IMG/VR virus record: IMGVR_UViG_3300042922_000620
Coordinates: 1 to 63,802 of that record
Direction: 5' to 3' (one strand)
Source: a virus
DNA length: 63,802 nt
Both the position numbers and the translations under genes were made by a program. Every line of letters starts with the position of its first letter. The first letter of the stretch is position 1. Under the pieces are notes generated by a model. It made no database searches. It had not been told where the DNA came from and saw nothing but the letters and a program-made list of their open reading frames with translations. Positions 1 to 63,802 of this stretch are shown here, one piece after another.

Positions 1-142
1 CCGCCTCGATCTGGTCGACCGGCGCCTCCCACGTGATGACCGCGATGAGGTGCTTCTCGGCGCGGGCCAGGTTGCGGTGCGTGCGTCGCTGCACGTTGGT
101 CATGGGCTTGTCGGGGATGGTCCCGATCAGTGTCTCGTCCAT
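1..142 (-). CDS. Small basic phage protein, 3' end cut by window edge
   Basis: The first 47 codons of a leftward gene are visible; the rest is outside the window. The encoded residues match the first 47 of the complete 65-residue gene at 62930-63127, but the DNA differs at silent positions (for example the ACA CTG codons at the start of the window are ACG CTC in the other copy). The ATG at 140-142 follows the ribosome site GAAGGGA and palindrome copy 159-174. The protein is Arg/Ala-rich and probably helical, with no recognised family. Confidence 0.75.
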   Translation of the reverse strand, partial: MDETLIGTIPDKPMTNVQRRTHRNLARAEKHLIAVITWEAPVDQIEA

Positions 143-158
143 GATGATGTTCCCTTCT

Positions 159-174
159 GTCCCAGGATTGGGAC
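159..174. repeat. Dispersed palindrome copy 1
   Basis: GTCCCAGGATTGGGAC. It sits between the stop of the 57-residue gene and the ribosome site of the next leftward gene. One arm base departs from the consensus GTCCCAANNTTGGGAC. Confidence 0.9.
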
Positions 175-176
175 GG

Positions 177-350
177 TCAGTGCCAGTTGTTGTCGTGGTT
201 GAGGTACGTGCGAGCGAGCACGGCGATGGTGTCGCCGACCTCGACGTCACAGAGGTAGGTGCCGCAGATCTCACAGACCAGACGGAGTTGTCCGTCGACG
301 GACTGCCGGATCTCGGCGCGCTCGAGCAGCGCGTCGGAGGTCTCGTCCAT
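177..350 (-). CDS. 57-residue zinc-ribbon-like protein
   Basis: The protein has an acidic N-terminus and a C-x2-C...C cluster around residues 26-35 (VCEICGTYLCDVEVGD), which suggests a small metal-binding knuckle. The family is not recognised. The ATG at 348-350 lies one base before the TGA of the upstream 135-residue gene, so translation is probably coupled. This gene is absent from the right-end haplotype. Confidence 0.75.
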   Translation of the reverse strand: MDETSDALLERAEIRQSVDGQLRLVCEICGTYLCDVEVGDTIAVLARTYLNHDNNWH

Positions 351-351
351 G

Positions 352-759
352 TCAGTCCTTCCAGGTGCCGGCGAGGATGCCGTCGAACTCGGCGCGCACT
401 CGGGAGTACTCATACGAGATGTCCTGCGAGCGCTGCGCCTCGTACGCGGCTCTGCACAGATCCAGGGTGTAGTCGAAGTCGAAGTCGACGTCCTCGGAAC
501 CCGCTTCTCCGCGGAGGATCTGCGCGATGGTCGCGCCCTCCCATGAGGCGTCGTAGGGCACACCCAATTCCTCGATGAGGGCTGCGCCGAACAGGCACGA
601 GCCGGTCTGTCCCTCGTCTTCCGAGTAGACACACGTGCCACTGTCCTCGTACTCGACGCCTACCGGGGCCTGGTACACGAAGCCGTCGCCGCGCTTGTCG
701 AGCACGGTGTGCACGGCGTCGATGAACTCCTGGCTGGTGATGATGCGCATGATCTTCAT
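352..759 (-). CDS. 135-residue acidic protein of unknown function
   Basis: First gene of the leftmost leftward transcript; promoter 824-852 and palindrome 767-782 lie in its leader. The protein is rich in Asp/Glu, including an EDVDFDFDY stretch near residue 93, and ends in TWKD. No family is recognised. It and its downstream partner occupy the position held by an unrelated 97-residue gene in the right-end haplotype, so this is a swappable cargo slot. Confidence 0.85.
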   Translation of the reverse strand: MKIMRIITSQEFIDAVHTVLDKRGDGFVYQAPVGVEYEDSGTCVYSEDEGQTGSCLFGAALIEELGVPYDASWEGATIAQILRGEAGSEDVDFDFDYTLDLCRAAYEAQRSQDISYEYSRVRAEFDGILAGTWKD

Positions 760-766
760 CCTCTCC

Positions 767-782
767 GTCCCAAGGTTGGGAC
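767..782. repeat. Dispersed palindrome copy 2
   Basis: GTCCCAAGGTTGGGAC, in the 5' leader of the 135-residue gene, about 35 bases downstream of the predicted transcription start. Confidence 0.92.
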
Positions 783-823
783 GCTCATTGACGGCTGCTG
801 CCGTCGCTCATTGACTAGGTAGA

Positions 824-852
824 ACCCTAGCCTAGGTATATCCCAGGGTCAA
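824..852 (-). promoter_or_regulatory. Leftward sigma70-type promoter with CTAGGTA elements
   Basis: Read on the minus strand: TTGACC (852-847), a 17-bp spacer, then TAGGGT (829-824). Three CTAGGTA elements lie at 815-821, 831-838 and 854-861, one over the expected start site, one in the spacer and one upstream of the -35. The architecture matches the promoters at 1976, 59165 and 63525. Confidence 0.65.
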
Positions 853-927
853 GCCTAGGTAGTGACTTGTGCTCACTGAGCCATTCAGAGCACGGGACAA
901 TCTTCGTTGACAGCCGTGCTCACAGTG

Positions 928-1197
928 CTACCTGCGGCGGCGCACCAGGATTCGCCACACGACCGCGCGAGCGTAGTCCCAGTCGTCCCGCGCGAAGTCG
1001 CTACCAGCGTGCCTCGTCTGCATGATCCGCTTCGCACGCTTGGCCTCCCGGAAATCCTCGGGAGTGGCGCCCAGTTCCTGCAGCATGGCCACTTCCCGCT
1101 CGATCGTGTCGACGGATCGGAGTGTGTAGCACGCACCCGCTGGGGTCTCGAGCCACGTCCCAACCTTGGGACGATCTTCGTTGACGGACTCCCTCAT
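928..1197 (-). CDS. 89-residue protein with NED-type N-terminus
   Basis: It starts MRESVNEDRPKVGT, sharing the NED-x-P leader with neighbouring small genes; palindrome 1157-1172 forms codons for RPKVGT. The remainder is charged and probably helical, ending VWRILVRRRR. The start codon overlaps the end of the upstream gene by four bases. The gene is precisely missing from the right-end haplotype. Function unknown. Confidence 0.75.
   Translation of the reverse strand: MRESVNEDRPKVGTWLETPAGACYTLRSVDTIEREVAMLQELGATPEDFREAKRAKRIMQTRHAGSDFARDDWDYARAVVWRILVRRRR
1157..1172. repeat. Dispersed palindrome copy 3, in codons
   Basis: GTCCCAACCTTGGGAC, embedded near the start of the 89-residue gene and read as RPKVGT. 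Confidence 0.9.
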
Positions 1198-1385
1198 CGC
1201 ATCCTCCTGTAGGCGCGGGCCAGGGTCGCCGGCTTGGGGCAGCGGGTGCGACCGAACATGCCCCAGACGTTCTCCTTGATCGTGAGCGGCTTCATCTTCA
1301 CGACCACGTACAGCACGCCGGTCTCGACGTGCTGGAACACGGAACCGAGGGCGATCGGCTGATCTTCGTTGAGCGATTCGGTCAC
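1194..1385 (-). CDS. 63-residue protein with NED-type N-terminus
   Basis: GTG start at 1383-1385 in a GTGA overlap with the upstream stop. N-terminus MTESLNEDQP, then a probable beta-rich core (HVETGVLYVVVKMKPLTIKENV) similar in feel to small DUF-type phage beta-barrels; the family is not recognised. In the right-end haplotype the same gene carries an extra G near codon 47 and reads through into a fused tail. Confidence 0.75.
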   Translation of the reverse strand: MTESLNEDQPIALGSVFQHVETGVLYVVVKMKPLTIKENVWGMFGRTRCPKPATLARAYRRMR

Positions 1386-1507
1386 AGCGCCACCGCCAGG
1401 AGGGCGACGTACCCGACGACCGCAGCGAGCGCGAGCATGCCGAGGGCGACGCGCATGAGAAGGGCGGGACCGGAGATCCGGCGTCGTTCGTTGAGCGGTT
1501 CATTCAT
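1382..1507 (-). CDS. 41-residue single-pass membrane protein
   Basis: A short peptide beginning MNEPLNERRR (third member of the NED/NER leader group), followed by one hydrophobic helix of about 22 residues rich in Ala, Val and Leu. Starts and stops overlap both neighbours (ATGA/GTGA), which supports it as a real gene despite its size. Probably inserted in the host membrane; role unknown. Confidence 0.65.
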   Translation of the reverse strand: MNEPLNERRRISGPALLMRVALGMLALAAVVGYVALLAVAL

Positions 1508-1647
1508 GGCATTCCTCCTGCGATGATGGCGGCGACTACCCAGACCGGGGCGCCGGTGATGAGGGCGAGTGTGGTGCACAGCGCGGACGCCTGCAGCCTG
1601 TCCCACCTGGTTCTGTCCCAGGATTGGGACGATGCCCGGGCGGTCAT
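1504..1647 (-). CDS. 47-residue small membrane protein
   Basis: ATG at 1645-1647 overlaps the stop of the 85-residue gene, and its TGA overlaps the next start. After about 20 polar residues there is one hydrophobic helix (ALITGAPVWVVAAIIAGG) at the C-terminus. Palindrome 1615-1630 falls within its first codons and is read as SQSWD. Function unknown. Confidence 0.6.
   Translation of the reverse strand: MTARASSQSWDRTRWDRLQASALCTTLALITGAPVWVVAAIIAGGMP
1615..1630. repeat. Dispersed palindrome copy 4, in codons
   Basis: GTCCCAGGATTGGGAC, within the start of the 47-residue membrane-protein gene. Confidence 0.9.
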
Positions 1648-1901
1648 GGCGAGACCTCGACGACTCCGTCGACTCCCAGGTCGATGACGTCGTTCCCGCG
1701 CCCGTTACCCATCGTGTCGGCATCCCAGTAGCAACCGGTCGAGTCTTCTGTGGGACACGGGGCGAGTCCGCCCGTGCGGTCATAGATCGCCGCGGCCCAT
1801 GCCAGCATGGCGACGATGACCAGGCAGAGCGCGACGACGACGATGACGCGATCCCAGCGGATCCGGTAGCGGACACTGACGCCGTTCCGATGCATGGCCA
1901 T
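1644..1901 (-). CDS. 85-residue single-pass membrane protein
   Basis: First gene after the leftward promoter 1976-2004. A short basic N-terminus is followed by a strong transmembrane helix (about residues 19-38, VIVVVALCLVIVAMLAWAAAI) and a polar Gly/Asp-rich outer part with two cysteines (CPTEDSTGC). Topology suggests an N-in anchor with an exported domain. A second in-frame ATG exists six bases downstream. Confidence 0.75.
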   Translation of the reverse strand: MAMHRNGVSVRYRIRWDRVIVVVALCLVIVAMLAWAAAIYDRTGGLAPCPTEDSTGCYWDADTMGNGRGNDVIDLGVDGVVEVSP

Positions 1902-1919
1902 GGCCTCATTCCTCTCTGC

Positions 1920-1935
1920 ATCCCAATCTTGGGAC
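1920..1935. repeat. Dispersed palindrome copy 5
   Basis: ATCCCAATCTTGGGAC, in the leader between the promoter at 1976-2004 and the start at 1901. Confidence 0.9.
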
Positions 1936-1975
1936 GCCGGTCAACATGCCGACGGTCTGTCAGGCACTAGGTAAT

Positions 1976-2004
1976 ACTCTATCGTAGGTGTGTTCGAGGG
2001 TCAA
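1976..2004 (-). promoter_or_regulatory. Leftward promoter of the divergent control region
   Basis: Minus strand: TTGACC (2004-1999), 17-bp spacer, TAGAGT (1981-1976). A CTAGGTA element (1968-1974) covers the expected start site and a related CGTAGGTG lies in the spacer. It should drive the small membrane-protein operon 1901-928. Confidence 0.7.
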
Positions 2005-2057
2005 TCGCGGATTCCGCGTAATCCCGGGGCGCGCGCATGCCGGCATCGATGGTCGCC

Positions 2058-2073
2058 GTCCCAATCTTGGGAC
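2058..2073. repeat. Dispersed palindrome copy 6
   Basis: GTCCCAATCTTGGGAC, midway between the divergent promoters at 1976-2004 and 2102-2130. Confidence 0.92.
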
Positions 2074-2101
2074 ACCTCGACACGCCCACACCTAGGTAGG
2101 C

Positions 2102-2130
2102 TTGACACCTAGTCCACCTAGGCATAGTGT
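2102..2130 (+). promoter_or_regulatory. Rightward promoter of the divergent control region
   Basis: TTGACA (2102-2107), 17-bp spacer, TAGTGT (2125-2130). CCTAGGTA at 2091-2098 lies just upstream of the -35; CCTAGTCC and CCTAGGCA lie inside the spacer. It points at the gene starting at 2196, so that gene may be autoregulated. Confidence 0.7.
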
Positions 2131-2195
2131 GTACGTAGTACGACGGATCAGCCGCCGGACACTCACAGCCCGACAGGGCAGAACGGAACGAAGAA

Positions 2196-2960
2196 ATGGC
2201 ACGCAAGAACACCACCCAGGTCGAGACGACGAACTCCCGCGCGGTCGAGGTCACGAAGCGCGGCTTGGGCATCGTCACCTCCCTCGTGAAGACGTTCACC
2301 ACGTCCGACACGATCCACGTGCGCCGGGCCCGCTACGTCGGCGCGCTGGTGGAAGCGGGGTTCTCCGTCTCGCAGATCGACTCCATCGTCCGCGCCCACC
2401 ACGGCGTCGTCCCCGGGCTGAACCGCTCCAGCATCGGTCGCTACCGCGTCGTGTACGTGCAGTCCACGCGCGAGGACGTGAGCGGCGCACTCACCACTGA
2501 CGACGCCCGCGCGGCAGTCGTCGGAGCGTTCGCACGTCTGTCGGTCAAGTCCGCCGAACTGGTCACCCGCGCGGCCGACGAGATCGCGAAAGCGAAAGGA
2601 TCGGCGCACGCCGTCGAGATCGCCGAATCCCACGTCCGCGCGCTCAACGATGCCGAATCGGGCGCGGCCGTCGCGGAACTGCAGGGCGCGGCGAAGGAGA
2701 CCGCGCGCCCCGTCGCCGGAACCGCGGACGTGTCCGCCAAGGGTGAGGCCGACGAGAACACCACGGCAGAACTCGCGAAGGCCGACGTCGCCGCCCCGCT
2801 CAAGGCCGTCGGCACGTCCGCCCTCATCGCGGAACTCGCGAGCCGCTACGCGGGCACCCGCGCCAGCGTGCACCCCGATGACGCGGAAGCGCTCACCGCT
2901 CTGCTCTCGCGCGTCGAGGCTCTCGTGACCGGAGGTCGCGTCGCGAGCAAGCGCCGCTGA
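2196..2960 (+). CDS. 254-residue possible DNA-binding regulator
   Basis: Single-gene rightward transcript from promoter 2102-2130, ended by hairpin 2982-3012. Residues about 45-80 (VGALVEAGFSVSQIDSIV, later LNRSSIGRY) have the spacing of a helix-turn-helix; the centre is Ala/Glu-rich and helical, and the C-terminus is basic (ASKRR). I do not recognise a family. Its position alone between two divergent promoters packed with operator-like elements makes a repressor or silencer role plausible, but that is inference. The upstream GAACGAAGAA is a weak ribosome site. Confidence 0.85.
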   Translation: MARKNTTQVETTNSRAVEVTKRGLGIVTSLVKTFTTSDTIHVRRARYVGALVEAGFSVSQIDSIVRAHHGVVPGLNRSSIGRYRVVYVQSTREDVSGALTTDDARAAVVGAFARLSVKSAELVTRAADEIAKAKGSAHAVEIAESHVRALNDAESGAAVAELQGAAKETARPVAGTADVSAKGEADENTTAELAKADVAAPLKAVGTSALIAELASRYAGTRASVHPDDAEALTALLSRVEALVTGGRVASKRR

Positions 2961-2981
2961 CCTCGCGCACGCGCATCACTC

Positions 2982-3012
2982 AGGGGCCCCTGCCACATCG
3001 GTAGGGGCCCCT
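2982..3012 (+). terminator. Hairpin after the regulator gene
   Basis: Two copies of the self-complementary AGGGGCCCCT (2982-2991 and 3003-3012) pair across an 11-base loop. Only a short pyrimidine tail (CTTGC) follows, so termination efficiency is uncertain. Confidence 0.6.
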
Positions 3013-3499
3013 CTTGCGTGCCAGCACAGCGGCCTACAGACGTGATGTGAGGGGGAGAACGGAGCCCGCCTGTCTCCTCACGTGCCAGCGCCATTCTGTG
3101 ACGTGAGAGGGGCGCTGGACAGTCGCAGGGCGCACGCCGTGCACATGGTGCGGGAGGGGGGTACCCTGCCCGTTTCGGTTCGGTTGCCCTGTAGGGGACG
3201 CTCTCCGTCGCCGTGCATGGGCGGAGGTGGGGTGCACCATCGTATGACAGTGATCGGGGTCTACCACCGTATGACAGAAAAAAAGTGAGCATCACAGCGC
3301 TGCCGGACCCCCAGGAGGAAGGTGAAGTTAGGGGGACAGGACAGACAAGGGAAAGATTCACCGTATACGGGTCCTTTCGGGGGCCTGACCAGGGCTTTTG
3401 TCCCGAAACAGACCTTATCCGTTTGGAATACACCGTGTACTCCGGATGGATAACAAGTATTACCCATATGGAGTAGGAATCTGGGGTATCCTCTAGCGT
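3013..3499. other. Non-coding region with short repeats and palindromes
   Basis: No convincing gene in about 490 bases. Visible elements: an imperfect hairpin (CCAGCGCC at about 3085 with GGCGCTGG at about 3111), the direct repeat CGTATGACAG at about 3240, 3268 and 3497 (the last includes the start codon at 3500), the palindrome CCGTATACGG near 3361, and a related ACACCGTGTAC near 3429. Candidate roles are control region, origin or packaging site; none is proven. Confidence 0.5.
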
Positions 3500-3676
3500 A
3501 TGACAGAGATCACCAGCCCGGAGGTGACCATCACCGCCGAGGACCTCGAATTCGTCCCTGCCCGCCCGTATCTGGCGCGGCACGCCTGCGGCGTGGTCAT
3601 TGCCGGTGTGGGTGCCGACATGCACGACGCGATCGTGGAGCACACGGCCGTCTGCGAAGAAGGGACCGCCGAGTGA
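3500..3676 (+). CDS. 58-residue His/Cys-containing protein
   Basis: First gene of the rightward run 3500-8360. It starts MTEITSPEV and contains a motif-like region with residues C, H and H spaced as in small zinc fingers (ARHACGVVIAG, later MHDAIVEH and a final VCEE). No clear Shine-Dalgarno is present. The stop overlaps the GTG of the next gene. Function unknown. Confidence 0.6.
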   Translation: MTEITSPEVTITAEDLEFVPARPYLARHACGVVIAGVGADMHDAIVEHTAVCEEGTAE

Positions 3677-3816
3677 GGACCTGCGACGAGCGAGGCTGCA
3701 ACATCCCCGAGCACTGGCTGGTCGCCGGAGACGAGTACGAGCAGCGCTTCGTCCACGTGGGGCCGTGCCCGGTGCCCGCGAATCACCAAGAAGGGAACAC
3801 CGATGGGAACGACTAA
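3673..3816 (+). CDS. 47-residue Cys/His protein
   Basis: GTG start overlapping the previous TGA (GTGA). Short protein with CDERGC near the N-terminus and HVGPCPVP later, compatible with a small metal site. Its end overlaps the next ATG by 14 bases. Function unknown. Confidence 0.6.
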   Translation: MRTCDERGCNIPEHWLVAGDEYEQRFVHVGPCPVPANHQEGNTDGND

Positions 3817-3976
3817 GCCACTGCACCCCGACTGCGAGGGCGGCATCTTCTGCCCCGTCGAAGGTCACGTCGAGCGCATCACCAAGGGCGGCGGCCGGTT
3901 TACGATCCGACACATCCCGCTCACGCGCGGCCAGGACAGAGAACTCGACCGCCGACGGGAGGCGAAGAACGAATGA
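3803..3976 (+). CDS. 57-residue protein of unknown function
   Basis: ATG start preceded by GAAGGGA. HPDCEGGIFCPVEGHVER at residues 8-25 places two Cys and two His in a likely metal site; the C-terminus is strongly basic (RELDRRREAKNE). ATGA overlap with the following gene. Possibly a nucleic-acid-binding peptide. Confidence 0.6.
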   Translation: MGTTKPLHPDCEGGIFCPVEGHVERITKGGGRFTIRHIPLTRGQDRELDRRREAKNE

Positions 3977-4308
3977 CTGAGCGACTGCCGGCGACCGTCA
4001 AGGCGGCGATGAGTGGAGCCGACGTGCTCGTGGTCCGCCGCAACCACCAGGTCGCCCGCGACGCGATGAATACCCACCAGCGGATCATCACGTCGCTGGG
4101 TCACGGCGTGACCTTCTCCACCACCCATGGCCAGATGCAGATCCGCTTCCTCAGCGGCGGCCGGATCACCTACATGTCGGCCCATGGCGCCGACGAGCGC
4201 GTGCGCGGCATGTCGGTTGACGTCATCGACGACGCCGGGTGGCTCGACGACCACACCCGCGCCCTCATCCAGAAACGACCGACCCTCTCGAACGGAGCCA
4301 CCTCATGA
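3973..4308 (+). CDS. 111-residue terminase-like ATPase fragment
   Basis: Residues about 60-95 resemble the Walker B side of large-terminase or helicase motors: RFLSGGRITYMSAHGADER, then VRGMSVDVIDDAGWLDD, comparable to the usual GLS-x-D-x-VIDEA. The catalytic DEA is replaced by DDA and there is no P-loop, so on its own it should not hydrolyse ATP. The true large terminase is at 9469-10956. It may be a decayed duplicate or a partner that mimics the motor core. Confidence 0.75.
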   Translation: MTERLPATVKAAMSGADVLVVRRNHQVARDAMNTHQRIITSLGHGVTFSTTHGQMQIRFLSGGRITYMSAHGADERVRGMSVDVIDDAGWLDDHTRALIQKRPTLSNGATS

Positions 4309-4493
4309 GCAATGCCAGACAGCAGAGATCCGAAGCCCGCGCTCGCCTGCGCGAGATCTTCGACACCATCGAGCAGCACATCGACGAAGGCGTGATCGAA
4401 GACCCCGAGGTCGTCCCGGCCTACCGCATGCTCATTCAGGATGGCCGTCTGATCGTGCAACACAGCGATCGCAGCGAAGGGAGAATCTGGTGA
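4305..4493 (+). CDS. 62-residue helical protein
   Basis: ATGA overlap with the previous gene. The N-terminal half is basic and helical (MSNARQQRSEARARLREIF), the second half acidic then mixed. Its end overlaps the GTG start of the next gene. No family recognised. Confidence 0.7.
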   Translation: MSNARQQRSEARARLREIFDTIEQHIDEGVIEDPEVVPAYRMLIQDGRLIVQHSDRSEGRIW

Positions 4494-5083
4494 GCACTAC
4501 CGCCCACCTGGTTGTCCAGGCCGCCGACCTCAAGACGCTGCGCGAGACGCTGTGCATGGCGCAGGGATACATACCTGATCGGCCGCGCGGATGGGCCGCG
4601 CGTGCGCGCAGCGTCGACCGCCTCATCGCTGAGATCGATCGCAACCGACCGCTCGGCCCCGATGGCACCCACGGCGACCGGCACACCGACACCTGCGGCT
4701 GCGAGGACAAGAACGTCGTCGCCACCTCCGACGACTTCGACCCGCCGCTGAGTCGCCGCCAGGCCGAGCAAGTCCAGGAGGTCATCAACGAGTCGCTGCG
4801 TCGCGACCGCGCTTCGCGCGGAGTGACCATCGAGCCCGGCGAGCACGGTGTCGGCCATAACCGCTCGTGCGTCTGCTGGCAGCAGCGGCATGCTTGTGGG
4901 TGCTACCTGTGGGACCGGGACTGCCCGGAGTTCACGCAGGCGTCCCTCGAGAAGCCAACGGTCGTCGCCGAGGCGCTCGACGCCATCGAATCCCGCGACT
5001 ACTACGAGGCGAAGCCGCACAAGGCGGCGCGAGACCTCGAGCACGTTCGCGAGATCCTCGAGCGAGTAGCGGGTGTGTCATGA
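4490..5083 (+). CDS. 197-residue Cys-rich protein
   Basis: GTG start in a GTGA overlap. Two cysteine clusters are visible: CGCED near residue 65, and SCVCWQQRHACGCYLWDRDC at about residues 128-147, typical of bound zinc. The C-terminal 50 residues are charged and helical. Family not recognised; unusually long for this run of tiny genes. Confidence 0.75.
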   Translation: MSTTAHLVVQAADLKTLRETLCMAQGYIPDRPRGWAARARSVDRLIAEIDRNRPLGPDGTHGDRHTDTCGCEDKNVVATSDDFDPPLSRRQAEQVQEVINESLRRDRASRGVTIEPGEHGVGHNRSCVCWQQRHACGCYLWDRDCPEFTQASLEKPTVVAEALDAIESRDYYEAKPHKAARDLEHVREILERVAGVS

Positions 5084-5256
5084 GGTGGGTCGGCAAGCGC
5101 TCACTCAAGGGCGGTCGCCTCGAGATCGGCCGAGTCTGGCTGACCTGGGGCGGATGGAGAGTCGCCTGGCCGCTGCGTGTGCAGTTCCGAATCGGTCGAG
5201 CGCGGGTCTTCTTCGTCGGCCCGATCGCCGTCTTCGTCCAAGGGGGTGCGCGATGA
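5080..5256 (+). CDS. 58-residue basic Trp-rich protein
   Basis: ATGA overlap with the previous gene. The sequence alternates Arg/Gly with Trp and Val (VWLTWGGWRVAWPLRVQF), predicting a small beta-barrel rather than a helix, and ends in a hydrophobic strand before the stop. Possible peripheral membrane or nucleic-acid-binding protein. Function unknown. Confidence 0.65.
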   Translation: MRWVGKRSLKGGRLEIGRVWLTWGGWRVAWPLRVQFRIGRARVFFVGPIAVFVQGGAR

Positions 5257-5468
5257 AGGTCCAGCAGATCCGCGACGGCATCCGCATCCGCCGCCGCATG
5301 TTCACGCCGGAGTCCGCTCACCTGAACGTGGACTACCCGGAGTCGGCGCGGCTCGCGCTGTCGGAGGCCATGCATCGCAAGATCGTGCGCAACACCGGGC
5401 CCGCGAAGATGGCGCGGACGCGCGGACCTCGCCTGCGCCGGATGACGGTGAGAGTGCCATGGCTCTGA
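5253..5468 (+). CDS. 71-residue basic protein
   Basis: ATGA overlap with the previous stop. Very basic at both ends (IRDGIRIRRRM and TRGPRLRRMTVR), with a helical middle. A DNA- or RNA-binding role is possible from charge alone; no family is recognised. Ends 10 bases into the next gene. Confidence 0.65.
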   Translation: MKVQQIRDGIRIRRRMFTPESAHLNVDYPESARLALSEAMHRKIVRNTGPAKMARTRGPRLRRMTVRVPWL

Positions 5469-5611
5469 TAGGACTGGCGCTCTCACCGGGCGACGCGGCC
5501 GCACTGCTCACCGCCATCGAGTTCTCTGAGCCGTTCCTCAACGAGGCAGAGGTCGAGCGCGTGGGACGCATCCGCGCAGCACTGCGCGCCGAGATCAACG
5601 ACGCGACGTGA
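5459..5611 (+). CDS. 50-residue helical protein
   Basis: ATG at 5459 inside the end of the previous gene; stop overlaps the GTG at 5608. Two likely helices separated by a short turn (LSPGDAAALLTAIEFSEPFLNEAEVERVGRIR). Similar tiny two-helix proteins are common in actinophage early regions. Function unknown. Confidence 0.6.
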   Translation: MALIGLALSPGDAAALLTAIEFSEPFLNEAEVERVGRIRAALRAEINDAT

Positions 5612-6084
5612 AGCAGCCGGACAATGTCACGTCGATCGCGCGTCTCCGCGGCAAGGTCGACGAGACGGGACAGACCGTATCCATCGACGCGCCTCGCAGG
5701 CGTAAGCGCAAGAAGGGATGGAGGGATCGCGTGGGACTGATCGACCTGGGCCTCATGTCGAGGCTCGACCTGAACGGCTCCGAGTGGCGTGTGCTCTCGA
5801 CCGTCATGGCGTGCGTCCCCGAGAAGGGCGGATCGGAGGCATTCTGCACGCTGCAGGAGATCGCCGACCGCCACGAGATCCCGCTCTCGAGCGTGTCACG
5901 GGCGATGAAGTCGCTGCGCGATCGCCGCATCATCATGAAGAACGACCGCCGCATCGGCCGCTGGCACGTCAACGCCTGGCTGATGTACAACGGCGACTTC
6001 GACTCGTGGAACGTCGAAGCCGAGCAAGACCCCGAGCCGATCTGGTCGCGGGGTGTGGATGCCATGACAGGAGAGATCAAGTGA
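5608..6084 (+). CDS. Winged-helix protein, replication-initiator-like
   Basis: GTG start in a GTGA overlap, 158 residues. A basic stretch (RRRKRKKGW, about 31-39) precedes a winged helix-turn-helix at about 52-115: SEWRVLSTVM, then LQEIADRHEIPLSSVSRAMK and SLRDRRIIMKN. This arrangement is shared by phage or plasmid initiators and MarR-like regulators. The C-terminal 40 residues are acidic. Either an origin-binding protein or a regulator of the rightward operon; the sequence does not decide which. Confidence 0.75.
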   Translation: MKQPDNVTSIARLRGKVDETGQTVSIDAPRRRKRKKGWRDRVGLIDLGLMSRLDLNGSEWRVLSTVMACVPEKGGSEAFCTLQEIADRHEIPLSSVSRAMKSLRDRRIIMKNDRRIGRWHVNAWLMYNGDFDSWNVEAEQDPEPIWSRGVDAMTGEIK

Positions 6085-6542
6085 CCACGTATGCCAGTAA
6101 GACCGACGTCTCGAGCGACCGCAGTCGCAACGAGATCGAGACCACCCTGCGGCGCTACGGCGCCGACGAGTTCGGCTACATGAGCGGCCGCGACCGTGCC
6201 CAGGTGGCGTTCTCGTACAAGAACCTCCGGGTGCGCTTCGTCCTGCCGATGCCCGACCCGCAGGACCGGGAGTTCACCCACCACAGCCGCGGCGTGCGTA
6301 CGGCGTCGGCGCGGGATGCCGCGTACGAGCAGGCGGTGCGGCAGAAGTGGCGCGCGCTCGCCCTCGTGGTGAAGGCGAAGTTGGAGGCGGTCGAGTCCGG
6401 CATCTCCACCTTCGAGGAGGAGTTCTTCGCGCACCTGGTGCTGCCCGGCGGCCAGACGGTGTTCGAGTCCGTCGCTGGCCAGGTGGACAGCATGATCGCC
6501 AGCGGCCGCCCGGGCTCGCTCATGATCGAGGCGGCGTCATGA
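6081..6542 (+). CDS. 153-residue conserved-type phage protein
   Basis: GTG start in a GTGA overlap. The N-terminal half reads LRRYGADEFGYMSGRDRAQVAF, then VRFVLPMPD, a pattern I recognise from uncharacterised actinophage proteins; the C-terminal half is a helical domain with FEEEFFAHLVLPGGQTV. No catalytic motif is obvious. Lies between a winged-helix gene and a capsid-motif gene. Confidence 0.75.
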   Translation: MTTYASKTDVSSDRSRNEIETTLRRYGADEFGYMSGRDRAQVAFSYKNLRVRFVLPMPDPQDREFTHHSRGVRTASARDAAYEQAVRQKWRALALVVKAKLEAVESGISTFEEEFFAHLVLPGGQTVFESVAGQVDSMIASGRPGSLMIEAAS

Positions 6543-6853
6543 CCGACTTCGAGCCAGACCTCACAGTCGCCGCCGACGGCAGTGTGAGTGCCAACACGCC
6601 TGCTGGCGCGAAGATCCTGGGTGAGCAATTCGAGGAGATCACTGTGCCGCGCGGTGGCATCGCATTCGCTGGTGGATGGTGCGCACCGTCGAGCGACATC
6701 TATAACCTGCTCGACACGAAGCCGCTGACGAAGAAGCAGTTGCAGAAGCGGCTGGACGAGACGCAGCGTGCTCTCACGCGCGAGCGAGAGAAGACCCGCC
6801 GCCTGACTCGCAAGGTGGACCGCCTGCTCAAGATCATCCGGAGGATGGCATGA
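6539..6853 (+). CDS. 104-residue protein with capsid-like motif and coiled coil
   Basis: Residues 36-60 contain VPRGGIAF and GGWCAPSSDIYNLLDT. The major capsid protein at 17773 contains GGWCAPSETIYDLF and ARRGGISF, in the opposite order. The C-terminal 40 residues are a highly charged coiled coil (KKQLQKRLDETQRALTRERE). The gene is far from the head operon. It could bind capsid subunits as a chaperone or assembly factor, but that is inference from the shared motif. Confidence 0.75.
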   Translation: MTDFEPDLTVAADGSVSANTPAGAKILGEQFEEITVPRGGIAFAGGWCAPSSDIYNLLDTKPLTKKQLQKRLDETQRALTREREKTRRLTRKVDRLLKIIRRMA

Positions 6854-7281
6854 CCGACCGCAATGGCTGGACGCCGCCGGGCGCGTGGATCGACGAGACG
6901 CACGGGCTGATCCTGCCGAAGGTCCCGAAGTCCATGGCGCCGTTCGACTTCCGTTCGGCGCTCATCTCCGACTCGCCCGTGACGGATGCGATCACGATCG
7001 AGATCGACCGGCTCGTGCGGGACACGATCAGTCAGGAGCGCGACGCTATGGAGTCGCTGTGCTGGCAGGCCCTCAGTGACCCCGGTCGCCGCGGCATCGT
7101 CGTCATCGAACGTCCGCTCGAGTGGGACTTCGGGGACGAGTCGGCGAACACCTACACCGCCAGCGTGACGCAGCACGTCGAGATGCGCCTCGACCATCGT
7201 GTGCCCAGCATGACCATCTACCGATTCCCGAGCCGCGAGGCGTACGACGAGTGGGTGGAGCGGGGGTGCCCGCATGACTGA
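6850..7281 (+). CDS. 143-residue protein of unknown function
   Basis: ATGA overlap with the previous gene. Mixed alpha/beta composition. Residues about 25-50 (KSMAPFDFRSALISDSP) and a later helix with RDTISQERDAMESLCWQAL are the most distinctive. Ends RGCPHD. No motif recognised. Confidence 0.75.
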   Translation: MTDRNGWTPPGAWIDETHGLILPKVPKSMAPFDFRSALISDSPVTDAITIEIDRLVRDTISQERDAMESLCWQALSDPGRRGIVVIERPLEWDFGDESANTYTASVTQHVEMRLDHRVPSMTIYRFPSREAYDEWVERGCPHD

Positions 7282-7435
7282 GGGCGGCAAGGTCTGGGTC
7301 ATCTCATGCCGGTGCGGATGGTCGCGCATGGTCCCGCGTTCCACCCCCACGGCGCGCCGTCTGCAGATCCTCAAGAACCACCGGGCCGAGGCCCACGGCG
7401 ATACCCTTCCCCCTGACGACCAACGAGAGGACTGA
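7274..7435 (+). CDS. 53-residue zinc-knuckle-like protein
   Basis: Overlaps the previous gene by eight bases. SCRCGWSR at residues 11-18 and HRAEAH near residue 37 give C-x-C and H-x4-H spacing like a minimal zinc finger. The C-terminus is acidic. Function unknown. Confidence 0.65.
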   Translation: MTEGGKVWVISCRCGWSRMVPRSTPTARRLQILKNHRAEAHGDTLPPDDQRED

Positions 7436-7436
7436 C

Positions 7437-7784
7437 ATGGACCTGGCATACGAAAAGGGCGGCCTGCGGGTGTACGAGCACTCCGACGGCGTGACGATCA
7501 GCACGGTCTACGCGGAGCGCCGCCACCACCGAATCCTGGCGCCGATCGACTACTTCGAGTTGGTCGAGGCTCCGTACCACGCGGCGCTGCAGATCCTCGT
7601 CGACGCCGACATCACCGCGGCCGGCGGCGAGCCCTTCGGTGACTACGAGTTCGAGATGCCCGAGGACCTGGTCAGCGCCACAGTCGACCCCAGCGGCGAC
7701 TACCAGTGGGTCGTCGTCTCCCGCTCATACTGGCCCGCCCCGCCGACCGAGCCCGAGCCAGAGGAGCCTGAGGGCGGTGTCTGA
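7437..7784 (+). CDS. 115-residue acidic protein
   Basis: ATG directly after the previous TGA, with GAGAGGA as ribosome site. Mixed beta/alpha (GLRVYEHSDGVTISTVYAER), ending in a Pro/Glu-rich tail (PPTEPEPEEPEGGV), which suggests a flexible linker or tail. Function unknown. Confidence 0.75.
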   Translation: MDLAYEKGGLRVYEHSDGVTISTVYAERRHHRILAPIDYFELVEAPYHAALQILVDADITAAGGEPFGDYEFEMPEDLVSATVDPSGDYQWVVVSRSYWPAPPTEPEPEEPEGGV

Positions 7785-8172
7785 GATCACCGAGGTCTCG
7801 GGCCCCATGCTCGGGGTCTACCGCCTGCAGGCGATGTACTTCTGGCAGTGGGACGGGAAGAAGGTCTCGGCGCAGCGGATCAACGCCGAGATCGTCACCA
7901 TGGCAGAGGCGCATGGAGCATCCGTGGTCAGTTCGCACTACGAGGCCCGCCTCTCTGCCCTGTCGCCGGAACTCCTCATGACCATCGAGCGGCACGACGG
8001 CACGGCGGCTTGGCACATCGAGGTCGCTCGAGGCGAGTGGCTCGCGATCTGGACCGAGGGCGCGCGGATCATCGCGATCGACCAGTACGACGAGCGGGAC
8101 GGGGCTGACCGCTTCACGCGGGTCGCGCCCGTGCACGTGCTCCGTCCCAATGTTGGGACGCTCGAGTCGTAG
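7777..8172 (+). CDS. 131-residue protein of unknown function
   Basis: GTG start overlapping the previous gene by eight bases. The C-terminal codons RPNVGTLES are written by palindrome copy 8144-8159. The body has the look of a small alpha/beta fold (VYRLQAMYFWQWDGKK; AAWHIEVARGEWLAIW). No family recognised. Confidence 0.75.
   Translation: MSEITEVSGPMLGVYRLQAMYFWQWDGKKVSAQRINAEIVTMAEAHGASVVSSHYEARLSALSPELLMTIERHDGTAAWHIEVARGEWLAIWTEGARIIAIDQYDERDGADRFTRVAPVHVLRPNVGTLES
8144..8159. repeat. Dispersed palindrome copy 7, in codons
   Basis: GTCCCAATGTTGGGAC, within the last codons of the 131-residue gene and just before the packaging genes. Confidence 0.92.
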
Positions 8173-8195
8173 GTCCGATGTGATACGGTGCTCGC

Positions 8196-8360
8196 ATGCC
8201 ACGGGGATCGAAGCCGGTAGAGGGCGAGGTGCGTGACGCCACCGTCTGCGTCCGCTTCACAGGCAAGACCGCGAAGGCCATGGACGCCAGGCGGGGGTCG
8301 CTCTCTCGGTCGGACTACGTGCGCGCAGCCGTCAACGAGAAGAATGCCCGCGAGAAGTGA
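8196..8360 (+). CDS. 54-residue ribbon-helix-helix-like protein
   Basis: Begins MPRGSKPVEGEV; a predicted beta strand (DATVCVRFT) is followed by two helices with GSLSRSDYVRAAVNE, the order and length of an Arc/CopG DNA-binding fold. The GTG of the small terminase overlaps its TGA. It may control packaging-gene expression or bind near the packaging site; the target is unknown. Confidence 0.7.
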   Translation: MPRGSKPVEGEVRDATVCVRFTGKTAKAMDARRGSLSRSDYVRAAVNEKNAREK

Positions 8361-9124
8361 ACGAGCGCGACGACGAAGACGACCGCCTGAACCCGCTGGT
8401 CCTGGACCTGTCGGCGTTCGATCCGACCACGGAGGCCGGGCGCAAGGGTATGCGCGACGCCCTGCGGGGTGGACGCGGCCGCGGGCAGTCGGGCACGCAC
8501 CCGTGGGACGAGGATGAACCCAAGGACGAGCCCATCCCGTCGGCGCCGAAGAAGGAACTCGACATCGTCCCGGGCCGACAGCGCGGCGGGATCACCGACC
8601 GGGCGCGCGCGGCCGCCAACCTCAAGGTCGACGGCTTCTCCTACCAAGAGATCGCCGAGACGCTCGAGTTTAAGGACGCCCGGGAGGCCAAGCGCGAGGT
8701 CGAGCGGGTGCTCGCGCTGACCCACTCCACCGACGACTACGAGACGCTGCGCATCCTGGCGGCCTCCCGCGCCGAGCAGCGCCTGCGGCTGTCCTCGATC
8801 ATGGCCGGCACCGACTTCCTGATCGTCACGGACGACGAGGGCAACGAGGTCCGCATCCCCAACGACAAGAAGTTCCAGTGGCACCAGCAGGCTGGCGTCG
8901 ATCTCATGAACTGGGCGACCATCACCGGCGCCAAGGCACCCACGAAGATCGAACTGAACCCCGACGTGGAGGCCATGGAGGCTCTCGTCAGCCGCATCGC
9001 CGCCGCCGCGGGCCACGAGGACGTGCTCGAGGCCGAGGTGATAGACCTGGACGTGGTGCCGGACGGTCCCATGACCGGGGATTACGGCCCCGTCGGGGAG
9101 GATGACGACGATGAGGAGCCGTAA
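8357..9124 (+). CDS. Terminase small subunit (probable)
   Basis: GTG start; 255 residues. An acidic N-terminus is followed by a helix-turn-helix (DRARAAANLKVDGFSYQEIA, then ETLEFKDAREAKREVER, about residues 80-120) and a C-terminal acidic tail (EDDDDEEP). The fold order and the position directly before the large terminase fit the DNA-recognition subunit, which binds phage DNA and loads it on the motor. Assignment is by context and HTH, not by a signature motif. Confidence 0.75.
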   Translation: MNERDDEDDRLNPLVLDLSAFDPTTEAGRKGMRDALRGGRGRGQSGTHPWDEDEPKDEPIPSAPKKELDIVPGRQRGGITDRARAAANLKVDGFSYQEIAETLEFKDAREAKREVERVLALTHSTDDYETLRILAASRAEQRLRLSSIMAGTDFLIVTDDEGNEVRIPNDKKFQWHQQAGVDLMNWATITGAKAPTKIELNPDVEAMEALVSRIAAAAGHEDVLEAEVIDLDVVPDGPMTGDYGPVGEDDDDEEP

Positions 9125-9485
9125 GGGACCCAAGATCGACCCGCACGACGTCGTCAAGGCCGGGATCGCCGCCCTGCCAGCGAAATCCGTCGGCGACGCG
9201 CGCGATGTGATCGCCGTGGACGTCGATTTCCGCCGGCCGACGTACGGAATGGTCATCGAGGCCGCCAAAGCGCGCCGTCTGAGCGTCCCGGCGTACATCC
9301 GGCGCGCGGTGTACGCCTTCGCGGCGCACGATCTCGAGATTCCGCTGCAGGATGCCCTCGATCGAGACCCGCGGGTGACCCGCGACACTGGATACAGCCT
9401 GCAGGACCCCACCGGGACGCTGTTTGGGCACTGGGAGATCGCCAGGCTCGTCGGCGAGGAGGTGCCGGATGAGCCTGTCGCTTGA
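9102..9485 (+). CDS. 127-residue ribbon-helix-helix-type protein
   Basis: Starts at ATG 9102 (a second ATG is at 9111) within the end of the small terminase gene. Residues about 35-75 (DVIAVDVDFRRPTYGMVIEA, then LSVPAYIRRAVYAFAAH) look like a strand and two helices of the MetJ/Arc type. Between the two terminase genes, so possibly a packaging accessory or regulator. Confidence 0.7.
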   Translation: MTTMRSRKGPKIDPHDVVKAGIAALPAKSVGDARDVIAVDVDFRRPTYGMVIEAAKARRLSVPAYIRRAVYAFAAHDLEIPLQDALDRDPRVTRDTGYSLQDPTGTLFGHWEIARLVGEEVPDEPVA

Positions 9486-10956
9486 TCTGCCCTCCAACGA
9501 CGGCGAACTCGAGGAGTACATCCGGAAACTGAGCCCGTCGGCCAAGAAGGACCTCGCCGCGCGTCTGGATGCACGCATGAAGGCGACCAAGCAGGTCTGG
9601 TTCTGCGGCGACCGGCGCTGTGATGGTGAACCCCACGGTCGATTCCCGTACAAGCACGCGCGCGGCTCGAAGCGGGAGGACGGTCGCGGCTCGCAGTACC
9701 CGCCGCTCGGGATCGACTGGCTGGTCTGGCTTATGCTCGCCGGCCGTGGTGCTGGGAAGTCCGCGACGGGGTCGGGCTACTCCTCCACCATCGTCAAGAA
9801 GATCCCGTCGATCGCCCTCATCGGGCCGACGATGCCCGCTGTGCGCCGATTCATGATCGAGGGTGACTCGGGTCTCATCAAGGCGTGCGAGCGCCGTGGA
9901 GAGCCGGGCAACTACGAGCCGTCGAAGCAGCGCTTCACGTTCCACAACGGCGCCGTGGCCGAACTGTTCAGCGCCGAGGAGCCCGACCGTCTCCGAGGCG
10001 GCAACTTCGGATTCGTCTGGGCTGACGAGAACGCCCACTGGGCCGACGCGGCGTACGTGTGGAAGCAGATGCTGCTGACGCTGCGCGTCGGTCTGCGGCC
10101 GCACGTGTTCGCGTCGACGACGCCGATCCCGTCGGACTACATGAAGGAACTCCGCAGCAAGCCGACCACCCGCGTGGTGGCTGGGTCGACCTACGACAAT
10201 CGGTCGAACCTCTCGCCGGTCTACTTCCAGACCCTCATGGACGAGTTCGAGGGCACGTACCTCGGACGCCAGGAGATCTACGGCGAGATCATCGACGACC
10301 GCCAGGGCGCGCTGTGGACCAGCCTGCAATTCCAGGAGGAGGACTTCTACTTCACCGACGAGGTCATCCCCTCCCTGGACCGCGTGCTCGTGGGGATCGA
10401 CCCGGCGGGCTCGAACAACAAGCGCTCGGACGAAACGGGCATCATCGTCGGCGGCAAGCGCGGCGAGATCCTCCACGCCCTGGATGACTTCACCGGCAAG
10501 TTCTCTCCCGCCGGCTGGGCCCGAGCGTCGATCAACGCCTACGAGAAGTACAGCGCCGACGCCATCGTCGTCGAGCGCAACTACGGCGGCGACATGGTGC
10601 GCACCGTCCTCAAGGCCGAAGGCTTCGACGGGCGCATCATCGAAGCGCAGGCGACCGAGTCCAAGCGGGTGCGCGCCGAGCCGATCGCAGCCAAGTATGA
10701 GCAGCACAAGGTGCGCCACCGCCGCGGTGGGATGCTAGCCAAACTCGAGTCCGAGCAGGTCTCGTGGATCCCCGGCGAGGGGAAGTCACCGAACCGGCTG
10801 GACGCCTGGGTCTGGGTAGCGACAGCGCTGACCAAGCGCGGCGGCCCGATGCAGATGCCCAACGCCCGTGGCCTCAGCACGTCCATCGGGCCACAGCCGT
10901 ACCAGGGGCCCGGATCGCGGGCATCCCGCAAGCGAGCACAGAGGGGAATCCGATGA
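9469..10956 (+). CDS. Terminase large subunit
   Basis: 495 residues from the ATG at 9469, chosen for the GAGGAGG seven bases upstream; an earlier in-frame start exists at 9424. Walker A LAGRGAGKS at 90-98, Walker B FVWADE at 182-187, and motif TTPIPSDYMKEL about 217-228 form the packaging ATPase. The RNase H-like nuclease has D311 in VGIDPAGS, E369 in IVVERNYGGD and a C-terminal NRLDAWVWV. It translocates DNA into the prohead at the portal and cuts it. Confidence 0.95.
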   Translation: MSLSLDLPSNDGELEEYIRKLSPSAKKDLAARLDARMKATKQVWFCGDRRCDGEPHGRFPYKHARGSKREDGRGSQYPPLGIDWLVWLMLAGRGAGKSATGSGYSSTIVKKIPSIALIGPTMPAVRRFMIEGDSGLIKACERRGEPGNYEPSKQRFTFHNGAVAELFSAEEPDRLRGGNFGFVWADENAHWADAAYVWKQMLLTLRVGLRPHVFASTTPIPSDYMKELRSKPTTRVVAGSTYDNRSNLSPVYFQTLMDEFEGTYLGRQEIYGEIIDDRQGALWTSLQFQEEDFYFTDEVIPSLDRVLVGIDPAGSNNKRSDETGIIVGGKRGEILHALDDFTGKFSPAGWARASINAYEKYSADAIVVERNYGGDMVRTVLKAEGFDGRIIEAQATESKRVRAEPIAAKYEQHKVRHRRGGMLAKLESEQVSWIPGEGKSPNRLDAWVWVATALTKRGGPMQMPNARGLSTSIGPQPYQGPGSRASRKRAQRGIR

Positions 10957-11330
10957 CCGAACTGATCGAAGCCGTGGGGATCTGGTGGTGGCCACTGGCC
11001 ATCGTCGTGCTGATCCTCGGGCCCGCACGACTGAGCCGCATCGTGGTGCACGACCTGTTCCCGCCCGCCGCGTGGCTGCGCCAGCGCTGGTCGGACTGGG
11101 TGGTCAAGCACAACCACGAGTCCTGGGGACCGCTACTGTTCTGCTTCTGGTGCTTCACCCCGTGGGTGACGCTGGTCGCACTCGGGTGGTTCGTGCTCGG
11201 CCTGTACGTGACCTGGATCCTGTGGTTCTGGTGGTTCTTCTGGGGCTGGCTCGCGATCGCCTACGTCGGCTCGATCGTGCTGGCGTATGACTCCCCGCAG
11301 GAAGACGAGACGCAGGAGGACGAGTCGTGA
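10953..11330 (+). CDS. 125-residue multi-pass membrane protein
   Basis: ATGA overlap with the terminase gene. Three hydrophobic helices: WWWPLAIVVLILG (about 11-23), PWVTLVALGWFVLGLYVTW (70-88) and FWGWLAIAYVGSIVL (96-110), then an acidic tail (PQEDETQEDES). FCFWCFTPWV recalls the DUF1360 family of small membrane proteins. Location inside the packaging operon is unusual; role unknown. Confidence 0.75.
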   Translation: MTELIEAVGIWWWPLAIVVLILGPARLSRIVVHDLFPPAAWLRQRWSDWVVKHNHESWGPLLFCFWCFTPWVTLVALGWFVLGLYVTWILWFWWFFWGWLAIAYVGSIVLAYDSPQEDETQEDES

Positions 11331-11437
11331 CCGGGATGGTGCACTTCGGCTCACCTGAGGGTGTGTCCTACGACGATCCGCCCGAGCCCGATCCGAAGCC
11401 CATGCTCCACTTCGGATCTCCGGAGGTGAAGTCGTGA
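11327..11437 (+). CDS. 36-residue protein with duplicated HFGSPE motif
   Basis: GTG start in a GTGA overlap, and its own stop overlaps the next GTG. The sequence is two copies of M-x-HFGSPE flanking an acidic Pro-rich linker (SYDDPPEPDPKP). The coupled overlaps on both sides support translation. The repeat suggests a bivalent peptide that binds the same partner twice. Confidence 0.6.
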   Translation: MTGMVHFGSPEGVSYDDPPEPDPKPMLHFGSPEVKS

Positions 11438-11601
11438 AGTTCTGGCTCGGAGTGGGCGCCGGCATCCTCGCGGCGTGGGGCGCGTTCGCGGTGATGATGT
11501 GGGGCGAGGCGCACTACTACCGCCTGCAGGCCGAGGGCCCGAAGAAGCCGAGCGTGCCGCCGACCCCGCGGCCACAGACCTACCGGAAGCGCCTGGCATG
11601 A
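11434..11601 (+). CDS. 55-residue single-pass membrane protein
   Basis: GTG start in a GTGA overlap. One N-terminal transmembrane helix (FWLGVGAGILAAWGAFAVMM, residues 3-22) precedes a basic Pro-rich tail (PKKPSVPPTPRPQTYRKRLA). Overlaps the start of the next membrane gene. Function unknown. Confidence 0.65.
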   Translation: MKFWLGVGAGILAAWGAFAVMMWGEAHYYRLQAEGPKKPSVPPTPRPQTYRKRLA

Positions 11602-11981
11602 CTCCCCTCGCGTGGTCCTTCCTGCTGTCGGCCATCGGCATCGTCGGCATCCTGCTGGCCGGCTCGAAGCGTAAGGTCGGCTGGGTCGTCGGCTTCTTCG
11701 TCCAGCCGCTATGGATCATCTTCGCGGTCACGACCGAGCAGTACGGGTTCATCCTGAACGCGGTGATCTACGCCGCCGTCTACGGGCGCAACTGGATACT
11801 GTGGCGGCGTGATGAACGAATCGAGCGGGAGGCCGCGACCACGGTCCTCCGGGCGCTCAGCGACGGCGGCCCATTGCCACCCCACCCCAAGGAGCGGCGC
11901 ACTGCGCCCCCCACGGCAGGACCGAAGGGTCCGGCAGGCAACTCCGGCGCGGCGAGCCGTTACTTCGGTGGCGGGAGATAG
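11598..11981 (+). CDS. 127-residue three-helix membrane protein
   Basis: ATGA overlap with the previous gene. Hydrophobic segments at about 5-22, 28-46 and 50-66 (VGWVVGFFVQPLWIIFAV; YGFILNAVIYAAVYGRNW) are followed by a soluble basic, Pro/Gly-rich tail. The helix pattern recalls PnuC-like small phage membrane proteins. It closes a four-gene membrane cluster between terminase and portal. Confidence 0.75.
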   Translation: MTPLAWSFLLSAIGIVGILLAGSKRKVGWVVGFFVQPLWIIFAVTTEQYGFILNAVIYAAVYGRNWILWRRDERIEREAATTVLRALSDGGPLPPHPKERRTAPPTAGPKGPAGNSGAASRYFGGGR

Positions 11982-12042
11982 CCGCGCTATGATGCGACAC
12001 AGGGCGCACGCCCTACTCGACCTTGCCGTGAAGGGGTAGCAG

Positions 12043-13893
12043 ATGCCGAGGGGTGGTCCGGTCTTCCGCAGCGAGGTGGTCAAGGCCCCCAAGGCGCCCG
12101 GCGCCCTCACCGCAGCAGCCAAGGTCTATCAGAATGGACCCGGCGCGCAGTCGATCCGAAAGCAGGGCCGACGCGCCCGCTCGATCGAGTATCAGAACGA
12201 CCTCTGGGACTTCTACGACACGGTGCCGGAGTTCCGGTTCGCTTGCTCGTGGGTGGGCAGTCTGCTGTCCAAGGTGCGGCTGAACGTCACCTACAAGGGC
12301 AAGCCCACCACCAATCAGGCGGCGCTCGACGCTCTCGCATCACTGTTCGGCGGACCCGAGGGCCAGGCCGAGATGATGCGGCTGCTCGGCATCAACTTCA
12401 CGGTGTGCGGCGAGGCGTTCGTCGTCGGCAAGCCGGACCCCTCATCCCACCAGGACGACTGGCAGGTGATCGCGTCGGTCGAGGTGTCGAACAACGGCAC
12501 GACGCTGACCATCGAGCAAGAGCCCATCGACGACGAGACGCTGGCGATCCGCCTGTGGCGCGTCCACCCTCGCCGCTCGTCCGAAGCCGACTCGCCCTCG
12601 CGCGCGCTCATGCCGGTCCTGGCCGAGATCGTGATGCTGACCCAGGTCGTGAACGCCCAGGGCTCGTCCCGCCTCACATCCTCCGGCATCCTCTGGATCC
12701 CGTCCGAGATCGAGATGCCGGCACTCCCCGTCACTGAGGAGAGCATCGACCCCGACGCGGAGATCTCGTCGATCCAGGAGGCGGGCAACGCCGCCGATGC
12801 CGTGACGACGCGACTCGTGAAGATCGCATCCATCGCCATCGGGGACCGCTCGTCGGCCGCCGCGAACGTGCCGTTCGTCATCGCCGCCCCGGGCGAGCAC
12901 CTCGAGAAGATCCAGAAGACCGAGTTCTGGTCCGGCTTCGACGAGCACGCCAAGACTCTCCGCGACGAGGCGATCCGCCGCGTCGGCGTCGGCATGGACA
13001 TGCCGCCCGAGGTGCTCACCGGCACCGGCGAGATCAACCACTGGGGCGCGTGGTCGGTCGAGGAGGCGGCGATCAAGTCGCACACCGAGCCCCTCATCGA
13101 CATCATCGTCAACTCGCTGTCCACCGGCTACCTCCACGCATGGCTCGAGTCCGAGGGTGTCGAGGACTGGGAGAACTACGCGTTCGACGCCGACACCACG
13201 GAACTGCGCCTGCGCCCCAACCGCTCGAAGGAAGCGATGGAACTGTGGGACCGCGGCGCGATCTCCATCGAGACGCTGCTGCGCGAGAACGGCTTCGACC
13301 CCGACACCGACCGCCCCGACGAGGCGGAGCGCATCATGTTCTTCCTCATGAAGGTGGCCGAGAAGACCTCCGCCACACCGCAGCAACTGGCGGCCGCACT
13401 GCAGCAACTCGGCGTGAAGGGCATCCCGGCGGGCGAGGACGCGCGCGGGGCCATCGAGCCGCGGCGCTCGCTCGAGGATCATCCGTCGCAGGACATCCCC
13501 GTCCAGGAGGAGTCCGAGGCGGGCAACCCGCGCGGGCTGAACGCCTCGGGCCAGCCGGTCATCATCGACCCGCTCGTGCTGGCCTGCGAGGCGCACGTGC
13601 ACCGCGCTCTCGAGCGCGCCGGCAACCGGCTCAAGAACAGGGTCGACGGCCGCGTGGGTCGAGTCGCCGCGGATCTCTACCTCACGGCACCACAGATGGA
13701 CTTCAAGGAGTGCGAGGCGCTGCTCGAGGACGCCTGGGGCATGTTGGACCGCTTCGAGTACCCGGGCATCTCGACCGAGCGGCTGCGGGAGGCGCTGAAC
13801 GAGTACACCCTGTTCCTGCTGCGCACCCAGAAGCCCATGTCGCGCGCCACCCTCGCCCGGCATCTGATGCTGGAGTTGGCGGATGCAGCCTGA
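12043..13893 (+). CDS. Portal protein
   Basis: 616 residues; ribosome site AAGGGG before the ATG. The N-terminal region (YQNDLWDFYDTVPEFRFA; CSWVGSLLSKVRL) and the central LLGINFTVCGEAFVVGK match the actinophage portal family; the C-terminal third has helices and a disordered acidic spacer. Portal dodecamers form the DNA channel, bind terminase and carry the neck. It lies between terminase and the MuF/protease gene, the expected place. Confidence 0.92.
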   Translation: MPRGGPVFRSEVVKAPKAPGALTAAAKVYQNGPGAQSIRKQGRRARSIEYQNDLWDFYDTVPEFRFACSWVGSLLSKVRLNVTYKGKPTTNQAALDALASLFGGPEGQAEMMRLLGINFTVCGEAFVVGKPDPSSHQDDWQVIASVEVSNNGTTLTIEQEPIDDETLAIRLWRVHPRRSSEADSPSRALMPVLAEIVMLTQVVNAQGSSRLTSSGILWIPSEIEMPALPVTEESIDPDAEISSIQEAGNAADAVTTRLVKIASIAIGDRSSAAANVPFVIAAPGEHLEKIQKTEFWSGFDEHAKTLRDEAIRRVGVGMDMPPEVLTGTGEINHWGAWSVEEAAIKSHTEPLIDIIVNSLSTGYLHAWLESEGVEDWENYAFDADTTELRLRPNRSKEAMELWDRGAISIETLLRENGFDPDTDRPDEAERIMFFLMKVAEKTSATPQQLAAALQQLGVKGIPAGEDARGAIEPRRSLEDHPSQDIPVQEESEAGNPRGLNASGQPVIIDPLVLACEAHVHRALERAGNRLKNRVDGRVGRVAADLYLTAPQMDFKECEALLEDAWGMLDRFEYPGISTERLREALNEYTLFLLRTQKPMSRATLARHLMLELADAA

Positions 13894-16800
13894 GGCGTTC
13901 GCAGCGGCACGGCGGGAGCAGTTGCTCCTCGCCGACGAGAGGCTGGGTCCTGCCGTCGAGTTGGGGCTCATGCGCTACCTCAACGGCGAGGATGGCTGGG
14001 CGAGCATCATCCGCGACACGGCGGGCCAGATCTGGCTCGAGCACTACGTGGCCGAGTCGCCGGGGCGCGACTACGACCGTGCGCTCGCACGCTTCCGGGA
14101 GGCCGTGGGTGAGGCGCTCTCGCGCACCTCGCAGCCGACCGGCGATGTGACGCAGGCGCAGGTAGGCCGCATCGTCCGCTGGCTGTCCACCTACAGCGTG
14201 AACGCCGGGACGATCTCCGGCGCGTACGGGCGCGGCATCCGGTTCAAGCGCTGGACGACCATGAACGACGCCGACGTGCGCGAGATCCACGAGCACCTCG
14301 ACGGGCAGATCCGCCCCATCGGCGGGACCTTCGACGTCGCCGGGCACCGCCTGCCCTACCCTGCGGTGCCCGTGGGTCCGCCGGAGGTGTGGATCGAGTG
14401 CCGCTGCGTGGCGCAGCCGGCATCCCGCGAGGGCGAGACGATGAGCGCGAACACGTTCACCATCGGCCCGGAGTACGAGATCGACGAGGAGCACGAGATC
14501 GTGAGCAACAACATTACTGCGGCCGGTGACCTGGCCAACCCTGACGGGACGCCGTACACCGGCGCGCTCGTGGTGCTCGTGCCGGCCGACTCGGACCCTG
14601 TCGTGGCGGCGTCGAGCGAGCCCGCCCACGTGACGACGGTGTGGTTCGGCGAACTAGCCGACCTCCCTGTGGATGTCGAAGAACTCGAGCAGGCGGTGCG
14701 CCTCTACGCCCAGGGTCTCGACGGCCCTGTCGTAGTTCCCGTCCGCGAGCGCGGCACGCTTGGCGACGACGACGCAGACGTCGTGTTCCTCGAGCCGACA
14801 GATTCGCTGCTGGCGCTGCGCGACGGTCTGCTGGTGAATGAGCCGATCAAGACGGCGTATGACGCCGCGGAGCAGTTCCCCGAGTGGACCCCGCACGTCA
14901 CGCTCGGCTATCCCGAGCGGCCCGCGAAGGCCGAGTACGATGCGACAGAGGTGACGTTCGACCGGATCAGCCTGTGGCTGGGCGGCGAGCACTACGACTA
15001 CCCGATGGGAGGGACCGCCGTGACTGCGGATGCTGCGATCGCAGACGAGGATGTCGTCGCCGAGGACATCCCCATGGACGAGCCCGAAGACGACGAGGAC
15101 CTCATCACCGAGATCCCCATCCACGGCGTGCTCGCGCCCGAGGGGATCCTGACCGGAGATGGCCGCGGCTTCCGCGAGGGCGCGCTGTCCACGCGGCCGC
15201 TACCCGTGCCGTACCGATACGAGTACGTGTCGTCACACGGCGGCAATCAGACTTCCGAGGTGGCCACCGTCGGCCGCATCGACCAGGCGTGGAAGCACGA
15301 GGAGACGGGCATGTGGCGCTTCATCGGCGCGATTGTGCTCGACAAGCCGTACGCCGCGGCGGCGATCTCCTCGATCATCGACGGCACCGGCTCGGGCGTC
15401 TCCATCGACGCCGACGACATGGTCCAGGACTTCTCCGACATCCTCGACGAGGAGGGCAACTACATCGAGAAGCCCTTCGACCTGGCCGAGGTGGGCAAGC
15501 AGGAGGAGATGTGGTTCTCGCAGGCGCGCGTGGCGGGCCTGACCCAGGTGCCGATCCCCGCCTTCCACCAGGCGTACGTCGCCCTGGGTGACGAGTTCGT
15601 GGAGGACATGACCGAGGAGCAGGCGCTCGCAGCGTCCGCCGCTCTCGAGGACTGCGGCTGCGACGGCGAGGTGGCGCTGGCTGCCGCCGGCGTGGACTTC
15701 CGCGACGTCTCGACGAAGGAGCGCAAGCGCCTGGCCGACGAGGGCAACGCGATGCCCGACGGCTCATACCCGATCGCCAATGAGGAGGACCTCCGCAACG
15801 CGATCCAGGCTATCGGTCGGGCCAAGGACCCGGATGCCGTCAAGGCGCACATCAAGAAGCGGGCGCGTGCACTCGGCAAGGAAGACCTGATCCCCGAGGG
15901 CTGGTCGCTCGCGCGCGGCGGGTTCGTCACCGCCGGCACCTTCGCTCTTGCTGGCGAGACCGGCATCCCCGAGTACATCGTCCCGCTCACAGTGGCGGGC
16001 GACAACCAGGAACTGCTCGCCCGGATCGCACGAGGCGACGTGTCGTTCGCACCCGGGACCAAGGACGGCCCGGGGTGGATCACCCACCCGGTCGCCACCT
16101 CGCGCATCCGCCGCTACTGGGTGCGCGGCACCGGCGCCGGCAAGATCGGCTGGGGCCGCGGCGGGGACTTCTATCGCTGCCGGAACCAACTGCGCAAGTA
16201 TGTCGCCAACCCCGACTGGCTGGACGGTCTGTGCGCAAACATGCACAAGGAGGCGACCGGCATCTGGCCCGGACAGCACGACGCCCACTCGATCCGCCAG
16301 GGCCTGGTAGCCGCCGGTACCATCACCGCCGAGCCCGCGCCGCTCGCCCGCCTGGTCGCGAGCGCGTCGCGCAAGTTCCCCGCCGCCGCGTTCGCCGAGC
16401 CCGAGGACCTGGGCCGCGCGTACGCGATGCGCATCGACCGCGAGACACGCCGGATCTGGGGCTTCGCCGCAGACTGGACCACCTGCCACATCGGCATCAC
16501 CGGCATGTGCCAGGAGCCGCCGAAGTCGCACTCGAACTACTCGTACTTCCGCAAGGGCCTGGTCGAGACCGACGCCGGCGAGCAGTCGGTGGGCCTGCTG
16601 ACGATGGGCATCGGTCACGCCGGGGAACGCGTCTCGGCTGCTGCCGCGACGGCGCACTACGACCGCACCGAGGCCGTCAAGGCGTATATCAACATCGGCG
16701 AGAACGCCTATGGGATCTGGTACGCCGGAGTGCTCGCACCCTGGGTCACCGACGACGACATCGACGCGATGCTCGCCATCCGGCGCGTCTCTGGCGACTG

Positions 16801-17128
16801 GCGTAACTGGTCGGGCCGGTACGGCGACCTCGAGATGGTGGGCCTGGTGGTCGTCAACACTGAGGGCTTCCAACTCGCGGCATCCGGCGCGCTCGACGGC
16901 ATGGTCGAAGGCGTACAGACGGCGGCGATCGGCATCGGATCCGTCGACGTCAAGGACGACGAGCCGGTGACGTCGAAAGACGTGGGCGAGACGCACGAGC
17001 AGTTCGTGCAGCGCCTGGCGGTCGAGGTGGCACGAGTCACCGCGTTCAAGGCTCGCGAGCAGGCCGCTCGTGAGCGCATCCACGCGCTGCGCGTCGCCGA
17101 CGCGCGCGCACGACTCGAGAGGATCTGA
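13883..17128 (+). CDS. MuF / 2H phosphoesterase / prohead protease fusion
   Basis: 1081 residues, beginning 11 bases inside the portal gene. Domains: MuF-like head protein about 1-180 (FKRWTTMNDADVREIHEHLD, IECRCVAQP); a 2H-phosphoesterase-like domain about 225-365 with both HxT motifs (AHVTTVWF at 248-255, PHVTLGY at 337-343); an HK97-type prohead protease about 405-570 with candidate catalytic H452 (SSHGGN) and S507 (GVSID); a small DGSYPIANEEDL domain about 610-675; and two C-terminal regions (WITHPVATSRIRRYW about 732; WYAGVLAPWVTDDDID about 946) seen in actinophage maturation proteins. It should act in prohead assembly and cleavage; the role of the 2H domain is unknown. Confidence 0.88.
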   Translation: MQPEAFAAARREQLLLADERLGPAVELGLMRYLNGEDGWASIIRDTAGQIWLEHYVAESPGRDYDRALARFREAVGEALSRTSQPTGDVTQAQVGRIVRWLSTYSVNAGTISGAYGRGIRFKRWTTMNDADVREIHEHLDGQIRPIGGTFDVAGHRLPYPAVPVGPPEVWIECRCVAQPASREGETMSANTFTIGPEYEIDEEHEIVSNNITAAGDLANPDGTPYTGALVVLVPADSDPVVAASSEPAHVTTVWFGELADLPVDVEELEQAVRLYAQGLDGPVVVPVRERGTLGDDDADVVFLEPTDSLLALRDGLLVNEPIKTAYDAAEQFPEWTPHVTLGYPERPAKAEYDATEVTFDRISLWLGGEHYDYPMGGTAVTADAAIADEDVVAEDIPMDEPEDDEDLITEIPIHGVLAPEGILTGDGRGFREGALSTRPLPVPYRYEYVSSHGGNQTSEVATVGRIDQAWKHEETGMWRFIGAIVLDKPYAAAAISSIIDGTGSGVSIDADDMVQDFSDILDEEGNYIEKPFDLAEVGKQEEMWFSQARVAGLTQVPIPAFHQAYVALGDEFVEDMTEEQALAASAALEDCGCDGEVALAAAGVDFRDVSTKERKRLADEGNAMPDGSYPIANEEDLRNAIQAIGRAKDPDAVKAHIKKRARALGKEDLIPEGWSLARGGFVTAGTFALAGETGIPEYIVPLTVAGDNQELLARIARGDVSFAPGTKDGPGWITHPVATSRIRRYWVRGTGAGKIGWGRGGDFYRCRNQLRKYVANPDWLDGLCANMHKEATGIWPGQHDAHSIRQGLVAAGTITAEPAPLARLVASASRKFPAAAFAEPEDLGRAYAMRIDRETRRIWGFAADWTTCHIGITGMCQEPPKSHSNYSYFRKGLVETDAGEQSVGLLTMGIGHAGERVSAAAATAHYDRTEAVKAYINIGENAYGIWYAGVLAPWVTDDDIDAMLAIRRVSGDWRNWSGRYGDLEMVGLVVVNTEGFQLAASGALDGMVEGVQTAAIGIGSVDVKDDEPVTSKDVGETHEQFVQRLAVEVARVTAFKAREQAARERIHALRVADARARLERI

Positions 17129-17130
17129 GC

Positions 17131-17286
17131 ATGTGCAGTTGCGGGAAGAAGAAGGGCACCACGCAGAACTTCACCCACACCTTCAAGGACGAGACTGGGA
17201 CCACCCAGCAGAAGACCTACTCGTCGGAGATGGACGCTCGCCAGGCGGCGTCCCGGCTCGGTGGAACGGTGCGCGCCGCCGCCTAA
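17131..17286 (+). CDS. 51-residue Cys-containing head-region protein
   Basis: Starts MCSCGKKKGTTQNFTHTF two bases after the fusion-gene stop. A CSC motif at residues 2-4 and a Thr/Gln-rich core are typical of the tiny gene that commonly follows the MuF/protease gene in actinophages. Role in the virion unknown. Last gene before the terminator. Confidence 0.75.
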   Translation: MCSCGKKKGTTQNFTHTFKDETGTTQQKTYSSEMDARQAASRLGGTVRAAA

Positions 17287-17305
17287 GCCCCACTGACGAG
17301 ACGAC

Positions 17306-17338
17306 GAGAGCCCCCATCGACTAGCGGTGGGGGCTCTC
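17306..17338 (+). terminator. Terminator after the packaging/portal operon
   Basis: GAGAGCCCCCA (17306-17316) pairs perfectly with TGGGGGCTCTC (17328-17338) across an 11-base loop. No U-tract follows, so it may be factor-assisted or serve the opposite strand as well. Confidence 0.7.
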
Positions 17339-17395
17339 GCTGCCCGGTCTCCGACGCCCTGGCCAGTAACGTCGCCCTCTACTCCGGAAGGTTTG

Positions 17396-17468
17396 CGGGC
17401 CGACCAGGGATCGAACCTGGAACCTGCGGTTTTGGAGACCGCCGCGCTGCCAATTGCGCCATCTGCCC
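17396..17468 (-). tRNA. tRNA-Trp (CCA anticodon)
   Basis: Minus-strand cloverleaf: acceptor GGGCAGA paired with TCGGCCC (one A-C mismatch), D arm GCGCAATTGGCAGCGC, anticodon stem GCGGT/ACCGC with loop CTCCAAA (anticodon CCA at 17433-17435), T arm CCAGG-TTCGATC-CCTGG. The 3' CCA is not encoded. It is transcribed against the surrounding late genes, so it needs its own promoter or read-through from the tiny gene at 17504-17605. Confidence 0.93.
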
Positions 17469-17503
17469 TGGCGACCCCACGGGACCGCGGAGCCGGGGCC
17501 AGT

Positions 17504-17605
17504 CTACTCACCTCGGCGGCGCTTGTCCCACTGCACGATAGCGAACAGGATCAGCGCCACAGCAGGCATCGAGCCGACCAGCACGTAGAACCACCAGGGC
17601 ATCAT
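17504..17605 (-). CDS. Possible 33-residue membrane peptide
   Basis: An open frame of 33 codons upstream of the tRNA on the same strand. It starts MMPWWFYVLVGS, contains one clear hydrophobic helix and ends in QWDKRRRGE, a typical inside-positive anchor. There is no obvious ribosome site. It could be a real small membrane protein co-transcribed with the tRNA, or chance. Confidence 0.4.
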   Translation of the reverse strand: MMPWWFYVLVGSMPAVALILFAIVQWDKRRRGE

Positions 17606-17772
17606 GAGCCGAGAGTATCGGCGTGTCGCGGGAAAATGTTGCAATCTGCTCAGCCTGTGTGGCACGATTCCACCAGATGTAGTGACCTCTCGGCCGTAGG
17701 CGGAGGGACACCCTGACAGCAAGAACGTCGAGGGGTGACCTTTGCCACCCCCGAACCCCGAGAGGAACGATC
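17606..17772. other. Non-coding leader before the major capsid gene
   Basis: About 165 bases with no gene. GGGGTG (17734-17739) can pair with CACCCC (17748-17753) shortly before the capsid ribosome site GAGAGGAA. I could not identify a convincing promoter, though capsid genes often have one here. Confidence 0.4.
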
Positions 17773-19584
17773 ATGGCCGACAAGGCTCCCAAGAAGTTCG
17801 AGGTTCCGGTCAACGACGCGGGCGAGATCACGCTTGCCGAAGACCTCACCCTCGAGTCGATCTCCGAGACGCGTGACGCCGCGAAGGCGTACCTCAAGGA
17901 GGTCGACATCGCCAACGCCGAGGAACTCGACGCGGCAACCCTCGAGCACATCGAGCAGGTGCTCTCGTACGTGGACGCCCTGGACGCCCGCGACGGCGAG
18001 ATCACCGCCGAGCAGGAGGCGCTCGACGCCCGCCTGACCGCAGCCCGTGACCGCGCGGCCGCACTCAACAAGACCGCCGAGGAGTCCGCCGAGGGCGAAG
18101 GCGGCGAGGGTGAGGGCGAAGGTGACGGAGAGGGTGAGTCCGTCGAGGGCGAGCCCGCCGAGCAGGAGGCCGTCCTGGCATCCGGCCGTCGGCGCCCGAC
18201 CGTCGCCCGGGCCGCCCGCAAGGCGCCCGAGGTGATCCTCCCCAAGGACGAGAAGGCGGGTCGCAAGACCGTCGTGCTCGCTGCGGCGAACGTCCCGGAC
18301 TTCAACCAGAACCAGGAGATCGACTCGCTCGACACCCTGGCCGACGCCTTCCTCTCGCTCACCGGTGCGTTCGGTGCTCGCGGTGTCGACCACTTCGGTC
18401 GCGGCGCGGCGAAGACCACGCACCGTGAACTGACGAAGAACGCGGCGCGCAAGGGCGTGGCCCGCATCAAGCGCGACGAGAACCAGTTCTCCGTCGACCG
18501 CGACATGTCGGCGGCCGAGCAGATGCAGATCATCCTCGACGCCTCGGACGAGGTGAAGCGCTTCGGCTCGTTCGGTGGCCTCACCGCCGCCGGTGGCTGG
18601 TGCGCCCCCTCGGAGACGATCTACGACCTGTTCTCGTACCACACGGGCGCGGGCACGTTCGACATCGCCGAGGTCACGGCACGCCGTGGTGGCATCTCGT
18701 TCACCAAGGGCCCGGACTTCATGACGATCTTCGCCGACCCCGACGCGGGCTGGTCGATGACCGAGGCGCAGGCCGAGGCCGGCACCTTCACGAAGCCCTG
18801 CTTCGCGCTCGAGTGCCCCCCGTTCGAGGAGGTCCGCCTGGACGCGATCGGCTTCTGCGCCACGGCGCCGCTGCTGACCGAGGCCGGCTACCCGGAACTG
18901 GTCCGCATGGTGCTGTCGATGCTGGCCGCTGGTCACGAGCGTCGCAAGAGCGCCGCGACCATCGCGCGCATCTCCACCATGATCGGAGCGGCCACCGTGT
19001 TCGCGCCGGTCGGGGCAGCGGGCAGCCAGTCCGGCTACGCCGACACCCTCGCCGCGCTCGAACTGGACGCCAACCGCATCCGGCAGACGCTGGCGATGGA
19101 CCCCAACGCCACGGTCGAGGCGGTCTTCCCGTACTGGGCCTACGGCGTGTTCCGCACGGAACTGTCGCGCCGCCTGGGTCTGGACAACCCGTTCCGCATC
19201 ACGAACTCGGACATCGACTCGCACTTCGCCCTCCGCGGCATCCGTGCGCAGTTCGTGTACGACTACCAGATGCTCAGCACGGGCGCGGCTGGCACCGCCG
19301 GTGGCACCGCGGCATGGACGGCGTGGCCGACCACGCTCGAGTACATGATCTGGCCCGCCGGTGCGTTCACCCGCCTGGTGAACGACGTCATCAACCTCGA
19401 CGCGGTCTACGACCACGACCTGCTCACGCAGAACGAGTACACGGCGGCGTTCATGGAGGAGGGCTTCGCGGTCGCCAACACGCGCGGCTTCGGCCTCAAG
19501 CGCACCGTGGCCCTGAACCCCGAGGGCTCCTCGGGCTTCCCGGCCATCGGCGCTGGCGCAGACGTCACCTTCGCCACGGTCTGA
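17773..19584 (+). CDS. Major capsid protein with acidic N-terminal scaffold-like region
   Basis: 603 residues, longer than a bare HK97 capsid subunit. Residues 1-105 are helical; about 100-130 is a Gly/Glu/Asp tract (EGEGGEGEGEGDGEGE); about 135-215 is basic and linker-like; from about 220 to the end is the shell domain, with GGWCAPSETIYDLF near 273 and LFSYHTGAGTFDIAEV, RRGGISF. The N-terminal part likely serves as built-in scaffold removed by the protease encoded at 13883. A good GAGAGGAA ribosome site lies upstream. Confidence 0.92.
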   Translation: MADKAPKKFEVPVNDAGEITLAEDLTLESISETRDAAKAYLKEVDIANAEELDAATLEHIEQVLSYVDALDARDGEITAEQEALDARLTAARDRAAALNKTAEESAEGEGGEGEGEGDGEGESVEGEPAEQEAVLASGRRRPTVARAARKAPEVILPKDEKAGRKTVVLAAANVPDFNQNQEIDSLDTLADAFLSLTGAFGARGVDHFGRGAAKTTHRELTKNAARKGVARIKRDENQFSVDRDMSAAEQMQIILDASDEVKRFGSFGGLTAAGGWCAPSETIYDLFSYHTGAGTFDIAEVTARRGGISFTKGPDFMTIFADPDAGWSMTEAQAEAGTFTKPCFALECPPFEEVRLDAIGFCATAPLLTEAGYPELVRMVLSMLAAGHERRKSAATIARISTMIGAATVFAPVGAAGSQSGYADTLAALELDANRIRQTLAMDPNATVEAVFPYWAYGVFRTELSRRLGLDNPFRITNSDIDSHFALRGIRAQFVYDYQMLSTGAAGTAGGTAAWTAWPTTLEYMIWPAGAFTRLVNDVINLDAVYDHDLLTQNEYTAAFMEEGFAVANTRGFGLKRTVALNPEGSSGFPAIGAGADVTFATV

Positions 19585-19591
19585 TCTCGCA

Positions 19592-19626
19592 GCCCTGGGG
19601 CTCGGCTAACCACCGGGCCCCAGGGC
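19592..19626 (+). terminator. Perfect hairpin between capsid and next gene
   Basis: GCCCTGGGGC (19592-19601) pairs with GCCCCAGGGC (19617-19626). No U-tract follows; the next ribosome site GGAGAGGAGG begins about 10 bases later. It may partly terminate, or protect and stabilise the abundant capsid message. Confidence 0.6.
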
Positions 19627-19648
19627 ACCAAACCGGAGAGGAGGAGGC

Positions 19649-20389
19649 ATGGCCATCCTGGTTCAGGCCCCGCCCCGCACGCCCCGCGAGGGCGGGATCA
19701 AGTCCGTCGCGAGTCCCTTCATCACCGTCCCCCGGCTCGGACTGCCGGAGGGCGATCTCGTCTGGGAGGACTCCACCTGCGGGTTCACCGACGAGACCTG
19801 GGTCGACTGCGTCCGCCCGCTGGACGCCGAACTCAAGACCGGCGCTGGCGTCACCCAGTACGAGGTCCAGGTCCCCGCGTTCGCCCGCTACAAGGGCGTC
19901 TCATGCTTCATCGGCGGTGACGGTGTAGGCCCGTCGTTCCAGGAGCAGGCAGAGTCTGCCCTGGCCGCCGGTGAGGATCGTCCGATCGAGGCCGCACTGT
20001 GGGCCTGGGCGGCTCTCGCGCCGACACCTGGCGCCGCGGCGACCATCGCCGAGGCCATCGCCGCCGCCGAGGATTACGCCGACACGAACTACGTCGGCCG
20101 CCCCATCCTGCTGATCTCCCGGGAGGACGCGGAACTCGCGTACACTGCCGGCGCACTGGACTTCGTGAACGGGAACCTGGTCACGGGGAACAAGACCCCG
20201 GTGCTCGCCTCGGGAGAGATCCCGTCGGGCTCCATCGCTGTTGTCGGCGGCATCGCCGTCTACGTCACCGACGTCGTAGCCAAGGCCGCGGCCGAGTACG
20301 AGGACAACATCATCCTGGCTGTCGCGGAGCGCAAGTATGCCATCGGCATCGACTGCGCCTTCCGCTACGTCGTCACCGTCACGCCGTAA
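19649..20389 (+). CDS. 246-residue virion-type protein after capsid
   Basis: Strong ribosome site GGAGGAGG. The N-terminal part (SPFITVPRLGLPEGDLVWED) and the middle ALAAGEDRPIEAALWAW recur in actinophage proteins encoded beside the capsid gene. The C-terminal half has repeated Val/Ile strands ending in RYVVTVTP. Likely a minor head or encapsulation protein. A decoration role is possible but not shown. Confidence 0.7.
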   Translation: MAILVQAPPRTPREGGIKSVASPFITVPRLGLPEGDLVWEDSTCGFTDETWVDCVRPLDAELKTGAGVTQYEVQVPAFARYKGVSCFIGGDGVGPSFQEQAESALAAGEDRPIEAALWAWAALAPTPGAAATIAEAIAAAEDYADTNYVGRPILLISREDAELAYTAGALDFVNGNLVTGNKTPVLASGEIPSGSIAVVGGIAVYVTDVVAKAAAEYEDNIILAVAERKYAIGIDCAFRYVVTVTP

Positions 20390-20403
20390 CGAGAGGAATC
20401 ATC

Positions 20404-20868
20404 ATGGCGAATGTGATCCCGGAGGGCTACGAACTTCTCGTCGGCCGCTCCCGAGACAAGGCCCGCGAGGCCATCGAGACCGCACAGGAGCGCGGCTTCC
20501 CCGTCGAGTCCGTGCTCACCCAGCGGGATGGCTACCTCATCCCGCTGGACCCGAACGCCGAGCCCGCGACCGCCGAGGCGCAGGAGATCGTACTCCCGAA
20601 GGACTCGGACAACCACCAGGCGATCGACGACTTCGCCGAGAAGTACGGCCTGTCCTACGACGGCATCGAGGCGAAGGATCCCACGAAGCCGACGAAGGTC
20701 GAGAAGATCGCCCACCTCGCCAAGGCGCTCGAGGCCAAGGCGGCGGAGAACGACGCTCACCTCGAAGCGACCGGCGAGGCCACTCCCGTTGGCGAGGACG
20801 CGGGCGACCAGACCGACGACCAGAGCACCGACACGGCACCCGCCGACGACCAGAGCAAGGAGGACTAA
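20404..20868 (+). CDS. 154-residue protein with acidic tail
   Basis: ATG after GAGAGGAATC. The N-terminal 50 residues (MANVIPEGYELLVGRSRDKA; GFPVESVLTQRDGYLIP) form a small alpha/beta unit; a helical region follows, and the last 35 residues are Asp/Glu/Thr/Ser-rich. Found between the head protein and the major tail gene. Function unknown, probably structural or an assembly helper. Confidence 0.7.
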   Translation: MANVIPEGYELLVGRSRDKAREAIETAQERGFPVESVLTQRDGYLIPLDPNAEPATAEAQEIVLPKDSDNHQAIDDFAEKYGLSYDGIEAKDPTKPTKVEKIAHLAKALEAKAAENDAHLEATGEATPVGEDAGDQTDDQSTDTAPADDQSKED

Positions 20869-20871
20869 GCC

Positions 20872-21822
20872 ATGCCTCGCACCGCATCCCGCCTCAAGGC
20901 TGTCCGCGGCCACGCGATGCGCGCCACGCGCGTCGACAACTGCGGCCGCCTCGTCATCGGCGAGTACAACCAGGCCGTCTCCGAGGGTGTGGTCACCACG
21001 ACCTTCACCCCGCGCACCATCGAGACGCCGGAGATCAACGTCCCGAACTTCGCCGGCAAGCGCTGCGTCTACGAGGCGTCGTCCGTCGACCTCGCCGGGT
21101 ACGACGTGACGATCGAGTTCTGCGACGTCGACTTCGAGATGTTCGAGATCATCACCAAGCAGCCGCTCGTGCTCGACGCGTCCGGCCGAGTGGTGGGTCT
21201 CGAGATCGACACCGCGATCAAACTGACCGACGGCTTCGCCCTCGAGACGTGGACGGGCGCCCAGGGCTCCGACGCGTGCGAGGACCCCGACGCCGAGGGC
21301 CAGTGGGGCTACCTGCTCATGCCGCACCTCAAGGGCGGCATCGTGGGCGACATCACGGTGGCCAACGACGCGGTGAACTTCACGATCACCGGCGCCGGTA
21401 CTCGCGAGGGCAACTACTGGGCCAACGGCCCGTACGCCGTCGAACTCGACGAGAACGGCGTGCCCGCCGCGCTGGCACAGGCCGTGTCGCGCACGGCCGC
21501 GCTGCGCATCGAGGTCGTCTCGGTCGCGCCGCCGACCGAACTGGTGGGCGCACGTCCGGTGCTCGACCCGGCGCTCCCGGCGCTGACGTCGATCGCCGCC
21601 ACGGAGGACGCCGGGGATGTCACGGGCATGACCGCGGACTTCGCGACCACGCCCGCCGCCACCGGCCCCGTGTGGTGGGACTTCGGCGACGGAGACTGGG
21701 ACCTCGTGGTCGCTCCCGGCGCCGCATCGCACCAGTACACCGACCCGGGCACCTACACGGTGCGCGCGTCCCAGAACGGCATCGCCTGGCCGACGACCAC
21801 GGTCGTCGTCCCTTTCCCGTAG
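20872..21822 (+). CDS. Major tail protein with C-terminal PKD-like domain
   Basis: 316 residues. WGYLLMPHLKGGIVGDITV with VNFTITGAGTREGNYWANGP (about 143-190) is the actinophage tail-tube pattern. Residues about 245-316 form an Ig-like PKD domain (VWWDFGDGDWDLVVAPGA; HQYTDPGTYTVRAS), which would decorate the tube surface and bind carbohydrate or cell wall. The stop is preceded by the slippery heptamer CCCTTTC in correct phase at 21810-21816 (see the extended product). Confidence 0.88.
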   Translation: MPRTASRLKAVRGHAMRATRVDNCGRLVIGEYNQAVSEGVVTTTFTPRTIETPEINVPNFAGKRCVYEASSVDLAGYDVTIEFCDVDFEMFEIITKQPLVLDASGRVVGLEIDTAIKLTDGFALETWTGAQGSDACEDPDAEGQWGYLLMPHLKGGIVGDITVANDAVNFTITGAGTREGNYWANGPYAVELDENGVPAALAQAVSRTAALRIEVVSVAPPTELVGARPVLDPALPALTSIAATEDAGDVTGMTADFATTPAATGPVWWDFGDGDWDLVVAPGAASHQYTDPGTYTVRASQNGIAWPTTTVVVPFP

Positions 21823-21887
21823 GCCCCACCACTGGGTTCGGGTATGGCCCGTTCGGTCATGGAGCATTCGGCCACGGCCCCGCCTGA
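20872..21887 (+). other. Predicted -1 frameshift product of the major tail gene
   Basis: If ribosomes slip -1 on C-CCT-TTC (21810-21816), translation bypasses the TAG at 21820-21822 and adds about 23 residues, ending GFGYGPFGHGAFGHGPA, before the TGA at 21885-21887. The Gly/Phe/His repeat is unlikely to arise by chance. The result would be a minority tail-tube subunit with an added glycine-aromatic tip. Confidence 0.6.
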
Positions 21888-21911
21888 ACTCAGTGGTTCA
21901 GGCGGGGCCGT
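21874..21911 (+). terminator. Strong hairpin after the major tail gene
   Basis: ACGGCCCCGCCTGAAC (21874-21889) pairs perfectly with GTTCAGGCGGGGCCGT (21896-21911) over a six-base loop, followed by TCCCCT. The 5' arm contains the frameshift stop codon. It is 58 bases beyond the slippery site, too far for a standard stimulator, so termination is the simpler role. Confidence 0.8.
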
Positions 21912-21932
21912 TCCCCTCAGAGGAGATGAGTG

Positions 21933-23315
21933 ATGCCCTTCACGACTGACATTCCCGCGGAGAACACCGACCCGTGGTACGCGGAGATGGCCGCGGCGTG
22001 GGAGTCCCTCAGGGTGTTCATCGATGGGCTCGAGAGCGACATCGCACTCCCTCCCGACCTGTCGATCTACACCCGGTTCGTGTTCGTGACCGACGGCAAC
22101 CCGAGCCCGGCACGACCTGGCCCTCCGGGTGGGCTCGTGCTCTGGATCGACACCCGTACCACCCAGAGCACGGATCCGCCGGCGATGGGTTCGCAGGACA
22201 TCATCATCGGCGGGGCACCGGCGCCCGCGCCCGAGCCACCCACGATCATCACGACCGCGTTCAACTCGATGGTGATGAACTCTCCCTTCACGCAGCAGAT
22301 CGTCGTGGTCGGCGATCCGCCGCTCACCTTCGGAGCGACCGACCTGCCCGCGGGCCTGACGATGGGTGCCACCGGCATCGTCTCCGGCACGCCGACAGTC
22401 GCTGGCTCTGGCAGTGCATCGGTGACCGTCGAGAATGTGGCGGGCAGCGACGAGCAGGTCATCCCCTGGACGGTGGCCGCCTCGCTGTCGCCGCCTGTTC
22501 TCGGGCCGCCCACGCTCAACGAGATGACCCAGAACCAGGCGTTCACGCAGACGCTGACCAATACGGGCGGCCCCATCGCGTCGGTCAGCACACTCGGCAC
22601 CGTTCCCCCAGGACTCTCGGTGTCGCTCAATGGTGGACTGCCTGTCGTGGCCGGTACTCCCACGGGGTCGGGGGCATACTCGTTCACCGTGCGCGCGACG
22701 AACGCCGCCGGATCCGACGACCAGTTGTACACCGGCACGATCACCGCCGCCCCGCCGACCGGCTCCGCCTCCGTCTTCGGCTCGGCGAGCCCTGGTGCGG
22801 CCGACATCTACACCGACGGTGGTGGATCGCTGCGACAGGGCAACCGGTTCCAGACTGACCTGGCCGTGGTCGTCACGGGCCTCAAGTTGTGGAACCCACC
22901 GGCGGCGGACCCGACGCTGCTCGGCACCGACGTCACGGCGTACGCCTACCTGAACGACTACCAGGGCGCGCAGTTGGCCGGCTCCATCACCTGGGGCTCA
23001 ACTCCGGTGGCGACGAAGGTGCACACCGCGACGCGCGTGGCCGGGGAGTGGACGGAGATCCTGTTCGACGAGCCGATCACGCTGCCCGCGCTGACCACCA
23101 CTCCGGGCGAGAACGACGTACTCACCCTCGCGGTGCAGTACGCGGGCGGCCAGTACTACATCATCGTCCCGGGCCTGCTGGCCGATCCGATCTTCTCGGC
23201 CGCGGGGCATGTGTCGCTTTCGCAGGCGAGCGACCCCGGTCGTGGCGTGAACACGCTCATCACCGGCACCACGACTGCCTACTACGCCATCGACATCATC
23301 TTCGAGGTGCCCTGA
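21933..23315 (+). CDS. Tail-fibre-like protein with Ig-like repeats and DUF4082-like end
   Basis: 460 residues from the ATG at 21933, chosen because AGGAGA lies eight bases upstream. An N-terminal attachment region is followed by two putative Ig (He_PIG) repeats (LPAGLTMGATGIVSGTPTVA near 135, and PPGLSVSLNGGLPVVAGTP near 228), then a C-terminal domain from about 285 resembling DUF4082 (SVFGSASPGAADIYTDGG; GNRFQTDLAVVVTGLKLW). Likely host-surface binding. Its place directly after the tail tube gene is unusual. Confidence 0.75.
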   Translation: MPFTTDIPAENTDPWYAEMAAAWESLRVFIDGLESDIALPPDLSIYTRFVFVTDGNPSPARPGPPGGLVLWIDTRTTQSTDPPAMGSQDIIIGGAPAPAPEPPTIITTAFNSMVMNSPFTQQIVVVGDPPLTFGATDLPAGLTMGATGIVSGTPTVAGSGSASVTVENVAGSDEQVIPWTVAASLSPPVLGPPTLNEMTQNQAFTQTLTNTGGPIASVSTLGTVPPGLSVSLNGGLPVVAGTPTGSGAYSFTVRATNAAGSDDQLYTGTITAAPPTGSASVFGSASPGAADIYTDGGGSLRQGNRFQTDLAVVVTGLKLWNPPAADPTLLGTDVTAYAYLNDYQGAQLAGSITWGSTPVATKVHTATRVAGEWTEILFDEPITLPALTTTPGENDVLTLAVQYAGGQYYIIVPGLLADPIFSAAGHVSLSQASDPGRGVNTLITGTTTAYYAIDIIFEVP

Positions 23316-24646
23316 TGAGACTGCTCTCCCTGCGACCTGACGGCACGTTCCCACCCTCCGCGATCCCCGGAGGCTCGGTGGGTGGCACCTTCTACCCGGA
23401 GGACTATGGCGCGGTCGGCGACGGCGTGACCGACGACACGGCGGCATGGAAGGCATGCATCGCCGCAGCGATCGCGGCCGCGCCGGACCACAACTACGCC
23501 GTCACCGTGCAGGCGCAGCCCGCCGAGTACCTCATCGCGGGCGACCCGGTGCCTGGCCACGAGTACGGCAACGCACAGATCCCCATCCCGCACAACATCG
23601 GCACGAACCGCAAGATCGTCCTCACCATCCGTGGTGCAGCCGACGCCGGGGCGTTCCTGTACTGGAACCAGAACGCGCCGCAGTCGATGGGCACCGTCCT
23701 CAAGTCCACACTCGCAGACGGTGTGGACGACGCCGAGTTCGGCACCCCCTCTGTCATCGGCGGCCCGACGAACCTGGCGGACGCCCCGCAGGACACCTAC
23801 GCGACGCTTTCCAACATGCTCGTGGTTTTCGACGGCATTCAGATCCAGGTGCCCTACGCCGCCACCGCGCTCATCGGCATCGACCTCCGGCTCGTCGCGA
23901 ACGCCAGCCTGGTCACTGCGTCCGTCTTCGCGGATCGCTCGCTGAACACCGTGCCGGCCATCGGCGCCCCGACCGAGATCACCACCGCGGGCGTCTACAT
24001 GCCGCGCACCGGGAACAACGTCCGCAACACCATCGGGGCGTACACCTCCGAGGGACTCGGGATCGGGATCGCCCTCGGCGAGCACACGCAGGCGGCGTTC
24101 ATCGGCCTGGTCTACTGCAACCGCGGCGTCGTCATCCAGGGCACCGGCGGCCCGCAGTGGCCGGACGGTACGCAGCGCTACACCACACACGGTTTCCAGA
24201 TCGACCACCTGCTGGTCGAGGCGACCTACGTCTGGCTGTACAACAACGGCGCCAACGCCCAGGTGGTCATCGATCTCATGGGCGGCGAGGGCGTCACGGC
24301 GTTCACCGAGCACGTCTACGACCCCAACGACCGGCTCGTCGGCCGGATCAACTTGCTCGACATCTACCAGCAGTTCCTGACCATCAACGGGGCTGCCGGC
24401 ATGCGGATCATCAACGACCAGATCGCGCCGGGACCGCGCGCCGACCAGCCCGCCCTGACGCCCGGCGTGGAGGTGGTGAACCCGTACTACCGCGACGCGC
24501 TGGTCGGGATCACCGGCGCCGTGACGGACGTCACGATCGGCGGCGTGTCGATGGGCGCGACCCCGGGGCAGTACCTGGTTCCCAGTGGCTCGAGCATCGA
24601 GGTCGCCTCGGCGGGGACACCGGACTGGGAATGGCTGCTGCTGTGA
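23315..24646 (+). CDS. Tailspike-type beta-helix protein
   Basis: 443 residues; start overlaps the previous stop (TGATGA). FYPEDYGAVGDGVTDDTAAW at about 27-46 is the hallmark N-terminus of pectate-lyase-like right-handed beta helices in phage tailspikes, followed by many short beta repeats. It probably recognises or cleaves a host glycan. The active site cannot be assigned from sequence. Confidence 0.82.
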   Translation: MRLLSLRPDGTFPPSAIPGGSVGGTFYPEDYGAVGDGVTDDTAAWKACIAAAIAAAPDHNYAVTVQAQPAEYLIAGDPVPGHEYGNAQIPIPHNIGTNRKIVLTIRGAADAGAFLYWNQNAPQSMGTVLKSTLADGVDDAEFGTPSVIGGPTNLADAPQDTYATLSNMLVVFDGIQIQVPYAATALIGIDLRLVANASLVTASVFADRSLNTVPAIGAPTEITTAGVYMPRTGNNVRNTIGAYTSEGLGIGIALGEHTQAAFIGLVYCNRGVVIQGTGGPQWPDGTQRYTTHGFQIDHLLVEATYVWLYNNGANAQVVIDLMGGEGVTAFTEHVYDPNDRLVGRINLLDIYQQFLTINGAAGMRIINDQIAPGPRADQPALTPGVEVVNPYYRDALVGITGAVTDVTIGGVSMGATPGQYLVPSGSSIEVASAGTPDWEWLLL

Positions 24647-24680
24647 CCGAGACGGGTATCCTGAGCCCGAGGAGGTCGCG

Positions 24681-25493
24681 ATGACGATCTGTTACCCATC
24701 GACCACCGACTGGTCCTGCGCCTTCGACCAGGCCGAACTGCAGGCCCTGCGGGACGTGCCGGCATCGGCGCACAACCTCGCGGTGTCCGAGGCGTTCGCC
24801 TGGTATCTGCTGGCCTCCCTCACGGGATACCGCATTGGCGTCTGCCCGGTCACTGTGCGCCCGTGTGCGTCCCGCTGCGCCCCCAGTGGGACCTGGCTCG
24901 TCGCACCCGTTTCTCGCGCGTCCACGGCGGCCCTGGGCGGCCGCATCGGTCTGCTGAACCCCTTCATCTCGGGCGGCGTCTGGTACAACGCCTGCGGATG
25001 CCGCGATCAGTGCGAGTGCACCAACCTGCCCGCCGTGGACCTGCCCGGCCCGGTCGGCAAGATCGAGAGCGTGATGCTCGAGGGTGTCGAACTGGATCCG
25101 ACCGCATACCGCGTCGAGGACGGCTCGCGGCTGGTCCGCACGGACGGCGAGCCCTGGCCGGCATGCAACGACGGCACCTTCGAGGTGACCTACTACCGCG
25201 GGGCCGCGCCGAACATCATGATCGAGCGCGCCGCGGGCATCCTCGCCCACGAGTTCTACCTCTCCTGCGAGGGTGGCGCGTGCCGTCTGCCCAGCAACGT
25301 CGTACGCGCCTCGCGCGGAGGCGAGTCGTACGAGTTCCAGCCGACCGACTTCCCAGACGGACAGACCGACATCCCCGAGGTGAACGCGGTCATCCGCATC
25401 TACAACCCGAACGGCCTCAAGATGCCAGTCACCATGGCCTCGCCTGAGACGGTCGGCACTGGCGGAAGGATGACGACGTGGCGGCGCCGCTGA
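24681..25493 (+). CDS. Head-tail adaptor (probable)
   Basis: 270 residues, ribosome site GAGGAGG. Residues about 10-45 are helical, followed by a Cys-rich insertion (GCRDQCECTNLPAVDLPG, about 112-129) and strands VGKIESVMLEGVELDPTAYR typical of actinophage gp15/gp6-like neck adaptors. It would dock under the portal. Overlaps the next gene by 16 bases. Confidence 0.75.
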   Translation: MTICYPSTTDWSCAFDQAELQALRDVPASAHNLAVSEAFAWYLLASLTGYRIGVCPVTVRPCASRCAPSGTWLVAPVSRASTAALGGRIGLLNPFISGGVWYNACGCRDQCECTNLPAVDLPGPVGKIESVMLEGVELDPTAYRVEDGSRLVRTDGEPWPACNDGTFEVTYYRGAAPNIMIERAAGILAHEFYLSCEGGACRLPSNVVRASRGGESYEFQPTDFPDGQTDIPEVNAVIRIYNPNGLKMPVTMASPETVGTGGRMTTWRRR

Positions 25494-26017
25494 TCGATCT
25501 CGTCGATGACGCGAAGTTCTGGCCGATGCTGCAGTCGCTCGTCGACTGCATGTGCACGAGCCTGGCCGAGGCGAAGGGTCCCGCCCTCTGCTACTGCGGG
25601 CTCTACGTGGGCGACACGCAGCCGCCGCTGGGCGTCATGGACTGCAGTGGCCAGGCGTGCGGGATCGCGTGGGTGCGCCCCGTTTCGTCGTACCCCTCCT
25701 CGGCCTTCCCGGCGGCCGAGGAGGGGACGCTCGCCTCGTGCTCCGCGCCGCTGGCGATGCAGGTGGAGATCGGCGTCGCGCGCTGCATGCCGCGACCGAC
25801 TGGCAAGCAGGTGCTCGCCGACCCGCAGGAGATGTTCGACGCGGCCCGGCTGTACATGAGCGACCTACAGGCGGTCAGGAAGGCGATCGCGTGCTGCTTC
25901 GGTGACCTGCGCAAGGACCCGGCCAAGCGCTCATGGCAGCACTCGCTGGCCGAGTGGCAGCCCGTCCCCTCCGGCGCCGGCGTCTCCGGCGGCATGTGGA
26001 ACCTGTTCATCGGGTGA
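25478..26017 (+). CDS. Head-tail connector (probable)
   Basis: GTG start inside the end of the adaptor gene; 179 residues with eight cysteines, several paired in CMC and CYC. The residues VQVEIGVARC-like (MQVEIGVARCMPRPTG, about 89-104) and the C-terminal QHSLAEWQPVPSGAGVSGG fit a neck or tail-terminator-type protein. Exact neck position (stopper or terminator) is not resolved. Confidence 0.65.
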   Translation: MAAPLIDLVDDAKFWPMLQSLVDCMCTSLAEAKGPALCYCGLYVGDTQPPLGVMDCSGQACGIAWVRPVSSYPSSAFPAAEEGTLASCSAPLAMQVEIGVARCMPRPTGKQVLADPQEMFDAARLYMSDLQAVRKAIACCFGDLRKDPAKRSWQHSLAEWQPVPSGAGVSGGMWNLFIG

Positions 26018-26021
26018 TGGC

Positions 26022-26450
26022 ATGCCGCTCTCGTACCGCGTGCACGTACTGCGGCGGAACCTGACCGCGCAGTTCCAGTCGACCGGCCAGGCGGGGCGCT
26101 GGCTCGACCGCCTCGGCACCCGGATGTTCCGCGCTGCCCAGATCGAGGCGGGTCGTATCAGCCGCACCGGCACGCTGGTGCGCGGTCACCGCATGGACCC
26201 CGTGCGCGGCATCAACCAGTTCGCCTGCGACGTCCACATCTACAACATCGCTGAGCATGCCGCCTGGGTGCACGGTGGGACGATGACGCCCATCGAACCG
26301 ACGACGGCCAACAACCTGTCCGTCCCTATTGCCCGCGGCTCGACCGTGCGGCATCTCCGCAAATCAGTGCGGGGCCAGACGGCCAATCCCTGGCTGGATC
26401 GCGCGTGCGCGCGCGTGGCGCGCTCGGTCGGCGCGGTCGACTACGGATGA
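26022..26450 (+). CDS. HK97-gp10-like neck or tail-completion protein
   Basis: 142 residues from ATG 26022. A basic helical N-terminus is followed by YNIAEHAAWVHGGTMTPIEP (about 75-94), the signature-like segment of the HK97 gp10 family in which the polypeptide edges past a 'V(E/H)-GT' turn. It probably completes the head-tail junction. Palindrome 26454-26469 follows the stop. Confidence 0.75.
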   Translation: MPLSYRVHVLRRNLTAQFQSTGQAGRWLDRLGTRMFRAAQIEAGRISRTGTLVRGHRMDPVRGINQFACDVHIYNIAEHAAWVHGGTMTPIEPTTANNLSVPIARGSTVRHLRKSVRGQTANPWLDRACARVARSVGAVDYG

Positions 26451-26453
26451 GCC

Positions 26454-26469
26454 GTCCCAATCTTGGGAT
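26454..26469. repeat. Dispersed palindrome copy 8
   Basis: GTCCCAATCTTGGGAT, in the only gap between the neck genes and the tail chaperone genes. One of very few copies in the late region. Confidence 0.9.
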
Positions 26470-26516
26470 GGAACGCCGTCTAACAGTGGTACGCTGACCC
26501 CGACGAAAGGGGACTC

Positions 26517-26969
26517 ATGCTCGAGTTCACGAAGGCAGTCGAGGCGAAGGTCCGCGAGGAGGCCGATCCCGACGAGGATGTCGTGGAGGTGAACCTCTGG
26601 GGCCTCAAGGTCCAGGCTCGCCGCATGACCACCACCCAGGCCGCCCTGCTCATGGGCTCCGGCGCTCGGCCGATGAGCGAGCAGACCGCCGCGATTCTCG
26701 GCACCATCGAGGCGATGATGGGCATCCGGGCGCGACGCCACGTCCAGGAACTCATCTTCGCCGGCCAGATCGAGATGTCGGACCTGTTGGGCGGGAACGA
26801 CAGGACCGAGATGGGCGTCATCGATGCCGTGATCGAGGAGTTCACTGGCCGCCCTACCCAGCCGTCTACCGTCTCTTCGCCATCGCGGGCCACTGGTGGG
26901 CGGAGATCGACGGGCCGCTCGCCGGGCAAAGGGTCGACGCGCTCGACCTCCCCCTCCACCGATTCCTGA
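26517..26969 (+). CDS. Tail assembly chaperone, G-type product
   Basis: 150 residues; ribosome site AAAGGGG. The first 112 residues are the chaperone domain (VVEVNLWGLKVQARRMTTTQ; ILGTIEAMMGIRARRHVQEL); the last 38 (TQPSTVSSPSRATGGRRSTG) look like the out-of-use frame of the downstream half. It should assist tape-measure folding in tail assembly. See the G-T fusion entry. Confidence 0.82.
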   Translation: MLEFTKAVEAKVREEADPDEDVVEVNLWGLKVQARRMTTTQAALLMGSGARPMSEQTAAILGTIEAMMGIRARRHVQELIFAGQIEMSDLLGGNDRTEMGVIDAVIEEFTGRPTQPSTVSSPSRATGGRRSTGRSPGKGSTRSTSPSTDS

Positions 26970-27145
26970 ACCTGATCTACTCGTGGGCCGCTCAGCGGAT
27001 CGACCCCGAGCAGTACTCGAGTGTGTCGCTGTGGCGCGCAGATCTTGAGGCGCCGCTAAACGGGCGCAGACGCAAGGTCAGCGATAGAGTGGCGGCGGAA
27101 GACTTCGCCATGTTCCAGCAGGCACAGGCGGCTCTGAACGGCTGA
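26517..27145 (+). CDS. Tail assembly chaperone, G-T frameshift product
   Basis: A -1 shift moves translation into a frame that reads YPAVYRLFAIAGHWWAEIDG and continues to the TGA at 27143-27145, about 209 residues. The shift must occur at or before 26855, where the alternate frame begins the recognisable T domain. I see no canonical X-XXY-YYZ site; CCC-TAC at 26852-26857 lets only the P-site tRNA re-pair. The pair G/G-T before the tape measure is the normal siphovirus arrangement. Confidence 0.72.
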
Positions 27146-27158
27146 GAGGGGTCGGCGG

Positions 27159-30100
27159 GTGTCGAATCTAGTCGGGCGCGTGGACTTCACGGCACGCATC
27201 GACGGACGACGCACGCCGAAGGACGCCGAGAATATCGGCCGCCAGATGGGTTCGTCGGCCTCCGACGGCTTCGACGACACCTGGTCCAAGGGCTTCCGCG
27301 AATCGCTCGACAAGAACGCGCGCGCGGCGTTCGATCGCTGGCAGAAGTCCGGCAAGCAGTCCGGTGGGGCGTACGGCACCGCGTTCAGGAACTCGTACGT
27401 GCCCTACCTGCGCGACGCCGAGAAGGCGTTCGGCCGACTCCGCCTAGACCCCGGCTTCCTCGATGACCTGAACGAGAAGTTCGGGGACGCCGGGCTCGCG
27501 GCGCGCTACATGCAGGAGCGCCTGGTCGACCTCGACCGTGAGGGCAAGATCACCAACGCGACCTTCGGCGTCGCGCAGCGCCAGGTCAACGACTGGGCTG
27601 AGGCGCAGCGCCAGGCCGCGATCAACGCGAACGACCACCGCGATGCGATCGCACGGCTCCGGCTGGACGTGGAGGCGTCCGCGCAGGCGTTCCGCGACGT
27701 CGACCAGGTGCTGCAGCAGCGCGGGCAGGCACAGTACGCCGCGCAGCAGGAACGGCTCAACGCGCTGTTCCGCGACTCGGAGCGCTACACGAAGGACTTC
27801 CGAGCCGAGGTCGACGCGATGGATGCCGCGTTCGTGCGCGCATCGCAGTCGACCGACCGCTGGGCACTGTCGTGGGACTCGCTCTCGCACAACCAGCGCC
27901 AGTGGACGGCCATCATCGGCGCAGTCATCGGCGGCGCGTCCGACATCGCCGCGCTCGGCTCGCTCGCCGGCGCCGGTCTGATCGCCCTCGGCGGTGCGGC
28001 GACATCCGCCGTCGTCGGCGTCGGCACGCTCATCCCGATCATCGCGACCCTTGCGCGCGACGTCGAGGATCTGCCGGAGGATCTGCAGGGGGCAGCCACC
28101 GAGGCCCGCCAACTGGGCAGCGCCTTCCGTGTGCTCGGTGAGGAGATCACGCGCGGTGCGGTGCAGCAGGCCGGAGGCGCGTTCGTCTCGCTGCAGGGAA
28201 CCATCGCGGCACTCACCCCCGAACTGCAGGACGTCGGCGGCGTGATGGGTCGCCTGTTCGGAGATCTCGCCGAGAATCTCGAGCCCGGCGCGGAGGCATT
28301 CGAGGTCATCCGGAGCACCGCGGCCAACGCCGCACCTCAGATCGACTCGCTCGCTCGCTCCGCGGGCACCCTCGGCGTATCGCTGCTGCGCTCGTTCGAC
28401 CGAGCGAACCCCCTGGTCGAGGACTTCATCGGCTACATCGACACGCTCGTGGGCCGCTTCGACGACTTCTCGCGCTCGACCGCCTTCGACGACTGGGTCG
28501 CCCGCAGCCGCACGTCGTGGGGCGCCTTCGGCGACCTGCTGGACGAGACGGGGCGCATGCTCAACGATCTCGTCACGCCGGAGGCCATGAACCGGCTCAA
28601 CGCCTTCCTGGGCAACCTCGAAGCGTTCATGCCGCACCTCGGGCAACTGCTGGACGTCGCGGGGCGACTGGATATCTTCGGCCTCATCGCGCAGGGGCTC
28701 GCGCAACTGGGCGAGGCGCTCGAACCGCTCGCGGATCCCGTCGGAGATCTCGCCGAGGCCGTGTCGGGTGGTCTGTCGATCGCCATCGAGACCCTGGCGG
28801 ACGGCATCACCATCGTGGCCGCCGTCACGGCGCCCGCTGTCGACCTGCTCGCGGCCTTCGTGGACGTCGCCGGGGAGTCGGGTGTCATCGAGGGTGCTGC
28901 GATCGCTGTAGGGACCCTGGCGGGCGCGTTCCTGCTGCTGCGCGGCGGCGGAGCGCTCGCGGGCGCATTCGCCGCGCTGGACACCTTCACGACCAAGACC
29001 TCCTCCCTGCCGGGCGTGCTCGGCCGCGCCGAAACGAGCGTGCGCACCTTCGCTGGCCGAGCCGGAGCGCTCGGCGTGGTCGCTGGCGTGTCCGTGGCGG
29101 CCGCGTCGGGCATCCAGGCCCTCATCGAGGAACTCACGCAGTTCGATGCCAAGGCGACAGAGGCCGTCGGCGCCGGTCGCGGGCTCGTGGATGCCGGTCG
29201 GGAGATCTACGGCACGTTCCAGTTCATGGGGACCACGCTCGAGGGCACATCGGTCACCACGCAGAACCTCGCGGAGTCCCTCGATCAACTCGGCCGGCAG
29301 GGCGGCGGTCTGTGGAACCAGTTCACAGCCGGATTCCGTGGGGTCGCCGCCGAGAGTGACGCCCTGGCGCAGTCTGCAGCCGATCTGGGCGCCGTTCTGG
29401 GCCAGATGGACGCGCCACTGGCTGACCTCGCGAACTCGAACCTCCCGGCCGCTCAGGAGCAACTGCGCGCGTTCGCCGTGGAGGCTCGCGCATCGGACAC
29501 CGAGATCCTGGCGATGCTCGACTCGATGCCGAAACTCAAGGACGCGCTGATCCAGCAGGTGGAGTCCACCGGCCAGGTCGCCACGTCGCAGAACCTGCTC
29601 GCCGCGGCGCTCGGAGAGACCGACACCGCGACGCGCTCGGTCGACGAGGCCATGGCGGGTATCGAGGGGCGCAGCATCACCGCCGGGGAAGCCATCGACG
29701 GACTCGCCGACAAGATCCGCGGCTTCGGCTCGGCCACGCTGTCGACGCGGGATGCCGAGCGCGAGTTCCAGGCGTCCATCGACGACGCCACGGCGGCGCT
29801 CGCGGAGAACGGCGCGACCCTCGACATCAACACCGAGCAGGGCCGGGCCAACCAGGCAGCCATCGACGAGATCGCGCAGTCGGCGCTGGACTTCGCCGCA
29901 GCCACGTACGAGGAGACTGGCAGCATCCAGGGTGCGACGGCCGCGATCTCCGCAGGCCGAGAAGCGCTCATCCTGCAACTGCAGGCGATGGGCTACACCC
30001 GGGAGGAGGCCGAGCGATACGCCGACTCGCTGAACCTCATCCCGGAGAACATCGAGACCATCGTGAAGGCCGACACTGGGCCAGCGCAGGGCTCGGTCGA

Positions 30101-30482
30101 GGACTTCATCCGCCGCAACGCTGGCCGCCGGTTCAACATCTACATCGATGCGATCAACTCGGGCGGCGGCGGCGGGCGCAGCCAGCAGTTCATGGCGTCC
30201 GGTGGCGTCCTGACGAGCCCGACCAGCGTGGTCGCCGGTGAGGCGGGCCCGGAGGCATTCGTGCCGCTGGATCGCCCGCTGTCGCAGGTAGATCCGTCGG
30301 TGCGCTGGCTGTCGGCCATCGCACAGGGCAAGGGAGGCTACATGGCCTCCGGTGGCGTGGTCACTCGGAGTGGTCCCCAGATCACCGTGGCCGAGGGCGC
30401 TATCGTAATCAGCGGCATCCGCGACGAGCGCCGCGCCGCCAACGAGGTCATCCAGCGTCTCATCGAAGACGTCGTGGCATAG
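27159..30482 (+). CDS. Tape measure protein
   Basis: 1107 residues, GTG start after GAGAGGGG. N-terminal helical and Gln/Arg-rich; hydrophobic stretches at about 248-305 (IGAVIGGASDIAALGSLAGA) and about 580-615; C-terminal GEAGPEAFVPLD near 1027, a conserved tape-measure end. It sets tail length and may pass through the host membrane during DNA entry. About 1.1 kilo-residues predicts a tail of roughly 160 nm by the usual 1.5 angstrom per residue. Confidence 0.93.
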   Translation: MSNLVGRVDFTARIDGRRTPKDAENIGRQMGSSASDGFDDTWSKGFRESLDKNARAAFDRWQKSGKQSGGAYGTAFRNSYVPYLRDAEKAFGRLRLDPGFLDDLNEKFGDAGLAARYMQERLVDLDREGKITNATFGVAQRQVNDWAEAQRQAAINANDHRDAIARLRLDVEASAQAFRDVDQVLQQRGQAQYAAQQERLNALFRDSERYTKDFRAEVDAMDAAFVRASQSTDRWALSWDSLSHNQRQWTAIIGAVIGGASDIAALGSLAGAGLIALGGAATSAVVGVGTLIPIIATLARDVEDLPEDLQGAATEARQLGSAFRVLGEEITRGAVQQAGGAFVSLQGTIAALTPELQDVGGVMGRLFGDLAENLEPGAEAFEVIRSTAANAAPQIDSLARSAGTLGVSLLRSFDRANPLVEDFIGYIDTLVGRFDDFSRSTAFDDWVARSRTSWGAFGDLLDETGRMLNDLVTPEAMNRLNAFLGNLEAFMPHLGQLLDVAGRLDIFGLIAQGLAQLGEALEPLADPVGDLAEAVSGGLSIAIETLADGITIVAAVTAPAVDLLAAFVDVAGESGVIEGAAIAVGTLAGAFLLLRGGGALAGAFAALDTFTTKTSSLPGVLGRAETSVRTFAGRAGALGVVAGVSVAAASGIQALIEELTQFDAKATEAVGAGRGLVDAGREIYGTFQFMGTTLEGTSVTTQNLAESLDQLGRQGGGLWNQFTAGFRGVAAESDALAQSAADLGAVLGQMDAPLADLANSNLPAAQEQLRAFAVEARASDTEILAMLDSMPKLKDALIQQVESTGQVATSQNLLAAALGETDTATRSVDEAMAGIEGRSITAGEAIDGLADKIRGFGSATLSTRDAEREFQASIDDATAALAENGATLDINTEQGRANQAAIDEIAQSALDFAAATYEETGSIQGATAAISAGREALILQLQAMGYTREEAERYADSLNLIPENIETIVKADTGPAQGSVEDFIRRNAGRRFNIYIDAINSGGGGGRSQQFMASGGVLTSPTSVVAGEAGPEAFVPLDRPLSQVDPSVRWLSAIAQGKGGYMASGGVVTRSGPQITVAEGAIVISGIRDERRAANEVIQRLIEDVVA

Positions 30483-30493
30483 GAGGGAGACAC

Positions 30494-33007
30494 GTGCTCG
30501 ATCACTACCTCACCCTGGGTGGCAACGAGGTCGTCAACAGCGCTCGAGCGTTCGGCTACGCCACGACCGGCAACTGCCGGGCGTCGTGGCTGCGCGACCC
30601 CGACTGCGACACGATTTTCGACGCGCAGGGTGACGAGCAGTACGAGTACGCGAACATCACGCAGGCGCCCTGGTATGACCCGGACGACCCGGACGTCACC
30701 AGTCGCTTCCTCGGCCTGTACGGCGTGGACATCCGAAACCTCTCGGACTCCACCCGCGAGGCGACCAACACGGAGAAGACCACCGCGGGCTCTCAGGTCT
30801 CCGGCTACCGCCACGCATCCCGCGAGGTCCGCGTCCGCGGCTGGATGACGGCGCGCGGGGGTGACGCGCTCGAGGCGGGGATGACCTGGCTGCGCAACGT
30901 GCTCGAGCCGAATGCCTGCGGTATCCACGGCGGCGCGTGTGGCGAGTCGGACTCGGCGTTCTTCGTGGACTGCCCGCCACAGCGCCGCGACTACACGTAC
31001 TACACGGACTGGGTGACGTGGACGAACCGCATCACCAACCCGTCCTTCGAGACGGTCATCCCTGGCTCGTTCGCTGAGGTGCGCCGGAACCGGTTCACCG
31101 ACCCCGCGGCGACGGGCCTCACGGCGTTCGGCGCGACGGCTGGGCAGTCCACGCTGAGCCAGGTGGGAGGAGTCCCCCACTGGGCGATCGAGACCGATCA
31201 GCCGGTCGGCATCCGTACCATCGGGACCCCCGTCTTCGTCGTCGGCCAGAGTTATCGGATCCTCCTTCGGGCCCGAGCGAACCGGACTCTCACCGGGAAC
31301 CTCCGCCTGGGCAGCACCAATGGGCCGCCGATCGCCATCACGAGCGAGTGGCAGTGGTTCGAGACCACTCAGCCGGCGGGAACGACCGCCGTCACGAACA
31401 CCGGGATCGTCCTCACCACCGCCGGCGGCCACGTCGCCGGTGACTGGGTGGAGATTGACCGGGTCCTCATCGCCGATGGCGGCGACAAGGGGGACTGGTT
31501 CAGTGGAGCCTCCCCGACCACCGACTCCGACCTGGACTACGTCTGGGTGGGCGCCGCCAACGCCAGCGCGAGCGTGCTGCAAGGCGCTAGGGTGGCCGGG
31601 CAGCCGTCCAGCGCTCAGCAGTGCGCGGCGGTGTGGTCCACTCAGTGGGCGGCGAGCCGCGCGGCCTCTGTGCGCGTCATCCCGACAGGGTCGGGGAACA
31701 ACTCCACGTACTACGCCACGCTGGCCACCCTCGGCCTGGAGACGGGCAAGACCTACACCGCCCTCGTGACCGCCAGGCTTGCGGCCCCTCAGATCGGATC
31801 CCTCAACCCCCGTGCCCGCTCGCTGTCGCTCAATGTCGGCGACGTCGTATCCCAGGCGCCCAACACTGCAGGCACTCACCCCCTCCGCATCACGTTCACC
31901 ATCGATGGCACCATCATCACAACCGCGGCAACCCTGTCGCTCTACAACGGAGCGGCGGCAGGTAACGGGGAGGTCTGGTTCGACGACTTCCTGATCGTCG
32001 AAGGTGAGTATCTCGACGGCTACTTCGACGGCGACACACCGGATGACCCCGGCACCGACGGCCTCGAGCCGCTCTACCGCTATGCCTGGACCGGCGCAGT
32101 GGACGCCTCCACCTCGACGTACGAGGAGCGCGTGTTCTACATCGGGCCCGAGCCGGACGAGACGTACTATCCGTTCGTCGACGAGTGGCGCCGATACCTG
32201 CACAGCGTCCGATGCATCTCCGGCCCGTTCACGGTCCAGGAGGCGGTGTCGGAGGATGGCATGCACGTCGGGCGCCTGGTCGAGTTCACCCTGCTCGCGG
32301 AGGTGCCATGGGTGTTCGGCATCACGAAGGAGATCGAGGTCCCACCGACCGTGCCGGGCGTGATGCAGGACATCGCCTACAACCTGTTCCCGTTCCCCAG
32401 CATGGAACTCACGGCAGGGGCCGCGTTCCCGGTGGCCATCAACTACGCGACGAACCCGAGCCTCGAAACGAACGCCACGCAGTGGTCAGCGTCCGTGGGT
32501 CTCAACTCCGGGAGTGCTCCTGACGCTTACTTCACCAGCGGCCGCGTCACCGGCGAACTCGCCGCCGCCGGCGCCGGGGTGGCATCCATGCGCGCCCGGA
32601 TCCTCGGCAACGGGTCGACGGCCGCCAGCGGTCAGGCGCGCATGCAGATCTACATGACCCAGAGCCTCGCGGCCATCGACCCCGAGGAGCGCCCATCGTT
32701 CAGTATCTGGGTGGCAGGCGTCTCGGTCGGAGGTGCGACGGGCGCACAGATCGTCTCGATCAAGGGATCCGTCGAACTGGGGACAGGGGACCCCACCCCC
32801 GATCTCATCCTCGATATGGGCACGATCACCAGCCCTACCGATATCGCAGGCCACGTCTTCACCGCGCCGTCGACCGAGATCCCGGCCGGGGTTACGCAGG
32901 CGGTCATCTACATCACGGCCACCGTGAACTGGTCCTCGAGCGCGACGCCCGCCAGCAACTCGGACATCCGCATCTATGCTGATGCCGTGGCCATCACCGT
33001 GCCGTAA
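30494..33007 (+). CDS. Minor tail protein (Dit-like) with carbohydrate-binding-like modules
   Basis: 837 residues, GTG start after AGGAGGGA. N-terminal about 1-180 resembles actinophage distal-tail proteins. Inserted beta modules begin at TNRITNPSFET (about 175) and NRFTDPAATGL; each ends with a recurring tag such as GYFDGDTPDDPGTDG before YRYAWTGAVDASTS. The C-terminal part continues with more CBM-like beta modules (INYATNPSLETNATQW). Likely tail-tip hub or ring carrying glycan-binding domains. Confidence 0.8.
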   Translation: MLDHYLTLGGNEVVNSARAFGYATTGNCRASWLRDPDCDTIFDAQGDEQYEYANITQAPWYDPDDPDVTSRFLGLYGVDIRNLSDSTREATNTEKTTAGSQVSGYRHASREVRVRGWMTARGGDALEAGMTWLRNVLEPNACGIHGGACGESDSAFFVDCPPQRRDYTYYTDWVTWTNRITNPSFETVIPGSFAEVRRNRFTDPAATGLTAFGATAGQSTLSQVGGVPHWAIETDQPVGIRTIGTPVFVVGQSYRILLRARANRTLTGNLRLGSTNGPPIAITSEWQWFETTQPAGTTAVTNTGIVLTTAGGHVAGDWVEIDRVLIADGGDKGDWFSGASPTTDSDLDYVWVGAANASASVLQGARVAGQPSSAQQCAAVWSTQWAASRAASVRVIPTGSGNNSTYYATLATLGLETGKTYTALVTARLAAPQIGSLNPRARSLSLNVGDVVSQAPNTAGTHPLRITFTIDGTIITTAATLSLYNGAAAGNGEVWFDDFLIVEGEYLDGYFDGDTPDDPGTDGLEPLYRYAWTGAVDASTSTYEERVFYIGPEPDETYYPFVDEWRRYLHSVRCISGPFTVQEAVSEDGMHVGRLVEFTLLAEVPWVFGITKEIEVPPTVPGVMQDIAYNLFPFPSMELTAGAAFPVAINYATNPSLETNATQWSASVGLNSGSAPDAYFTSGRVTGELAAAGAGVASMRARILGNGSTAASGQARMQIYMTQSLAAIDPEERPSFSIWVAGVSVGGATGAQIVSIKGSVELGTGDPTPDLILDMGTITSPTDIAGHVFTAPSTEIPAGVTQAVIYITATVNWSSSATPASNSDIRIYADAVAITVP

Positions 33008-33021
33008 GGGGGAGATCTGAC

Positions 33022-35148
33022 ATGGTAACGATCGGCCCTCTGAATAAGACGCAGCCGGCCACCCAGTTCTGGATGGACGCCTACGCCTCCTCATCGAACA
33101 GCAGTGGCACCAATGTGCACATCGTGCTGCGCGCGTACAACGGACCTGGCGGCACCACTGGATCGCAGTACAACGGCTCCGGTGAGCATGTCGGCACGAT
33201 CGATGGTGTCGGTGGGGCGGTGGTCCGGGCGAGCACCCCCTTCCTGCCCGGCGGCTACCAGAACGGGCAACTGCGCTGGGAGCACCACGGCGATATCTTC
33301 GTGGGGCATGCCGGGGCTATCGACGTCACGGTGCGCATGCGCACGACGTACGGCAACGTCAACGAGTCGCACACCGCCACGCTTAGCCTGGCGGCCGTCG
33401 CCAGCGTCCCCCCGGCGCCCACTCAGCACCAGCCCTCGAACATCACGCCGACCTCGATGCGGGTCACATTCAGTGGCAACGGCGACGGTGGGCGGCCGAT
33501 CATCGGGTGGGAACTCTGGCGGGCGACCGACCCGAACTTCACCCAGAACGTCGTCAGCATCACCTCGAGCGGCACCTCGGATGTCGGCGGCCTGACGCCT
33601 GGCACCACGTACTACTGGAAGTCTCGGGGCCGCAACGAACTGGGCCTGGGTCCGTTCTCGAACACGGTGTCGCAAGCGACGCTGCCCGCGGTCGCGCCAG
33701 GCGTGACGATCACGCCGTCGCTGTCTGGGACATCGGCGACGATCACCCTGACACCGCCGGGTGGCGCGACCGGCGTCACCAAGTACCGCGTTGAGCGCCG
33801 CATTGGCTCGGGCGCGGTCACGGCCGTCGAGCAGGCGAACTCGCCGATCGTGATCCCTGGCCTCTCGCCGGGTCAGACCTACCAGTGGCGCGCGAGCGCA
33901 TTCTTCGGGACCTATCAGAGCCCGATGTCGGACTGGACGCCGGTCCAGCAGCCGAACCCGAACACGAACCCCGGCGACTACTTCGACGGCAACTCGGCCC
34001 CTCGCACGGACATCACCTTCGGGTGGCTTGGCACGGCAAACCTGTCCGCATCTCGCGCGCTCGGCGTGCCGGTGCGAGGGTGGTACGGCCCCGGGGGGCC
34101 AGTTCAGCGCGTCACCGGTGGCCGCTCCGGCGGGTTCTACGGCCGCTACACGTTCCTGGCGGATCAGAGCGGACCTGGCGGCGCCTCCTCCAACATCTCC
34201 CCCGACGTCGGCGTCTTCGTCCCCGTGGAGGAGAACGCCACTTACGTCGCCAGCATGTATGTGCGCCCGTCACGCACCCAGCGGCTCGTGATGGACATCC
34301 TGTGGTGGGACGAGTTCGACGTCTTCGTGAGCCTCTCGACAGGCATCCCGGCCGTCGTGGATGACACGACAGGGTGGACTCGCGTCTGGGTCTCCGACCG
34401 CGCACCGCTCGGGGCGGCGAAGATGAGTTTCCGCCTCTACGACACGGCAGGTGATGATTGGTCCGCGTGGCTCTCGGGCGACACGCTGGACATCGACGAC
34501 GCCATGGTGTCACTGGCCACCCTGTTCCCGTACTTCTCTGGCGATACACCCGACTCCACCGAGTTCGACTACGAGTGGCTCGGGCTGCCGAACGAGTCGG
34601 TCTCGGCGCGCAACGAACTGCCCGCTCAGTTCGTCGACCTGCTGGCCGATCCGGACTGCCCCCCGCTGCCGCAGCCGCCCTCCCTGCCGTCGATCCCGAA
34701 CGAGTGCATCGACGAGACGGGGACCTGGCGCCGTTACCTGCTGACCATCCCGGCCACGGAGGTGCGGTTGTGGTCCTCGACGCTGCCGACGCTGCTGCTG
34801 CGCACCGGCAGCCAGGCCGAGCGCCAGGTCCGCATCCGCTACTACGCCAACCCGGACGGCCTGGCGCCGGAGGAGGTCATTGAGGACGGCTGGGAGTCGG
34901 AGCAGATCCTGACCTATATCCCGCCGCTGACCGAGATCCGCCTCGACGGCGTCACGCAGCGCGTGACCGCGGCCGTCGGCGGCAACGCGCCCGTCTCGGG
35001 CAACCGGCTGCTGTACGGCACCGGCGGCGTGCCGGCGACCTGGCCGGAACTTCGCTGCGGCATCGGCTACGCCCTTACGCTGGACGTACCCCTGGATGCC
35101 CCCGCCGGAAACCTCGAGACGCGCATCCTCGTCACCCAGAGGATGTGA
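33022..35148 (+). CDS. Minor tail protein with fibronectin-III domains
   Basis: 708 residues. N-terminal beta domain, then two Fn3-type domains at about 130-225 and 225-310 (TPTSMRVTFSGNGDGGRPII; LTPGTTYYWKSRGRNELGLG), CBM-like modules ending GDYFDGNSAPRTDITFGWLG and YFSGDTPDSTEFDYEWLG, and a conserved C-terminal tail-protein domain from about 590. It continues the minor-tail operon; probable host surface contact. Confidence 0.8.
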   Translation: MVTIGPLNKTQPATQFWMDAYASSSNSSGTNVHIVLRAYNGPGGTTGSQYNGSGEHVGTIDGVGGAVVRASTPFLPGGYQNGQLRWEHHGDIFVGHAGAIDVTVRMRTTYGNVNESHTATLSLAAVASVPPAPTQHQPSNITPTSMRVTFSGNGDGGRPIIGWELWRATDPNFTQNVVSITSSGTSDVGGLTPGTTYYWKSRGRNELGLGPFSNTVSQATLPAVAPGVTITPSLSGTSATITLTPPGGATGVTKYRVERRIGSGAVTAVEQANSPIVIPGLSPGQTYQWRASAFFGTYQSPMSDWTPVQQPNPNTNPGDYFDGNSAPRTDITFGWLGTANLSASRALGVPVRGWYGPGGPVQRVTGGRSGGFYGRYTFLADQSGPGGASSNISPDVGVFVPVEENATYVASMYVRPSRTQRLVMDILWWDEFDVFVSLSTGIPAVVDDTTGWTRVWVSDRAPLGAAKMSFRLYDTAGDDWSAWLSGDTLDIDDAMVSLATLFPYFSGDTPDSTEFDYEWLGLPNESVSARNELPAQFVDLLADPDCPPLPQPPSLPSIPNECIDETGTWRRYLLTIPATEVRLWSSTLPTLLLRTGSQAERQVRIRYYANPDGLAPEEVIEDGWESEQILTYIPPLTEIRLDGVTQRVTAAVGGNAPVSGNRLLYGTGGVPATWPELRCGIGYALTLDVPLDAPAGNLETRILVTQRM

Positions 35149-35150
35149 GC

Positions 35151-36320
35151 ATGGCCACGAGCGCGAACTGCGTGCAGCACCACTCGGCGTTCATCTACGA
35201 CAGGGGTGGCTCCCGGCTCGTGGATGAGGTGGTGGATCTCTCCCAGGTGCAGTGGTCCCGCGTGCGCGACAACGTCAGCGAGGCGATGATCCGCATCGAG
35301 GGTGAGTCGTGCGGCGCGAACGCGGCTATCCTCAACCAGGCGCGGTCGCACCGACACGAGATGGTGATCTTCCGTGGGACTGAGCGCGTGTGGGAGGGAC
35401 CCCTACACCGGATCTCCTCGCACTCCACGTTCGCCGAGTTCCACGCCAAGGACGTGCTCTCGTATGTCAACGCTCAGCCCCTCACGCAGGTCTACTCCAA
35501 CCGGACGGTCGACGGCGTCGACCACTCCGACACAGTGACAGGCCGCATCGAGAAGATCCTGCAGTACGAACTGGCCAACGGGCGCACCATGACGGTGCCC
35601 GGCGGCGGCTCCGTGGTGCTTCCCGGGTGGGAGGAACTCGACCCGCCGATCAACGTCCTGCCCCACCTGGACGTGCGCCACTTCGTCAACGAGGCGCGCA
35701 CCGCCATGGAGACCGGCGCGTACGAGATGTCGGTGGGCATGCACCTGCAGAACCTCGCACGCTCCTCCGGGATCGACTTCACGGTCATCGGCCGGCGCAT
35801 CATCATCTGGGACGTGTCGCGCCATATCGGCGTTCTGAACACGATGACGCGCGAGGACTTCTCCGGCGACGTGATCGTGACCGAGTACGGTGCGGACCAC
35901 ACGCAGGCGGCCTACTCGATCGGTCAGGACGGCTCCTACGGTCAGGCGCTCAACACTGACAACCTCGACTTCTACGGGCCGTGGACGTCGATGTACACGG
36001 TCTACAACGAGGAGGGAACCGACGCTCCCTCACAGTCCGAACTGGACTCGCAGGCCAGCCGCAACCTCACTGGCCGCAGCCCGGCGCCCATCGAGGTGCG
36101 GGTGCCTGACAATTCGACGATCTTCCTCTCGGAGGACATCCCCATCAACCGGCTCGTCCCGGGCGTCCAGGTGCCGCTGCGTGCCACGCTCAACGCGCGC
36201 TCGCTGGCGCAGCAGCAGAAGATCGACATCGTCCGCGTGACCGAGACGGCCACGAACGAGAATGTGCAGATCACGCTCACCCCGGCGACCAAGCCCGACA
36301 GCGATGTGGAGGAGCCGTGA
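35151..36320 (+). CDS. Minor tail protein, gp37-like hub
   Basis: 389 residues from the ATG at 35151 (AGAGGA seven bases upstream). The first 110 residues (WSRVRDNVSEAMIRIEGESC; VWEGPLHRISSHSTFAEFHA) and a later helical-beta domain with MSVGMHLQNLARSSGIDFTV match the Pepy6-gp37-like tail family. Likely part of the tail-tip hub. Its stop overlaps the next GTG. Confidence 0.78.
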   Translation: MATSANCVQHHSAFIYDRGGSRLVDEVVDLSQVQWSRVRDNVSEAMIRIEGESCGANAAILNQARSHRHEMVIFRGTERVWEGPLHRISSHSTFAEFHAKDVLSYVNAQPLTQVYSNRTVDGVDHSDTVTGRIEKILQYELANGRTMTVPGGGSVVLPGWEELDPPINVLPHLDVRHFVNEARTAMETGAYEMSVGMHLQNLARSSGIDFTVIGRRIIIWDVSRHIGVLNTMTREDFSGDVIVTEYGADHTQAAYSIGQDGSYGQALNTDNLDFYGPWTSMYTVYNEEGTDAPSQSELDSQASRNLTGRSPAPIEVRVPDNSTIFLSEDIPINRLVPGVQVPLRATLNARSLAQQQKIDIVRVTETATNENVQITLTPATKPDSDVEEP

Positions 36321-37117
36321 CCGATCCATTCGCCCGCACTCCCAACGGGTTCCTCGAGCGCCTGGTGCAGCGGGTGGGCTCGCTCGAGCACCGCATCGCT
36401 CGGGGCCTCTCGCTGCCAAATCGCTTGGTCGATATCGGGCGCGGTACCACGGCCGAGCGGGACGCGTTGTTCGGTGATGTCGCACTGTTCACGACCCCCG
36501 AGAAGATCGCGCTGGCGAATCGGAGGGTCATCTGGTTCAACATCGACAAGGACTGGGAGGAGTCGTTCTACGCGCCTGTCGGCTGGGCCAGTCAAGGTCT
36601 CGTCGTGCCGGGTCTCACCGGCGGTGCGACTTCCGGGTGGTATCCCACCGGGTTCGGTCCTGAGATCGTTCTCGAGCCGTCCGCCACCGCCAATGCCAAC
36701 TCTGGCGTGCTCATCGGTGGGTGGAATGGTGTGGTACGCGAGCGTGGCGGGGCCGACTGGTTCACGTCCGACACCAACGGGGTGCGGTTCCTCCGGTACG
36801 GCTACTACGACCTGTCGTGGTGGACCCTGCAGGCCACTGGAACGGGGGCCGCGGACTATCACACACAGATCAGGAATTCGACCGACGCCACCATCGAGTG
36901 GCGATCCAACGTCGGGGGCCAGCCGCTTAGCACGATCTTCACCAGCGTGGGCGCCGAGTATTCATCCGTCTTCGTCGCTGCAACCGAACGCTTCCGGGTG
37001 CAGTGTGTGACTGGGGCTCTGGTGGTTCACCAGGTGACCGGCGGGACACCCCGTCCTGCTACGCGGGGCCAGATGTTGGTGAGGTATGTGCGCCCTCCGG
37101 TCGTCCCGATCCCGTAG
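36317..37117 (+). CDS. Minor tail / fibre protein
   Basis: 266 residues, GTG start in a GTGA overlap. A helical N-terminal anchor (NGFLERLVQRVGSLEHRIAR, residues 10-29) leads into a beta-rich distal domain with many aromatic and Gly residues (GYYDLSWWTLQATGTGAADY). Typical of a short trimeric fibre. Receptor not deducible. Confidence 0.7.
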   Translation: MTDPFARTPNGFLERLVQRVGSLEHRIARGLSLPNRLVDIGRGTTAERDALFGDVALFTTPEKIALANRRVIWFNIDKDWEESFYAPVGWASQGLVVPGLTGGATSGWYPTGFGPEIVLEPSATANANSGVLIGGWNGVVRERGGADWFTSDTNGVRFLRYGYYDLSWWTLQATGTGAADYHTQIRNSTDATIEWRSNVGGQPLSTIFTSVGAEYSSVFVAATERFRVQCVTGALVVHQVTGGTPRPATRGQMLVRYVRPPVVPIP

Positions 37118-37208
37118 GGCCACCAAAGTGCTTCGCCGACACGGCGAACGGGCAGCATGTTGATAACCCGGAGCCCGTGGCAGAATAGGCCCGACCAGAG
37201 GGGCGACC
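37118..37208. other. Gap before the endolysin gene
   Basis: Contains a small perfect hairpin, TTCGCCG-ACA-CGGCGAA (37132-37148), and then TTGATA (37160) with a poor -10. It may attenuate between tail and lysis genes; no firm promoter is visible. Confidence 0.4.
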
Positions 37209-39068
37209 ATGTACGCACTGCCGACCATCACCGACTACGTCTCATGCTCGAGGCAGTGTCACATCGATCGGCCGACACCGAGTAGTGAGCCCGGCACCGA
37301 CTACGGCGTCGCGTACGGCTCGCCGCTGTTCGCCGTCGAGAGCGGCCGCGTCACCTACACGCGCACCGGCAACCACGGGCCGACCGGCCGGTACATCGAG
37401 TACGTGCTCGATGACGGCCGCACCACCCGTTCACTGCACCTGGCTGAGGTGTGGGTGAAGCCCGGCGATCGCGTGGCCCGCGGCCAGCAGATCGGCAAGA
37501 CCGGCGCATCCGGCAACGGCTCGGACTGGGGCTACGGCGCACACGTGCACCAGACCCTCTGGCCCGGAGCGGCGTGGGCGGCGCCGACGCTCGACTTCGA
37601 GAAGTACGTCGGGGGCGGGCCCATCGCTGGCAACCAGCGCATCGTGGGGCCGAACGGCGTCAAGGGTCGCGCGGACGCCACCACGGCATCCGCTGAGGTC
37701 GACTTCCTCAAGGCGGGCGTGGTCGGCACGTTCGATGGGTGGAAGAACGGTGAGAACGTCGACGGCAACCCGGTGTGGTTCCGCGGCATCTCGGGCAACT
37801 GGTTCTGGTCGGGCGGCTTCACCGACGCCGGCACTCATGACCTGACCGACCTCAACCCGCCGCCGCCTCCGGTTATCCAGCCCTACCAGCGCAAGGCGGG
37901 CCCGAACGGTGCGAACGCCCGCCTGCAGCCGTCGGCCGCTGGCGAGGCGCTGCCCTCGAGCATCGGACCCGGTGTCGTTGGCGACTTCAACGGCTGGATC
38001 AACGGCGAGGTCGTGGAGGGCAACGGCGTCTGGTTCCGCGGCTCGATCTCCGGCAACTACTTCTGGTCGGGCGGGTTCGAGGACAAGGGCACGCACGACC
38101 TCGCGGACCTGAACCCACCGAAGCCGCCACAGAAGATCACGCGCACGGTGGGCGAGAACCCCTCGAACGTGCGCGGCAAGCCGTACACGAGCGTTGCATC
38201 CGTCGCCGTCGAGGCCGCCGGCGCCGTCATCGAGATGAAGGCGTTCGCGCACAGCCAGGACGTGGAGGGCCAGGACGTCTGGTTCCAGCGCGCCGTCGAC
38301 GGCCTGTGGCAGTGGGCGGGTGGCTTCACCGACCAGTCCACGACGGGCCTGCCTGAGGTGGAGGCACCGCCGGACGGCACGGACCCGGACGACGACGAGT
38401 ACACGCCCGACATCGTCACGCCGACGGCGGAGGACTTCCCGGCGTGGATCACGTACGACGAGCGACTCGACCCGGATGCGCTCAAGCCCGATCTCAACAA
38501 GGCGGCGTACGAGTATTACGGCGTGAAGTACGACCCGATCGAGTCGCACACGCACTGGTGGAACCTGCCCGGCCAGGGCGGCACGCACGACGGGAACGTG
38601 AACTACATCCTCGGCAAGGCGGGGCTGTCGGTGAACTACGTGCTGTCGGCGGGCCGCGTGACGCTCATGGTGCCGCTGCACCTGATCGCGGCCACCACTG
38701 GGCAACGCAATCCGTTCGCGTGGAAGTCGGAGAACGACCCGCTTATCACGGTCCCGGGCTCCGATCTCGGCTACAAGACGTCGGGCTATCTGCATTACAT
38801 CGTGGAGAAGTTGAACCCGCGCCTGCGCGAGGAGGCCATCCGGCTGCACAAGGAGTTCTACGAGACGTCGTGCTCTGACATCAACACCGCGAAGGTGCGC
38901 GAATTCGCCGAGATGTTCCACTCCGGCGCGCTCGACCCCGCTACCGGGCAGCCGCCGGTGGGCCCTGAACCCGAGACCGTGACGATCAGCCACGCCGACG
39001 CCGAGGAGGTGCTGGCCGCAGCCGAGTACACCGCGACGGTCATGCGCGGTGCGCTCGGAGCGAAGTGA
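37209..39068 (+). CDS. Endolysin: M23 peptidase, three SH3-like repeats, amidase-like end
   Basis: 619 residues. About 1-135 is an M23/LytM endopeptidase: TDYGVAYGSPLFAVESGRVT, LHLAEVWVKPGDRVARGQQIG and the zinc HxH in YGAHVHQTLW. Three repeats follow (about 143-215, 225-300, 302-385), each with VWFRG-x(2-4)-NWFWSGGF-like cores, probable wall binding. Residues about 430-550 resemble an amidase-2 fold (ESHTHWWNLPGQGGTHDGNV; SVNYVLSAGRVTLMVPL) but lack the second zinc histidine usually seen as WHAG (here ATTGQRN). No signal peptide, so release depends on the holin. Confidence 0.87.
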   Translation: MYALPTITDYVSCSRQCHIDRPTPSSEPGTDYGVAYGSPLFAVESGRVTYTRTGNHGPTGRYIEYVLDDGRTTRSLHLAEVWVKPGDRVARGQQIGKTGASGNGSDWGYGAHVHQTLWPGAAWAAPTLDFEKYVGGGPIAGNQRIVGPNGVKGRADATTASAEVDFLKAGVVGTFDGWKNGENVDGNPVWFRGISGNWFWSGGFTDAGTHDLTDLNPPPPPVIQPYQRKAGPNGANARLQPSAAGEALPSSIGPGVVGDFNGWINGEVVEGNGVWFRGSISGNYFWSGGFEDKGTHDLADLNPPKPPQKITRTVGENPSNVRGKPYTSVASVAVEAAGAVIEMKAFAHSQDVEGQDVWFQRAVDGLWQWAGGFTDQSTTGLPEVEAPPDGTDPDDDEYTPDIVTPTAEDFPAWITYDERLDPDALKPDLNKAAYEYYGVKYDPIESHTHWWNLPGQGGTHDGNVNYILGKAGLSVNYVLSAGRVTLMVPLHLIAATTGQRNPFAWKSENDPLITVPGSDLGYKTSGYLHYIVEKLNPRLREEAIRLHKEFYETSCSDINTAKVREFAEMFHSGALDPATGQPPVGPEPETVTISHADAEEVLAAAEYTATVMRGALGAK

Positions 39069-39439
39069 TGGCAGTAGGGGATGACGGCATCCCGCCCTGG
39101 GTCGACTTCGTCCTGGATCGGGTAGATAAGCAGTTCGACAACACCAATTCCCGGATCGACCGCCTGGTCACGCAGGACGCGTTCCGGCAAGAGCAAGACC
39201 GAGTGAACCAGCGACTCACGACGCACGATCGAGAACTCGGCGAGAGCAAGGCGGCCATCCAGGCAGAGGCCAACGCTCGAGCCACCGAAAACCGCCTGCG
39301 GGCCGAGCAGGAGAACGCACAGAAGGACAGGATCATCGCCACCCAAAAGCAGACCCAGTGGCAGTGGCTGCTCATCATCGCGGGGCCCATCATCGGGTGG
39401 GTCGTCGGGGGTATCCTGCCGCCCATTGGAGGGCCGTGA
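39068..39439 (+). CDS. Coiled-coil protein with C-terminal membrane helix
   Basis: 123 residues from the ATG overlapping the endolysin stop. About 15-90 is a coiled coil ([20 protein letters not shown]); about 98-118 is hydrophobic ([20 protein letters not shown]). Resembles actinophage DUF2746-type lysis-cassette membrane proteins. Could act as a holin partner or pinholin regulator. Confidence 0.75.
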
Positions 39440-40179
39440 TGACCGAGGATGAGCAGACGTCGGAGGTGATCCAGGCGGTCACCCCCGGCTCGATCACGAT
39501 CCCCACCATCGTCGAACCGCGGCGGCCACCGTGGGTCCTCTATCTCGCTACCGCCGCCCTGCTTGTGGTGGCGTTCGTGGTCATGTTCGGCTGGGTGTCG
39601 AACCTCGTCGACCGCAATGAGCGTCTCAATGCCATGGTCAGTAAGCAGGCTGACGTGATCGCCGCGAACGACATACAGATCTCGGACCTGATCGACGATC
39701 TGATCGCCTCCAATGAGAACGCTCAGCGCCTCTACGATCAACTCCTGGCCGAGGGCGTGCAGCCCGACGGTGTGCCGCCGGACGTTCTTACGCCAGACGC
39801 GGGACCCCGCGGTCCCGCCGGTGAGATAGGTCCTGCTGGCCGCCCGCCCACCGACGCCGAGGTGCAGGCTGCCGTCGAGCGGTTCTGTGCCGCCGTCGGC
39901 GGATGCCAGGGCCGGGATGGCGTCGATGGCGCGCCCGGCCCAGCCGGCGCGAACGGGGTTGATGGCGCCAGTGGGACCGATGGCGCGCCCGGACCCGCCG
40001 GACCCCAAGGCGAGCAGGGACCCGCTGGCCCACAGGGTCCCCCTGGGCCCGCATGCCCCGAGGGCTATACCATCCAGATAACGTGGGTCGCGATCTCCGA
40101 CGAGGAGTTTGGCGTCTACACACCCCAGCCGGTGCCCCTGTGCCGGCCGACCGCACCAGTAACGGAGGGAACGCAATGA
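39439..40179 (+). CDS. Membrane protein with collagen-like repeats
   Basis: 246 residues; ATG overlaps the previous stop. One transmembrane helix ([20 protein letters not shown], about 34-53), a coiled coil (about 60-105), then Gly-x-Y collagen repeats ([43 protein letters not shown]) and a short Cys-containing end. Probably a trimeric membrane-anchored rod near the lysis genes. Function unknown. Confidence 0.8.
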
Positions 40180-40670
40180 TCCTGAACAAGTACGCCGCCG
40201 GTCTGCTCACGCTCGTGGGCACGCTGGTCTACGCGCTGCAGTTGGCGCTGGCCGACAACGTCTTCACCCCGCAGGAGCAGTGGGAGTTCGGCGGCCTGGC
40301 CGCGGGCTCGGCGGTGGCGATCTTCGTCCCGCTGCTCAAGACCGGGTGGGCTGCCCTGCTCAAGGTCGGCGGTAACGTCATCGTCGCCGTCGCTGGCGCG
40401 ATCGTCGGTGTCATCGTGGCCGGTGGCGAGTGGCAGACCTCGACGACCATGGCGATCATCTTCGCGGGCGTGAACGCGCTGCTCACGCAGTTGGGCGTCT
40501 CGATGCGAACCGACTCGGCTAAGCAGGCCCTGGCGGCGCCGGACGTCTCCGACCGCATCCCCGTTAAGGTCGACGGACAGGCCGTCAAGGTCGTCCTCGC
40601 GCACGACCCGTCGGCGGCCAGCGGGCCGGGTCTGTCGCAGCATGACGACGGTCGCGCGGTGGTAGGCTGA
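40176..40670 (+). CDS. Holin (probable)
   Basis: 164 residues, ribosome site GGAGGGA. Three hydrophobic helices at about 9-27 ([18 protein letters not shown]), 39-57 and 65-85 ([20 protein letters not shown]), then a polar basic C-terminal tail. Location at the end of the lysis cassette, after the endolysin, supports holin function; sequence alone does not prove pore formation. Confidence 0.75.
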
Positions 40671-40683
40671 CACCGTTCCCTTC

Positions 40684-40699
40684 GTCCCAATCTTGGGAC
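40684..40699. repeat. Dispersed palindrome copy 9
   Basis: GTCCCAATCTTGGGAC, between the holin stop and the bidirectional terminator. Confidence 0.92.
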
Positions 40700-40702
40700 A
40701 GC

Positions 40703-40740
40703 GAGAGGCCCGTGACCGGGGGGTTGGTCACGGGCCTCTC
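40703..40740. terminator. Bidirectional terminator between convergent operons
   Basis: GAGAGGCCCGTGACC (40703-40717) pairs perfectly with GGTCACGGGCCTCTC (40726-40740) across GGGGGGTT; TGTTG follows on the plus strand. It separates the rightward late operon from the leftward surface-protein gene, so it probably works in both directions. Confidence 0.85.
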
Positions 40741-40751
40741 TGTTGCCCAGG

Positions 40752-41885
40752 TTACTCCTGGGCGGTCCGGCGCCGAGCGATAGCGAACGCTGCGCCACCT
40801 GCGGTCAGCAGCAGCAGGGCTGCTCCGAGCGCGAGGGGTGAGACGTCTTCACTGCCGGTTGCCGCGAGCGCTGCTGGGGGGGCAGGCGTCGCGGGCGCTG
40901 CGGGGACAGCGGGCGCCGGGGTTGTGGGTTCGGGCTCAGGCTCCGGCTCCGGAGCGGGCTCCACGAACGTGTAGGTGGTGCATCCGATGGTGAACGACTC
41001 GACCGTGGTGGTCGACGCCTCCGGGTGCGTGTAGAGCAGGCGGATGCCCGACACCGTCACATCGCCGTTGAACTCGATGTAGTCCGAGATCGAGCCGAAG
41101 GCCGGGTAGCCCATGCCAGCCTCGACGCCCTCCCAGGCGCTCTGGCTCCACAGGTTCCCGCCGTAGGACGGCTCCTCCTCGAACGAGATCGTGCCCTCGG
41201 GGGTGTCGATGTGAAGGCCGACGTACTGGATCGGGTCGGCCTGGATGTCCAGGACCGTTCCGATGTCAGCGAGCGTGCCCGAGAACGGGACCGCGATCGA
41301 CTCCGACTCCCAGCCACCGGGGACCGAGATCACGCCGTCGCCGACGATCGTCTGGTAGTCGAGCACCGTGGTGCACGACGGCTGGTAGACGGTCGGCTCC
41401 TCCTCGCAGACCACCGCGTCGTGCTCGATGGTCTCAGTCCACGGCTCGACGTAGTCCGGGTTCGGGATCGTCATCGTCGGCTCGCCCACCGGGTCGGTAG
41501 CGGCGACGTTCTCGCGGTAGAACCATGAGCCGTGCCCCTCGCCCTGCTGGTAGACGCCGGTCTGGTCCTGACCCGGGCCGCCCTCGGTGTGGGGTCCCTG
41601 CCAGGTGCCGCGCTCGTCGAGCGGGAACGTGGGCGCGCCCTCGAGCGGACCCTGATCCTTGTTCGGCGAGAAGTTCCACCACGTGGTCGACGCCGGCACG
41701 CCAGGGACGTACTCGGGGTTGTCGACGGTGATGGTCGGCTCACCAACGGCGGGGCGCTCGATGGTCTCCGTCCAGGCATCGGACGGCACACACGGCTCCG
41801 GCGTGGCGTTGGCAGCGGGGGCCGCGAATGCGATCCCTGCCGCGACAAGCAGAGCGGCGAGCGCCCCGCTGGCGAACTTCTTCAT
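40752..41885 (-). CDS. Secreted surface protein with LAATG sortase-type anchor
   Basis: 377 residues, start after GAAGGAGA. Signal peptide MKKFASGALAALLVAAG..., likely cut after ANA at 27. The mature part has two Trp/Pro-rich repeats (AWTETIERPAVGEPTITV near 37; PWTETIEHDAVVCEEEP near 146), a beta domain about 175-305, a Pro/Glu spacer, then LAATG at 340-344, a hydrophobic helix and RRRTAQE. This is the order of a sortase substrate (LAxTG is used by class E sortases). The phage encodes no sortase here, so a host enzyme would attach it to the wall. Confidence 0.88.
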   Translation of the reverse strand: MKKFASGALAALLVAAGIAFAAPAANATPEPCVPSDAWTETIERPAVGEPTITVDNPEYVPGVPASTTWWNFSPNKDQGPLEGAPTFPLDERGTWQGPHTEGGPGQDQTGVYQQGEGHGSWFYRENVAATDPVGEPTMTIPNPDYVEPWTETIEHDAVVCEEEPTVYQPSCTTVLDYQTIVGDGVISVPGGWESESIAVPFSGTLADIGTVLDIQADPIQYVGLHIDTPEGTISFEEEPSYGGNLWSQSAWEGVEAGMGYPAFGSISDYIEFNGDVTVSGIRLLYTHPEASTTTVESFTIGCTTYTFVEPAPEPEPEPEPTTPAPAVPAAPATPAPPAALAATGSEDVSPLALGAALLLLTAGGAAFAIARRRTAQE

Positions 41886-42121
41886 GCGTTCTCCTTCTGT
41901 GTTCCCCCGGTGTTGCCCGGGTGGTCTTGTGATGAATCGCTCGGTTCAGCCAGGCGATCCCACAACTGTCCTGGCGTGCGCTCGGGGTGACCGCCGAGCA
42001 CGTTCACTGCAATCTCGTCGGCGCGCAGTCGCCTGTCGCCGTCCGCCCACATCTGGCACCACTTCTCCATCAACTCAGCGGGTATCGGTGAGCCTGCCTC
42101 GGTGAGGACCTTGGCGGTCAT
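41882..42121 (-). CDS. 79-residue protein of unknown function
   Basis: Its stop overlaps the surface-protein ATG, and its start overlaps the stop of the winged-helix gene, so the three are probably co-translated. MEKWCQMWADGDRRLRADEIAV reads as a helical unit; the C-terminus is polar (SSQDHPGNTGGTQKENA). No family recognised. Confidence 0.75.
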   Translation of the reverse strand: MTAKVLTEAGSPIPAELMEKWCQMWADGDRRLRADEIAVNVLGGHPERTPGQLWDRLAEPSDSSQDHPGNTGGTQKENA

Positions 42122-42708
42122 CGGCCGAGTTCCGCGACGATGACGTCGGCGAGGTGCTCGCGATGGCCAACGGTTCCTGACCCCTCCCAGCCCAGGCAGT
42201 AGCAGCGCCTGCCGCCCAGGTCGGAGATCATGCGGTGGTGATCGAGCAGGTTCACCAGTTCGACGCGGTCGATCTGCGGCCGGTTCGGGCGGAACGGCAG
42301 CGTCTCGCGCCCGGCGACGAACTCGGGCAGGACGTAGACGTGGCTGCGGTCGCGACGCTCGACGAGCCGGACGAGCCGCCCCTCCTTGTGGAGATTCGTC
42401 AGCGCGCTCGACATCTTGCCGTGGTGCAGCGAGCCCTTCGACTCGCGCAGTTCGACGATCGTGATGCCGCGCACGTGCTGCTGCGCGGCGAGGATCAGCG
42501 TCAGCCGCTGCGCCTTCGCCGTCACGCCCTCGACGAGGTCGTTGTACGCGGCCTCGCGGCTCGTGTCGCTCTGGCTGTTGTAGCCGCTCGTGCCGTTGTA
42601 GCCGAGGCTAGGACCCGGCTCGTCCGCGCTGGGATCCGGTGTGTCGTTCGACCTCCCGGTATCCGGGCTGGGGCGGTGGTCCTCCGGGGTGCTTTCCTGT
42701 GACGCCAT
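42118..42708 (-). CDS. Winged-helix DNA-binding protein
   Basis: 196 residues. The N-terminal 50 are disordered (Ser/Pro/Gly/Asn). About 60-130 is a winged helix: KAQRLTLILAAQQHVRGITI, LRESKGSLHHGKMSSALTNL, HKEGRLVRLVERRDRSHVYV. The C-terminal part has a Cys/His pair. Likely transcriptional regulator; it could control the surface-protein cluster it belongs to. The N-terminus overlaps the next gene by about 100 bases. Confidence 0.75.
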   Translation of the reverse strand: MASQESTPEDHRPSPDTGRSNDTPDPSADEPGPSLGYNGTSGYNSQSDTSREAAYNDLVEGVTAKAQRLTLILAAQQHVRGITIVELRESKGSLHHGKMSSALTNLHKEGRLVRLVERRDRSHVYVLPEFVAGRETLPFRPNRPQIDRVELVNLLDHHRMISDLGGRRCYCLGWEGSGTVGHREHLADVIVAELGR

Positions 42709-42913
42709 CCCATACTCCGTTCTCTTGGTCTTCTCGCGCGGTGTCCCGCAGTTCTCGGCCGAGGAGCCGGTGTCCTTCGTCGGTGACGTGGACTTTGCCG
42801 TCGGCCCGGTATTCGGCGTACTGGCGGCCCATGATTGTGAGGCCGTGGGCGGTCGGGATGCCGTCGATCTCGCGACGGCGATCCCCCTCTGGTACGGATT
42901 TGCTCCTGGCCAC
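42608..42913 (-). CDS. 101-residue protein of unknown function
   Basis: GTG start. The first 65 residues look folded (IPTAHGLTIMGRQYAEYRAD; GKVHVTDEGHRLLGREL); the rest, which overlaps the start of the winged-helix gene in another frame, is low-complexity Gly/Pro/Arg. Either a true 100-base overlap or a later start of the downstream gene. Function unknown. Confidence 0.55.
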   Translation of the reverse strand: MARSKSVPEGDRRREIDGIPTAHGLTIMGRQYAEYRADGKVHVTDEGHRLLGRELRDTAREDQENGVWDGVTGKHPGGPPPQPGYREVERHTGSQRGRAGS

Positions 42914-42915
42914 GG

Positions 42916-43008
42916 CTACGCGCCTCGCCTGCGAGCGAACAGGGCCGCGCCGGTGTCAGCGGACCCGGCGCCGATCCTGACGCGCGAGAGGGGCGCACAG
43001 CGCTTCAT
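42916..43008 (-). CDS. Possible 30-residue basic peptide
   Basis: ATG overlaps the stop of the helix-turn-helix gene (ATGA), and the frame ends two bases before the next GTG. The peptide is strongly basic (MKRCAPLSRVRIG). Included because it fills the only gap in a run of coupled genes; it may be spurious. Confidence 0.35.
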   Translation of the reverse strand: MKRCAPLSRVRIGAGSADTGAALFARRRGA

Positions 43009-43463
43009 GCCGCCTCCAATACCCGAGCCGCGACCAACTGCCTGTCGGTCGGTGGTGCGAACGAGTAGTGCAGGGCCAGCAGGGTGGAGTTGTTGAAGAT
43101 GCTCGGCCACACCTCGCTCCACTCCCGGCGGACATCCGGAGCACCCGCGGGCCGTCGGTGTCTCACGACATTCGGCGACACCTTGAACTCCTCGGCGATC
43201 CACGCCGCCGGCACACCCTCTCTGCACAAGACCTGGATGCGCTCCTCGGCCTCGGGGGTGAGTTGCGCATGCACCGGCGGGCGACGGATGCCGAAGTCCT
43301 CGCGCAGCACCCGCCACACGCTGTCGACGTGGACGCGGGTGGTGGCCGCGAACTCGGCCACCACCTCACGGTCGATGCCGTTCTCCTCGACGAGACGGGC
43401 CAGCCGGGTCAGGTCGATCTTGCGCGTCCCGACCCGGTGAGCGACCTCAGTGCTCTGTGCCAT
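43005..43463 (-). CDS. 152-residue helix-turn-helix protein
   Basis: Start at ATG 43463. Residues about 12-60 (IDLTRLARLVEENGIDREVV; VHVDSVWRVLREDFGIR) and 68-100 (LTPEAEERIQVLCREGVPAA; WIAEEFKVSPNVVRHRR) form two helix-turn-helix units like those of resolvase or homeodomain-type regulators. No catalytic serine or other enzyme motif. Probable DNA-binding regulator; overlaps the RecT-like gene by 17 bases. Confidence 0.75.
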   Translation of the reverse strand: MAQSTEVAHRVGTRKIDLTRLARLVEENGIDREVVAEFAATTRVHVDSVWRVLREDFGIRRPPVHAQLTPEAEERIQVLCREGVPAAWIAEEFKVSPNVVRHRRPAGAPDVRREWSEVWPSIFNNSTLLALHYSFAPPTDRQLVAARVLEAA

Positions 43464-44496
43464 CGCCGTCCTCCACGACCTCAGCGTCGACCACGTTCGG
43501 GTCGTCTTCATGTGCCTGCTCTGCGGCCGCCTCAGCGAAGACCATGGCCTCCGCTTCGGCGGCGTCCTTCTCCTCCTCGGCCTTGGCCAGACGCTCGCCG
43601 ATCTCGACGATCCACGGGCCGAGGACCCGCTTGGGCTGGCGGCCGCGGCGGATCTCCATGTCGAGTACGCCCTGGTTCTTCGCCGCCTGCCAGAGGGAGC
43701 GGGCGTCGTCCGAGGTCTCGAGGTTGTCGACCGCCTTCTTCCAGTCGAACGCCTTCACCTCACCCGTCTCGGGGTCCGCTGCGACGTCCTCGTCCGTCTG
43801 CTGCGGCGGCGTGTCGACGATGGGGGCGGCGGCCGCGGGCGTCGATGTTTCACGTGAAACATTCGGGTGCTTGTCGGGGACCTGCTCGAGGTTGATGGGC
43901 TCGCCCATCTCGTCGGTGTTGGCGCCGAGTTCGTCAGGCGAGTACGTCGCACCCATGAGCACCTCGGGGCACGCCTCGCGCACGCACTCGGTGATCGAGC
44001 GCGCCTTGAGCATGGACCGCCGGTACTTCTTCCAGTTGTCCTTGTTGTCCACCCCCGCAGCCCTGGACTCCGCAGCGCCCCACTCCACACGGAAGGTGAA
44101 GTCCGGGTCATCAGAGCGGACGATCTCACAGATCGCCTTGAGGTTCGGGCCGGTGCCCTCGGTCCACACGCGCAGCCGGTGACCCGCCTCGCGCACGAGC
44201 GCCGCCTGCAGGTTAGCCGAGAGGCTCGGCTTGCCCTCGATGATGTGGATGTTCGTGAGCCCGACCATCGGGTTCACGCCGACCATCGCCGCCGTCTCGA
44301 GCATGTAGAGGATGGCGCCGGGGTTGGGCCGGGGCGGCACCATCACGCCGTCGACGTTCTCCGGCTTGGTCCAGAAGTTCTTGGGCACCAGTTCGCCGGC
44401 GCGTGAGAGTGCGACGGCGTACTGCTGCTTCTCGGTCAGCGACGAGCGGCCGTACGTGCCGACGCGTGCGAGATCCTTGCCAGGCTGTTCGGTCAT
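43447..44496 (-). CDS. RecT-family single-strand annealing protein
   Basis: 349 residues from ATG 44496. The core about 15-215 is RecT-like: LTEKQQYAVALSRAGELVPK, NPGAILYMLETAAMVGVNPM, VGLTNIHIIEGKPSLSANLQ, and KKYRRSMLKARSITECVREA. The acidic C-terminal third is disordered, with a helical domain about 265-320. It would anneal or invade single strands made by the YqaJ-like nuclease at 44792. A perfect parS-type sequence is embedded at 43846-43861. Confidence 0.88.
   Translation of the reverse strand: MTEQPGKDLARVGTYGRSSLTEKQQYAVALSRAGELVPKNFWTKPENVDGVMVPPRPNPGAILYMLETAAMVGVNPMVGLTNIHIIEGKPSLSANLQAALVREAGHRLRVWTEGTGPNLKAICEIVRSDDPDFTFRVEWGAAESRAAGVDNKDNWKKYRRSMLKARSITECVREACPEVLMGATYSPDELGANTDEMGEPINLEQVPDKHPNVSRETSTPAAAAPIVDTPPQQTDEDVAADPETGEVKAFDWKKAVDNLETSDDARSLWQAAKNQGVLDMEIRRGRQPKRVLGPWIVEIGERLAKAEEEKDAAEAEAMVFAEAAAEQAHEDDPNVVDAEVVEDGDGTEH
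43846..43861. promoter_or_regulatory. Perfect parS-type ParB site inside recT-like gene
   Basis: TGTTTCACGTGAAACA, a 16-base palindrome identical to the bacterial chromosomal parS consensus. It falls in codons reading NVSRET in the disordered C-terminal part. No ParA or ParB gene is visible in the window, so a host ParB would be the natural ligand. Confidence 0.85.
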
Positions 44497-44795
44497 AGTG
44501 AATGGTCCTCCACGAGGTCGTAGGTCTGATCGAAGATGTCGGGCTTGCACGGGTAGAACTCGCCCTGCACGCCGCGAATGACGACGTCACCGATCGTCAC
44601 AGCCATGTCGCCCTCAAGGGTGCGGATGTAGAACAGCACGCTGTCGTCGATGTGGTCGGGTCGGTCCTCGGCGTCGATGCTCGGCAGAACTCCACCGCAC
44701 CACGCGAGCACAGCGAGGTCCTCGTCGTAGCCAAGGCCGGTGCGCATGAACTGCTTCTCGACGGGGCGGGAGCGGGCAAGCCCGGGATGGGTCAC
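44493..44795 (-). CDS. 100-residue protein of unknown function
   Basis: GTG start in a GTGA overlap with the nuclease gene; its own stop overlaps the RecT ATG. VEKQFMRTGLGYDEDLAVLA (13-32) and HIDDSVLFYIRTLEGDMAVT suggest a small alpha/beta protein. Sandwiched between exonuclease and annealing protein, it may be a recombination accessory. No motif confirms this. Confidence 0.75.
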   Translation of the reverse strand: MTHPGLARSRPVEKQFMRTGLGYDEDLAVLAWCGGVLPSIDAEDRPDHIDDSVLFYIRTLEGDMAVTIGDVVIRGVQGEFYPCKPDIFDQTYDLVEDHSL

Positions 44796-45895
44796 GGCTT
44801 CACTTCCTTCGGGGTGATGGTCATGCGGCGGCTGAACTTGCCGGCCTTGACGACCTTGCGGACCTTGGTGTGCTTCTCGATGAGCGCCTGTGCGCGCTCG
44901 TACTGCTGCTTCTCGCGAGCGTTCATCCCGTCGATGTCGAGGTAGGACTCGTTGGTGCTGGTCGTGCGACCCTCCGACGAAGACACCGACAGCGTGGCGA
45001 ACCCGAGGTCGTGCTTGCAGTCCGGGGCCTCCGGGTGCAGGTAGACGGCGGCCAGCGCGTCCCACGACTTCTCCCGTGCCGCCTCCGCGGCGGCCGCGGC
45101 ATCCCGTGCCTTGAGCACCTCCTGCACCCACACGGCATGCTCGGTCGGGAAGTCGCTGACCGGCGGCAGTTCGTCCGTGCGCAGCGCGAGCGCCCGGTCG
45201 ATCTCAGCCAGCGCCCTGGGAGCGACCTTCTCGACGAGCGCGTCGATGAGGTCCTGGTTGCGCGGCACCCACACGAACTGAGGCGGCCCGATCGGCGTGA
45301 ACGTCCCCGACTCCGGGTCGATCTTGTCGTCGTGCTGCTCCCAGACGAACAGCGTGCGATCCGCGTTCATCACATACATCTGCCACTGCATCTGCGTGTA
45401 GTAGTTCGAGCGGTCGAAGTGCGAACCCGGCACGATGTCCACCAGCACACGAGCCTCGTCGATGGTGCCGGGGTGCAGGTCATGCTTGCTCGTCTTGATC
45501 TCGGCGAGCACGGCTTGCGGCACGCCGACGTACAGTTCGCCGGTGAACGGGTCTCGCGAGATCCCGTCCGGGCTGGCCAGGTGGCGCGAGTTCTCCGGGT
45601 GGGCGTACGTGGACTCGCACGGGGTGATGCCGAACTTGCTCTCGATCCACGCGCTGATCGCGGGCTCGCGGATGTTGCCGTGGTTCACGTACGGCAGGTG
45701 TGAGAGGTCCTCGAAGTTGCCAGTGACCTTCTCCTCGATGATCTGCCGACGCTTGGAGGCGGTGCCCCAGTCGCGGATCTGCGTGGCGGTCAGGCCAGGG
45801 CGGCGGAAGTCGAGCCACGGTTGACGCGTCTCCGGCCGCTGCTTGTCGTAGCGGGGGCCCTCAATGGGCACCTGCAGCGTGAGGGTCGAGGTCAT
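44792..45895 (-). CDS. YqaJ-type recombination exonuclease
   Basis: 367 residues from ATG 45895. PD-(D/E)XK residues are visible: E77 in NHGNIREPAI, D110 in HLASPDGIS, and E132-x-K134 in LAEIKTSK, followed by YYTQMQWQMYVMNA. This is the lambda-exonuclease/YqaJ pattern, which resects double-strand ends 5' to 3'. The RecT-like partner is two genes downstream, making a recET-like pair. C-terminal coiled coil about 295-330. Confidence 0.88.
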   Translation of the reverse strand: MTSTLTLQVPIEGPRYDKQRPETRQPWLDFRRPGLTATQIRDWGTASKRRQIIEEKVTGNFEDLSHLPYVNHGNIREPAISAWIESKFGITPCESTYAHPENSRHLASPDGISRDPFTGELYVGVPQAVLAEIKTSKHDLHPGTIDEARVLVDIVPGSHFDRSNYYTQMQWQMYVMNADRTLFVWEQHDDKIDPESGTFTPIGPPQFVWVPRNQDLIDALVEKVAPRALAEIDRALALRTDELPPVSDFPTEHAVWVQEVLKARDAAAAAEAAREKSWDALAAVYLHPEAPDCKHDLGFATLSVSSSEGRTTSTNESYLDIDGMNAREKQQYERAQALIEKHTKVRKVVKAGKFSRRMTITPKEVKP

Positions 45896-46422
45896 GCTGT
45901 TCCCTGCTTCCTGGCGAGATACCTCGCCTGCTGTTCGCGCGGGCACTCGAGGCACCTGCGTCGTCCGTTCTTGCGCTTGACCAGCACGTGCCCCTTCGGG
46001 CAGTGCGTCTTGCGCCTGTTGATCTCTGTGGGCGACGGCCGCCCCGTCTCCCGGGCCAGCCGGCGCTCTGCGCGGCAAGTCTGGCAGCGGTGTCCGACAC
46101 CCTCCACCCAGTCGTCAGGGCCGTACTCGTGGCCCTTCGGGCACTCGGCTCGCGCTGCGGGTCCGGGCACCACGGTCCACAGGTAGGGGTTCACGTTGCG
46201 CGCGTGGGTTCCGGGCTTTCGGGCCAGCCCGGAACCCCGCGGTATTGCCCCGAGGATCTGCTCGTACAGGTGGACGACCAGCCGGACGGGCATCTGGTCG
46301 ACGTAGATCCACGGCGTGTCCTCGCCCTTCCAGTACGCCCAGTCCGGCAGGAGCAACTCCCGGTCGGGGTTGGCCTCGATGGTCTGGACGATCACCTGCT
46401 CGATCTCGGGGCTGTACTTCAC
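45892..46422 (-). CDS. 176-residue double zinc-ribbon protein
   Basis: GTG start in a GTGA overlap. N-terminal 80 residues are alpha/beta; two C-x3-H...C-x2-C ribbons follow (CPKGHEYGPDDW...HRCQTC at about 94-115; CPKGHVLVKRKNGRRRCLEC at about 141-160), with basic helix RYLARKQGTA at the end. The repeated CPKGH is typical of phage zinc ribbons related to HNH accessory domains, but no HNH catalytic triad is present. Probable nucleic-acid binding. Confidence 0.75.
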   Translation of the reverse strand: MKYSPEIEQVIVQTIEANPDRELLLPDWAYWKGEDTPWIYVDQMPVRLVVHLYEQILGAIPRGSGLARKPGTHARNVNPYLWTVVPGPAARAECPKGHEYGPDDWVEGVGHRCQTCRAERRLARETGRPSPTEINRRKTHCPKGHVLVKRKNGRRRCLECPREQQARYLARKQGTA

Positions 46423-46649
46423 CGCTCGCCACCTCCGACGTGCCTTGTCGCGATGCGGTGGATCCCGAAGATGACCACGACGAACGGCCAGAACAGCGCG
46501 AGGATGAACGACAGAAAGCCCATTATCAAGATGATCTCGATGGGCCCCATGAACTTGTCCTTCTCGTTGCGATAGAGAATGCCGTAGGACGCGATCCAGG
46601 TGACGAGAAGCCCGACGATGTACACGGCCAGGATCAGCCACCCGATCAC
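46419..46649 (-). CDS. 76-residue two-helix membrane protein
   Basis: GTG start; overlaps both neighbours by four bases. Hydrophobic helices at about 2-20 (GWLILAVYIVGLLVTWIA) and 37-62 (IEIILIMGFLSFILALFW). C-terminus basic (RIATRHVGGGER). Function unknown; it could modify the host membrane early in infection. Confidence 0.75.
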   Translation of the reverse strand: MIGWLILAVYIVGLLVTWIASYGILYRNEKDKFMGPIEIILIMGFLSFILALFWPFVVVIFGIHRIATRHVGGGER

Positions 46650-47104
46650 GGCGCCTTCTCCATCCCGCCCGGAACTCCGGGCCATTGCTCGCCGAGACGA
46701 GTGCGGTGGTGAGACATGTCGCGCGGGCCGGTGGTGAACTCGCGCGGCCCGAAGATGCACGGCTCGCCAACGCCAGCCCCGCACTGTGGGCATGGAATCG
46801 ACCTAATCTCCTGGACCTTGGTGGGCACCTTGCCGACCCACTCCCCGCCGCCGCTCACGGCGCCGTCGAAGTACGGACCAGGGGTGTCATCCTGGAACAG
46901 GCCCATGTCAGCGAATGCGGCAGTGCCCTCCTTGTCCGCGACTTGGAAGCGGAACGAGAGGCGATACCACTGCCCCAGTGGGAGTCCCGCCATCTGGTGT
47001 GTGATGTGGTGCGGCAGGCGCAGCGTGACATTCACGCGGTTCTCGCGCTCGTCCCGCAGCGCCGCCTCGAGTTCGGCGATCCGCTTCGCCTTACGCCCGA
47101 ACAT
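46646..47104 (-). CDS. 152-residue protein with phage-type zinc finger
   Basis: Start MFGRKAKRIAEL at ATG 47104. Residues about 10-30 are a coiled coil; the middle is beta-rich; about 104-140 has CPQCGAGVGEPCIFG followed by MSHHRTR, the C-x2-C-x6-C...H-x2-R finger that recurs in actinophage proteins and also in the genes at 49727 and 61562. Probably nucleic-acid or protein binding. Confidence 0.75.
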   Translation of the reverse strand: MFGRKAKRIAELEAALRDERENRVNVTLRLPHHITHQMAGLPLGQWYRLSFRFQVADKEGTAAFADMGLFQDDTPGPYFDGAVSGGGEWVGKVPTKVQEIRSIPCPQCGAGVGEPCIFGPREFTTGPRDMSHHRTRLGEQWPGVPGGMEKAP

Positions 47105-47510
47105 CGGACACCTCCTCCATCCCAAGATTGGGACGCTCGCCACCCAGGATCACGATCAGGTCGTCGAGCGTCATGAGGACCAACTGCTCCCCCATCCGCG
47201 TCTCGCCGATGCCGACTCGCTTCGCGATGACGCACGTCGCTGCAGCGTCGTCGTTCACGCGCTCGATCTCGGCTTCTTTCAGGAAGCCGGCTACCGTCAA
47301 CTTCGTGGTGTTCTTCACCTCGATCGTGAGTGGGCGGCCGTCGGGCAGGCGGACGTTCGCGATGTCGCCGCGGTCGGCCCTTCCCGTCTTCGTCCGCCGC
47401 TGGATGAACTCGGCGAAAGGGAGCCGGGCCAGGCCGGCACGCAGGTAGGAGACGGACTGCGTCTCCATCCACGTGCCAGCCTGCCGGGCCGTCCGGTGCG
47501 ATCGCGCCAT
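47091..47510 (-). CDS. PD-(D/E)XK nuclease, resolvase-like
   Basis: 139 residues from ATG 47510. ADRGDIANVRLPDGRPLTIE (about 53-72) followed by VKNTTK gives D-x(14)-E-V-K, the PD-(D/E)XK metal site; the fold order resembles VRR-NUC/Holliday-junction nucleases. It lies in the recombination/SSB gene cluster. The last codons, RPNLGMEEV, are written by palindrome 47119-47134. Confidence 0.75.
   Translation of the reverse strand: MARSHRTARQAGTWMETQSVSYLRAGLARLPFAEFIQRRTKTGRADRGDIANVRLPDGRPLTIEVKNTTKLTVAGFLKEAEIERVNDDAAATCVIAKRVGIGETRMGEQLVLMTLDDLIVILGGERPNLGMEEVSDVRA
47119..47134. repeat. Dispersed palindrome copy 10, in codons
   Basis: ATCCCAAGATTGGGAC, within the last codons of the nuclease gene. 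Confidence 0.9.
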
Positions 47511-47671
47511 CAGGATTCCTCCGCCACGTTCTCGACCTGCTGGCGTAGTGCCGCGACGCGGCGGCGGGCGATGGAGATGCGCGTCGATTGCATCTGTGTC
47601 CGCTCGGCCAGTACGTCCTCGATCTGGGCGAGCGCCGCGAGAACCACCTCGGCGTTGACTGTGCGTGCCAT
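47510..47671 (-). CDS. 53-residue helical protein
   Basis: Its stop overlaps the nuclease start and its start overlaps the next gene. A single amphipathic coiled coil (AEVVLAALAQIEDVLAERTQ; RISIARRRVAALRQQVEN). Could dimerise or bind the nuclease. Function unknown. Confidence 0.7.
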   Translation of the reverse strand: MARTVNAEVVLAALAQIEDVLAERTQMQSTRISIARRRVAALRQQVENVAEES

Positions 47672-47973
47672 CAGAACTTTCTCCCCGTGTCCGTCTCGCC
47701 GTGAAGCACAACCTCCCCGGTCGAGAAGGTGTAGTGAATGGACCGGATGAGCCCTGAGTACATGAGCACGCGACCTCGCCGGATCTCGACGTAGGAGCGC
47801 ATCGCCTGTACTGCGCTCACCCTGCCGCGCTGCCACCAGCGCACCTTGTGGAAGCGCACGTCGATCCAGCGGTGGTCGCGTACGTCGATGCTGTCGACGT
47901 GGCGGAGGGTGACGGGGAGGCTCGTGGGGTTCACGAGCCTCACCGCCCACCTCGGCTTAGAATGGGGTGTCAT
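47671..47973 (-). CDS. 100-residue basic beta-rich protein
   Basis: ATG 47973 overlaps the end of the SSB gene by 17 bases. Alternating strands with Arg/Trp/His ([37 protein letters not shown]), suggesting an OB- or SH3-like fold. No family recognised; proximity to SSB hints at nucleic-acid work. Confidence 0.7.
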
Positions 47974-48448
47974 CGCCGTACGCCCCCGGTGCCGCCCAGG
48001 CGTCGCTGTCGCCAGCACCCGGCGTAGCCCACGGTTCGTCACTCACCGTGGTGCGCGGGGCGGATGCCGTGCCCGTGCTGTTGCCGGCGGCACGGATGAC
48101 CTGCGCCGTGGCGTAGCGCAGGCTCGGGCCAATCTCGTCGACCTCGAGTTCGATCGCGGTGCGGTTGTTGCCCTCGCGGTCCTGGTAGGAGCGCTGCTTG
48201 AGGCGGCCGGTCGCGATGACCCGCATGCCCTTAGTCAGCGAACCGGCCACGTGCTCGGCGAACTCGCGCCACACCGAGGCTCGGAGGAACAGCGCTTCGC
48301 CGTCCTTCCACTCGTTGGACTGGCGGTCGAAGTTGCGCGGCGTCGACGCGATCGTGAAGTTCGCGACGGGCAGGCCGTTCTGCGTGTACCGCAGTTCGGG
48401 GTCGGCGGTGAGGTTGCCGACGACGGTGATGAGGGTCTCGCCCGCCAT
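47957..48448 (-). CDS. ssb: Single-stranded DNA-binding protein
   Basis: 163 residues from ATG 48448. The OB fold spans about 1-110: [60 protein letters not shown]. The disordered tail ends in the acidic tip DDTPF that recruits partner enzymes. It binds single strands during replication and recombination. Encoded in the same leftward operon as the RecT- and YqaJ-like proteins. Confidence 0.95.
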
Positions 48449-49053
48449 CAGAAGTCCTCCAGGTCCAGGTCGTCGTCCTTGGAGTCCTTGGCCGCCCGCT
48501 GCTTCGCGTCCGTATCGACGTCGACGCCGCGGGCGATCAGGCGGCGTGATGCGATGACCGACGCATCGAGCGGGTAGAGGGTCTCGTGCCGGTTCCCTGC
48601 TGCGCCCTCGCTCCACTTCGGGTGGAGGAACGCGACGCCGTCGAAGATGTACGCCGCGCCGGTTCCGTCATCGAATGTCAGCGCCCACACGTCGCCGGGC
48701 TGCGGCTCTACCACCTCCTGCGGAACGTCGTCGGCCGGTATCCCCTTCGGGACGATGAGCAGCCCGCTGGATCCTGAGTCCTGCACATCGATCTGGTCGA
48801 GGTACTGCTCGGGCACGCGGACGATGGCCGGAGAGTCGACGACCTTGGCGTCGATGACGTCCTGGTCGAACGACTTGCGGTAGATCTCTGCGATCTCCGG
48901 CAGCATCGCTGCGATGTCGCCGCCGGTGGTCTCGCGCAGGTCGACCTCGATGCGCTGCGTGTCACCGGGATCGGTGCCGCCGACGAGCGCTCCGGCGAAC
49001 CCGCCCTTCGGGGGTCCCTGCTTCTCGCTCTCGATACGGATGGTGGCTTCCAT
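48448..49053 (-). CDS. 201-residue protein of unknown function
   Basis: ATG 49053. Contains [20 protein letters not shown] (about 43-62), a beta domain, and ends in an acidic C-terminus ([12 protein letters not shown]) reminiscent of ssDNA mimic or SSB-like tails. Immediately upstream of ssb, so possibly a replication or recombination partner. Not a recognised family. Confidence 0.75.
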
Positions 49054-49061
49054 GATTCTCC

Positions 49062-49262
49062 TCAGAGGTTGGCCAGGTTGACGGCTTCGACGAGCCATGC
49101 AACTGCTTCGGGGTCGGGTTCGTGGCGCCCCTCCGGCGCCTTGACGTGGGCTTTGAGCGCGCCGGTGATCGCGTCCTTGGAGACGAGCACGGCGCACATG
49201 CGCTCGTCTTCCGCGCTGGCTTCGTCGAAGACGACGAACTTGGTCTGGCGTGTGGTGGCCAT
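49062..49262 (-). CDS. 66-residue protein, first gene of the ssb operon
   Basis: ATG 49262, with AAGGGA upstream and promoter 49298-49326 about 30 bases away, which fixes the start. A beta-rich N-terminus (TKFVVFDEASAEDERMCAVL) and a helical C-terminus. Small phage protein of unknown function, likely transcribed with ssb and the recombination genes. Confidence 0.8.
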   Translation of the reverse strand: MATTRQTKFVVFDEASAEDERMCAVLVSKDAITGALKAHVKAPEGRHEPDPEAVAWLVEAVNLANL

Positions 49263-49297
49263 GGTTCCCTTCGTTGATGACCTGTTCAACGTATTAC

Positions 49298-49326
49298 AGT
49301 CTAGTGCCTCCACAGTCGAGGGTCAA
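49298..49326 (-). promoter_or_regulatory. Leftward promoter for ssb/recombination operon
   Basis: Minus strand: TTGACC (49326-49321), 17-bp spacer, TAGACT (49303-49298). Same geometry as the other leftward promoters but without the CTAGGTA element or a nearby palindrome, so it may be differently controlled. Confidence 0.7.
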
Positions 49327-49335
49327 TGACTGTGC

Positions 49336-49497
49336 TCACGTTCCGTGCACCGTCACCATCGCGCTGCACACCCGGCACTCGATGTCGTCACCGTTGGGTT
49401 CGACGTCGGGCGGTTCGCACTCCTGGACCTCGCCGCACTCGGGGCAGTTCCAGACGTACCAGACGTACGCCTGGGCCTCCGGGTCCTCATCGCTCAT
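49336..49497 (-). CDS. 53-residue zinc-ribbon protein
   Basis: ATG 49497 in an ATGA overlap. Two CxxC pairs (NCPECGEVQEC and ECRVCSAMV) about 25 residues apart make a zinc ribbon. The stop lies just outside the promoter at 49298-49326. Probable nucleic-acid binding or accessory protein. Confidence 0.75.
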   Translation of the reverse strand: MSDEDPEAQAYVWYVWNCPECGEVQECEPPDVEPNGDDIECRVCSAMVTVHGT

Positions 49498-49730
49498 CGC
49501 AGGATGCACCCCCGGTGCGGCATCACGTGCCGCTCGCACCTCGCGCAACACCGGCTGTCGTGCTTGGCCAGCGCTTCGGCCACGTCCGGACTGTCGGAGT
49601 CCATGCGCAGCAGCGCCACCACCGTGGCGTGGCGAGTGGGCTGCGCGAGCGCATCGCGGAACTCGTCGAGGATCTTCTGGTCGTGCGGCGAGATCGGCCG
49701 CGGGTCGGTGTCCTCGAAGCGCACGGTCAT
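49494..49730 (-). CDS. 78-residue helical protein with C-terminal Cys/His
   Basis: ATG 49730, overlapping both neighbours. The first 55 residues are helical (HDQKILDEFRDALAQPTRHA); the end has CCARCERHVMPHRGC, a compact possible zinc site. Function unknown. Confidence 0.75.
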   Translation of the reverse strand: MTVRFEDTDPRPISPHDQKILDEFRDALAQPTRHATVVALLRMDSDSPDVAEALAKHDSRCCARCERHVMPHRGCILR

Positions 49731-50008
49731 GAGTAACCACCCTTCTCTCCCTGGACCATCGGAATGCCGGCTGCAACCGATCGCGCCGTGTGGTAGCCGA
49801 GGTTCGGGTCACACGGCTGACCGTGCTTCGCGCCGCACTTCGGGCAATCCACCTTCCCCGGGCAGACGCCTCCGTTTGGGTGCCAGTGTGGCGCAAGGGC
49901 AGCCTCCTCGGGGAACTGGCTGAGGTGACAGGCGCACACGCACATGTCGACGCACGCGACCCGGCGTCGAGCCGCCGACGCCACTCCGCGGTGGGACCGG
50001 CGGGCCAT
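49727..50008 (-). CDS. 93-residue protein with zinc-finger motif
   Basis: ATG 50008 overlaps the upstream stop. A Cys/His-rich first half (CVDMCVCACHLSQF) is followed by CPKCGAKHGQPCDPNLGYHT, then AR: the C-x2-C-x6-C...H-x2-R phage finger also seen in the genes at 46646 and 61562. Function unknown. Confidence 0.7.
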   Translation of the reverse strand: MARRSHRGVASAARRRVACVDMCVCACHLSQFPEEAALAPHWHPNGGVCPGKVDCPKCGAKHGQPCDPNLGYHTARSVAAGIPMVQGEKGGYS

Positions 50009-50202
50009 CACAGCACACCCCACAGTTCAAGGATGACCCAGAACAGCAAGATCACGATGGCGACAATGGCGAGCGTGGCACCCACGACCCGAGCCGCCAT
50101 GCCCGGGCCGTCGACCCGCCAGATGATGACGAATATCACGCCGAACACGATGGCGACAAAGGTGGCGAGGGCACCGATCCCGCGCCAGAGTTCCGCGTCC
50201 AT
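50008..50202 (-). CDS. 64-residue two-helix membrane protein
   Basis: Hydrophobic helices at about 8-28 (IGALATFVAIVFGVIFVII) and 40-62 (VVGATLAIVAIVILLFWVIL). Overlaps the upstream and downstream genes by one to three bases. Function unknown. Confidence 0.75.
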   Translation of the reverse strand: MDAELWRGIGALATFVAIVFGVIFVIIWRVDGPGMAARVVGATLAIVAIVILLFWVILELWGVL

Positions 50203-50507
50203 CAGTCAGTCCGCTTCTCGAAGCGAGCACGGCGCATGGCCATTGCTGCAGCCACGGCTCGGTACTCATCCGTCCCTGGCTCGGGGTCCTCGCCCACCCA
50301 GATCGACTCGAGAGCGTAGTTCATGTTCTCGTCCCACATCTCCACCGTGATGCGCGCTCGCACGCTCGGCGTCAGGCCCGGCCAACCGGGGATGACCTCG
50401 CTGTTGCCGTGCATCTCGGCGACCTTCTCGGCGATGATCTTGTTGGGCTGCGGGTAGATGGCGCCGGTCAGGGTGTCGCGCACGGACCACTTGCCGTCGT
50501 CACTCAT
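50202..50507 (-). CDS. 101-residue protein of unknown function
   Basis: Start MSDDGKWSVRDTLTGAIYPQ. A small alpha/beta protein with ITVEMWDENMNYALESIWVG near residue 53 and a basic helical C-terminus. Shares a base with each neighbour. No family recognised. Confidence 0.75.
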   Translation of the reverse strand: MSDDGKWSVRDTLTGAIYPQPNKIIAEKVAEMHGNSEVIPGWPGLTPSVRARITVEMWDENMNYALESIWVGEDPEPGTDEYRAVAAAMAMRRARFEKRTD

Positions 50508-50899
50508 CAGATCGTCCCTCTCGCTCCAAATTGCGGCAGCACTCGGCGCCCGTCAGGCCTGCCCCACAGGTGCAGCACATGCTCGTTGATGTTGATGTGG
50601 TCGGCCGGCGCGGCGAACACCTGGTAGGCGTAGCCCTCCGGCCACACCGCACGGTGCAGCATCTGCAGTTCGTCGTACGTCGGCATCCGTTCGATGTGCG
50701 AGATCGACGCGTGCCGCCACCACTCCTCGAGCGGGTCGACGTCCGGCGGCAGCGGGGCGTCGGTGATGATGATCCGCTGCTGGTCGTTGTAGTTGTCGAT
50801 CACCCAGCCGGAGGGGCCGTACTCGATCGGTGGCCGCCAGTTGTCGCGGCCGAGCCGCTTCATGATGGCGAGGATGGGGATGGTGTTGGTCGTGGTCAT
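50507..50899 (-). CDS. 130-residue conserved-type phage protein
   Basis: ATG 50899 in an ATGA overlap. The body has YGPSGWVIDNYNDQQRIIIT (27-46), EWWRHASISHIERMPTYDEL and NINEHVLHLWGRPDG, a pattern I have met in uncharacterised actinophage proteins. His/Trp-rich; no catalytic motif is certain. Confidence 0.78.
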   Translation of the reverse strand: MTTTNTIPILAIMKRLGRDNWRPPIEYGPSGWVIDNYNDQQRIIITDAPLPPDVDPLEEWWRHASISHIERMPTYDELQMLHRAVWPEGYAYQVFAAPADHININEHVLHLWGRPDGRRVLPQFGARGTI

Positions 50900-51297
50900 G
50901 CGATGGCTCCTGCGTTGATAGCGGTGAAGAAGATGCCGAGGGCGGTAGCGATGGTGGTCAGCAAACCGGCGACGAATCCGACGGTGATCCACGTCCAGAT
51001 CTCGCCCCGGTTTATCCGACGCCACGTGGGGTTGGAGTCGGTGCCCGTCATCCGGAACTCGGGCGGCAGGCTGGCGATGGGTAGGTGGATGCCGCCGGAG
51101 TAGTCCGCGAGCATGTCGGCCGCTCGCTTGTCGGCCTTCCCATACAGGTCGAGGATCTCGCGGTCGACGATGATGATCGGGATCCCGCTGGACTCGTAGT
51201 ACGGGTCGCGCCAGGCTTCGTCGCCGAGACCATCAGCCTCAAGCCGGCGGATGATGTACTGGCGTTCGCTCGTGGTGAGCGGGGCAGTCTGCTTCAT
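50896..51297 (-). CDS. 133-residue protein with C-terminal membrane helix
   Basis: Starts MKQTAPLTTSERQYIIRRLE. N-terminal 90 residues are soluble; about 103-128 is a strong transmembrane helix (WITVGFVAGLLTTIATALGI). Tail-anchored topology. Function unknown. Confidence 0.75.
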   Translation of the reverse strand: MKQTAPLTTSERQYIIRRLEADGLGDEAWRDPYYESSGIPIIIVDREILDLYGKADKRAADMLADYSGGIHLPIASLPPEFRMTGTDSNPTWRRINRGEIWTWITVGFVAGLLTTIATALGIFFTAINAGAIA

Positions 51298-51521
51298 GCT
51301 GCTGTTCCCTTCATGAGCGGCCGATGCACGCCCGGGATGGGGCGGCGTCGGCCGTCGTGGATCTTGCGGAGGAGGCGCTCGGTCTCCTGGTCGTAGCGGC
51401 GCTCAGCCTGCAGCGTCTGATCGGCGCGCCGCGGCAGTCCCTCGACCATGACGCGCAGGCGCTGGGGCTTGCGGCTGCAGCGGGCGAGGAAGTCGGCGAA
51501 CCATTCGTCGGCCAGGCTCAT
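51294..51521 (-). CDS. 75-residue basic helical protein
   Basis: ATG 51521 overlaps the replication gene stop. Very Arg-rich and helical (PRRADQTLQAERRYDQETER; LLRKIHDGRRRPIPG). Coupled to the replication-initiator-like gene, so possibly a partner such as a loader, but this is only context. Confidence 0.72.
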   Translation of the reverse strand: MSLADEWFADFLARCSRKPQRLRVMVEGLPRRADQTLQAERRYDQETERLLRKIHDGRRRPIPGVHRPLMKGTAA

Positions 51522-52162
51522 GATGAGCCGAGCCCGAGATCGTCGATGTACTTCTGGACCTCGAGTGGTGACCTCGCGATCGCGGTCTGGACGTAGCGCA
51601 TCGGCGCCTGCGGGCGTGCCTTCGCTTTGTCGAGGATCCACAGCGCGACATTGAGACGTTCCTCAAGGCTGAGGAACCGGCGGCACCACGCCTCGATCGA
51701 GTCGCCGAGGTTATACAGATCCATCTCTGACAGACCCGCCCGGCTGGCGACACCCCTCATCGTCGGCGACAACACTGAGTCAGTCCTGTCGCTCGCCGCT
51801 ATGGGACTGGACTGACTCGGAATGTCTTGGTCAAGTCCTTCTATTGAGGGTTCTTGGGGCGGAAGCAATTTGCCGGGGGCCCCGGAAGTATATTCCGCCC
51901 CCACTGCGAGCGTGTATACGTTCGACGTCTGGCTCCCGTTCGGCCGTAGCCGCACCTGGGTGTGCACAAGTCCGGCGTCCTCGAGACCGCGGATGATGGT
52001 GCGCACGCTGCGCGCGGTGAGCGAGGACTTATCGGCGAGAGTCTCCATCGACGGCCAGCACTCGTGCCGCTCCCCGGCGAAGTCGGCGAGCGCGAGCAGG
52101 ACGATCTTCTCGGCGGGACGCAGGTGCTGCTTGAACGCCCACGTCATGGCTTCGAGGCTCAT
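51518..52162 (-). CDS. Replication-initiator-like winged-helix protein
   Basis: 214 residues. About 1-85 is a winged helix: MTWAFKQHLRPAEKIVLLAL, ADFAGERHECWPSMETLADK, SSLTARSVRTIIRGLEDAGL. This pattern is that of phage O-like or DnaD-type replication proteins. The C-terminal helical region about 130-205 may contact a host helicase. With no phage helicase or polymerase visible, it likely recruits the host replisome. Confidence 0.8.
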   Translation of the reverse strand: MSLEAMTWAFKQHLRPAEKIVLLALADFAGERHECWPSMETLADKSSLTARSVRTIIRGLEDAGLVHTQVRLRPNGSQTSNVYTLAVGAEYTSGAPGKLLPPQEPSIEGLDQDIPSQSSPIAASDRTDSVLSPTMRGVASRAGLSEMDLYNLGDSIEAWCRRFLSLEERLNVALWILDKAKARPQAPMRYVQTAIARSPLEVQKYIDDLGLGSS

Positions 52163-52350
52163 AGCGTGCCGCCGCGGATGCCGCGGGCCGACAGGATGTG
52201 GTAGTGCACGCCAGGCTTGAGGCCCGTGATCTCGACCGGCTCACCCGAGGAGTGGATCTCCATCAGGACCGGCACGGCATCCGGATCGCCGGGGTCGATA
52301 CCCAATATGCAGGGCACGCGCGGCTCGTTGCCACCAAATGTTGTGGTCAT
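52159..52350 (-). CDS. 63-residue protein of unknown function
   Basis: ATG 52350, overlapping the next start by four bases. Beta-rich (VPCILGIDPGDPDAVPVLME; EITGLKPGVHYHILSARG); the middle recalls one Fn3-like or ubiquitin-like strand set. First gene after the gap 52351-52488. Function unknown. Confidence 0.7.
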   Translation of the reverse strand: MTTTFGGNEPRVPCILGIDPGDPDAVPVLMEIHSSGEPVEITGLKPGVHYHILSARGIRGGTL

Positions 52351-52422
52351 GTGTACTCCCAAGGGTTGCGGGGAACGCCGCACCCAGGGATACTGGTCAC
52401 GGCGACTGGCATCGTTCAGCGT

Positions 52423-52462
52423 AGGCCCCCGAGTTGGATCTGTCTAGGATCCCCGGGGGCCT
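52423..52462 (-). terminator. Possible leftward hairpin
   Basis: AGGCCCCCG (52423-52431) can pair with CGGGGGCCT (52454-52462) over a 22-base loop. It lies between the stop at 52489 and the next start. No U-tract on the leftward side; weak evidence. Confidence 0.4.
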
Positions 52463-52468
52463 CGCTTT

Positions 52469-52484
52469 GTCCCAAGATTGGGAC
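52469..52484. repeat. Dispersed palindrome copy 11
   Basis: GTCCCAAGATTGGGAC, directly after the stop of the 100-residue gene on the leftward strand. Confidence 0.92.
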
Positions 52485-52488
52485 GGGC

Positions 52489-52791
52489 TCACACCTCGGT
52501 GATGATGCCGCGCGGCTCGATGTCCGGCAGGTGCATCACCATGTCGACCACCTTGAGGCGCGAGGCCAGAGCAGCGGACTCCGCGGTGTGAGCCGGGTCC
52601 GCCCAGGGGTTGACGCGAACCTCCTGCTGCACCAGGTCGGTGCGCGTCAGCGCCTCGGCGGCGGCGACGATGAGCCCCACCACCGTGTCGGTGTCCAGCC
52701 CGTCGGCGTGCACCGACAGGTTCGCACCATCCAGGCTCTCGACGAAGCCGGCGTCGGAGGGCACCTCGATGGTGAGGGTGATCGTCTTCAC
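52489..52791 (-). CDS. 100-residue alpha/beta protein
   Basis: Start MKTITLTIEVPSDAGFVESL. N-terminal strand, then VSVHADGLDTDTVVGLIVAA-type helix (about 26-50). Ends LPDIEPRGIITEV, just before the palindrome. ATGA-type overlap with the RHH gene. Function unknown. Confidence 0.75.
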   Translation of the reverse strand: MKTITLTIEVPSDAGFVESLDGANLSVHADGLDTDTVVGLIVAAAEALTRTDLVQQEVRVNPWADPAHTAESAALASRLKVVDMVMHLPDIEPRGIITEV

Positions 52792-53105
52792 GCGTCATCC
52801 CCCATCGCTGCCTCGATGGCCGAGGCGATCGTCACGCCCTGAGTGCGCACGCGCTTGGCGAACCGAGCGTAGGCGTCGATGTTCACCCAGACGGTGACGC
52901 GCTTAGTGGTGCGCTCTCGAGCGGGAGGCGTGGTGCCGGAGGCATACGCCTCCATGTACTCGCGCACCAACTCCGACACGCTCATGCCATTGGCATCGGC
53001 GTGCGCCTTGATCCGCTCGTGGACCGACTCCGGCAGGTATATCGACTTGATCCGCTCGTCTGCCGTGGAGTCCTTCTTCTTCGGCCGTGCTCGAGTAGCC
53101 GTCAT
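52788..53105 (-). CDS. 105-residue tandem ribbon-helix-helix protein
   Basis: ATG 53105. Two RHH-like units: RIKSIYLPESVHERIKAHAD with GMSVSELVREYMEAY (about 18-53), and RVTVWVNIDAYARFAKRVRT with GVTIASAIEAA (about 69-101). Tandem RHH units usually bind palindromic DNA as dimers of dimers. It is a good candidate for a sequence-specific regulator of the early genes. Confidence 0.8.
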   Translation of the reverse strand: MTATRARPKKKDSTADERIKSIYLPESVHERIKAHADANGMSVSELVREYMEAYASGTTPPARERTTKRVTVWVNIDAYARFAKRVRTQGVTIASAIEAAMGDDA

Positions 53106-53386
53106 GCAGCGACCTCGCTCTCTTTGTTCGTGATGTGGATGCCGACGAAGTCGTCGACGCGGGACACCCGCTCGAGCACCGTCTCTGCTGCGAGGATCAG
53201 CGCTGACTCGTCGGCCGTGGTGTCCTCGTATCCGAGCAGCCTGGTCCACGAGTTGATGATGCGCTTGCTCGAGGTGTTCGTGCGCTGGCGCAACTCGATG
53301 CGCACGGGCGTGGTCTTCTTGGTGGGCTGGTGCTTGATCTCCCAGAACCGCAGGGGTCCAGCGTCGGGGAGTTTCAGGTCAGTCAA
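53102..53386 (-). CDS. 94-residue protein of unknown function
   Basis: Overlaps both neighbours. N-terminal strands (PLRFWEIKHQPTKKTTPVRI) then helices (ALILAAETVLERVSRVDDFV). Ends NKESEVAA. No family recognised. Confidence 0.72.
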   Translation of the reverse strand: MTDLKLPDAGPLRFWEIKHQPTKKTTPVRIELRQRTNTSSKRIINSWTRLLGYEDTTADESALILAAETVLERVSRVDDFVGIHITNKESEVAA

Positions 53387-53639
53387 GGTTGTTCCCTTCT
53401 TGGACCCAGCGCACGAAACAGTCGAACCGCTTCACGCCCAGGTCGTCGATCGCTTCGGCCCCACGAGCGAACTCGTAGTGGCCATCCTTCGTTGATCGCA
53501 GCGCACGCACGCGCCGCCGCATGTGGTGGAGGGTGTCGAGGGTGATAGCCACGAGGTCAGGGTGCAGGCGCCAGACACCGCCCGCACCCTGTGCCATCGT
53601 TGCGATCTCCTCCCAGCGGTAGCGCCGGCGCGCACTCAT
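53379..53639 (-). CDS. 86-residue basic protein
   Basis: ATG 53639 chosen because it overlaps the upstream stop (ATGA); a GTG three codons earlier is possible. Helical, with TLDTLHHMRRRVRALRSTKD and a final CFVRWVQEGNNLD. Possible nucleic-acid-binding protein. Confidence 0.7.
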   Translation of the reverse strand: MSARRRYRWEEIATMAQGAGGVWRLHPDLVAITLDTLHHMRRRVRALRSTKDGHYEFARGAEAIDDLGVKRFDCFVRWVQEGNNLD

Positions 53640-53878
53640 CCCCGCCACCCGAGGGCGCGGGCACGGGCCGCGGCCTCTTGTCGCTGCTCGCCGATGTCGT
53701 ACGCGCGCTGGAGCGCGTCTGATTCGAGCCGCTCGAGCCGGTAGTACTCAGCAATAGCCTCGTCCATGGTGATGGGTTCACCGCGCTTGAGGCGTTCCCA
53801 GGTGGAGGACCAGTGCTGGATCTCACCGGGCTCGATCTGGCCCAGGTCGAGGGCGTCGTCAGGACTTGGCTGCGTCAT
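53636..53878 (-). CDS. 80-residue helical protein
   Basis: ATG 53878 overlaps the upstream gene by 20 bases. Mostly helix (AIAEYYRLERLESDALQRAY; DIGEQRQEAAARARALGW). No family recognised. Confidence 0.72.
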   Translation of the reverse strand: MTQPSPDDALDLGQIEPGEIQHWSSTWERLKRGEPITMDEAIAEYYRLERLESDALQRAYDIGEQRQEAAARARALGWRG

Positions 53879-54065
53879 CCTCGTCGTCACCCTTCGGTGC
53901 CGCCGCCGCCTTCGCCTCAGCGATCTTCTTCTCGACGCGGGTGAGCGCATCGTTCTTGCGGCCGAGCGTGTCCTGCGCGCTCGCCTGCGCCGAGCGCAGC
54001 GCCTCGCTGACGTGCGCCTCTTCCGTTGCGGAGAGCGTGATCTGCAGGCCGGTGGTCTTCGCCAT
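53859..54065 (-). CDS. 68-residue coiled-coil protein
   Basis: Start MAKTTGLQITLSATEEAHVS after GAAAGGA. A long helix rich in Ala/Glu/Lys ends in an acidic tail (PKGDDEDDAAKS). Possible small scaffold or DNA mimic; function unknown. Confidence 0.72.
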   Translation of the reverse strand: MAKTTGLQITLSATEEAHVSEALRSAQASAQDTLGRKNDALTRVEKKIAEAKAAAAPKGDDEDDAAKS

Positions 54066-54076
54066 GATGTGTCCTT

Positions 54077-54181
54077 TCAGAGACGGTCGTCGTCCTCGTC
54101 CACGTCTACCCAGCCGGGCAGACCATGGGGCGAGGCATGTGTTGAAGTATGCCCTAGGTGCTCGGGCCCAGCAACACTCAC
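54077..54181 (-). CDS. Possible 34-residue acidic peptide
   Basis: GTG start at 54179-54181 in a GTGA overlap with the membrane-protein stop. Ends GLPGWVDVDEDDDRL. The coupled start and the acidic end favour a real small protein, but the short length leaves doubt. Confidence 0.45.
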   Translation of the reverse strand: MSVAGPEHLGHTSTHASPHGLPGWVDVDEDDDRL

Positions 54182-54636
54182 GGGTTCGTGCACTTCGTGT
54201 AGTCCGCGTCGATCGCCAGCGTGCGCGCGGTCAGCGACTCGGTCGCCGCCGTCACACCCTGCACGATGGCCGTGGCGCGCTCGATCTCCGACACGTCGAA
54301 CGTCGAGAACGCGTCGACCAGGATCATCGTCGCCTCGTTCTGCGGGATGGCCACCTCGTGGGTCATCTCGTTGAGCATGTCCATGAGTTCGTAGGCCACC
54401 TCCTTGCACGTGGTGTCGGCGGGACCGGGCACCTCGACGGTGACCGTCTGCGCGGGTGCCGGCTGAGCGGCGCCAGGCGGCACGCTCGTGGCCGAACTGC
54501 CGAGCATGGCGCCGAGGACCAGTCCGGCCACGGCCACGGCCGCATACGGCCACGCACGGCGGAGGAATCCTCGCTTCTTCTCGGGCTCTGCCAGGTTGGT
54601 GCCCGTCAGGGGTGGGTCGAACAGGGGCTTGCTCAT
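54178..54636 (-). CDS. 152-residue membrane-anchored protein
   Basis: ATG 54636. Basic N-terminal segment (EKKRGFLRRAW), one transmembrane helix (PYAAVAVAGLVLGAMLGSSA, about 30-49), a Pro/Ala linker, then an exported-looking helical domain with two Cys (CKEVAYELMDMLNEMTHEVA; ADYTKCTNP). Type II anchor. Function unknown. Confidence 0.75.
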   Translation of the reverse strand: MSKPLFDPPLTGTNLAEPEKKRGFLRRAWPYAAVAVAGLVLGAMLGSSATSVPPGAAQPAPAQTVTVEVPGPADTTCKEVAYELMDMLNEMTHEVAIPQNEATMILVDAFSTFDVSEIERATAIVQGVTAATESLTARTLAIDADYTKCTNP

Positions 54637-54869
54637 TGCTGATCTCCTTCGGTTACTGTCCCAAGGTTGGGACGGGGGTCGTACTTCTCCCACACCCAGT
54701 CGCGTGTGGTGATGCTGCCGTCGTTCAGTCCGGCCTCGGCGTACTCGAGGCGGCGCTTGAGTTCGAGGGGATCCTCGTACCCATGGAAGACAGCGATCTC
54801 GTTCTTCTTGGTGTCGAGGATGCCGATGTCGCGACCAAAGTCAGCGATGGTGAAGCGCGCCTCAGTCAT
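54633..54869 (-). CDS. 78-residue protein of unknown function
   Basis: ATG 54869. Alpha/beta with ARFTIADFGRDIGILDTKKN and a helical centre; last codons DPRPNLGTVTEGDQQ include palindrome 54658-54673. Overlaps both neighbours. No family recognised. Confidence 0.75.
   Translation of the reverse strand: MTEARFTIADFGRDIGILDTKKNEIAVFHGYEDPLELKRRLEYAEAGLNDGSITTRDWVWEKYDPRPNLGTVTEGDQQ
54658..54673. repeat. Dispersed palindrome copy 12, in codons
   Basis: GTCCCAAGGTTGGGAC, read as RPNLGT in the end of the 78-residue gene. Confidence 0.9.
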
Positions 54870-55056
54870 CGATCCACTCCGGCCGGGGAAGCGGGCCCTC
54901 CACATTCGGGAGCAACTGGTAGCGGCGCACCGGGAGGTAGGAGTAGTCCTCCACCCACCCCATGCACCACTCCGACATGCACCCACAACGCAGGACCCGG
55001 TTACCCTCGCGTGTCGCTCGTCGCTCGGTGAACTCCTCGAGAGTGAGGCGGTTCAT
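54862..55056 (-). CDS. 64-residue Cys-containing protein
   Basis: ATG 55056. LRCGCMSEWCMGWVEDYSYL (22-41) supplies three cysteines in a compact cluster; the rest is polar. Overlaps the next gene by eight bases. Function unknown. Confidence 0.72.
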   Translation of the reverse strand: MNRLTLEEFTERRATREGNRVLRCGCMSEWCMGWVEDYSYLPVRRYQLLPNVEGPLPRPEWIDD

Positions 55057-55430
55057 CCCGATCTCCGCTCGTCGTGGGCACACGATCCGCACACCCACCG
55101 CTGCTTCTTCTTCGTCTGGTAGGCGTGCATGTCGTCGGTCATGATGTCCTCGTCGCACCGCGAGCAGCGCGCCGTCTCCTCGCACGACAGGCACTCGTCC
55201 TGCGAGTTCAGGATGGAGACTTCATCACCGCACCTTGAGCACTCACGCTTATCCGACTCGTCGCCGCCCACCCAGTCCGCGACCTCCTGCTCGGTGAGCG
55301 GATCGGTGAACATGTCGTAGGTGTGGTCGTCATGCATCCGGTCGCGGCCCACCTCGTTGCCAGCCGCGTCGTAGTACACGACCTCGGTGTACTGCATGGT
55401 GTGCGTGACCTTGTACGGTGCGTCAGCCAT
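55053..55430 (-). CDS. 125-residue protein with three zinc ribbons
   Basis: ATG 55430. The N-terminal 55 residues are beta/alpha; then CSRCGDEVSILNSQDECLSC, CSRCDEDI and CGSC give five CxxC pairs and probably two to three zinc sites. Palindrome 55445-55460 lies just upstream of its start. Possible nucleic-acid or protein adaptor. Confidence 0.78.
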   Translation of the reverse strand: MADAPYKVTHTMQYTEVVYYDAAGNEVGRDRMHDDHTYDMFTDPLTEQEVADWVGGDESDKRECSRCGDEVSILNSQDECLSCEETARCSRCDEDIMTDDMHAYQTKKKQRWVCGSCAHDERRSG

Positions 55431-55444
55431 GATGACTCCGTTCT

Positions 55445-55460
55445 GTCCCAATCCTGGGAC
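55445..55460. repeat. Dispersed palindrome copy 13 (one mismatch)
   Basis: GTCCCAATCCTGGGAC. One arm base differs from the consensus. Intergenic, between a stop at 55463 and a start at 55430. Confidence 0.85.
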
Positions 55461-55462
55461 GG

Positions 55463-55960
55463 TCAGTTGATCTCGACGATCGGGTCCTCGACGTTGTCCA
55501 TGGCGTTGACCTGGACAACGTCGATCTGGCTGTGCCCGTCGATGTGCACAGTGAGCACGCCGTCGACCCGGCTCACCCACACGGTGACGTCCGTCGCGTT
55601 CTCGTCGTTGTTGAAGTCGACCCGCCCGTAGCGGTCAGGGTCGTGCTCCTCGGGCCGGCGACGGTCGGGCAGTACCCACACCGCGGGCTCGAGCCGCTCG
55701 CCCGTGTCGTATGGGGTGAGCGGCGGCCACTGCTCCGTCTCGAGGACGGGCGTGCCGTCCGCGTGGCGGATGATCTCCACCCTGTAGCCATCGTCGACGA
55801 TCGAGACAGCCATCTCTCCGACGACGTGCGACGAGCGGAAGTACGCGCTCTTGCTGTTGATCTTCGTGAGCACGAGGTTCGGCAGCGTGTTCGTCAGGCC
55901 GCCCTGCGTGGTGACTCGGATGCGCGGCCGCTTGCCGGCGGGGTATCTGGTCTCAGTCAT
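55463..55960 (-). CDS. 165-residue beta-rich protein
   Basis: ATG 55960 in an ATGA overlap. Strands with TQGGLTNTLPNLVLTKINSK; VDGVLTVHIDGHSQIDVVQV. Pro/Arg linker in the centre (PDRRRPEEHDPDRYGR). No family recognised. Confidence 0.75.
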   Translation of the reverse strand: MTETRYPAGKRPRIRVTTQGGLTNTLPNLVLTKINSKSAYFRSSHVVGEMAVSIVDDGYRVEIIRHADGTPVLETEQWPPLTPYDTGERLEPAVWVLPDRRRPEEHDPDRYGRVDFNNDENATDVTVWVSRVDGVLTVHIDGHSQIDVVQVNAMDNVEDPIVEIN

Positions 55961-56340
55961 TTCTTGTCCTCGATGTGTTTGGCGGACCGGACGTCGACGC
56001 GGCGGGCGACTTCCCACAGCGCCCAGGTGTCGATGTGTGGGCCGAACGGACGGCGACCGCGGAGCGTGAATGTCTCACGCGCCTCGTGCTCCCAGTACCC
56101 CTTGTACAGGCCGAAGATCATCTGGATGATCTCACTGTCGGTGGCGTGCTCAGACGGGTACGCCTTGCCGCCGTACCCATAGCCGAACTCGCCAGTGATG
56201 ACGTCCTGCCGCCAGCACTGGATCTGCACGAAGACGCGGCCCTCGGCGGAGTCCCGGCCGATGCGAACGTCGCAGCGCATGCCCAGTTCGATCTCGCCGA
56301 CGATCCCTTCGAGCCGGTCGATCAGTGTCGTGTCAGCCAT
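55957..56340 (-). CDS. 127-residue protein of unknown function
   Basis: Start MADTTLIDRLEGIVGEIELG. GRVFVQIQCWRQDVITGEFG then YGYGGKAYPSEHATDSEIIQ and an aromatic helix (MIFGLYKGYWEHEARETF) are distinctive of a folded domain. Similar proteins are widespread in actinophages but uncharacterised. Confidence 0.78.
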   Translation of the reverse strand: MADTTLIDRLEGIVGEIELGMRCDVRIGRDSAEGRVFVQIQCWRQDVITGEFGYGYGGKAYPSEHATDSEIIQMIFGLYKGYWEHEARETFTLRGRRPFGPHIDTWALWEVARRVDVRSAKHIEDKK

Positions 56341-56515
56341 TGCTCGGTGCCTCCGTGTACGTGTAGTTCTCTGCCGGGAGCCACGTCGTGATGTACCCCA
56401 GGATGTCGAGGCGGATCTGCGTCCCGTCCTCGCTCACCTCGGCGACGCGGCGCGGGTCGAGCCCGCCCTTGTGCCATGCGATCCGGTCCACGACCGGCTT
56501 CTTCTTGTGCTTCAC
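56333..56515 (-). CDS. 60-residue protein of unknown function
   Basis: GTG start overlapping the upstream TGA (GTGA). Basic N-terminus (KHKKKPVVDRIAWHKGG), then two strands (TQIRLDILGYITTWLPAENY). Overlaps the next gene by eight bases. Confidence 0.72.
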   Translation of the reverse strand: MKHKKKPVVDRIAWHKGGLDPRRVAEVSEDGTQIRLDILGYITTWLPAENYTYTEAPSNG

Positions 56516-57123
56516 GCCCACTGGTCTGCCCCCTCGAGCATCGTCTGTCCGTTGTAGTCGTTGACTCCCGGACGCCACCAACGCTGACGCCACGTGAGCC
56601 AGGTGATCGCCTGGAAATCGTGCACCGATTCGCCGACGATCTTCGCGCCGCGCGCCATGAGGACGGCGGCCTCTCGGTACTGCTTGTTGGTCGGCGGCGG
56701 CACGTCACGGCTGCCGGTCAGCATGGACCAGGCGTGCACGTCGATCACTGCAGGCCCGTCACCCTCGCCGCCCGTGAGGATGGCGTCGTAGAACGCGCGG
56801 GTCTTCGGTCCCTTCATTACAGCCAGCGGGTCCTCGCCGGCATAGATCCGGCGAGCCTGCGCGAGCGAGCGACCGAGGCACCCCTGGTCGAGTGTGCCCT
56901 TCGATGCGAGCATGCGCTCGGCGAACATGACGTTGGAGCCCCACCCCATGCGAGGCGAGAGCGCAGCCAGGATGCCGGACGCCTGCTCGATCGACACGCC
57001 GTACTCGACGACGTGGTTCAGTGCGATCGCGTTGGCGTCCCGATACCAGGCGCGGCCCCGCTCGATGTGAGTCGGGGCCGCGCGCCGGTACTCGGCGGTG
57101 GCTCTGCGAGTGAGCGGGGTCAT
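56512..57123 (-). CDS. 203-residue helical protein, HhH/glycosylase-like
   Basis: Contains ALNHVVEYGVSIEQASGILA and ALSPRMGWGSNVMFAERMLA (about 34-73), GPKTRAFYDAILTGG and AVIDVHAWSMLTGS (about 104-137). The helical order and the ...VIDVHAWSML segment recall DNA-glycosylase/EndoIII-like phage proteins of unknown function. If catalytic, D128 is the best candidate. A role in base modification or repair is inference. Confidence 0.72.
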   Translation of the reverse strand: MTPLTRRATAEYRRAAPTHIERGRAWYRDANAIALNHVVEYGVSIEQASGILAALSPRMGWGSNVMFAERMLASKGTLDQGCLGRSLAQARRIYAGEDPLAVMKGPKTRAFYDAILTGGEGDGPAVIDVHAWSMLTGSRDVPPPTNKQYREAAVLMARGAKIVGESVHDFQAITWLTWRQRWWRPGVNDYNGQTMLEGADQWA

Positions 57124-57368
57124 TGGTCATCCTCCACGCCGATGATGTTCGGCTCGGCGTGCTCAGAGAACACCTCGGGTCCGTCCTCGTAGTCCTCCTC
57201 GACCTCCGTCAGGCGCCCGGCCTCATCCATTGAGGACAGCAGGGCGTAGACCTCGGGTTGCCAGTCGTTCTGTTCGGCATCCCGAAGCAGGAGGATCTCG
57301 TCGGGGGTTGCGTCCTTGATCTCGAACGTGACGTATCGGCGGACGTTGTGTCCTATCTGCACGGTCAC
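57120..57368 (-). CDS. 82-residue acidic protein
   Basis: GTG start at 57366-57368 in a GTGA overlap; a second GTG three bases upstream is possible. N-terminal strands (VTVQIGHNVRRYVTFEIKDA), then a helical region and an acidic end (EEDYEDGPEVFSEHAEPN). Function unknown. Confidence 0.72.
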   Translation of the reverse strand: MTVQIGHNVRRYVTFEIKDATPDEILLLRDAEQNDWQPEVYALLSSMDEAGRLTEVEEDYEDGPEVFSEHAEPNIIGVEDDQ

Positions 57369-57619
57369 CACAGCCACAGCCCTGCCTTCCTTGAGATCTC
57401 GTCGATGGTCTTCCAGCCCCACTCCGTGTAGGTGTCGCGGTCGTAGGCGCGGCTGTTCTTGCCGTGCGCGATCTTCGCTGCGCGCTCGGTGCGGTGGAAG
57501 CGGTAGTGCCAGACATCCTCACCCTTGACGCGTCGCCAGGAGACAGCGACGGCGTCGTGCCAGATCTCCTGCGGCGCGACTCGTACGCGGTCGGTGGCGA
57601 TGACGGGCGACGCAGTCAT
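57365..57619 (-). CDS. 84-residue basic protein
   Basis: ATG 57619. APQEIWHDAVAVSWRRVKGE then WHYRFHRTERAAKIAHGKNS: Arg/His/Trp-rich and probably nucleic-acid binding. Overlaps both neighbours. No family recognised. Confidence 0.72.
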   Translation of the reverse strand: MTASPVIATDRVRVAPQEIWHDAVAVSWRRVKGEDVWHYRFHRTERAAKIAHGKNSRAYDRDTYTEWGWKTIDEISRKAGLWLW

Positions 57620-57972
57620 CAGAGCACCGGCCCGAGGATCGCGTCCTTCGTGGTGGTGGGCACACCCTGCCGCGTGAGGAACGACTTGATCGGCGTGATC
57701 GCGGCGGCAAGTTCGCCCCGCGTGACGCCCCGGTCGGCGTCGATCCCGCCGCTGCGGTAGCGACGCTCGCGCTCCTGCAGCAGCGTCATGAGTTTGGCCG
57801 CGGCCCGCGCCGGCTTCGGCCAATAGGCCCAGCCATCCGAGTTGCGGTCGGCCCACTCGGCGAGGTTGCGCAGCACGAGCGCGCCATTCAGGGCAAGGAT
57901 GTCCTCGGTGTGGATGGTCGCCGAGTGCAACCGGATCGCCTGCTCGATCTCGTAGTCGTTCATGAACAGCAT
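57619..57972 (-). CDS. 117-residue helical protein
   Basis: ATG 57972 is chosen over one three codons downstream because GAAGGGA lies five bases before it, the same leader cassette used by the DUF932 gene. Helices with YEIEQAIRLHSATIHTEDIL and WPKPARAAAKLMTLLQERER. Palindrome 57985-58000 is in its leader. Function unknown. Confidence 0.75.
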   Translation of the reverse strand: MLFMNDYEIEQAIRLHSATIHTEDILALNGALVLRNLAEWADRNSDGWAYWPKPARAAAKLMTLLQERERRYRSGGIDADRGVTRGELAAAITPIKSFLTRQGVPTTTKDAILGPVL

Positions 57973-57984
57973 GATGTTCCCTTC

Positions 57985-58000
57985 GTCCCAAGGTTGGGAT
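57985..58000. repeat. Dispersed palindrome copy 14
   Basis: GTCCCAAGGTTGGGAT, immediately upstream of the ribosome site of the 117-residue gene. Confidence 0.9.
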
Positions 58001-58007
58001 GGTCAGC

Positions 58008-58059
58008 GGGTGGGGGTGGTCGCCGTGGCTAGCAGGTCCGGCGATACTCACCCCCACCC
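58008..58059 (-). terminator. Hairpin after the DUF932 gene
   Basis: GGGTGGGGGTG (58008-58018) pairs with CACCCCCACCC (58049-58059); an inner GTCGCC/GGCGAT pairing shortens the loop. It separates the strongly promoted DUF932 gene from the next leftward gene. Confidence 0.65.
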
Positions 58060-58071
58060 AGTTCGGATAGA

Positions 58072-59094
58072 TCAGACGGACGCCAGCAGGCGCAGCACGT
58101 TGCCGTCGAACTGCTCGCGGTCCCCGTTCAGGGAACGCAGCGCGTTGCGCTCGGCGCGCTTGGCGACGTTCCCCTTCTGCGCGAAGATGTGGTGGTCCGC
58201 CGTGTTGAACGCGGCCAGCACACCCCACGCGGAGTTCTTCCACGGTGCGACGCGCTCGTCCTTCTTCCACAGATCGAGCAGCGCCGTCTCCTTGTTCTCC
58301 GCGATGGTCTTCGAGCGTCCCTCGGGCGCCTTGTCCACGCCGGTGTACGACTTCACCACCTCGCTGAACTTCTGGTCCGAGACGTACTGGGCCGTCAGTT
58401 CCTGGACCATCCGGTCGAACTCGTCGCCGGCGGCCTCGACCTCGAGCGCCAGGCTGCGGCGCACCTCGCCGATGCGGGCCAGCGAGTTGGACGAGTGGCG
58501 CACCTTGTGCTTGAGCGCGTCGGTTTCCCGCATGGCGTAGGCCAGCGTGTTGTCGCACACCCAGATGCGGGTGCCTCGCATGTAGACCGTGGCCATCGAC
58601 CCGTCGCTGGACGTGGCGGCAGTCACGTGCGGCCGGTGCTTGACCGGCTCGGCGCCGCGGCTGCCGCTCGCCTCACGCGTCTCCGGCATCTCGACCTGGA
58701 CCGCGGCGATCGCCCCACCCTTGAGCAGGATCGCCGAGCCGAACTGCAGCCCGCCGTCGAGGATGAGGTCGAGGTTCTGGCGCAGCCACTCGTCGTACTG
58801 GTGGATCTGGTAGCCGCCCTTGAAGTAGTTGAAGACCTGGCCGGTGTCGGTGCGGACGATGGCCTTGCGGGTGGGGTCCTCGATCTGACGCGGCGCCCCG
58901 TTCTCGTCGTAGATCGTGACGGTCACGACGCCCTCGGTCAGCGGCACGTCGAGCAGTGACATGACCCGCTCGACCGGGATCGCTCCCTCGAAGTGGTTGT
59001 CGTAGCCTTCGAGGTAGTGCCACGCGTTGCCGCGGTTCTCGGTGAAGCCGATGAGCGAGTTCTGGTTGAGCCATTCGAGTGTCTCAGCGGACAT
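58072..59094 (-). CDS. DUF932 / TIGR03299-type protein
   Basis: 340 residues, ribosome site GAAGGGA. Typical DUF932 segments: GYDNHFEGAIPVERVMSLLD (30-49), RKAIVRTDTGQVFNYFKGGY, YQIHQYDEWLRQNLDLILDG and STKDRFQ-like downstream MVQELTAQYVSDQ. Such proteins are common on plasmids and phages and have been linked to anti-restriction loci, but their biochemical role is not settled. It has the best promoter in the window and its own terminator, suggesting high early expression. Confidence 0.85.
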   Translation of the reverse strand: MSAETLEWLNQNSLIGFTENRGNAWHYLEGYDNHFEGAIPVERVMSLLDVPLTEGVVTVTIYDENGAPRQIEDPTRKAIVRTDTGQVFNYFKGGYQIHQYDEWLRQNLDLILDGGLQFGSAILLKGGAIAAVQVEMPETREASGSRGAEPVKHRPHVTAATSSDGSMATVYMRGTRIWVCDNTLAYAMRETDALKHKVRHSSNSLARIGEVRRSLALEVEAAGDEFDRMVQELTAQYVSDQKFSEVVKSYTGVDKAPEGRSKTIAENKETALLDLWKKDERVAPWKNSAWGVLAAFNTADHHIFAQKGNVAKRAERNALRSLNGDREQFDGNVLRLLASV

Positions 59095-59110
59095 GATGTT
59101 CCCTTCTTCT

Positions 59111-59126
59111 GTCCCAAGGTTGGGAC
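59111..59126. repeat. Dispersed palindrome copy 15
   Basis: GTCCCAAGGTTGGGAC, in the DUF932 leader between promoter 59165-59193 and the ribosome site. Confidence 0.92.
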
Positions 59127-59164
59127 GGTGAGTGAGGCGTTCGCCTCCTTGATTGCTAGGTAAG

Positions 59165-59193
59165 ACTATAACCTAGGTCGAGCCGAGGGTCAA
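59165..59193 (-). promoter_or_regulatory. Strong leftward promoter of the DUF932 gene
   Basis: Minus strand: TTGACC (59193-59188), 17-bp spacer, TATAGT (59170-59165), the closest -10 to consensus in the window. CTAGGTA (59156-59162) covers the expected start site and CCTAGGT lies in the spacer. Confidence 0.78.
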
Positions 59194-59369
59194 GCCCTCA
59201 TGTCGCGCTTCTCCTTGAGCGCTACGTAGAACTCGCCGACGACGGTGCCGATCATGCCGATGCCGACACCACGGATGACCCACACCCACGCGCCGTCGAG
59301 TTCCCCGGCCGGGGTCGTCGTGAAGACGAGGCCGAAGAAGGTCAGCATGCGGATCGCCCAGGGTCGCAT
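59190..59369 (-). CDS. 59-residue two-helix membrane protein
   Basis: ATG 59369 (a GTG lies immediately before it). Hydrophobic helices about 6-20 (IRMLTFFGLVFTTT) and 28-50 (WVWVIRGVGIGMIGTVVG). Its end overlaps the -35 of the DUF932 promoter. Function unknown. Confidence 0.72.
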   Translation of the reverse strand: MRPWAIRMLTFFGLVFTTTPAGELDGAWVWVIRGVGIGMIGTVVGEFYVALKEKRDMRA

Positions 59370-59632
59370 CACGCTCTCCCGCCGAGCGAGAGCACGATGA
59401 TGCGGAACTGCTGGCGAGCCAGCCGGATCTTGTCGCCGACCTGCCAGGCGTGCACCTCGCGGACGCCGTCCTCAGTCAGGATGACGTGCTGCGTGACGTA
59501 GCCGCCCTGCCGGTCGTCGTGCACCAGTGAGACCTCGTGACGCTTGCCGTCCTTGACCACGGCGTACTGCTCAGGCACGCCGGCAGTACGCAGGGCGTCG
59601 GGCTTGAGCCACCCATCTGCGTTACGTGGCAT
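59369..59632 (-). CDS. 87-residue protein of unknown function
   Basis: Starts MPRNADGWLKPDALRTAGVP. The body is beta-rich (YAVVKDGKRHEVSLVHDDRQ; VHAWQVGDKIRLARQQFRII), possibly an OB- or SH3-like barrel. Overlaps the upstream gene by 11 bases. Confidence 0.75.
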   Translation of the reverse strand: MPRNADGWLKPDALRTAGVPEQYAVVKDGKRHEVSLVHDDRQGGYVTQHVILTEDGVREVHAWQVGDKIRLARQQFRIIVLSLGGRA

Positions 59633-59843
59633 CGTCGTCCCCCATCCCGCCGAACATCGTGTCCCAACATTTGGGATGGGTCCCCGTCTTGAGACGCTCC
59701 CGCTCGGGCGCGCTCATCTCCGGGAAGGCGGTCTGGATGTGCGTGCCCCCACGCCAGAACCGGAACGCGTCGGCGTCGACCTCGATCTGCGACACCTTGT
59801 GGCAGATCATGCACGGCTCGGTAGTCACGATGATGGTGCTCAC
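59622..59843 (-). CDS. 73-residue Cys-containing conserved-type protein
   Basis: CMICHKVSQIEVDADAFRFW then RGGTHIQTAFPEMSAPERER and HPKCWDTMF: three Cys and two His in a pattern I have met in actinophage proteins of unknown role. Palindrome 59661-59677 (with a three-base centre) is in its codons. Likely metal-binding. Confidence 0.78.
   Translation of the reverse strand: MSTIIVTTEPCMICHKVSQIEVDADAFRFWRGGTHIQTAFPEMSAPERERLKTGTHPKCWDTMFGGMGDDDAT
59661..59677. repeat. Dispersed palindrome copy 16 (three-base centre), in codons
   Basis: GTCCCAACATTTGGGAT; the arms match the consensus but the centre has three bases. Read inside the 73-residue gene. Confidence 0.8.
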
Positions 59844-60253
59844 GACTCGCCCTCCGCATCCAGCGCCTCGAGAACGATCTCGGCGTCGGTCATGCCAGAC
59901 GCTCGCTTCCGCTCGATGTACGCCGCCGTCTCCTGGTCGACCACGATCTCGACGGGCTTCCTCAGCACCGGATTCAGGTCCGTGCCGCCGTGCTCGACCG
60001 ACGTGATCCCGTAGAGCGAGCGCAGGTTCGGGTCCCGCATCGTCTGCTCGACGATGAGTTCCGCCGTGCGCAGGATCTCCCGCGCCTTCTGGAGTAGGAC
60101 CTCGGGCCTACCCTCGATGACCAGTCCGTAGTCCTCGAACTGCGAGGTGATACGGATCGCTGCCACTCGGTTGTCGTTGTACGGCCCCGCGATCTCACCG
60201 GGCTTGGCGGTCCCGGTGACGTCGACGTGTGGGGCGCTCAGCCATTCGATCAT
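59840..60253 (-). CDS. 137-residue alpha/beta protein
   Basis: ATG 60253. VAAIRITSQFEDYGLVIEGR (30-49), a helical middle (LQKAREILRTAELIVEQTMR) and an IVVDQETAAYIERKRASGMT end. No family recognised. Overlaps both neighbours by four bases. Confidence 0.76.
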   Translation of the reverse strand: MIEWLSAPHVDVTGTAKPGEIAGPYNDNRVAAIRITSQFEDYGLVIEGRPEVLLQKAREILRTAELIVEQTMRDPNLRSLYGITSVEHGGTDLNPVLRKPVEIVVDQETAAYIERKRASGMTDAEIVLEALDAEGES

Positions 60254-60903
60254 GCTGCTCGAACCTCCATCTCCTGCTTCTCGTTGAGGACCACGGCCAC
60301 CTGACCGAACGCCTCGGCCGACGCCCGCAGATCCGTGGCCACATCTCCGCCGGCGTACTCGGTGAACCCCATGCCGGAGCCGACGCGGGAGAACGCGAAG
60401 TCCCCACCGATCGCCTCCCACGTACGGTTCACGACCTGCATGTAGATCCGCAGGTCCTCGATGTTCTGCGTGACAAAGTCCGTCACCTCGTCACCCGTGC
60501 TGGTCTGCGCTTCCTCGGTCCATGAGTGACCGGCGCCGTCGAACCCGGCGTGCCACTCGAGCGCTCGCCGGTAGCCGGAGATCGCCTGCACGATCTGCTG
60601 CTCGCTGACGTCGGCGACGCCCAGGTCGTGAGCCTGCTGCAGTTCGACGATGCGCCGGTCCCGCTTGCTGACCGCGTCGAATGGCAGCACCGTGACGAAG
60701 CCCTCGTTCGAGACGTGGAGGATGAGCCACGGCGTGCCGTAGTGGGTCAGGGCATCCTGCTCCTCGTTGCTCTGCCACGCCTGCAGGTCGACCGCGGCGA
60801 ACCACCCGACGGGCCCGGAGTCGTCGCCGCCGCTGTCCTGGTAGAACCCGTCGACGCTTTTCTGCCACACGAACTCATCGTGCGGTGACTTGAACTTGCT
60901 CAT
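60250..60903 (-). CDS. 217-residue protein of unknown function
   Basis: ATG 60903. N-terminal part (SPHDEFVWQKSVDGFYQDSG), PWLILHVSNEGFVTVLPFDA (57-76), then helices. Palindrome 60938-60953 is just upstream. One of the larger unknown early proteins. Confidence 0.77.
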   Translation of the reverse strand: MSKFKSPHDEFVWQKSVDGFYQDSGGDDSGPVGWFAAVDLQAWQSNEEQDALTHYGTPWLILHVSNEGFVTVLPFDAVSKRDRRIVELQQAHDLGVADVSEQQIVQAISGYRRALEWHAGFDGAGHSWTEEAQTSTGDEVTDFVTQNIEDLRIYMQVVNRTWEAIGGDFAFSRVGSGMGFTEYAGGDVATDLRASAEAFGQVAVVLNEKQEMEVRAA

Positions 60904-60937
60904 TGTGTTCCTTCCCGCCCCGGATGAGGCGCTGATT

Positions 60938-60953
60938 GTCCCAATCTTGGGAC
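60938..60953. repeat. Dispersed palindrome copy 17
   Basis: GTCCCAATCTTGGGAC, between the stop at 60972 and the start at 60903. Confidence 0.92.
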
Positions 60954-60971
60954 GCTGAGTGAGGGAATCGC

Positions 60972-61100
60972 TCAGTCCTTGCGTGCTCGTGCCTCCTCGC
61001 CATGGACGTAGCCGAGCAGGTACTCGTCGTCCGATGACTCGATGGGCAGACCGAGCCACCCGTCGAGGTAGCCCTTCTGCTGCGGCGTCGGCTCACTCAT
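60972..61100 (-). CDS. 42-residue acidic protein
   Basis: ATG 61098-61100, overlapping the end of the upstream gene; short but coherent (PQQKGYLDGWLGLPIESSDD; EYLLGYVHGEEARARKD). Helical. It fills the gap between two well-supported genes and is probably translated. Confidence 0.65.
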   Translation of the reverse strand: MSEPTPQQKGYLDGWLGLPIESSDDEYLLGYVHGEEARARKD

Positions 61101-61569
61101 TGACTGTCCCAACCTTGGGACGAGAGTGCGCTACGACCTTGCCGACGAGCCCCGACGCGATCGCATCCTGCAACTCGCCGTCGATGAACTCGGTGACCAT
61201 GTCGCGCGCCTCGACCGACATGTCGCCCACGTCGATCTGCAGTTCGGCGAGCACGACCGACTCGTCGTCGCTGGCGCCGAGGATGTACTCGTTGTATCGG
61301 GTGACGGCCCATCTCCGGTTGATGGACCAGTCGAACCCGCCGCTGAACTCGTTAGCCCACGCCACGACGTAGACCGGGCGCTTGTCGATGATGACGGCGC
61401 CGAATAGCGAGGCCCCCCGCAGGAAGACGCACGCGCCGCTCTCCTCCACAAGCCACCCGGTGCCGATCCTCTCCTTGAGGGTGAGCACGGCGCCGGGCGC
61501 AGGCAGAGACGTAGCGCCCCAGCCGGAGCCGGTGAGGCGGACCTTCTTGCCGACGAGTGGATCAGCCAT
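61093..61569 (-). CDS. 158-residue protein of unknown function
   Basis: Starts MADPLVGKKVRLTGSGWGAT. A beta N-terminal unit with LTLKERIGTGWLVEESGACV, a middle domain (FDWSINRRWAVTRYNEYILG) and a helical end; last codons RPKVGTVNE include palindrome 61106-61121. No family recognised. Confidence 0.77.
   Translation of the reverse strand: MADPLVGKKVRLTGSGWGATSLPAPGAVLTLKERIGTGWLVEESGACVFLRGASLFGAVIIDKRPVYVVAWANEFSGGFDWSINRRWAVTRYNEYILGASDDESVVLAELQIDVGDMSVEARDMVTEFIDGELQDAIASGLVGKVVAHSRPKVGTVNE
61106..61121. repeat. Dispersed palindrome copy 18, in codons
   Basis: GTCCCAACCTTGGGAC, read as RPKVGT at the end of the 158-residue gene. Confidence 0.9.
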
Positions 61570-62392
61570 TGCCCTGCTCCTTGAGCATGCGCTGCACGTC
61601 GCCGGCGCCGGTTACCAGGCGGGCGGTCCCCTCCTGGATGAGCAGGTGGCACCCTGCGGATGCCGCGCTGGTGATTGGACCCGGAACGGCACCGATGGGT
61701 CGCTCCAATCCCGCCGCATGGTTGGCCGCGTTGAGTGAGCCGGAGCGAGCGCCCGCCTCCGCCACGACCATGCCCCGAGCGTGTGCGGCGATCAGCCGGT
61801 TGCGTCGCAGGAACCGCCACCTCGTGGGTGCCTCGCCGGGAGGTGTCTCACTGAGAACAGTCCCGTACTGCGCGATCCGCTTGATGAGGTCGGCGTGCCC
61901 CGCCGGATACGGGCGGTCCACCCCGCCGGCCAGGTACGCGATGGTCGGCCGACCCGTGGCGAGTGCGCCTCGATGAGCAGCCGCGTCGATGCCGTAGGCG
62001 GCACCGGACACGATGGTCATCCCCTCGAGCCCTCCCACGATCTCGCGGGTGATGTGCTCGCCGTACGTCGTGCATGCACGGGCGCCGACGATGGCGATGG
62101 AGGGATCCTCGTTGACGATCCGACGGCCCAGCGCCCACAGCATCGGTGGCGCGTCGGGCAAATCGAGCAGTCCCTTCGGGTACTCGTCGGACGAGCGGTC
62201 GATGATGCGGATCTCGAGCGGGTCGAAGTCCTTCCGGTAACCCGCGTTGATCTCGTCGGCGCGCTGCTGACGAGCGAGGTGTACCCACCTCACGGCTTGC
62301 CGGCTGGTGTCGGTCGCCCGTGTGCACGGGTAGCCGACGGGTGACTGGCATGCGGGGCATGCGATCCCCGTCGCTGCGATCTGGTCAAGCAT
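61562..62392 (-). CDS. dprA-like: DprA/Smf-like protein with N-terminal zinc finger
   Basis: 276 residues from ATG 62392. Zinc finger C12/C15...C23 (CPACQSPVGYPC), then the DprA Rossmann core: PSIAIVGARACTTYGEHITR (98-117), IVSGAAYGIDAAAHRGALAT (127-146), RWRFLRRNRLIAAHARGMVV (191-210), EAGARSGSLNAANHAA and GCHLLIQEGTARL. Host DprA loads RecA on single strands and is known from transformation. Here it may protect or recombine phage single strands together with the RecT-like protein and SSB. Confidence 0.88.
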   Translation of the reverse strand: MLDQIAATGIACPACQSPVGYPCTRATDTSRQAVRWVHLARQQRADEINAGYRKDFDPLEIRIIDRSSDEYPKGLLDLPDAPPMLWALGRRIVNEDPSIAIVGARACTTYGEHITREIVGGLEGMTIVSGAAYGIDAAAHRGALATGRPTIAYLAGGVDRPYPAGHADLIKRIAQYGTVLSETPPGEAPTRWRFLRRNRLIAAHARGMVVAEAGARSGSLNAANHAAGLERPIGAVPGPITSAASAGCHLLIQEGTARLVTGAGDVQRMLKEQGNG

Positions 62393-62660
62393 TGCTCTGC
62401 CCTCCTGTCCCAACCTTGGGACGATGGATGATGGTGCCGGCGAACGGCATGTACGCGCCGGGCCAGACGGCCCACTCGTACGGATCGTCGCCCCAGGTGA
62501 ACAGTCCAGCGGCATCCTCCGGGCGGTCCTGCCAGATCGCACGCTTGATGACGACGACGTCGCCACGATGGGGCACGTCGGGCTCGACGTGCACGTCGTC
62601 CACCCACGCCTCGCCGGTGAGCACGACGGCGTCGCCCGGCTGGAAGATGACGTCAGCCAC
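62385..62660 (-). CDS. 91-residue beta-barrel-like protein
   Basis: FQPGDAVVLTGEAWVDDVHV and RGDVVVIKRAIWQDRPEDAA form a small barrel similar in style to the 158-residue gene downstream. Last codons HRPKVGTGG include palindrome 62407-62422. Function unknown. Confidence 0.76.
   Translation of the reverse strand: MADVIFQPGDAVVLTGEAWVDDVHVEPDVPHRGDVVVIKRAIWQDRPEDAAGLFTWGDDPYEWAVWPGAYMPFAGTIIHRPKVGTGGQSNA
62407..62422. repeat. Dispersed palindrome copy 19, in codons
   Basis: GTCCCAACCTTGGGAC, read as RPKVGT at the end of the 91-residue gene. Confidence 0.9.
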
Positions 62661-62937
62661 GGCGTGCCGCCCTTCGGATCTCGGCCTCGATGAGGTCGAG
62701 CAGGTCCTCTCCGTCGAAGTATTCGTCCTCGCGGTGGAGGAAGCGCACGGTGTCGCTCAGATGCTCGACGACACCCCGGGTGTACTCGCTCTCGCGCCAC
62801 GTCAGCCCGTCGCAGGCAAGCCCGGCGATCGTCAGGATCTCCTGCCCGCGGGGCGAGAGATAGTGGATGATGCCTTCCTCCCGCGTCAGTCGCAGGTAGC
62901 GTCGCGTGATAGGCAGACGCTCGCTAGTCTCAGCCAC
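62653..62937 (-). CDS. 94-residue helical protein
   Basis: GTG start at 62935-62937 overlapping the upstream gene by eight bases. ITRRYLRLTREEGIIHYLSP then HREDEYFDGEDLLDLIEAEI. The first part could be a winged helix (GIIHYLSPRGQEILTIAG). No family recognised. Confidence 0.72.
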   Translation of the reverse strand: MAETSERLPITRRYLRLTREEGIIHYLSPRGQEILTIAGLACDGLTWRESEYTRGVVEHLSDTVRFLHREDEYFDGEDLLDLIEAEIRRAARRG

Positions 62938-63127
62938 GGCACGCCGCCTTCCATGCACGAGTCCACCTGTTGACGCGGCGTTCGGCCGCCTCGATCTGGT
63001 CGACCGGCGCCTCCCACGTGATGACCGCGATGAGGTGCTTCTCGGCGCGGGCCAGGTTGCGGTGCGTGCGTCGCTGCACGTTGGTCATGGGCTTGTCGGG
63101 GATGGTCCCGATGAGCGTCTCGTCCAT
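62930..63127 (-). CDS. 65-residue basic protein, complete right-end copy
   Basis: Complete version of the gene truncated at the left edge; shares its first 47 residues with it. MDETLIGTIPDKPMTNVQRR opens a highly basic helical protein ending WTRAWKAACRG. ATG follows GAAGGGA and palindrome 63144-63159. Function unknown. Confidence 0.78.
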   Translation of the reverse strand: MDETLIGTIPDKPMTNVQRRTHRNLARAEKHLIAVITWEAPVDQIEAAERRVNRWTRAWKAACRG

Positions 63128-63143
63128 GATGATGTTCCCTTCT

Positions 63144-63159
63144 GTCCCAGGTTTGGGAC
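63144..63159. repeat. Dispersed palindrome copy 20
   Basis: GTCCCAGGTTTGGGAC; one arm base differs from consensus. Leader position equals copy 1 in the other haplotype. Confidence 0.88.
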
Positions 63160-63161
63160 GG

Positions 63162-63455
63162 TTAGAAGGTCATGCGGCGAAGTCCGCCGCGCGACCCGAT
63201 GAAGAAGCCGACGCGCGGGGTGCGGTCGGCGATGCGCTCGGCGAGGTCGTCGCTGTCCCGGAACGGTGGCGCGTCGTCGAAGATCACGACGTGCGCGGCA
63301 TCGCTGAGGAGGATCTGGCCACCGCCGTCAGGTGCTGTCTGCCAGGCGCCGACGTTGACCAGCAGTTCGCGGGCCTCGGCGATGGACGCGGTGCGCCACA
63401 CGATGGGCTCGGCGAGCGAGCCTCCATCGGTGAGGCGGGCGATGTAGGTGTCCAT
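63162..63455 (-). CDS. 97-residue protein, haplotype-specific cargo
   Basis: Starts MDTYIARLTDGGSLAEPIVW. VNVGAWQTAPDGGGQILLSD and VGFFIGSRGGLRRMTF give a small alpha/beta fold. It takes the place of two genes in the left copy. No family recognised. Confidence 0.77.
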   Translation of the reverse strand: MDTYIARLTDGGSLAEPIVWRTASIAEARELLVNVGAWQTAPDGGGQILLSDAAHVVIFDDAPPFRDSDDLAERIADRTPRVGFFIGSRGGLRRMTF

Positions 63456-63467
63456 GACTGCCTCTCT

Positions 63468-63483
63468 GTCCCAAGGTTGGGAC
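63468..63483. repeat. Dispersed palindrome copy 21
   Basis: GTCCCAAGGTTGGGAC, equivalent in position to copy 2 of the left haplotype. Confidence 0.92.
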
Positions 63484-63524
63484 GCTCATTGACGGCTGCT
63501 GCCGTCGCTCGTTGACTAGGTAGA

Positions 63525-63553
63525 ACCCTAGCCTAGGTATAGCCCAGGGTCAA
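63525..63553 (-). promoter_or_regulatory. Leftward promoter, right-haplotype copy
   Basis: Minus strand: TTGACC (63553-63548), 17-bp spacer, TAGGGT (63530-63525). Same as 824-852, with a single base change in the spacer; CTAGGTA elements flank it. Confidence 0.65.
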
Positions 63554-63585
63554 GCCTAGGTAGTGACTCGTGCTCACTGAGCCAT

Positions 63586-63802
63586 TCAGAGCACGGGACA
63601 ATCTTCGTTGACAGCCGTGCTCAACGGAGCCGACGGTAGGCGCGGGCCAGGGTCGCCGGCTTGGGGCAGCGGGTGGCGACCGAACATGCCCCAGACGTTC
63701 TCCTTGATCGTGAGCGGCTTCATCTTCACGACCACGTACAGCACGCCGGTCTCGACGTGCTGGAACACGGAACCGAGGGCGATCGGCTGATCTTCGTTGA
63801 GC
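63586..63802 (-). pseudogene. Frameshifted, fused version of the 63-residue NED gene, cut by edge
   Basis: The frame VFQHVETGVLYVVVKMKPLT equals residues 16-35 of the intact gene at 1194-1385; after a one-base insertion it reads a new tail (HPLPQAGDPGPRLPSAPLST, then AVNEDCPVL) created by the 284-base deletion. The start lies outside the window. Likely a recombination remnant, though the fusion could be translated. Confidence 0.65.

Follow-up and report, generated by a model that had tools for sequence, protein, structure and literature searches.

A candidate -1 frameshift at the end of a phage major tail protein gene that probably adds a docking tag for the neighboring fiber-like protein

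Our best explanation for the end of the major tail protein (MTP) gene in the viral DNA analyzed here (the window: 63,802 nucleotides, positions 1 to 63,802 of IMG/VR record IMGVR_UViG_3300042922_000620) is that a -1 frameshift adds to some of the tail subunits a short docking tag for the fiber encoded immediately downstream, and we give this combined reading a probability of about 0.65. Judged from the sequence, the tag would very probably be produced by a programmed -1 frameshift. We also favor, with noticeably less confidence, that the tag docks the adaptor segment of the downstream fiber; contact between tag and adaptor is what we infer, and the linkage of the two is a confounder. In this family of phages of soil bacteria, the tag comes and goes with the neighboring tail-fiber gene and is therefore probably a peg for that fiber.

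The window comes from an uncultured virus, and its MTP gene is closest to those of the Microbacterium cluster EG phages (Squashvirus, Gillianvirus), whose counterparts carry the annotation 'major tail protein'. This annotation of the relatives and the match to PHROG 792 (Table 1) identify the product as a tail tube protein. Its C-terminus is a PKD domain at residues 246-299 (Pfam PKD_4, 1.3e-6, above the cut-off of that family). An AlphaFold2 model made from a 40-sequence alignment is mostly beta, with a pLDDT of 86 and a pTM of 0.81, and in the PDB it is matched best by phage neck and tail-tube proteins and by PKD domains; the TM-scores of these matches are low and the fold is for this reason taken as supporting evidence only. 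Searching with the single protein returned no relatives of the MTP, and an alignment-based search returned 80 loci. The passages retrieved from the paper on cluster EG (PMC7302621) note the placement of the MTP gene upstream of the connector genes as atypical, and within the open-access literature searched these passages make no mention of a frameshift at the end of the gene.

Table 1. Features of the MTP gene end and the downstream cassette in the window.
Feature	Position	Strand	Observation
MTP (tail tube) gene, short form, 316 aa	20872..21822	+	PHROG 792 major tail protein, E 2e-69
Slippery heptamer C_CCT_TTC, in phase, one codon ahead of TAG	21810..21816	+	Same position in 25/25 sequences of the CCCTTTC type
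Overlapping second in-phase heptamer T_TTC_CCG, which would yield the same product	21813..21819	+	Not in the Squash/Nike group
0-frame stop TAG of the MTP gene	21820..21822	+	
-1 frame extension, 23 codons PVGPTTGFGYGPFGHGAFGHGPA and TGA	21816..21887	+	Purifying selection in the -1 frame only
Gly/Phe/Tyr/His repeat tag GFGYGPFGHGAFGHGPA, proposed docking peptide	21834..21884	+	Sole tag of its type in the six-frame translation of the window
Perfect 16-bp hairpin (inverted repeat), 5' arm holding the -1 frame TGA	21874..21911	+	Conserved, with compensatory change
Fiber-like protein gene, N-terminal adaptor segment (MPFTTDIPAENTDPWYAEMAAAWESLRVFIDGLE) and Ig-like He_PIG domain, proposed partner of the tag	21933..23315	+	Adaptor HMM E 3.4e-13; He_PIG E 8.5e-13
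Pectate-lyase-like tail spike, 443 aa, same inserted cassette	23315..24646	+	PHROG 27156 tail spike, E 1.6e-5; Pfam PF12708, E 7.7e-4, below its cut-off

The MTP open reading frame of the window ends GTC CCT TTC CCG TAG. The initial annotation had read C-CCT-TTC here in the exact X-XXY-YYZ phase and had proposed that a -1 slip would carry ribosomes past the stop to a TGA within a strong hairpin; we find the heptamer so placed at 21810-21816, the TGA at 21885-21887 and the inverted repeat at 21874-21911. Two in-phase heptamers overlap at this point and CCCTTTC is the conserved one, T_TTC_CCG being absent from the Squash/Nike group. CCCTTTC occurs only once on the + strand of the 63.8-kb window. 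The codon CCT accounts for 37 of the 439 Pro codons in the 14 window reading frames counted.

We read the same region in 25 sequences of the CCCTTTC type: the window, 16 cultured Microbacterium phages (Phinky, Nike, SallyK, Fizzles, Fregley, RubyRalph, Squash, Rowlf, Pepe25, BirdInFrench, Marcie, Hyperion, Gazebo, BabyDotz, SadLad and Casend) and eight IMG/VR contigs, three of which (L030, L038 and L074) look like copies of cultured phages; the set holds 16 distinct extensions. Each of the 25 has CCCTTTC in phase, at a constant 13 nt from the end of the 0-frame stop, the codon before the stop is CCG, GCC or ACC, and the -1 frame encodes in every case a Gly/aromatic/His repeat extension of 20-23 aa, such as PVGPGFGYGHGPYGHGPYGH or RLSPGAGFGHGPFGHGPFGHGPV. 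When sequences of equal length are compared, the variable columns fall on -1 frame codon positions 1/2/3 as 10/4/16 and 2/3/12. Three non-overlapping pairs differ at 10 amino acids in the -1 frame against 20 expected if the same base changes are relocated at random (0 of 2000 simulations were as low), while the other two frames show differences at or above expectation and no constraint. The -1 frame is thus conserved as coding sequence, with purifying selection at the amino-acid level. The initial annotation had left the conservation of this frame in homologs to be checked and held that loss of the frame or heptamer in relatives would count against a frameshift; the protein-level conservation (10 differences against 20) answers the former, and on the latter the opposite is seen, the heptamer being invariant in 25/25 and heptamer and tag being gained and lost together. 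A chance heptamer is ruled out by the in-phase conservation in 25/25, the selection on the -1 frame, the single occurrence on the + strand and the association of heptamer and tag. An error of sequencing or annotation is ruled out by the identical arrangement in 16 separately sequenced cultured genomes. All 16 of the cultured Microbacterium phage loci whose feature tables were read leave the predicted long MTP form unannotated, GenBank giving the short form only.

The slip site itself has been exchanged among relatives whose -1 frame encodes the same kind of tag. The MTP gene of L020 ends ACG GGC CCC TGA and so provides the heptamer GGGCCCC, and that of L100, which has a different C-terminus with no PKD match, ends GCG GGA AAA GCG TAG and provides GGGAAAA. 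Among 76 non-redundant MTP loci, 14 have both heptamer and tag, none has the heptamer only, one has the tag only and 61 have neither (Fisher p 2e-14); leaving out L096 and L100, which were retrieved by a search for the tag, the counts are 12, 0, 1 and 61 in the same order. The single tag-only locus (L032) ends ACA GGC CCT TAG, with a -1 frame tag and no canonical heptamer, and perhaps represents either slippage of a single tRNA on the CCT ahead of the stop or a site that has decayed. The MTPs closest to that of the window (L013 and L014, 68% identical) have no tag, L013 ending CCG TTC GCC TGA with neither heptamer nor tag, which indicates that the tag is dispensable in some phages. The tagged sequences do not form one clade on the tree of the MTP core (p-AU 2e-36) and at least six gains or losses are needed, which makes the tag a mosaic module. 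In six examples of distant MTPs, from phages of Gordonia, Mycobacterium and Streptomyces and other Microbacterium phages, both the tag and an adaptor gene next door are absent. Gordonia phage Ribeye (L281) has an in-phase CCCCCCG near its MTP stop with no tag in the -1 frame, probably by chance.

The gene that follows the tag is the second part of the pattern. In all the -1-tagged MTP loci that we read, the next gene starts about 100-125 nt 3' of the MTP gene and opens with a segment like MPFNDNLPAENTDPWYASFVAAWGNLKTFVNGLE, which we call the adaptor segment and which contains an N-terminal '..PAEN.DPWY..'; next to untagged MTPs lies usually a head-tail connector gene (for example MALCYPSDTDWGCAF) or another unrelated gene. 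An HMM built from the first 45 residues in six cultured phages finds the adaptor gene directly 3' (E<0.01) of 15/15 -1-tagged MTPs against 0/55 untagged ones, and of 9/9 against 0/55 when those six phages are left out. We prefer this count to one made with a regular expression, which also matched 10 untagged loci that were judged by eye to be head-tail connectors or noise. Independent contrasts between tag and adaptor gene point in the same direction in 6/6 cases, and the distance between tags correlates with the distance between adaptors once the distances of MTP core and PKD are controlled for (partial rank r 0.57, p 0.0002). The types are also paired: Tyr-type tags occur with '..AARNTLDNQLKATANA', Phe-type tags with '..VAAWGNLKTFVNGLE' and Leu-type tags with '..VVGFIGGLRTFVNALE'. 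Nike and SallyK have almost identical MTP cores and yet differ by F/L at 3/3 tag repeats and by W/F at the matching adaptor stretch. As far as these sequences go, tag type follows adaptor type and not MTP phylogeny. Tag and adaptor gene lie within about 120 bp of each other, so that joint transfer could result from linkage alone, and the entire 3' segment may move as one unit. In the cultured phages, the PHROG matches of the proteins encoded by this next gene are to minor tail protein and virion structural protein families. The gene after the adaptor gene encodes the pectate-lyase-like spike in the window, a phosphodiesterase in Nike, Fregley and RubyRalph and a protein with a weak alpha/beta hydrolase match in Fizzles, whose adaptor protein itself has an arabinofuranosidase match. 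A search for solved structures of the tag, the adaptor proteins or the tag-adaptor pair returned none. The initial annotation had passed over the link between the tag and this next gene, a tail-fiber-like protein with a matching N-terminal segment.

The mechanism that we propose begins with slippage at the heptamer in vivo, which we infer. Some of the ribosomes on the MTP mRNA would slip back one base at C_CCT_TTC and bypass the TAG, with tRNA-Pro presumably moving from CCT to CCC, a codon with which a GGG anticodon would pair better, and tRNA-Phe presumably moving from TTC to TTT. A shifted ribosome would then add 20-23 residues of the Gly/aromatic/His repeat and stop inside or just before the strong hairpin. 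Tails would be built mostly of short MTP. A minority of subunits would bear the tag just beyond the PKD domain, presumably exposed at the surface of the tail, and this tag would most likely dock the adaptor segment at the N-terminus of the next-door tail-fiber-like protein. Docking would hang this protein along the tail tube, and perhaps with it the enzyme encoded next (a pectate-lyase-like spike, phosphodiesterase or esterase), in a number set by the efficiency of frameshifting. There is perhaps an even chance that frameshifting acts as a dosage valve for side-fiber attachment, by giving a generic C-terminal docking peptide to a minority of tail-tube subunits, and that the tag-adaptor pair is a portable system, found also in frame on other virion proteins, for plugging receptor-binding or wall-degrading proteins onto tails. 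If the docking model is true, it explains the purpose of the frameshifted tail-tube extension, shows how the efficiency of the shift could determine how many copies of an accessory fiber are attached and makes the Gly-aromatic repeat tag with the adaptor of the next gene a short signature for matching a virion protein to its fiber.

Other phage proteins carry a tag of this kind as an in-frame C-terminal fusion and are followed by a gene whose N-terminus is similar to the adaptor segment (matched by eye), which argues that tag and adaptor belong together beyond their position. These in-frame cases are L095, L097, L107, L128, L143, L164, L179, L185, L195, L197 and gp37/gp38 of Streptomyces phage RosePharie. 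In RosePharie (L277), the major capsid gene is immediately followed by the gene of a small protein that has the tag (GFGFGGFGEGPFGG) at its end, and the gene after that, annotated as a minor tail protein, starts MVYTPIPKGTQNWDEPVNDAF; this pair may be a capsid-attached spike and not a tail protein. Phage virion proteins commonly contain the Gly-aromatic repeat GYGxGxYGxGxYG (L101-L220), which is often internal in long proteins, one of them a PHROG 3287 virion structural protein, and sometimes C-terminal and directly ahead of a fiber or spike gene. A pattern scan of genome contigs gave bacterial matches that are apparently unrelated.

Frameshifted MTPs are already known; the case here differs in the direction of the predicted shift (-1 where theirs is +1), in the addition of a short repeat tag where they gain a domain, and in the link to a fiber gene. 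In Bacillus phage SPP1, a +1 shift at CCC_UAA adds an 87-aa FN3 domain to gp17.1 to give gp17.1*, the short tail tube form being enough for viability and the long form being exposed on the tail (PMC6316719, PMC8718954). The window resembles SPP1 in having two predicted forms of the tail tube protein, the long one made by a frameshift at the last codons, and differs in the predicted -1 tandem slip and in a low-complexity repeat of 20-23 aa after an in-frame PKD domain. In the lactococcal 936 group, an Ig-like MTP domain is followed by a +1 'shifty stop', CCC_UAG, and the shift gives TpeX, whose added carbohydrate-binding module is about 200 aa long; TpeX has been seen as a tail decoration, and tpeX is found only in some phages of the group (PMC4759559, PMC6669499). 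The window shares with TpeX the frameshift after an Ig-like MTP domain and the mixture of short and long subunits (both predicted here) and the presence in only some phages, whereas what it adds is a short repeat, and the link is to a separate fiber gene. Its site is thus a conserved -1 heptamer and not the +1 shift at CCC-stop of SPP1 and TpeX, and its extension is a Gly/aromatic/His repeat and not a folded Ig, FN3 or carbohydrate-binding domain. The tail shaft protein of Listeria phages PSA, A118 and A500 also has a second product made by a frameshift at the end of the major tail gene (PMC5009743); the initial annotation had cited PSA as a precedent, which exists, although the shift there is +1, at CCC_UGA, and not -1. 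The lambda-type tail chaperones gpG/gpGT, which are absent from the virion, and other -1 slips at X_XXY_YYZ (PMC5009743) likewise involve a -1 tandem slip close to where a tail gene ends, the gene and the purpose being different. The window itself has a likely tail assembly chaperone pair at 26517-27145, in overlapping frames with the second frame at -1, and no canonical X_XXY_YYZ heptamer in the first of its two reading frames.

The alternative that survives best, which we still regard as unlikely, accepts the frameshift and takes the tag as a weak host-surface or wall-binding decoration, like gp17.1* or TpeX, that binds no other phage protein. Aromatic/His-rich peptides could bind glycans or wall polymers. 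The frameshifted MTP extensions already described are moreover proposed or shown to bind the host surface (PMC6316719, PMC8718954, PMC6669499). Such a decoration would leave unaccounted for that the -1 tag is never found without the adaptor gene and that tag type follows adaptor type, and the tag is far too short for a folded binding domain. We consider it quite improbable that the tag is translated and merely hitch-hikes, as a functionless remnant of an older in-frame fusion that was recombined in with the fiber cassette: the physical linkage of tag and adaptor gene and the gain and loss of the cassette as a whole agree with this, but a useless remnant would decay, and here selection maintains the -1 frame amino acids and three kinds of heptamer are kept in phase.

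The stretch that includes the inverted repeat has a z of -4.4, and the hairpin is probably a transcription terminator or 3'-end stabilizer that lacks a U run; a terminator scan found no canonical terminator with a U run. The position of this strong, conserved hairpin directly 3', overlapping the last codons in the window type, could suggest that the whole post-stop stretch is conserved as an RNA or DNA element (a terminator or mRNA stabilizer) with an incidental -1 reading frame. This is highly improbable, since third positions of the -1 frame take most of the changes (16/30 and 12/17 variable columns) with the amino acids conserved, the stretch ahead of the hairpin has no shared fold and peptides of this kind are encoded in frame elsewhere. 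Adjacent to the slip site we found no conserved structure that could be an RNA stimulator (z-scores -0.2 to -2.1); a stem right after the site in some sequences (L004, L005) is a fold not shared across sequences. Inspection by eye of the region upstream of the window heptamer showed no Shine-Dalgarno-like motif.

Production of the tag as a separate micro-ORF or by stop-codon readthrough, with no -1 slip, is the least probable reading of all: a similar peptide does follow the stop in the 0 frame in four loci, but the -1 frame position of the tag in the CCCTTTC group means that readthrough cannot yield it, the extension of the window and its relatives has no ATG, GTG or TTG in the -1 frame before the tag, and the heptamer goes with the tag. 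In those four loci (L040, L054, L055 and L056) the tag-like peptide after the MTP TAG (for example TQGVDYGLGVFGSGAFGGV, then a stop) precedes an adaptor-like gene (MATPFPTVPAGDVWGQKLIDAV), the adaptor-type N-terminus being matched by eye only in three of the 0-frame cases, and readthrough or a micro-ORF is there a possible other route to the same kind of tag.

The predicted long MTP form can be checked directly, because the cultured Microbacterium phages grow in teaching laboratories. The computed junction-crossing tryptic peptide of the window long form is ASQNGIAWPTTTVVVPFPVGPTTGFGYGPFGHGAFGHGPA, with a monoisotopic mass of 3952.93 Da, and the computed junction-crossing C-terminal peptide of the Fregley long form is ASTNGAWVSATPVVIPFPVGPGFGYGHGPYGHGPYGH, of 3706.78 Da.

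Follow-up and report, generated by a model that had tools for sequence, protein, structure and literature searches.

The window, that is, the whole 63,802-nt stretch of viral DNA analyzed here, encodes a protein for which the sequence strongly supports a structural reading: a phage-encoded surface protein, anchored by a sortase, whose gene belongs to neither the tail nor the lysis cassette. This reading extends to a whole phage family of such proteins. Its best explanation, which we rate a little short of an even chance from the sequence comparisons, is a mask that the host sortase would anchor on infected cells, serving superinfection exclusion or the protection of progeny. The CDS (40752..41885, minus strand) starts with ATG, specifies 377 aa, has an AAGGAG ribosome-binding site at 41891–41896 and overlaps in an ATGA (41882–41885) with a 79-aa ORF upstream (41882..42121, minus strand, from the ORF list), with which it is predicted to share an operon. 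The ORF list, the ribosome-binding site and the overlap bore out an earlier note on this DNA, which had taken the ORF to be real and had given these coordinates. The gene is further supported by relatives in ∼90 phage records and by dN lower than dS in comparisons with phage Ixel and with L014, a locus from the metagenomic phage that holds the closest relative.

The same note had placed the gene at the end of the leftward half and outside the tail and lysis cassette. Indeed, the rightward late genes stop at 40670, and the wall-protein gene belongs to the arm that runs leftward, where RecT-like and RecE-like genes, an SSB gene and a replication initiator gene run upstream of it in the same direction. 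The rightward arm carries genes for terminase, portal, capsid, tail, M23 peptidase, collagen-like and membrane proteins. A strong hairpin (40694..40749, no strand assigned; inverted repeat of 24 nt with a 15-bp perfect core, z −7.05) separates the two convergent arms and is likely a terminator. It lacks a T-run, and the terminator scan, which looks for T-runs, did not report it. On the plus strand, 39358–40179 encodes a protein with collagen repeats and a membrane segment at its N terminus, directly after the M23 peptidase gene and near the late-arm end, and 13883–17128 encodes a large fused head protein of 1081 aa with MuF/portal-like, RNA-ligase-like and head-maturation-protease-like PHROG matches. 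A position outside the structural and lysis modules, as looked for in superinfection-exclusion genes, was found for the wall-protein gene and mostly for its relatives, whose genes generally sit amid replication, recombination and accessory genes and not tail or lysin genes. One relative has a match to a PHROG labelled virion structural protein, as might be expected if the protein were part of the particle and its C-terminal helix had another purpose. However, the window gene is not in the structural arm and every relative has a complete signal peptide and sorting signal, so that we regard a virion protein as very improbable.

The protein has the full layout of a sortase substrate, as the earlier note had read it: signal peptide, two repeats, beta domain, Pro/Glu spacer, LAATG, hydrophobic helix and RRR (all segments on the minus strand). 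The signal peptide MKKFASGALAALLVAAGIAFAAPAANA (residues 1–27, 41805..41885) ends in ANA|T and, judged by inspection, has the KK, hydrophobic core and ANA cleavage site of a Sec-exported wall protein; an N-terminal signal peptide is present in 21/21 aligned relatives. We rejected a lipoprotein of the Llp/Ltp type, given that there is no lipobox and that the invariant Cys32 follows NATPEP, five residues past the AxA site. The two repeats, AWTETIERPAVGEPTITVDNPEYVP (residues 37–61, 41703..41777) and PVGEPTMTIPNPDYVEPWTETIEHDAV (residues 132–158, 41412..41492), are of the type WTETIE/GEPTxTxxNPxY, form the direct DNA repeat D1 and flank a Trp-rich insert (WWNFSPNK...GSWFYRE, residues 66–125, 41511..41690), which AlphaFold modelled poorly and which is kept in Ixel, MO526, Kozie and the loci L014, L015 and L017. 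The repeat unit is multiplied in relatives, with up to 15 NPxY units in Hendrix. Next comes the beta domain (residues 166–308, 40962..41390), which is 83% identical in L014, is modelled by AlphaFold with strands as a beta sandwich, and is probably closed by Cys171 and Cys302. It is followed by a Pro/Glu/Ala spacer to span the wall (residues 309–339, 40869..40961), the LAATG sorting motif (residues 340–344, 40854..40868), a hydrophobic membrane segment (residues 345–370, 40776..40853; predicted helix 351–375) and the basic tail RRRTAQE (40755..40775), in which RRR occupies residues 371–373. A PDB profile match to inulosucrase was discarded, as it covers only the spacer and anchor at the C-terminal end of the profile.

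Several searches addressed the sorting signal. The NCBIfam LAETG, LAVTG and LPXTG anchor models all align at residues 340–373 of the window protein, each under its own cut-off (TIGR01167, 13.1 against 15.9; strep_LAETG, 24.3 against 30), while relatives in 11 of 24 phage records pass the cut-off of LPXTG_anchor (TIGR01167); this model had no match in WestPM, which lacks the gene at the corresponding site. A regular expression for the complete sorting signal was run on every ORF of ≥80 aa from the window and the compared loci; it hit only the wall-protein family and one small L014 gene. Furthermore, LAxTG and the basic tail are kept in 21/21 relatives at identities down to 25%. The specificity of the regular expression, this retention and the relatives that pass the LPXTG_anchor cut-off argue that the sorting signal is more than chance. 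In one metagenomic phage, LPXTG_anchor also detects another small gene for an anchored protein; in L014, the phage with the closest relative, positions 3–380 encode a second small LAITG-anchored protein whose frame is open at the start of the slice.

From this anatomy, the protein is very probably anchored to the host wall. Class E sortases of soil actinobacteria recognize LAXTG (PMC5148588), and their substrates, such as the Streptomyces chaplins and the proteins behind the NCBIfam LAETG/LAVTG/LPXTG domains, have the same signal peptide, spacer, LAxTG, hydrophobic helix and basic tail. Unlike these substrates, the wall-protein family is encoded by mostly virulent phages, the ectodomain of the window protein has no Pfam match and no bacterial homologue was found. 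The protein would be exported via Sec by an infected Microbacterium-like host, whose class-E-type sortase would cut LAAT|G and link it to the peptidoglycan.

With the window protein as tblastn query, relatives were found in 45 phage records, and with the closest metagenomic relative as query in 89. All named records, ∼90 in total, are Microbacterium phages, many of them not otherwise related. They include members of at least eight named genera (Neferthenavirus, Mementomorivirus, Squashvirus, Gillianvirus, Rogerhendrixvirus, Krampusvirus, Quhwahvirus and Metamorphoovirus) and unclassified phages, for instance FuzzBuster, ValentiniPuff and Nicole72; IMG/VR contigs also carry relatives. Because every named relative is from a Microbacterium phage, we infer a Microbacterium-like host for the window phage. 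The wall-protein gene is absent from many phages that infect the same hosts (EA phages such as WestPM) and is therefore dispensable. Scans with short peptide patterns, which may miss divergent homologues, confirmed no homologue in 84,980 species genomes of bacteria and archaea; a plasmid search found none either, and a bacterial origin of the gene was rejected on these grounds.

We aligned 21 family members (∼25–65% identity); the only invariant columns are Cys32, the spacer Pro320 and four of the five LAxTG positions (L, A, T, G), with a signal-peptide alanine and one tail arginine near-invariant. The cysteine count of the mature part is even in every member (the members are not independent), which fits exported disulfides. 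Substitutions in the protein are constrained: dN/dS in the repeat and beta regions is ∼0.3–0.55 when the window is compared with Ixel and L014; in short segments dS is close to saturation. As the sorting signal is the best-conserved part and a phage sortase was not found, the protein could be a decoy, an abundant LAxTG substrate that ties up the host sortase so that host surface proteins, for example phage receptors, stay off the wall. However, a decoy would not need 250–600 residues of selected ectodomain, and dN/dS is well under 1 in the repeat and beta regions; we consider this explanation improbable.

At the DNA level, the wall-protein gene evidently moves as a cassette. When 22.5 kb of Ixel were compared with the window, it was the sole detectable DNA in common (73% over 732 bp), and a comparison with 8.1 kb of L014 gave the same result. 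In Ixel, genes 42 and 43 are located between MazG and helicase; at this site WestPM has a different gene of 291 bp, and homology returns 1 nt past the stop of gene 42. The Quhwahvirus phages Gina and Jayden have flanks that are 90–91% identical and ectodomains that are just 23% identical: DNA homology is absent throughout the ectodomain and returns at the first base of the LAQTG codons (Gina 4879–4880 of L026). In the pairs Gina–Metamorphoo and Gina–Paschalis, the homologous stretch upstream extends to the start codon. These breakpoints in the Gina comparisons indicate that the ectodomain is swapped as a module between an upstream side and a display signal that stay constant. Three more metagenomic contigs share only the C-terminal domain of some members, and all end in LAYTG (two complete genes, one fragment). 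The LAYTG proteins at L031 4404–5582 and L033 4380–5585, which have only the C-terminal QNPNGYEFPGQGFRVY domain in common with the family, represent further modular exchange.

This variability of the ectodomains, as between Gina and Jayden, and the combination of repeats, spacer and LAxTG, typical of Gram-positive adhesins, would also suit an anchored protein that sticks infected cells to neighbours or matrix and so places the burst near new hosts. The beta domain weakly resembles carbohydrate-binding beta sandwiches, but this likeness is no better than noise: fold searches with the whole model and with the beta domain returned only beta-sandwich matches (carbohydrate-binding modules, HFTV1 turret) with Z ≤6.2. 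In addition, the benefit of adhesion is less direct in a short lytic cycle, and we judge an adhesin unlikely. Rather less likely again is a protein that guards the wall, either by keeping lysins off the peptidoglycan or wall polymers (in lysis from without or premature lysis) or by stabilizing the wall until the burst. The wall location, the presence of the gene in virulent phages and its proximity to phage glycosyltransferase and UDP-glucose dehydrogenase genes in Quhwahvirus and Metamorphoovirus speak for this explanation, but swapping at a fixed locus suggests a target more variable than peptidoglycan. In L021, L024, L026 and L027, the family gene is closely followed by those for glycosyltransferase and UDP-glucose dehydrogenase, possibly a second surface-modifying module.

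The phage lifestyle further limits what the protein may do. We detected no integrase, serine recombinase or sortase in the window, and most phages of Microbacterium are obligately lytic (PMC7302621), so the benefit must fall within one lytic cycle. For the same two reasons, lysogenic conversion was rejected as the main reading and is unlikely. The proposal of the earlier note, that the protein blocks superinfection or alters adhesion, is plausible in view of the anatomy, of the ectodomain swapping seen in the sequences and of a virulent lifestyle. Among such roles, masking of a receptor fits best, given the virulent lifestyle, the wall anchor, the swappable ectodomain and the location in the non-structural arm. 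The mask would combine constant parts (signal peptide, spacer, sorting signal) with an exchangeable ectodomain of repeats and beta domain, and would coat infected cells before they lyse. The ectodomain might bind a wall component, although the ligand is a guess, as the likeness of the beta domain to carbohydrate-binding modules does not rise above noise. Later phages would thereby be kept from adsorbing to a cell already taken, and freed progeny would not be trapped on wall debris. A broader proposal is advanced tentatively and may well not hold: that mostly virulent Gram-positive phages share a horizontally exchanged cassette in which a constant sorting signal, the host sortase and exchangeable ectodomains make up a dedicated viral surface-coat system against competitors that protects progeny.

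Superinfection exclusion is well known in Gram-negative phages and prophages, whereas to our knowledge little has been written on how virulent phages of Gram-positive bacteria alter the cell surface. The superinfection-blocking lipoproteins of Gram-positive temperate phages, TP-J34 Ltp and Lactococcus Sie, are membrane-bound and expressed from prophages; they resemble the wall protein as exported phage proteins on a Gram-positive host, but the wall protein has no lipobox and its phage no detectable integrase. Exclusion proteins are made early by many phages and act against superinfection and adsorption to lysed fragments; one of them, T5 Llp, masks the phage receptor FhuA (PMC9586334). The mask proposed here would be a Gram-positive counterpart of Llp, both being products of non-structural phage genes that act in the host envelope against adsorption. 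Llp, however, is a small lipoprotein of the outer membrane and jams FhuA, whereas the wall protein is larger and carries a wall-sorting signal for Gram-positive hosts. Phage-encoded LPXTG proteins or sortase substrates in virulent phages were not described in the open-licence papers searched, and the family appears to be undescribed so far.

The ∼90 phage records of culturable laboratory hosts (M. foliorum, M. paraoxydans), together with natural presence/absence and ectodomain-swap pairs, make the question directly testable. Many SEA-PHAGES genes labelled ‘hypothetical’ or ‘membrane protein’ would also gain a location and a testable role. Relatives are currently annotated with these two terms or as ‘glycosyltransferase’, and for Paschalis 81 and Quhwah 85 the last label is probably wrong: Paschalis 81 (L021 4001–5326) has a signal peptide, GEPT repeats and an LAQTG tail as in the wall-protein family, and Quhwah 85 has a tblastn match to it.
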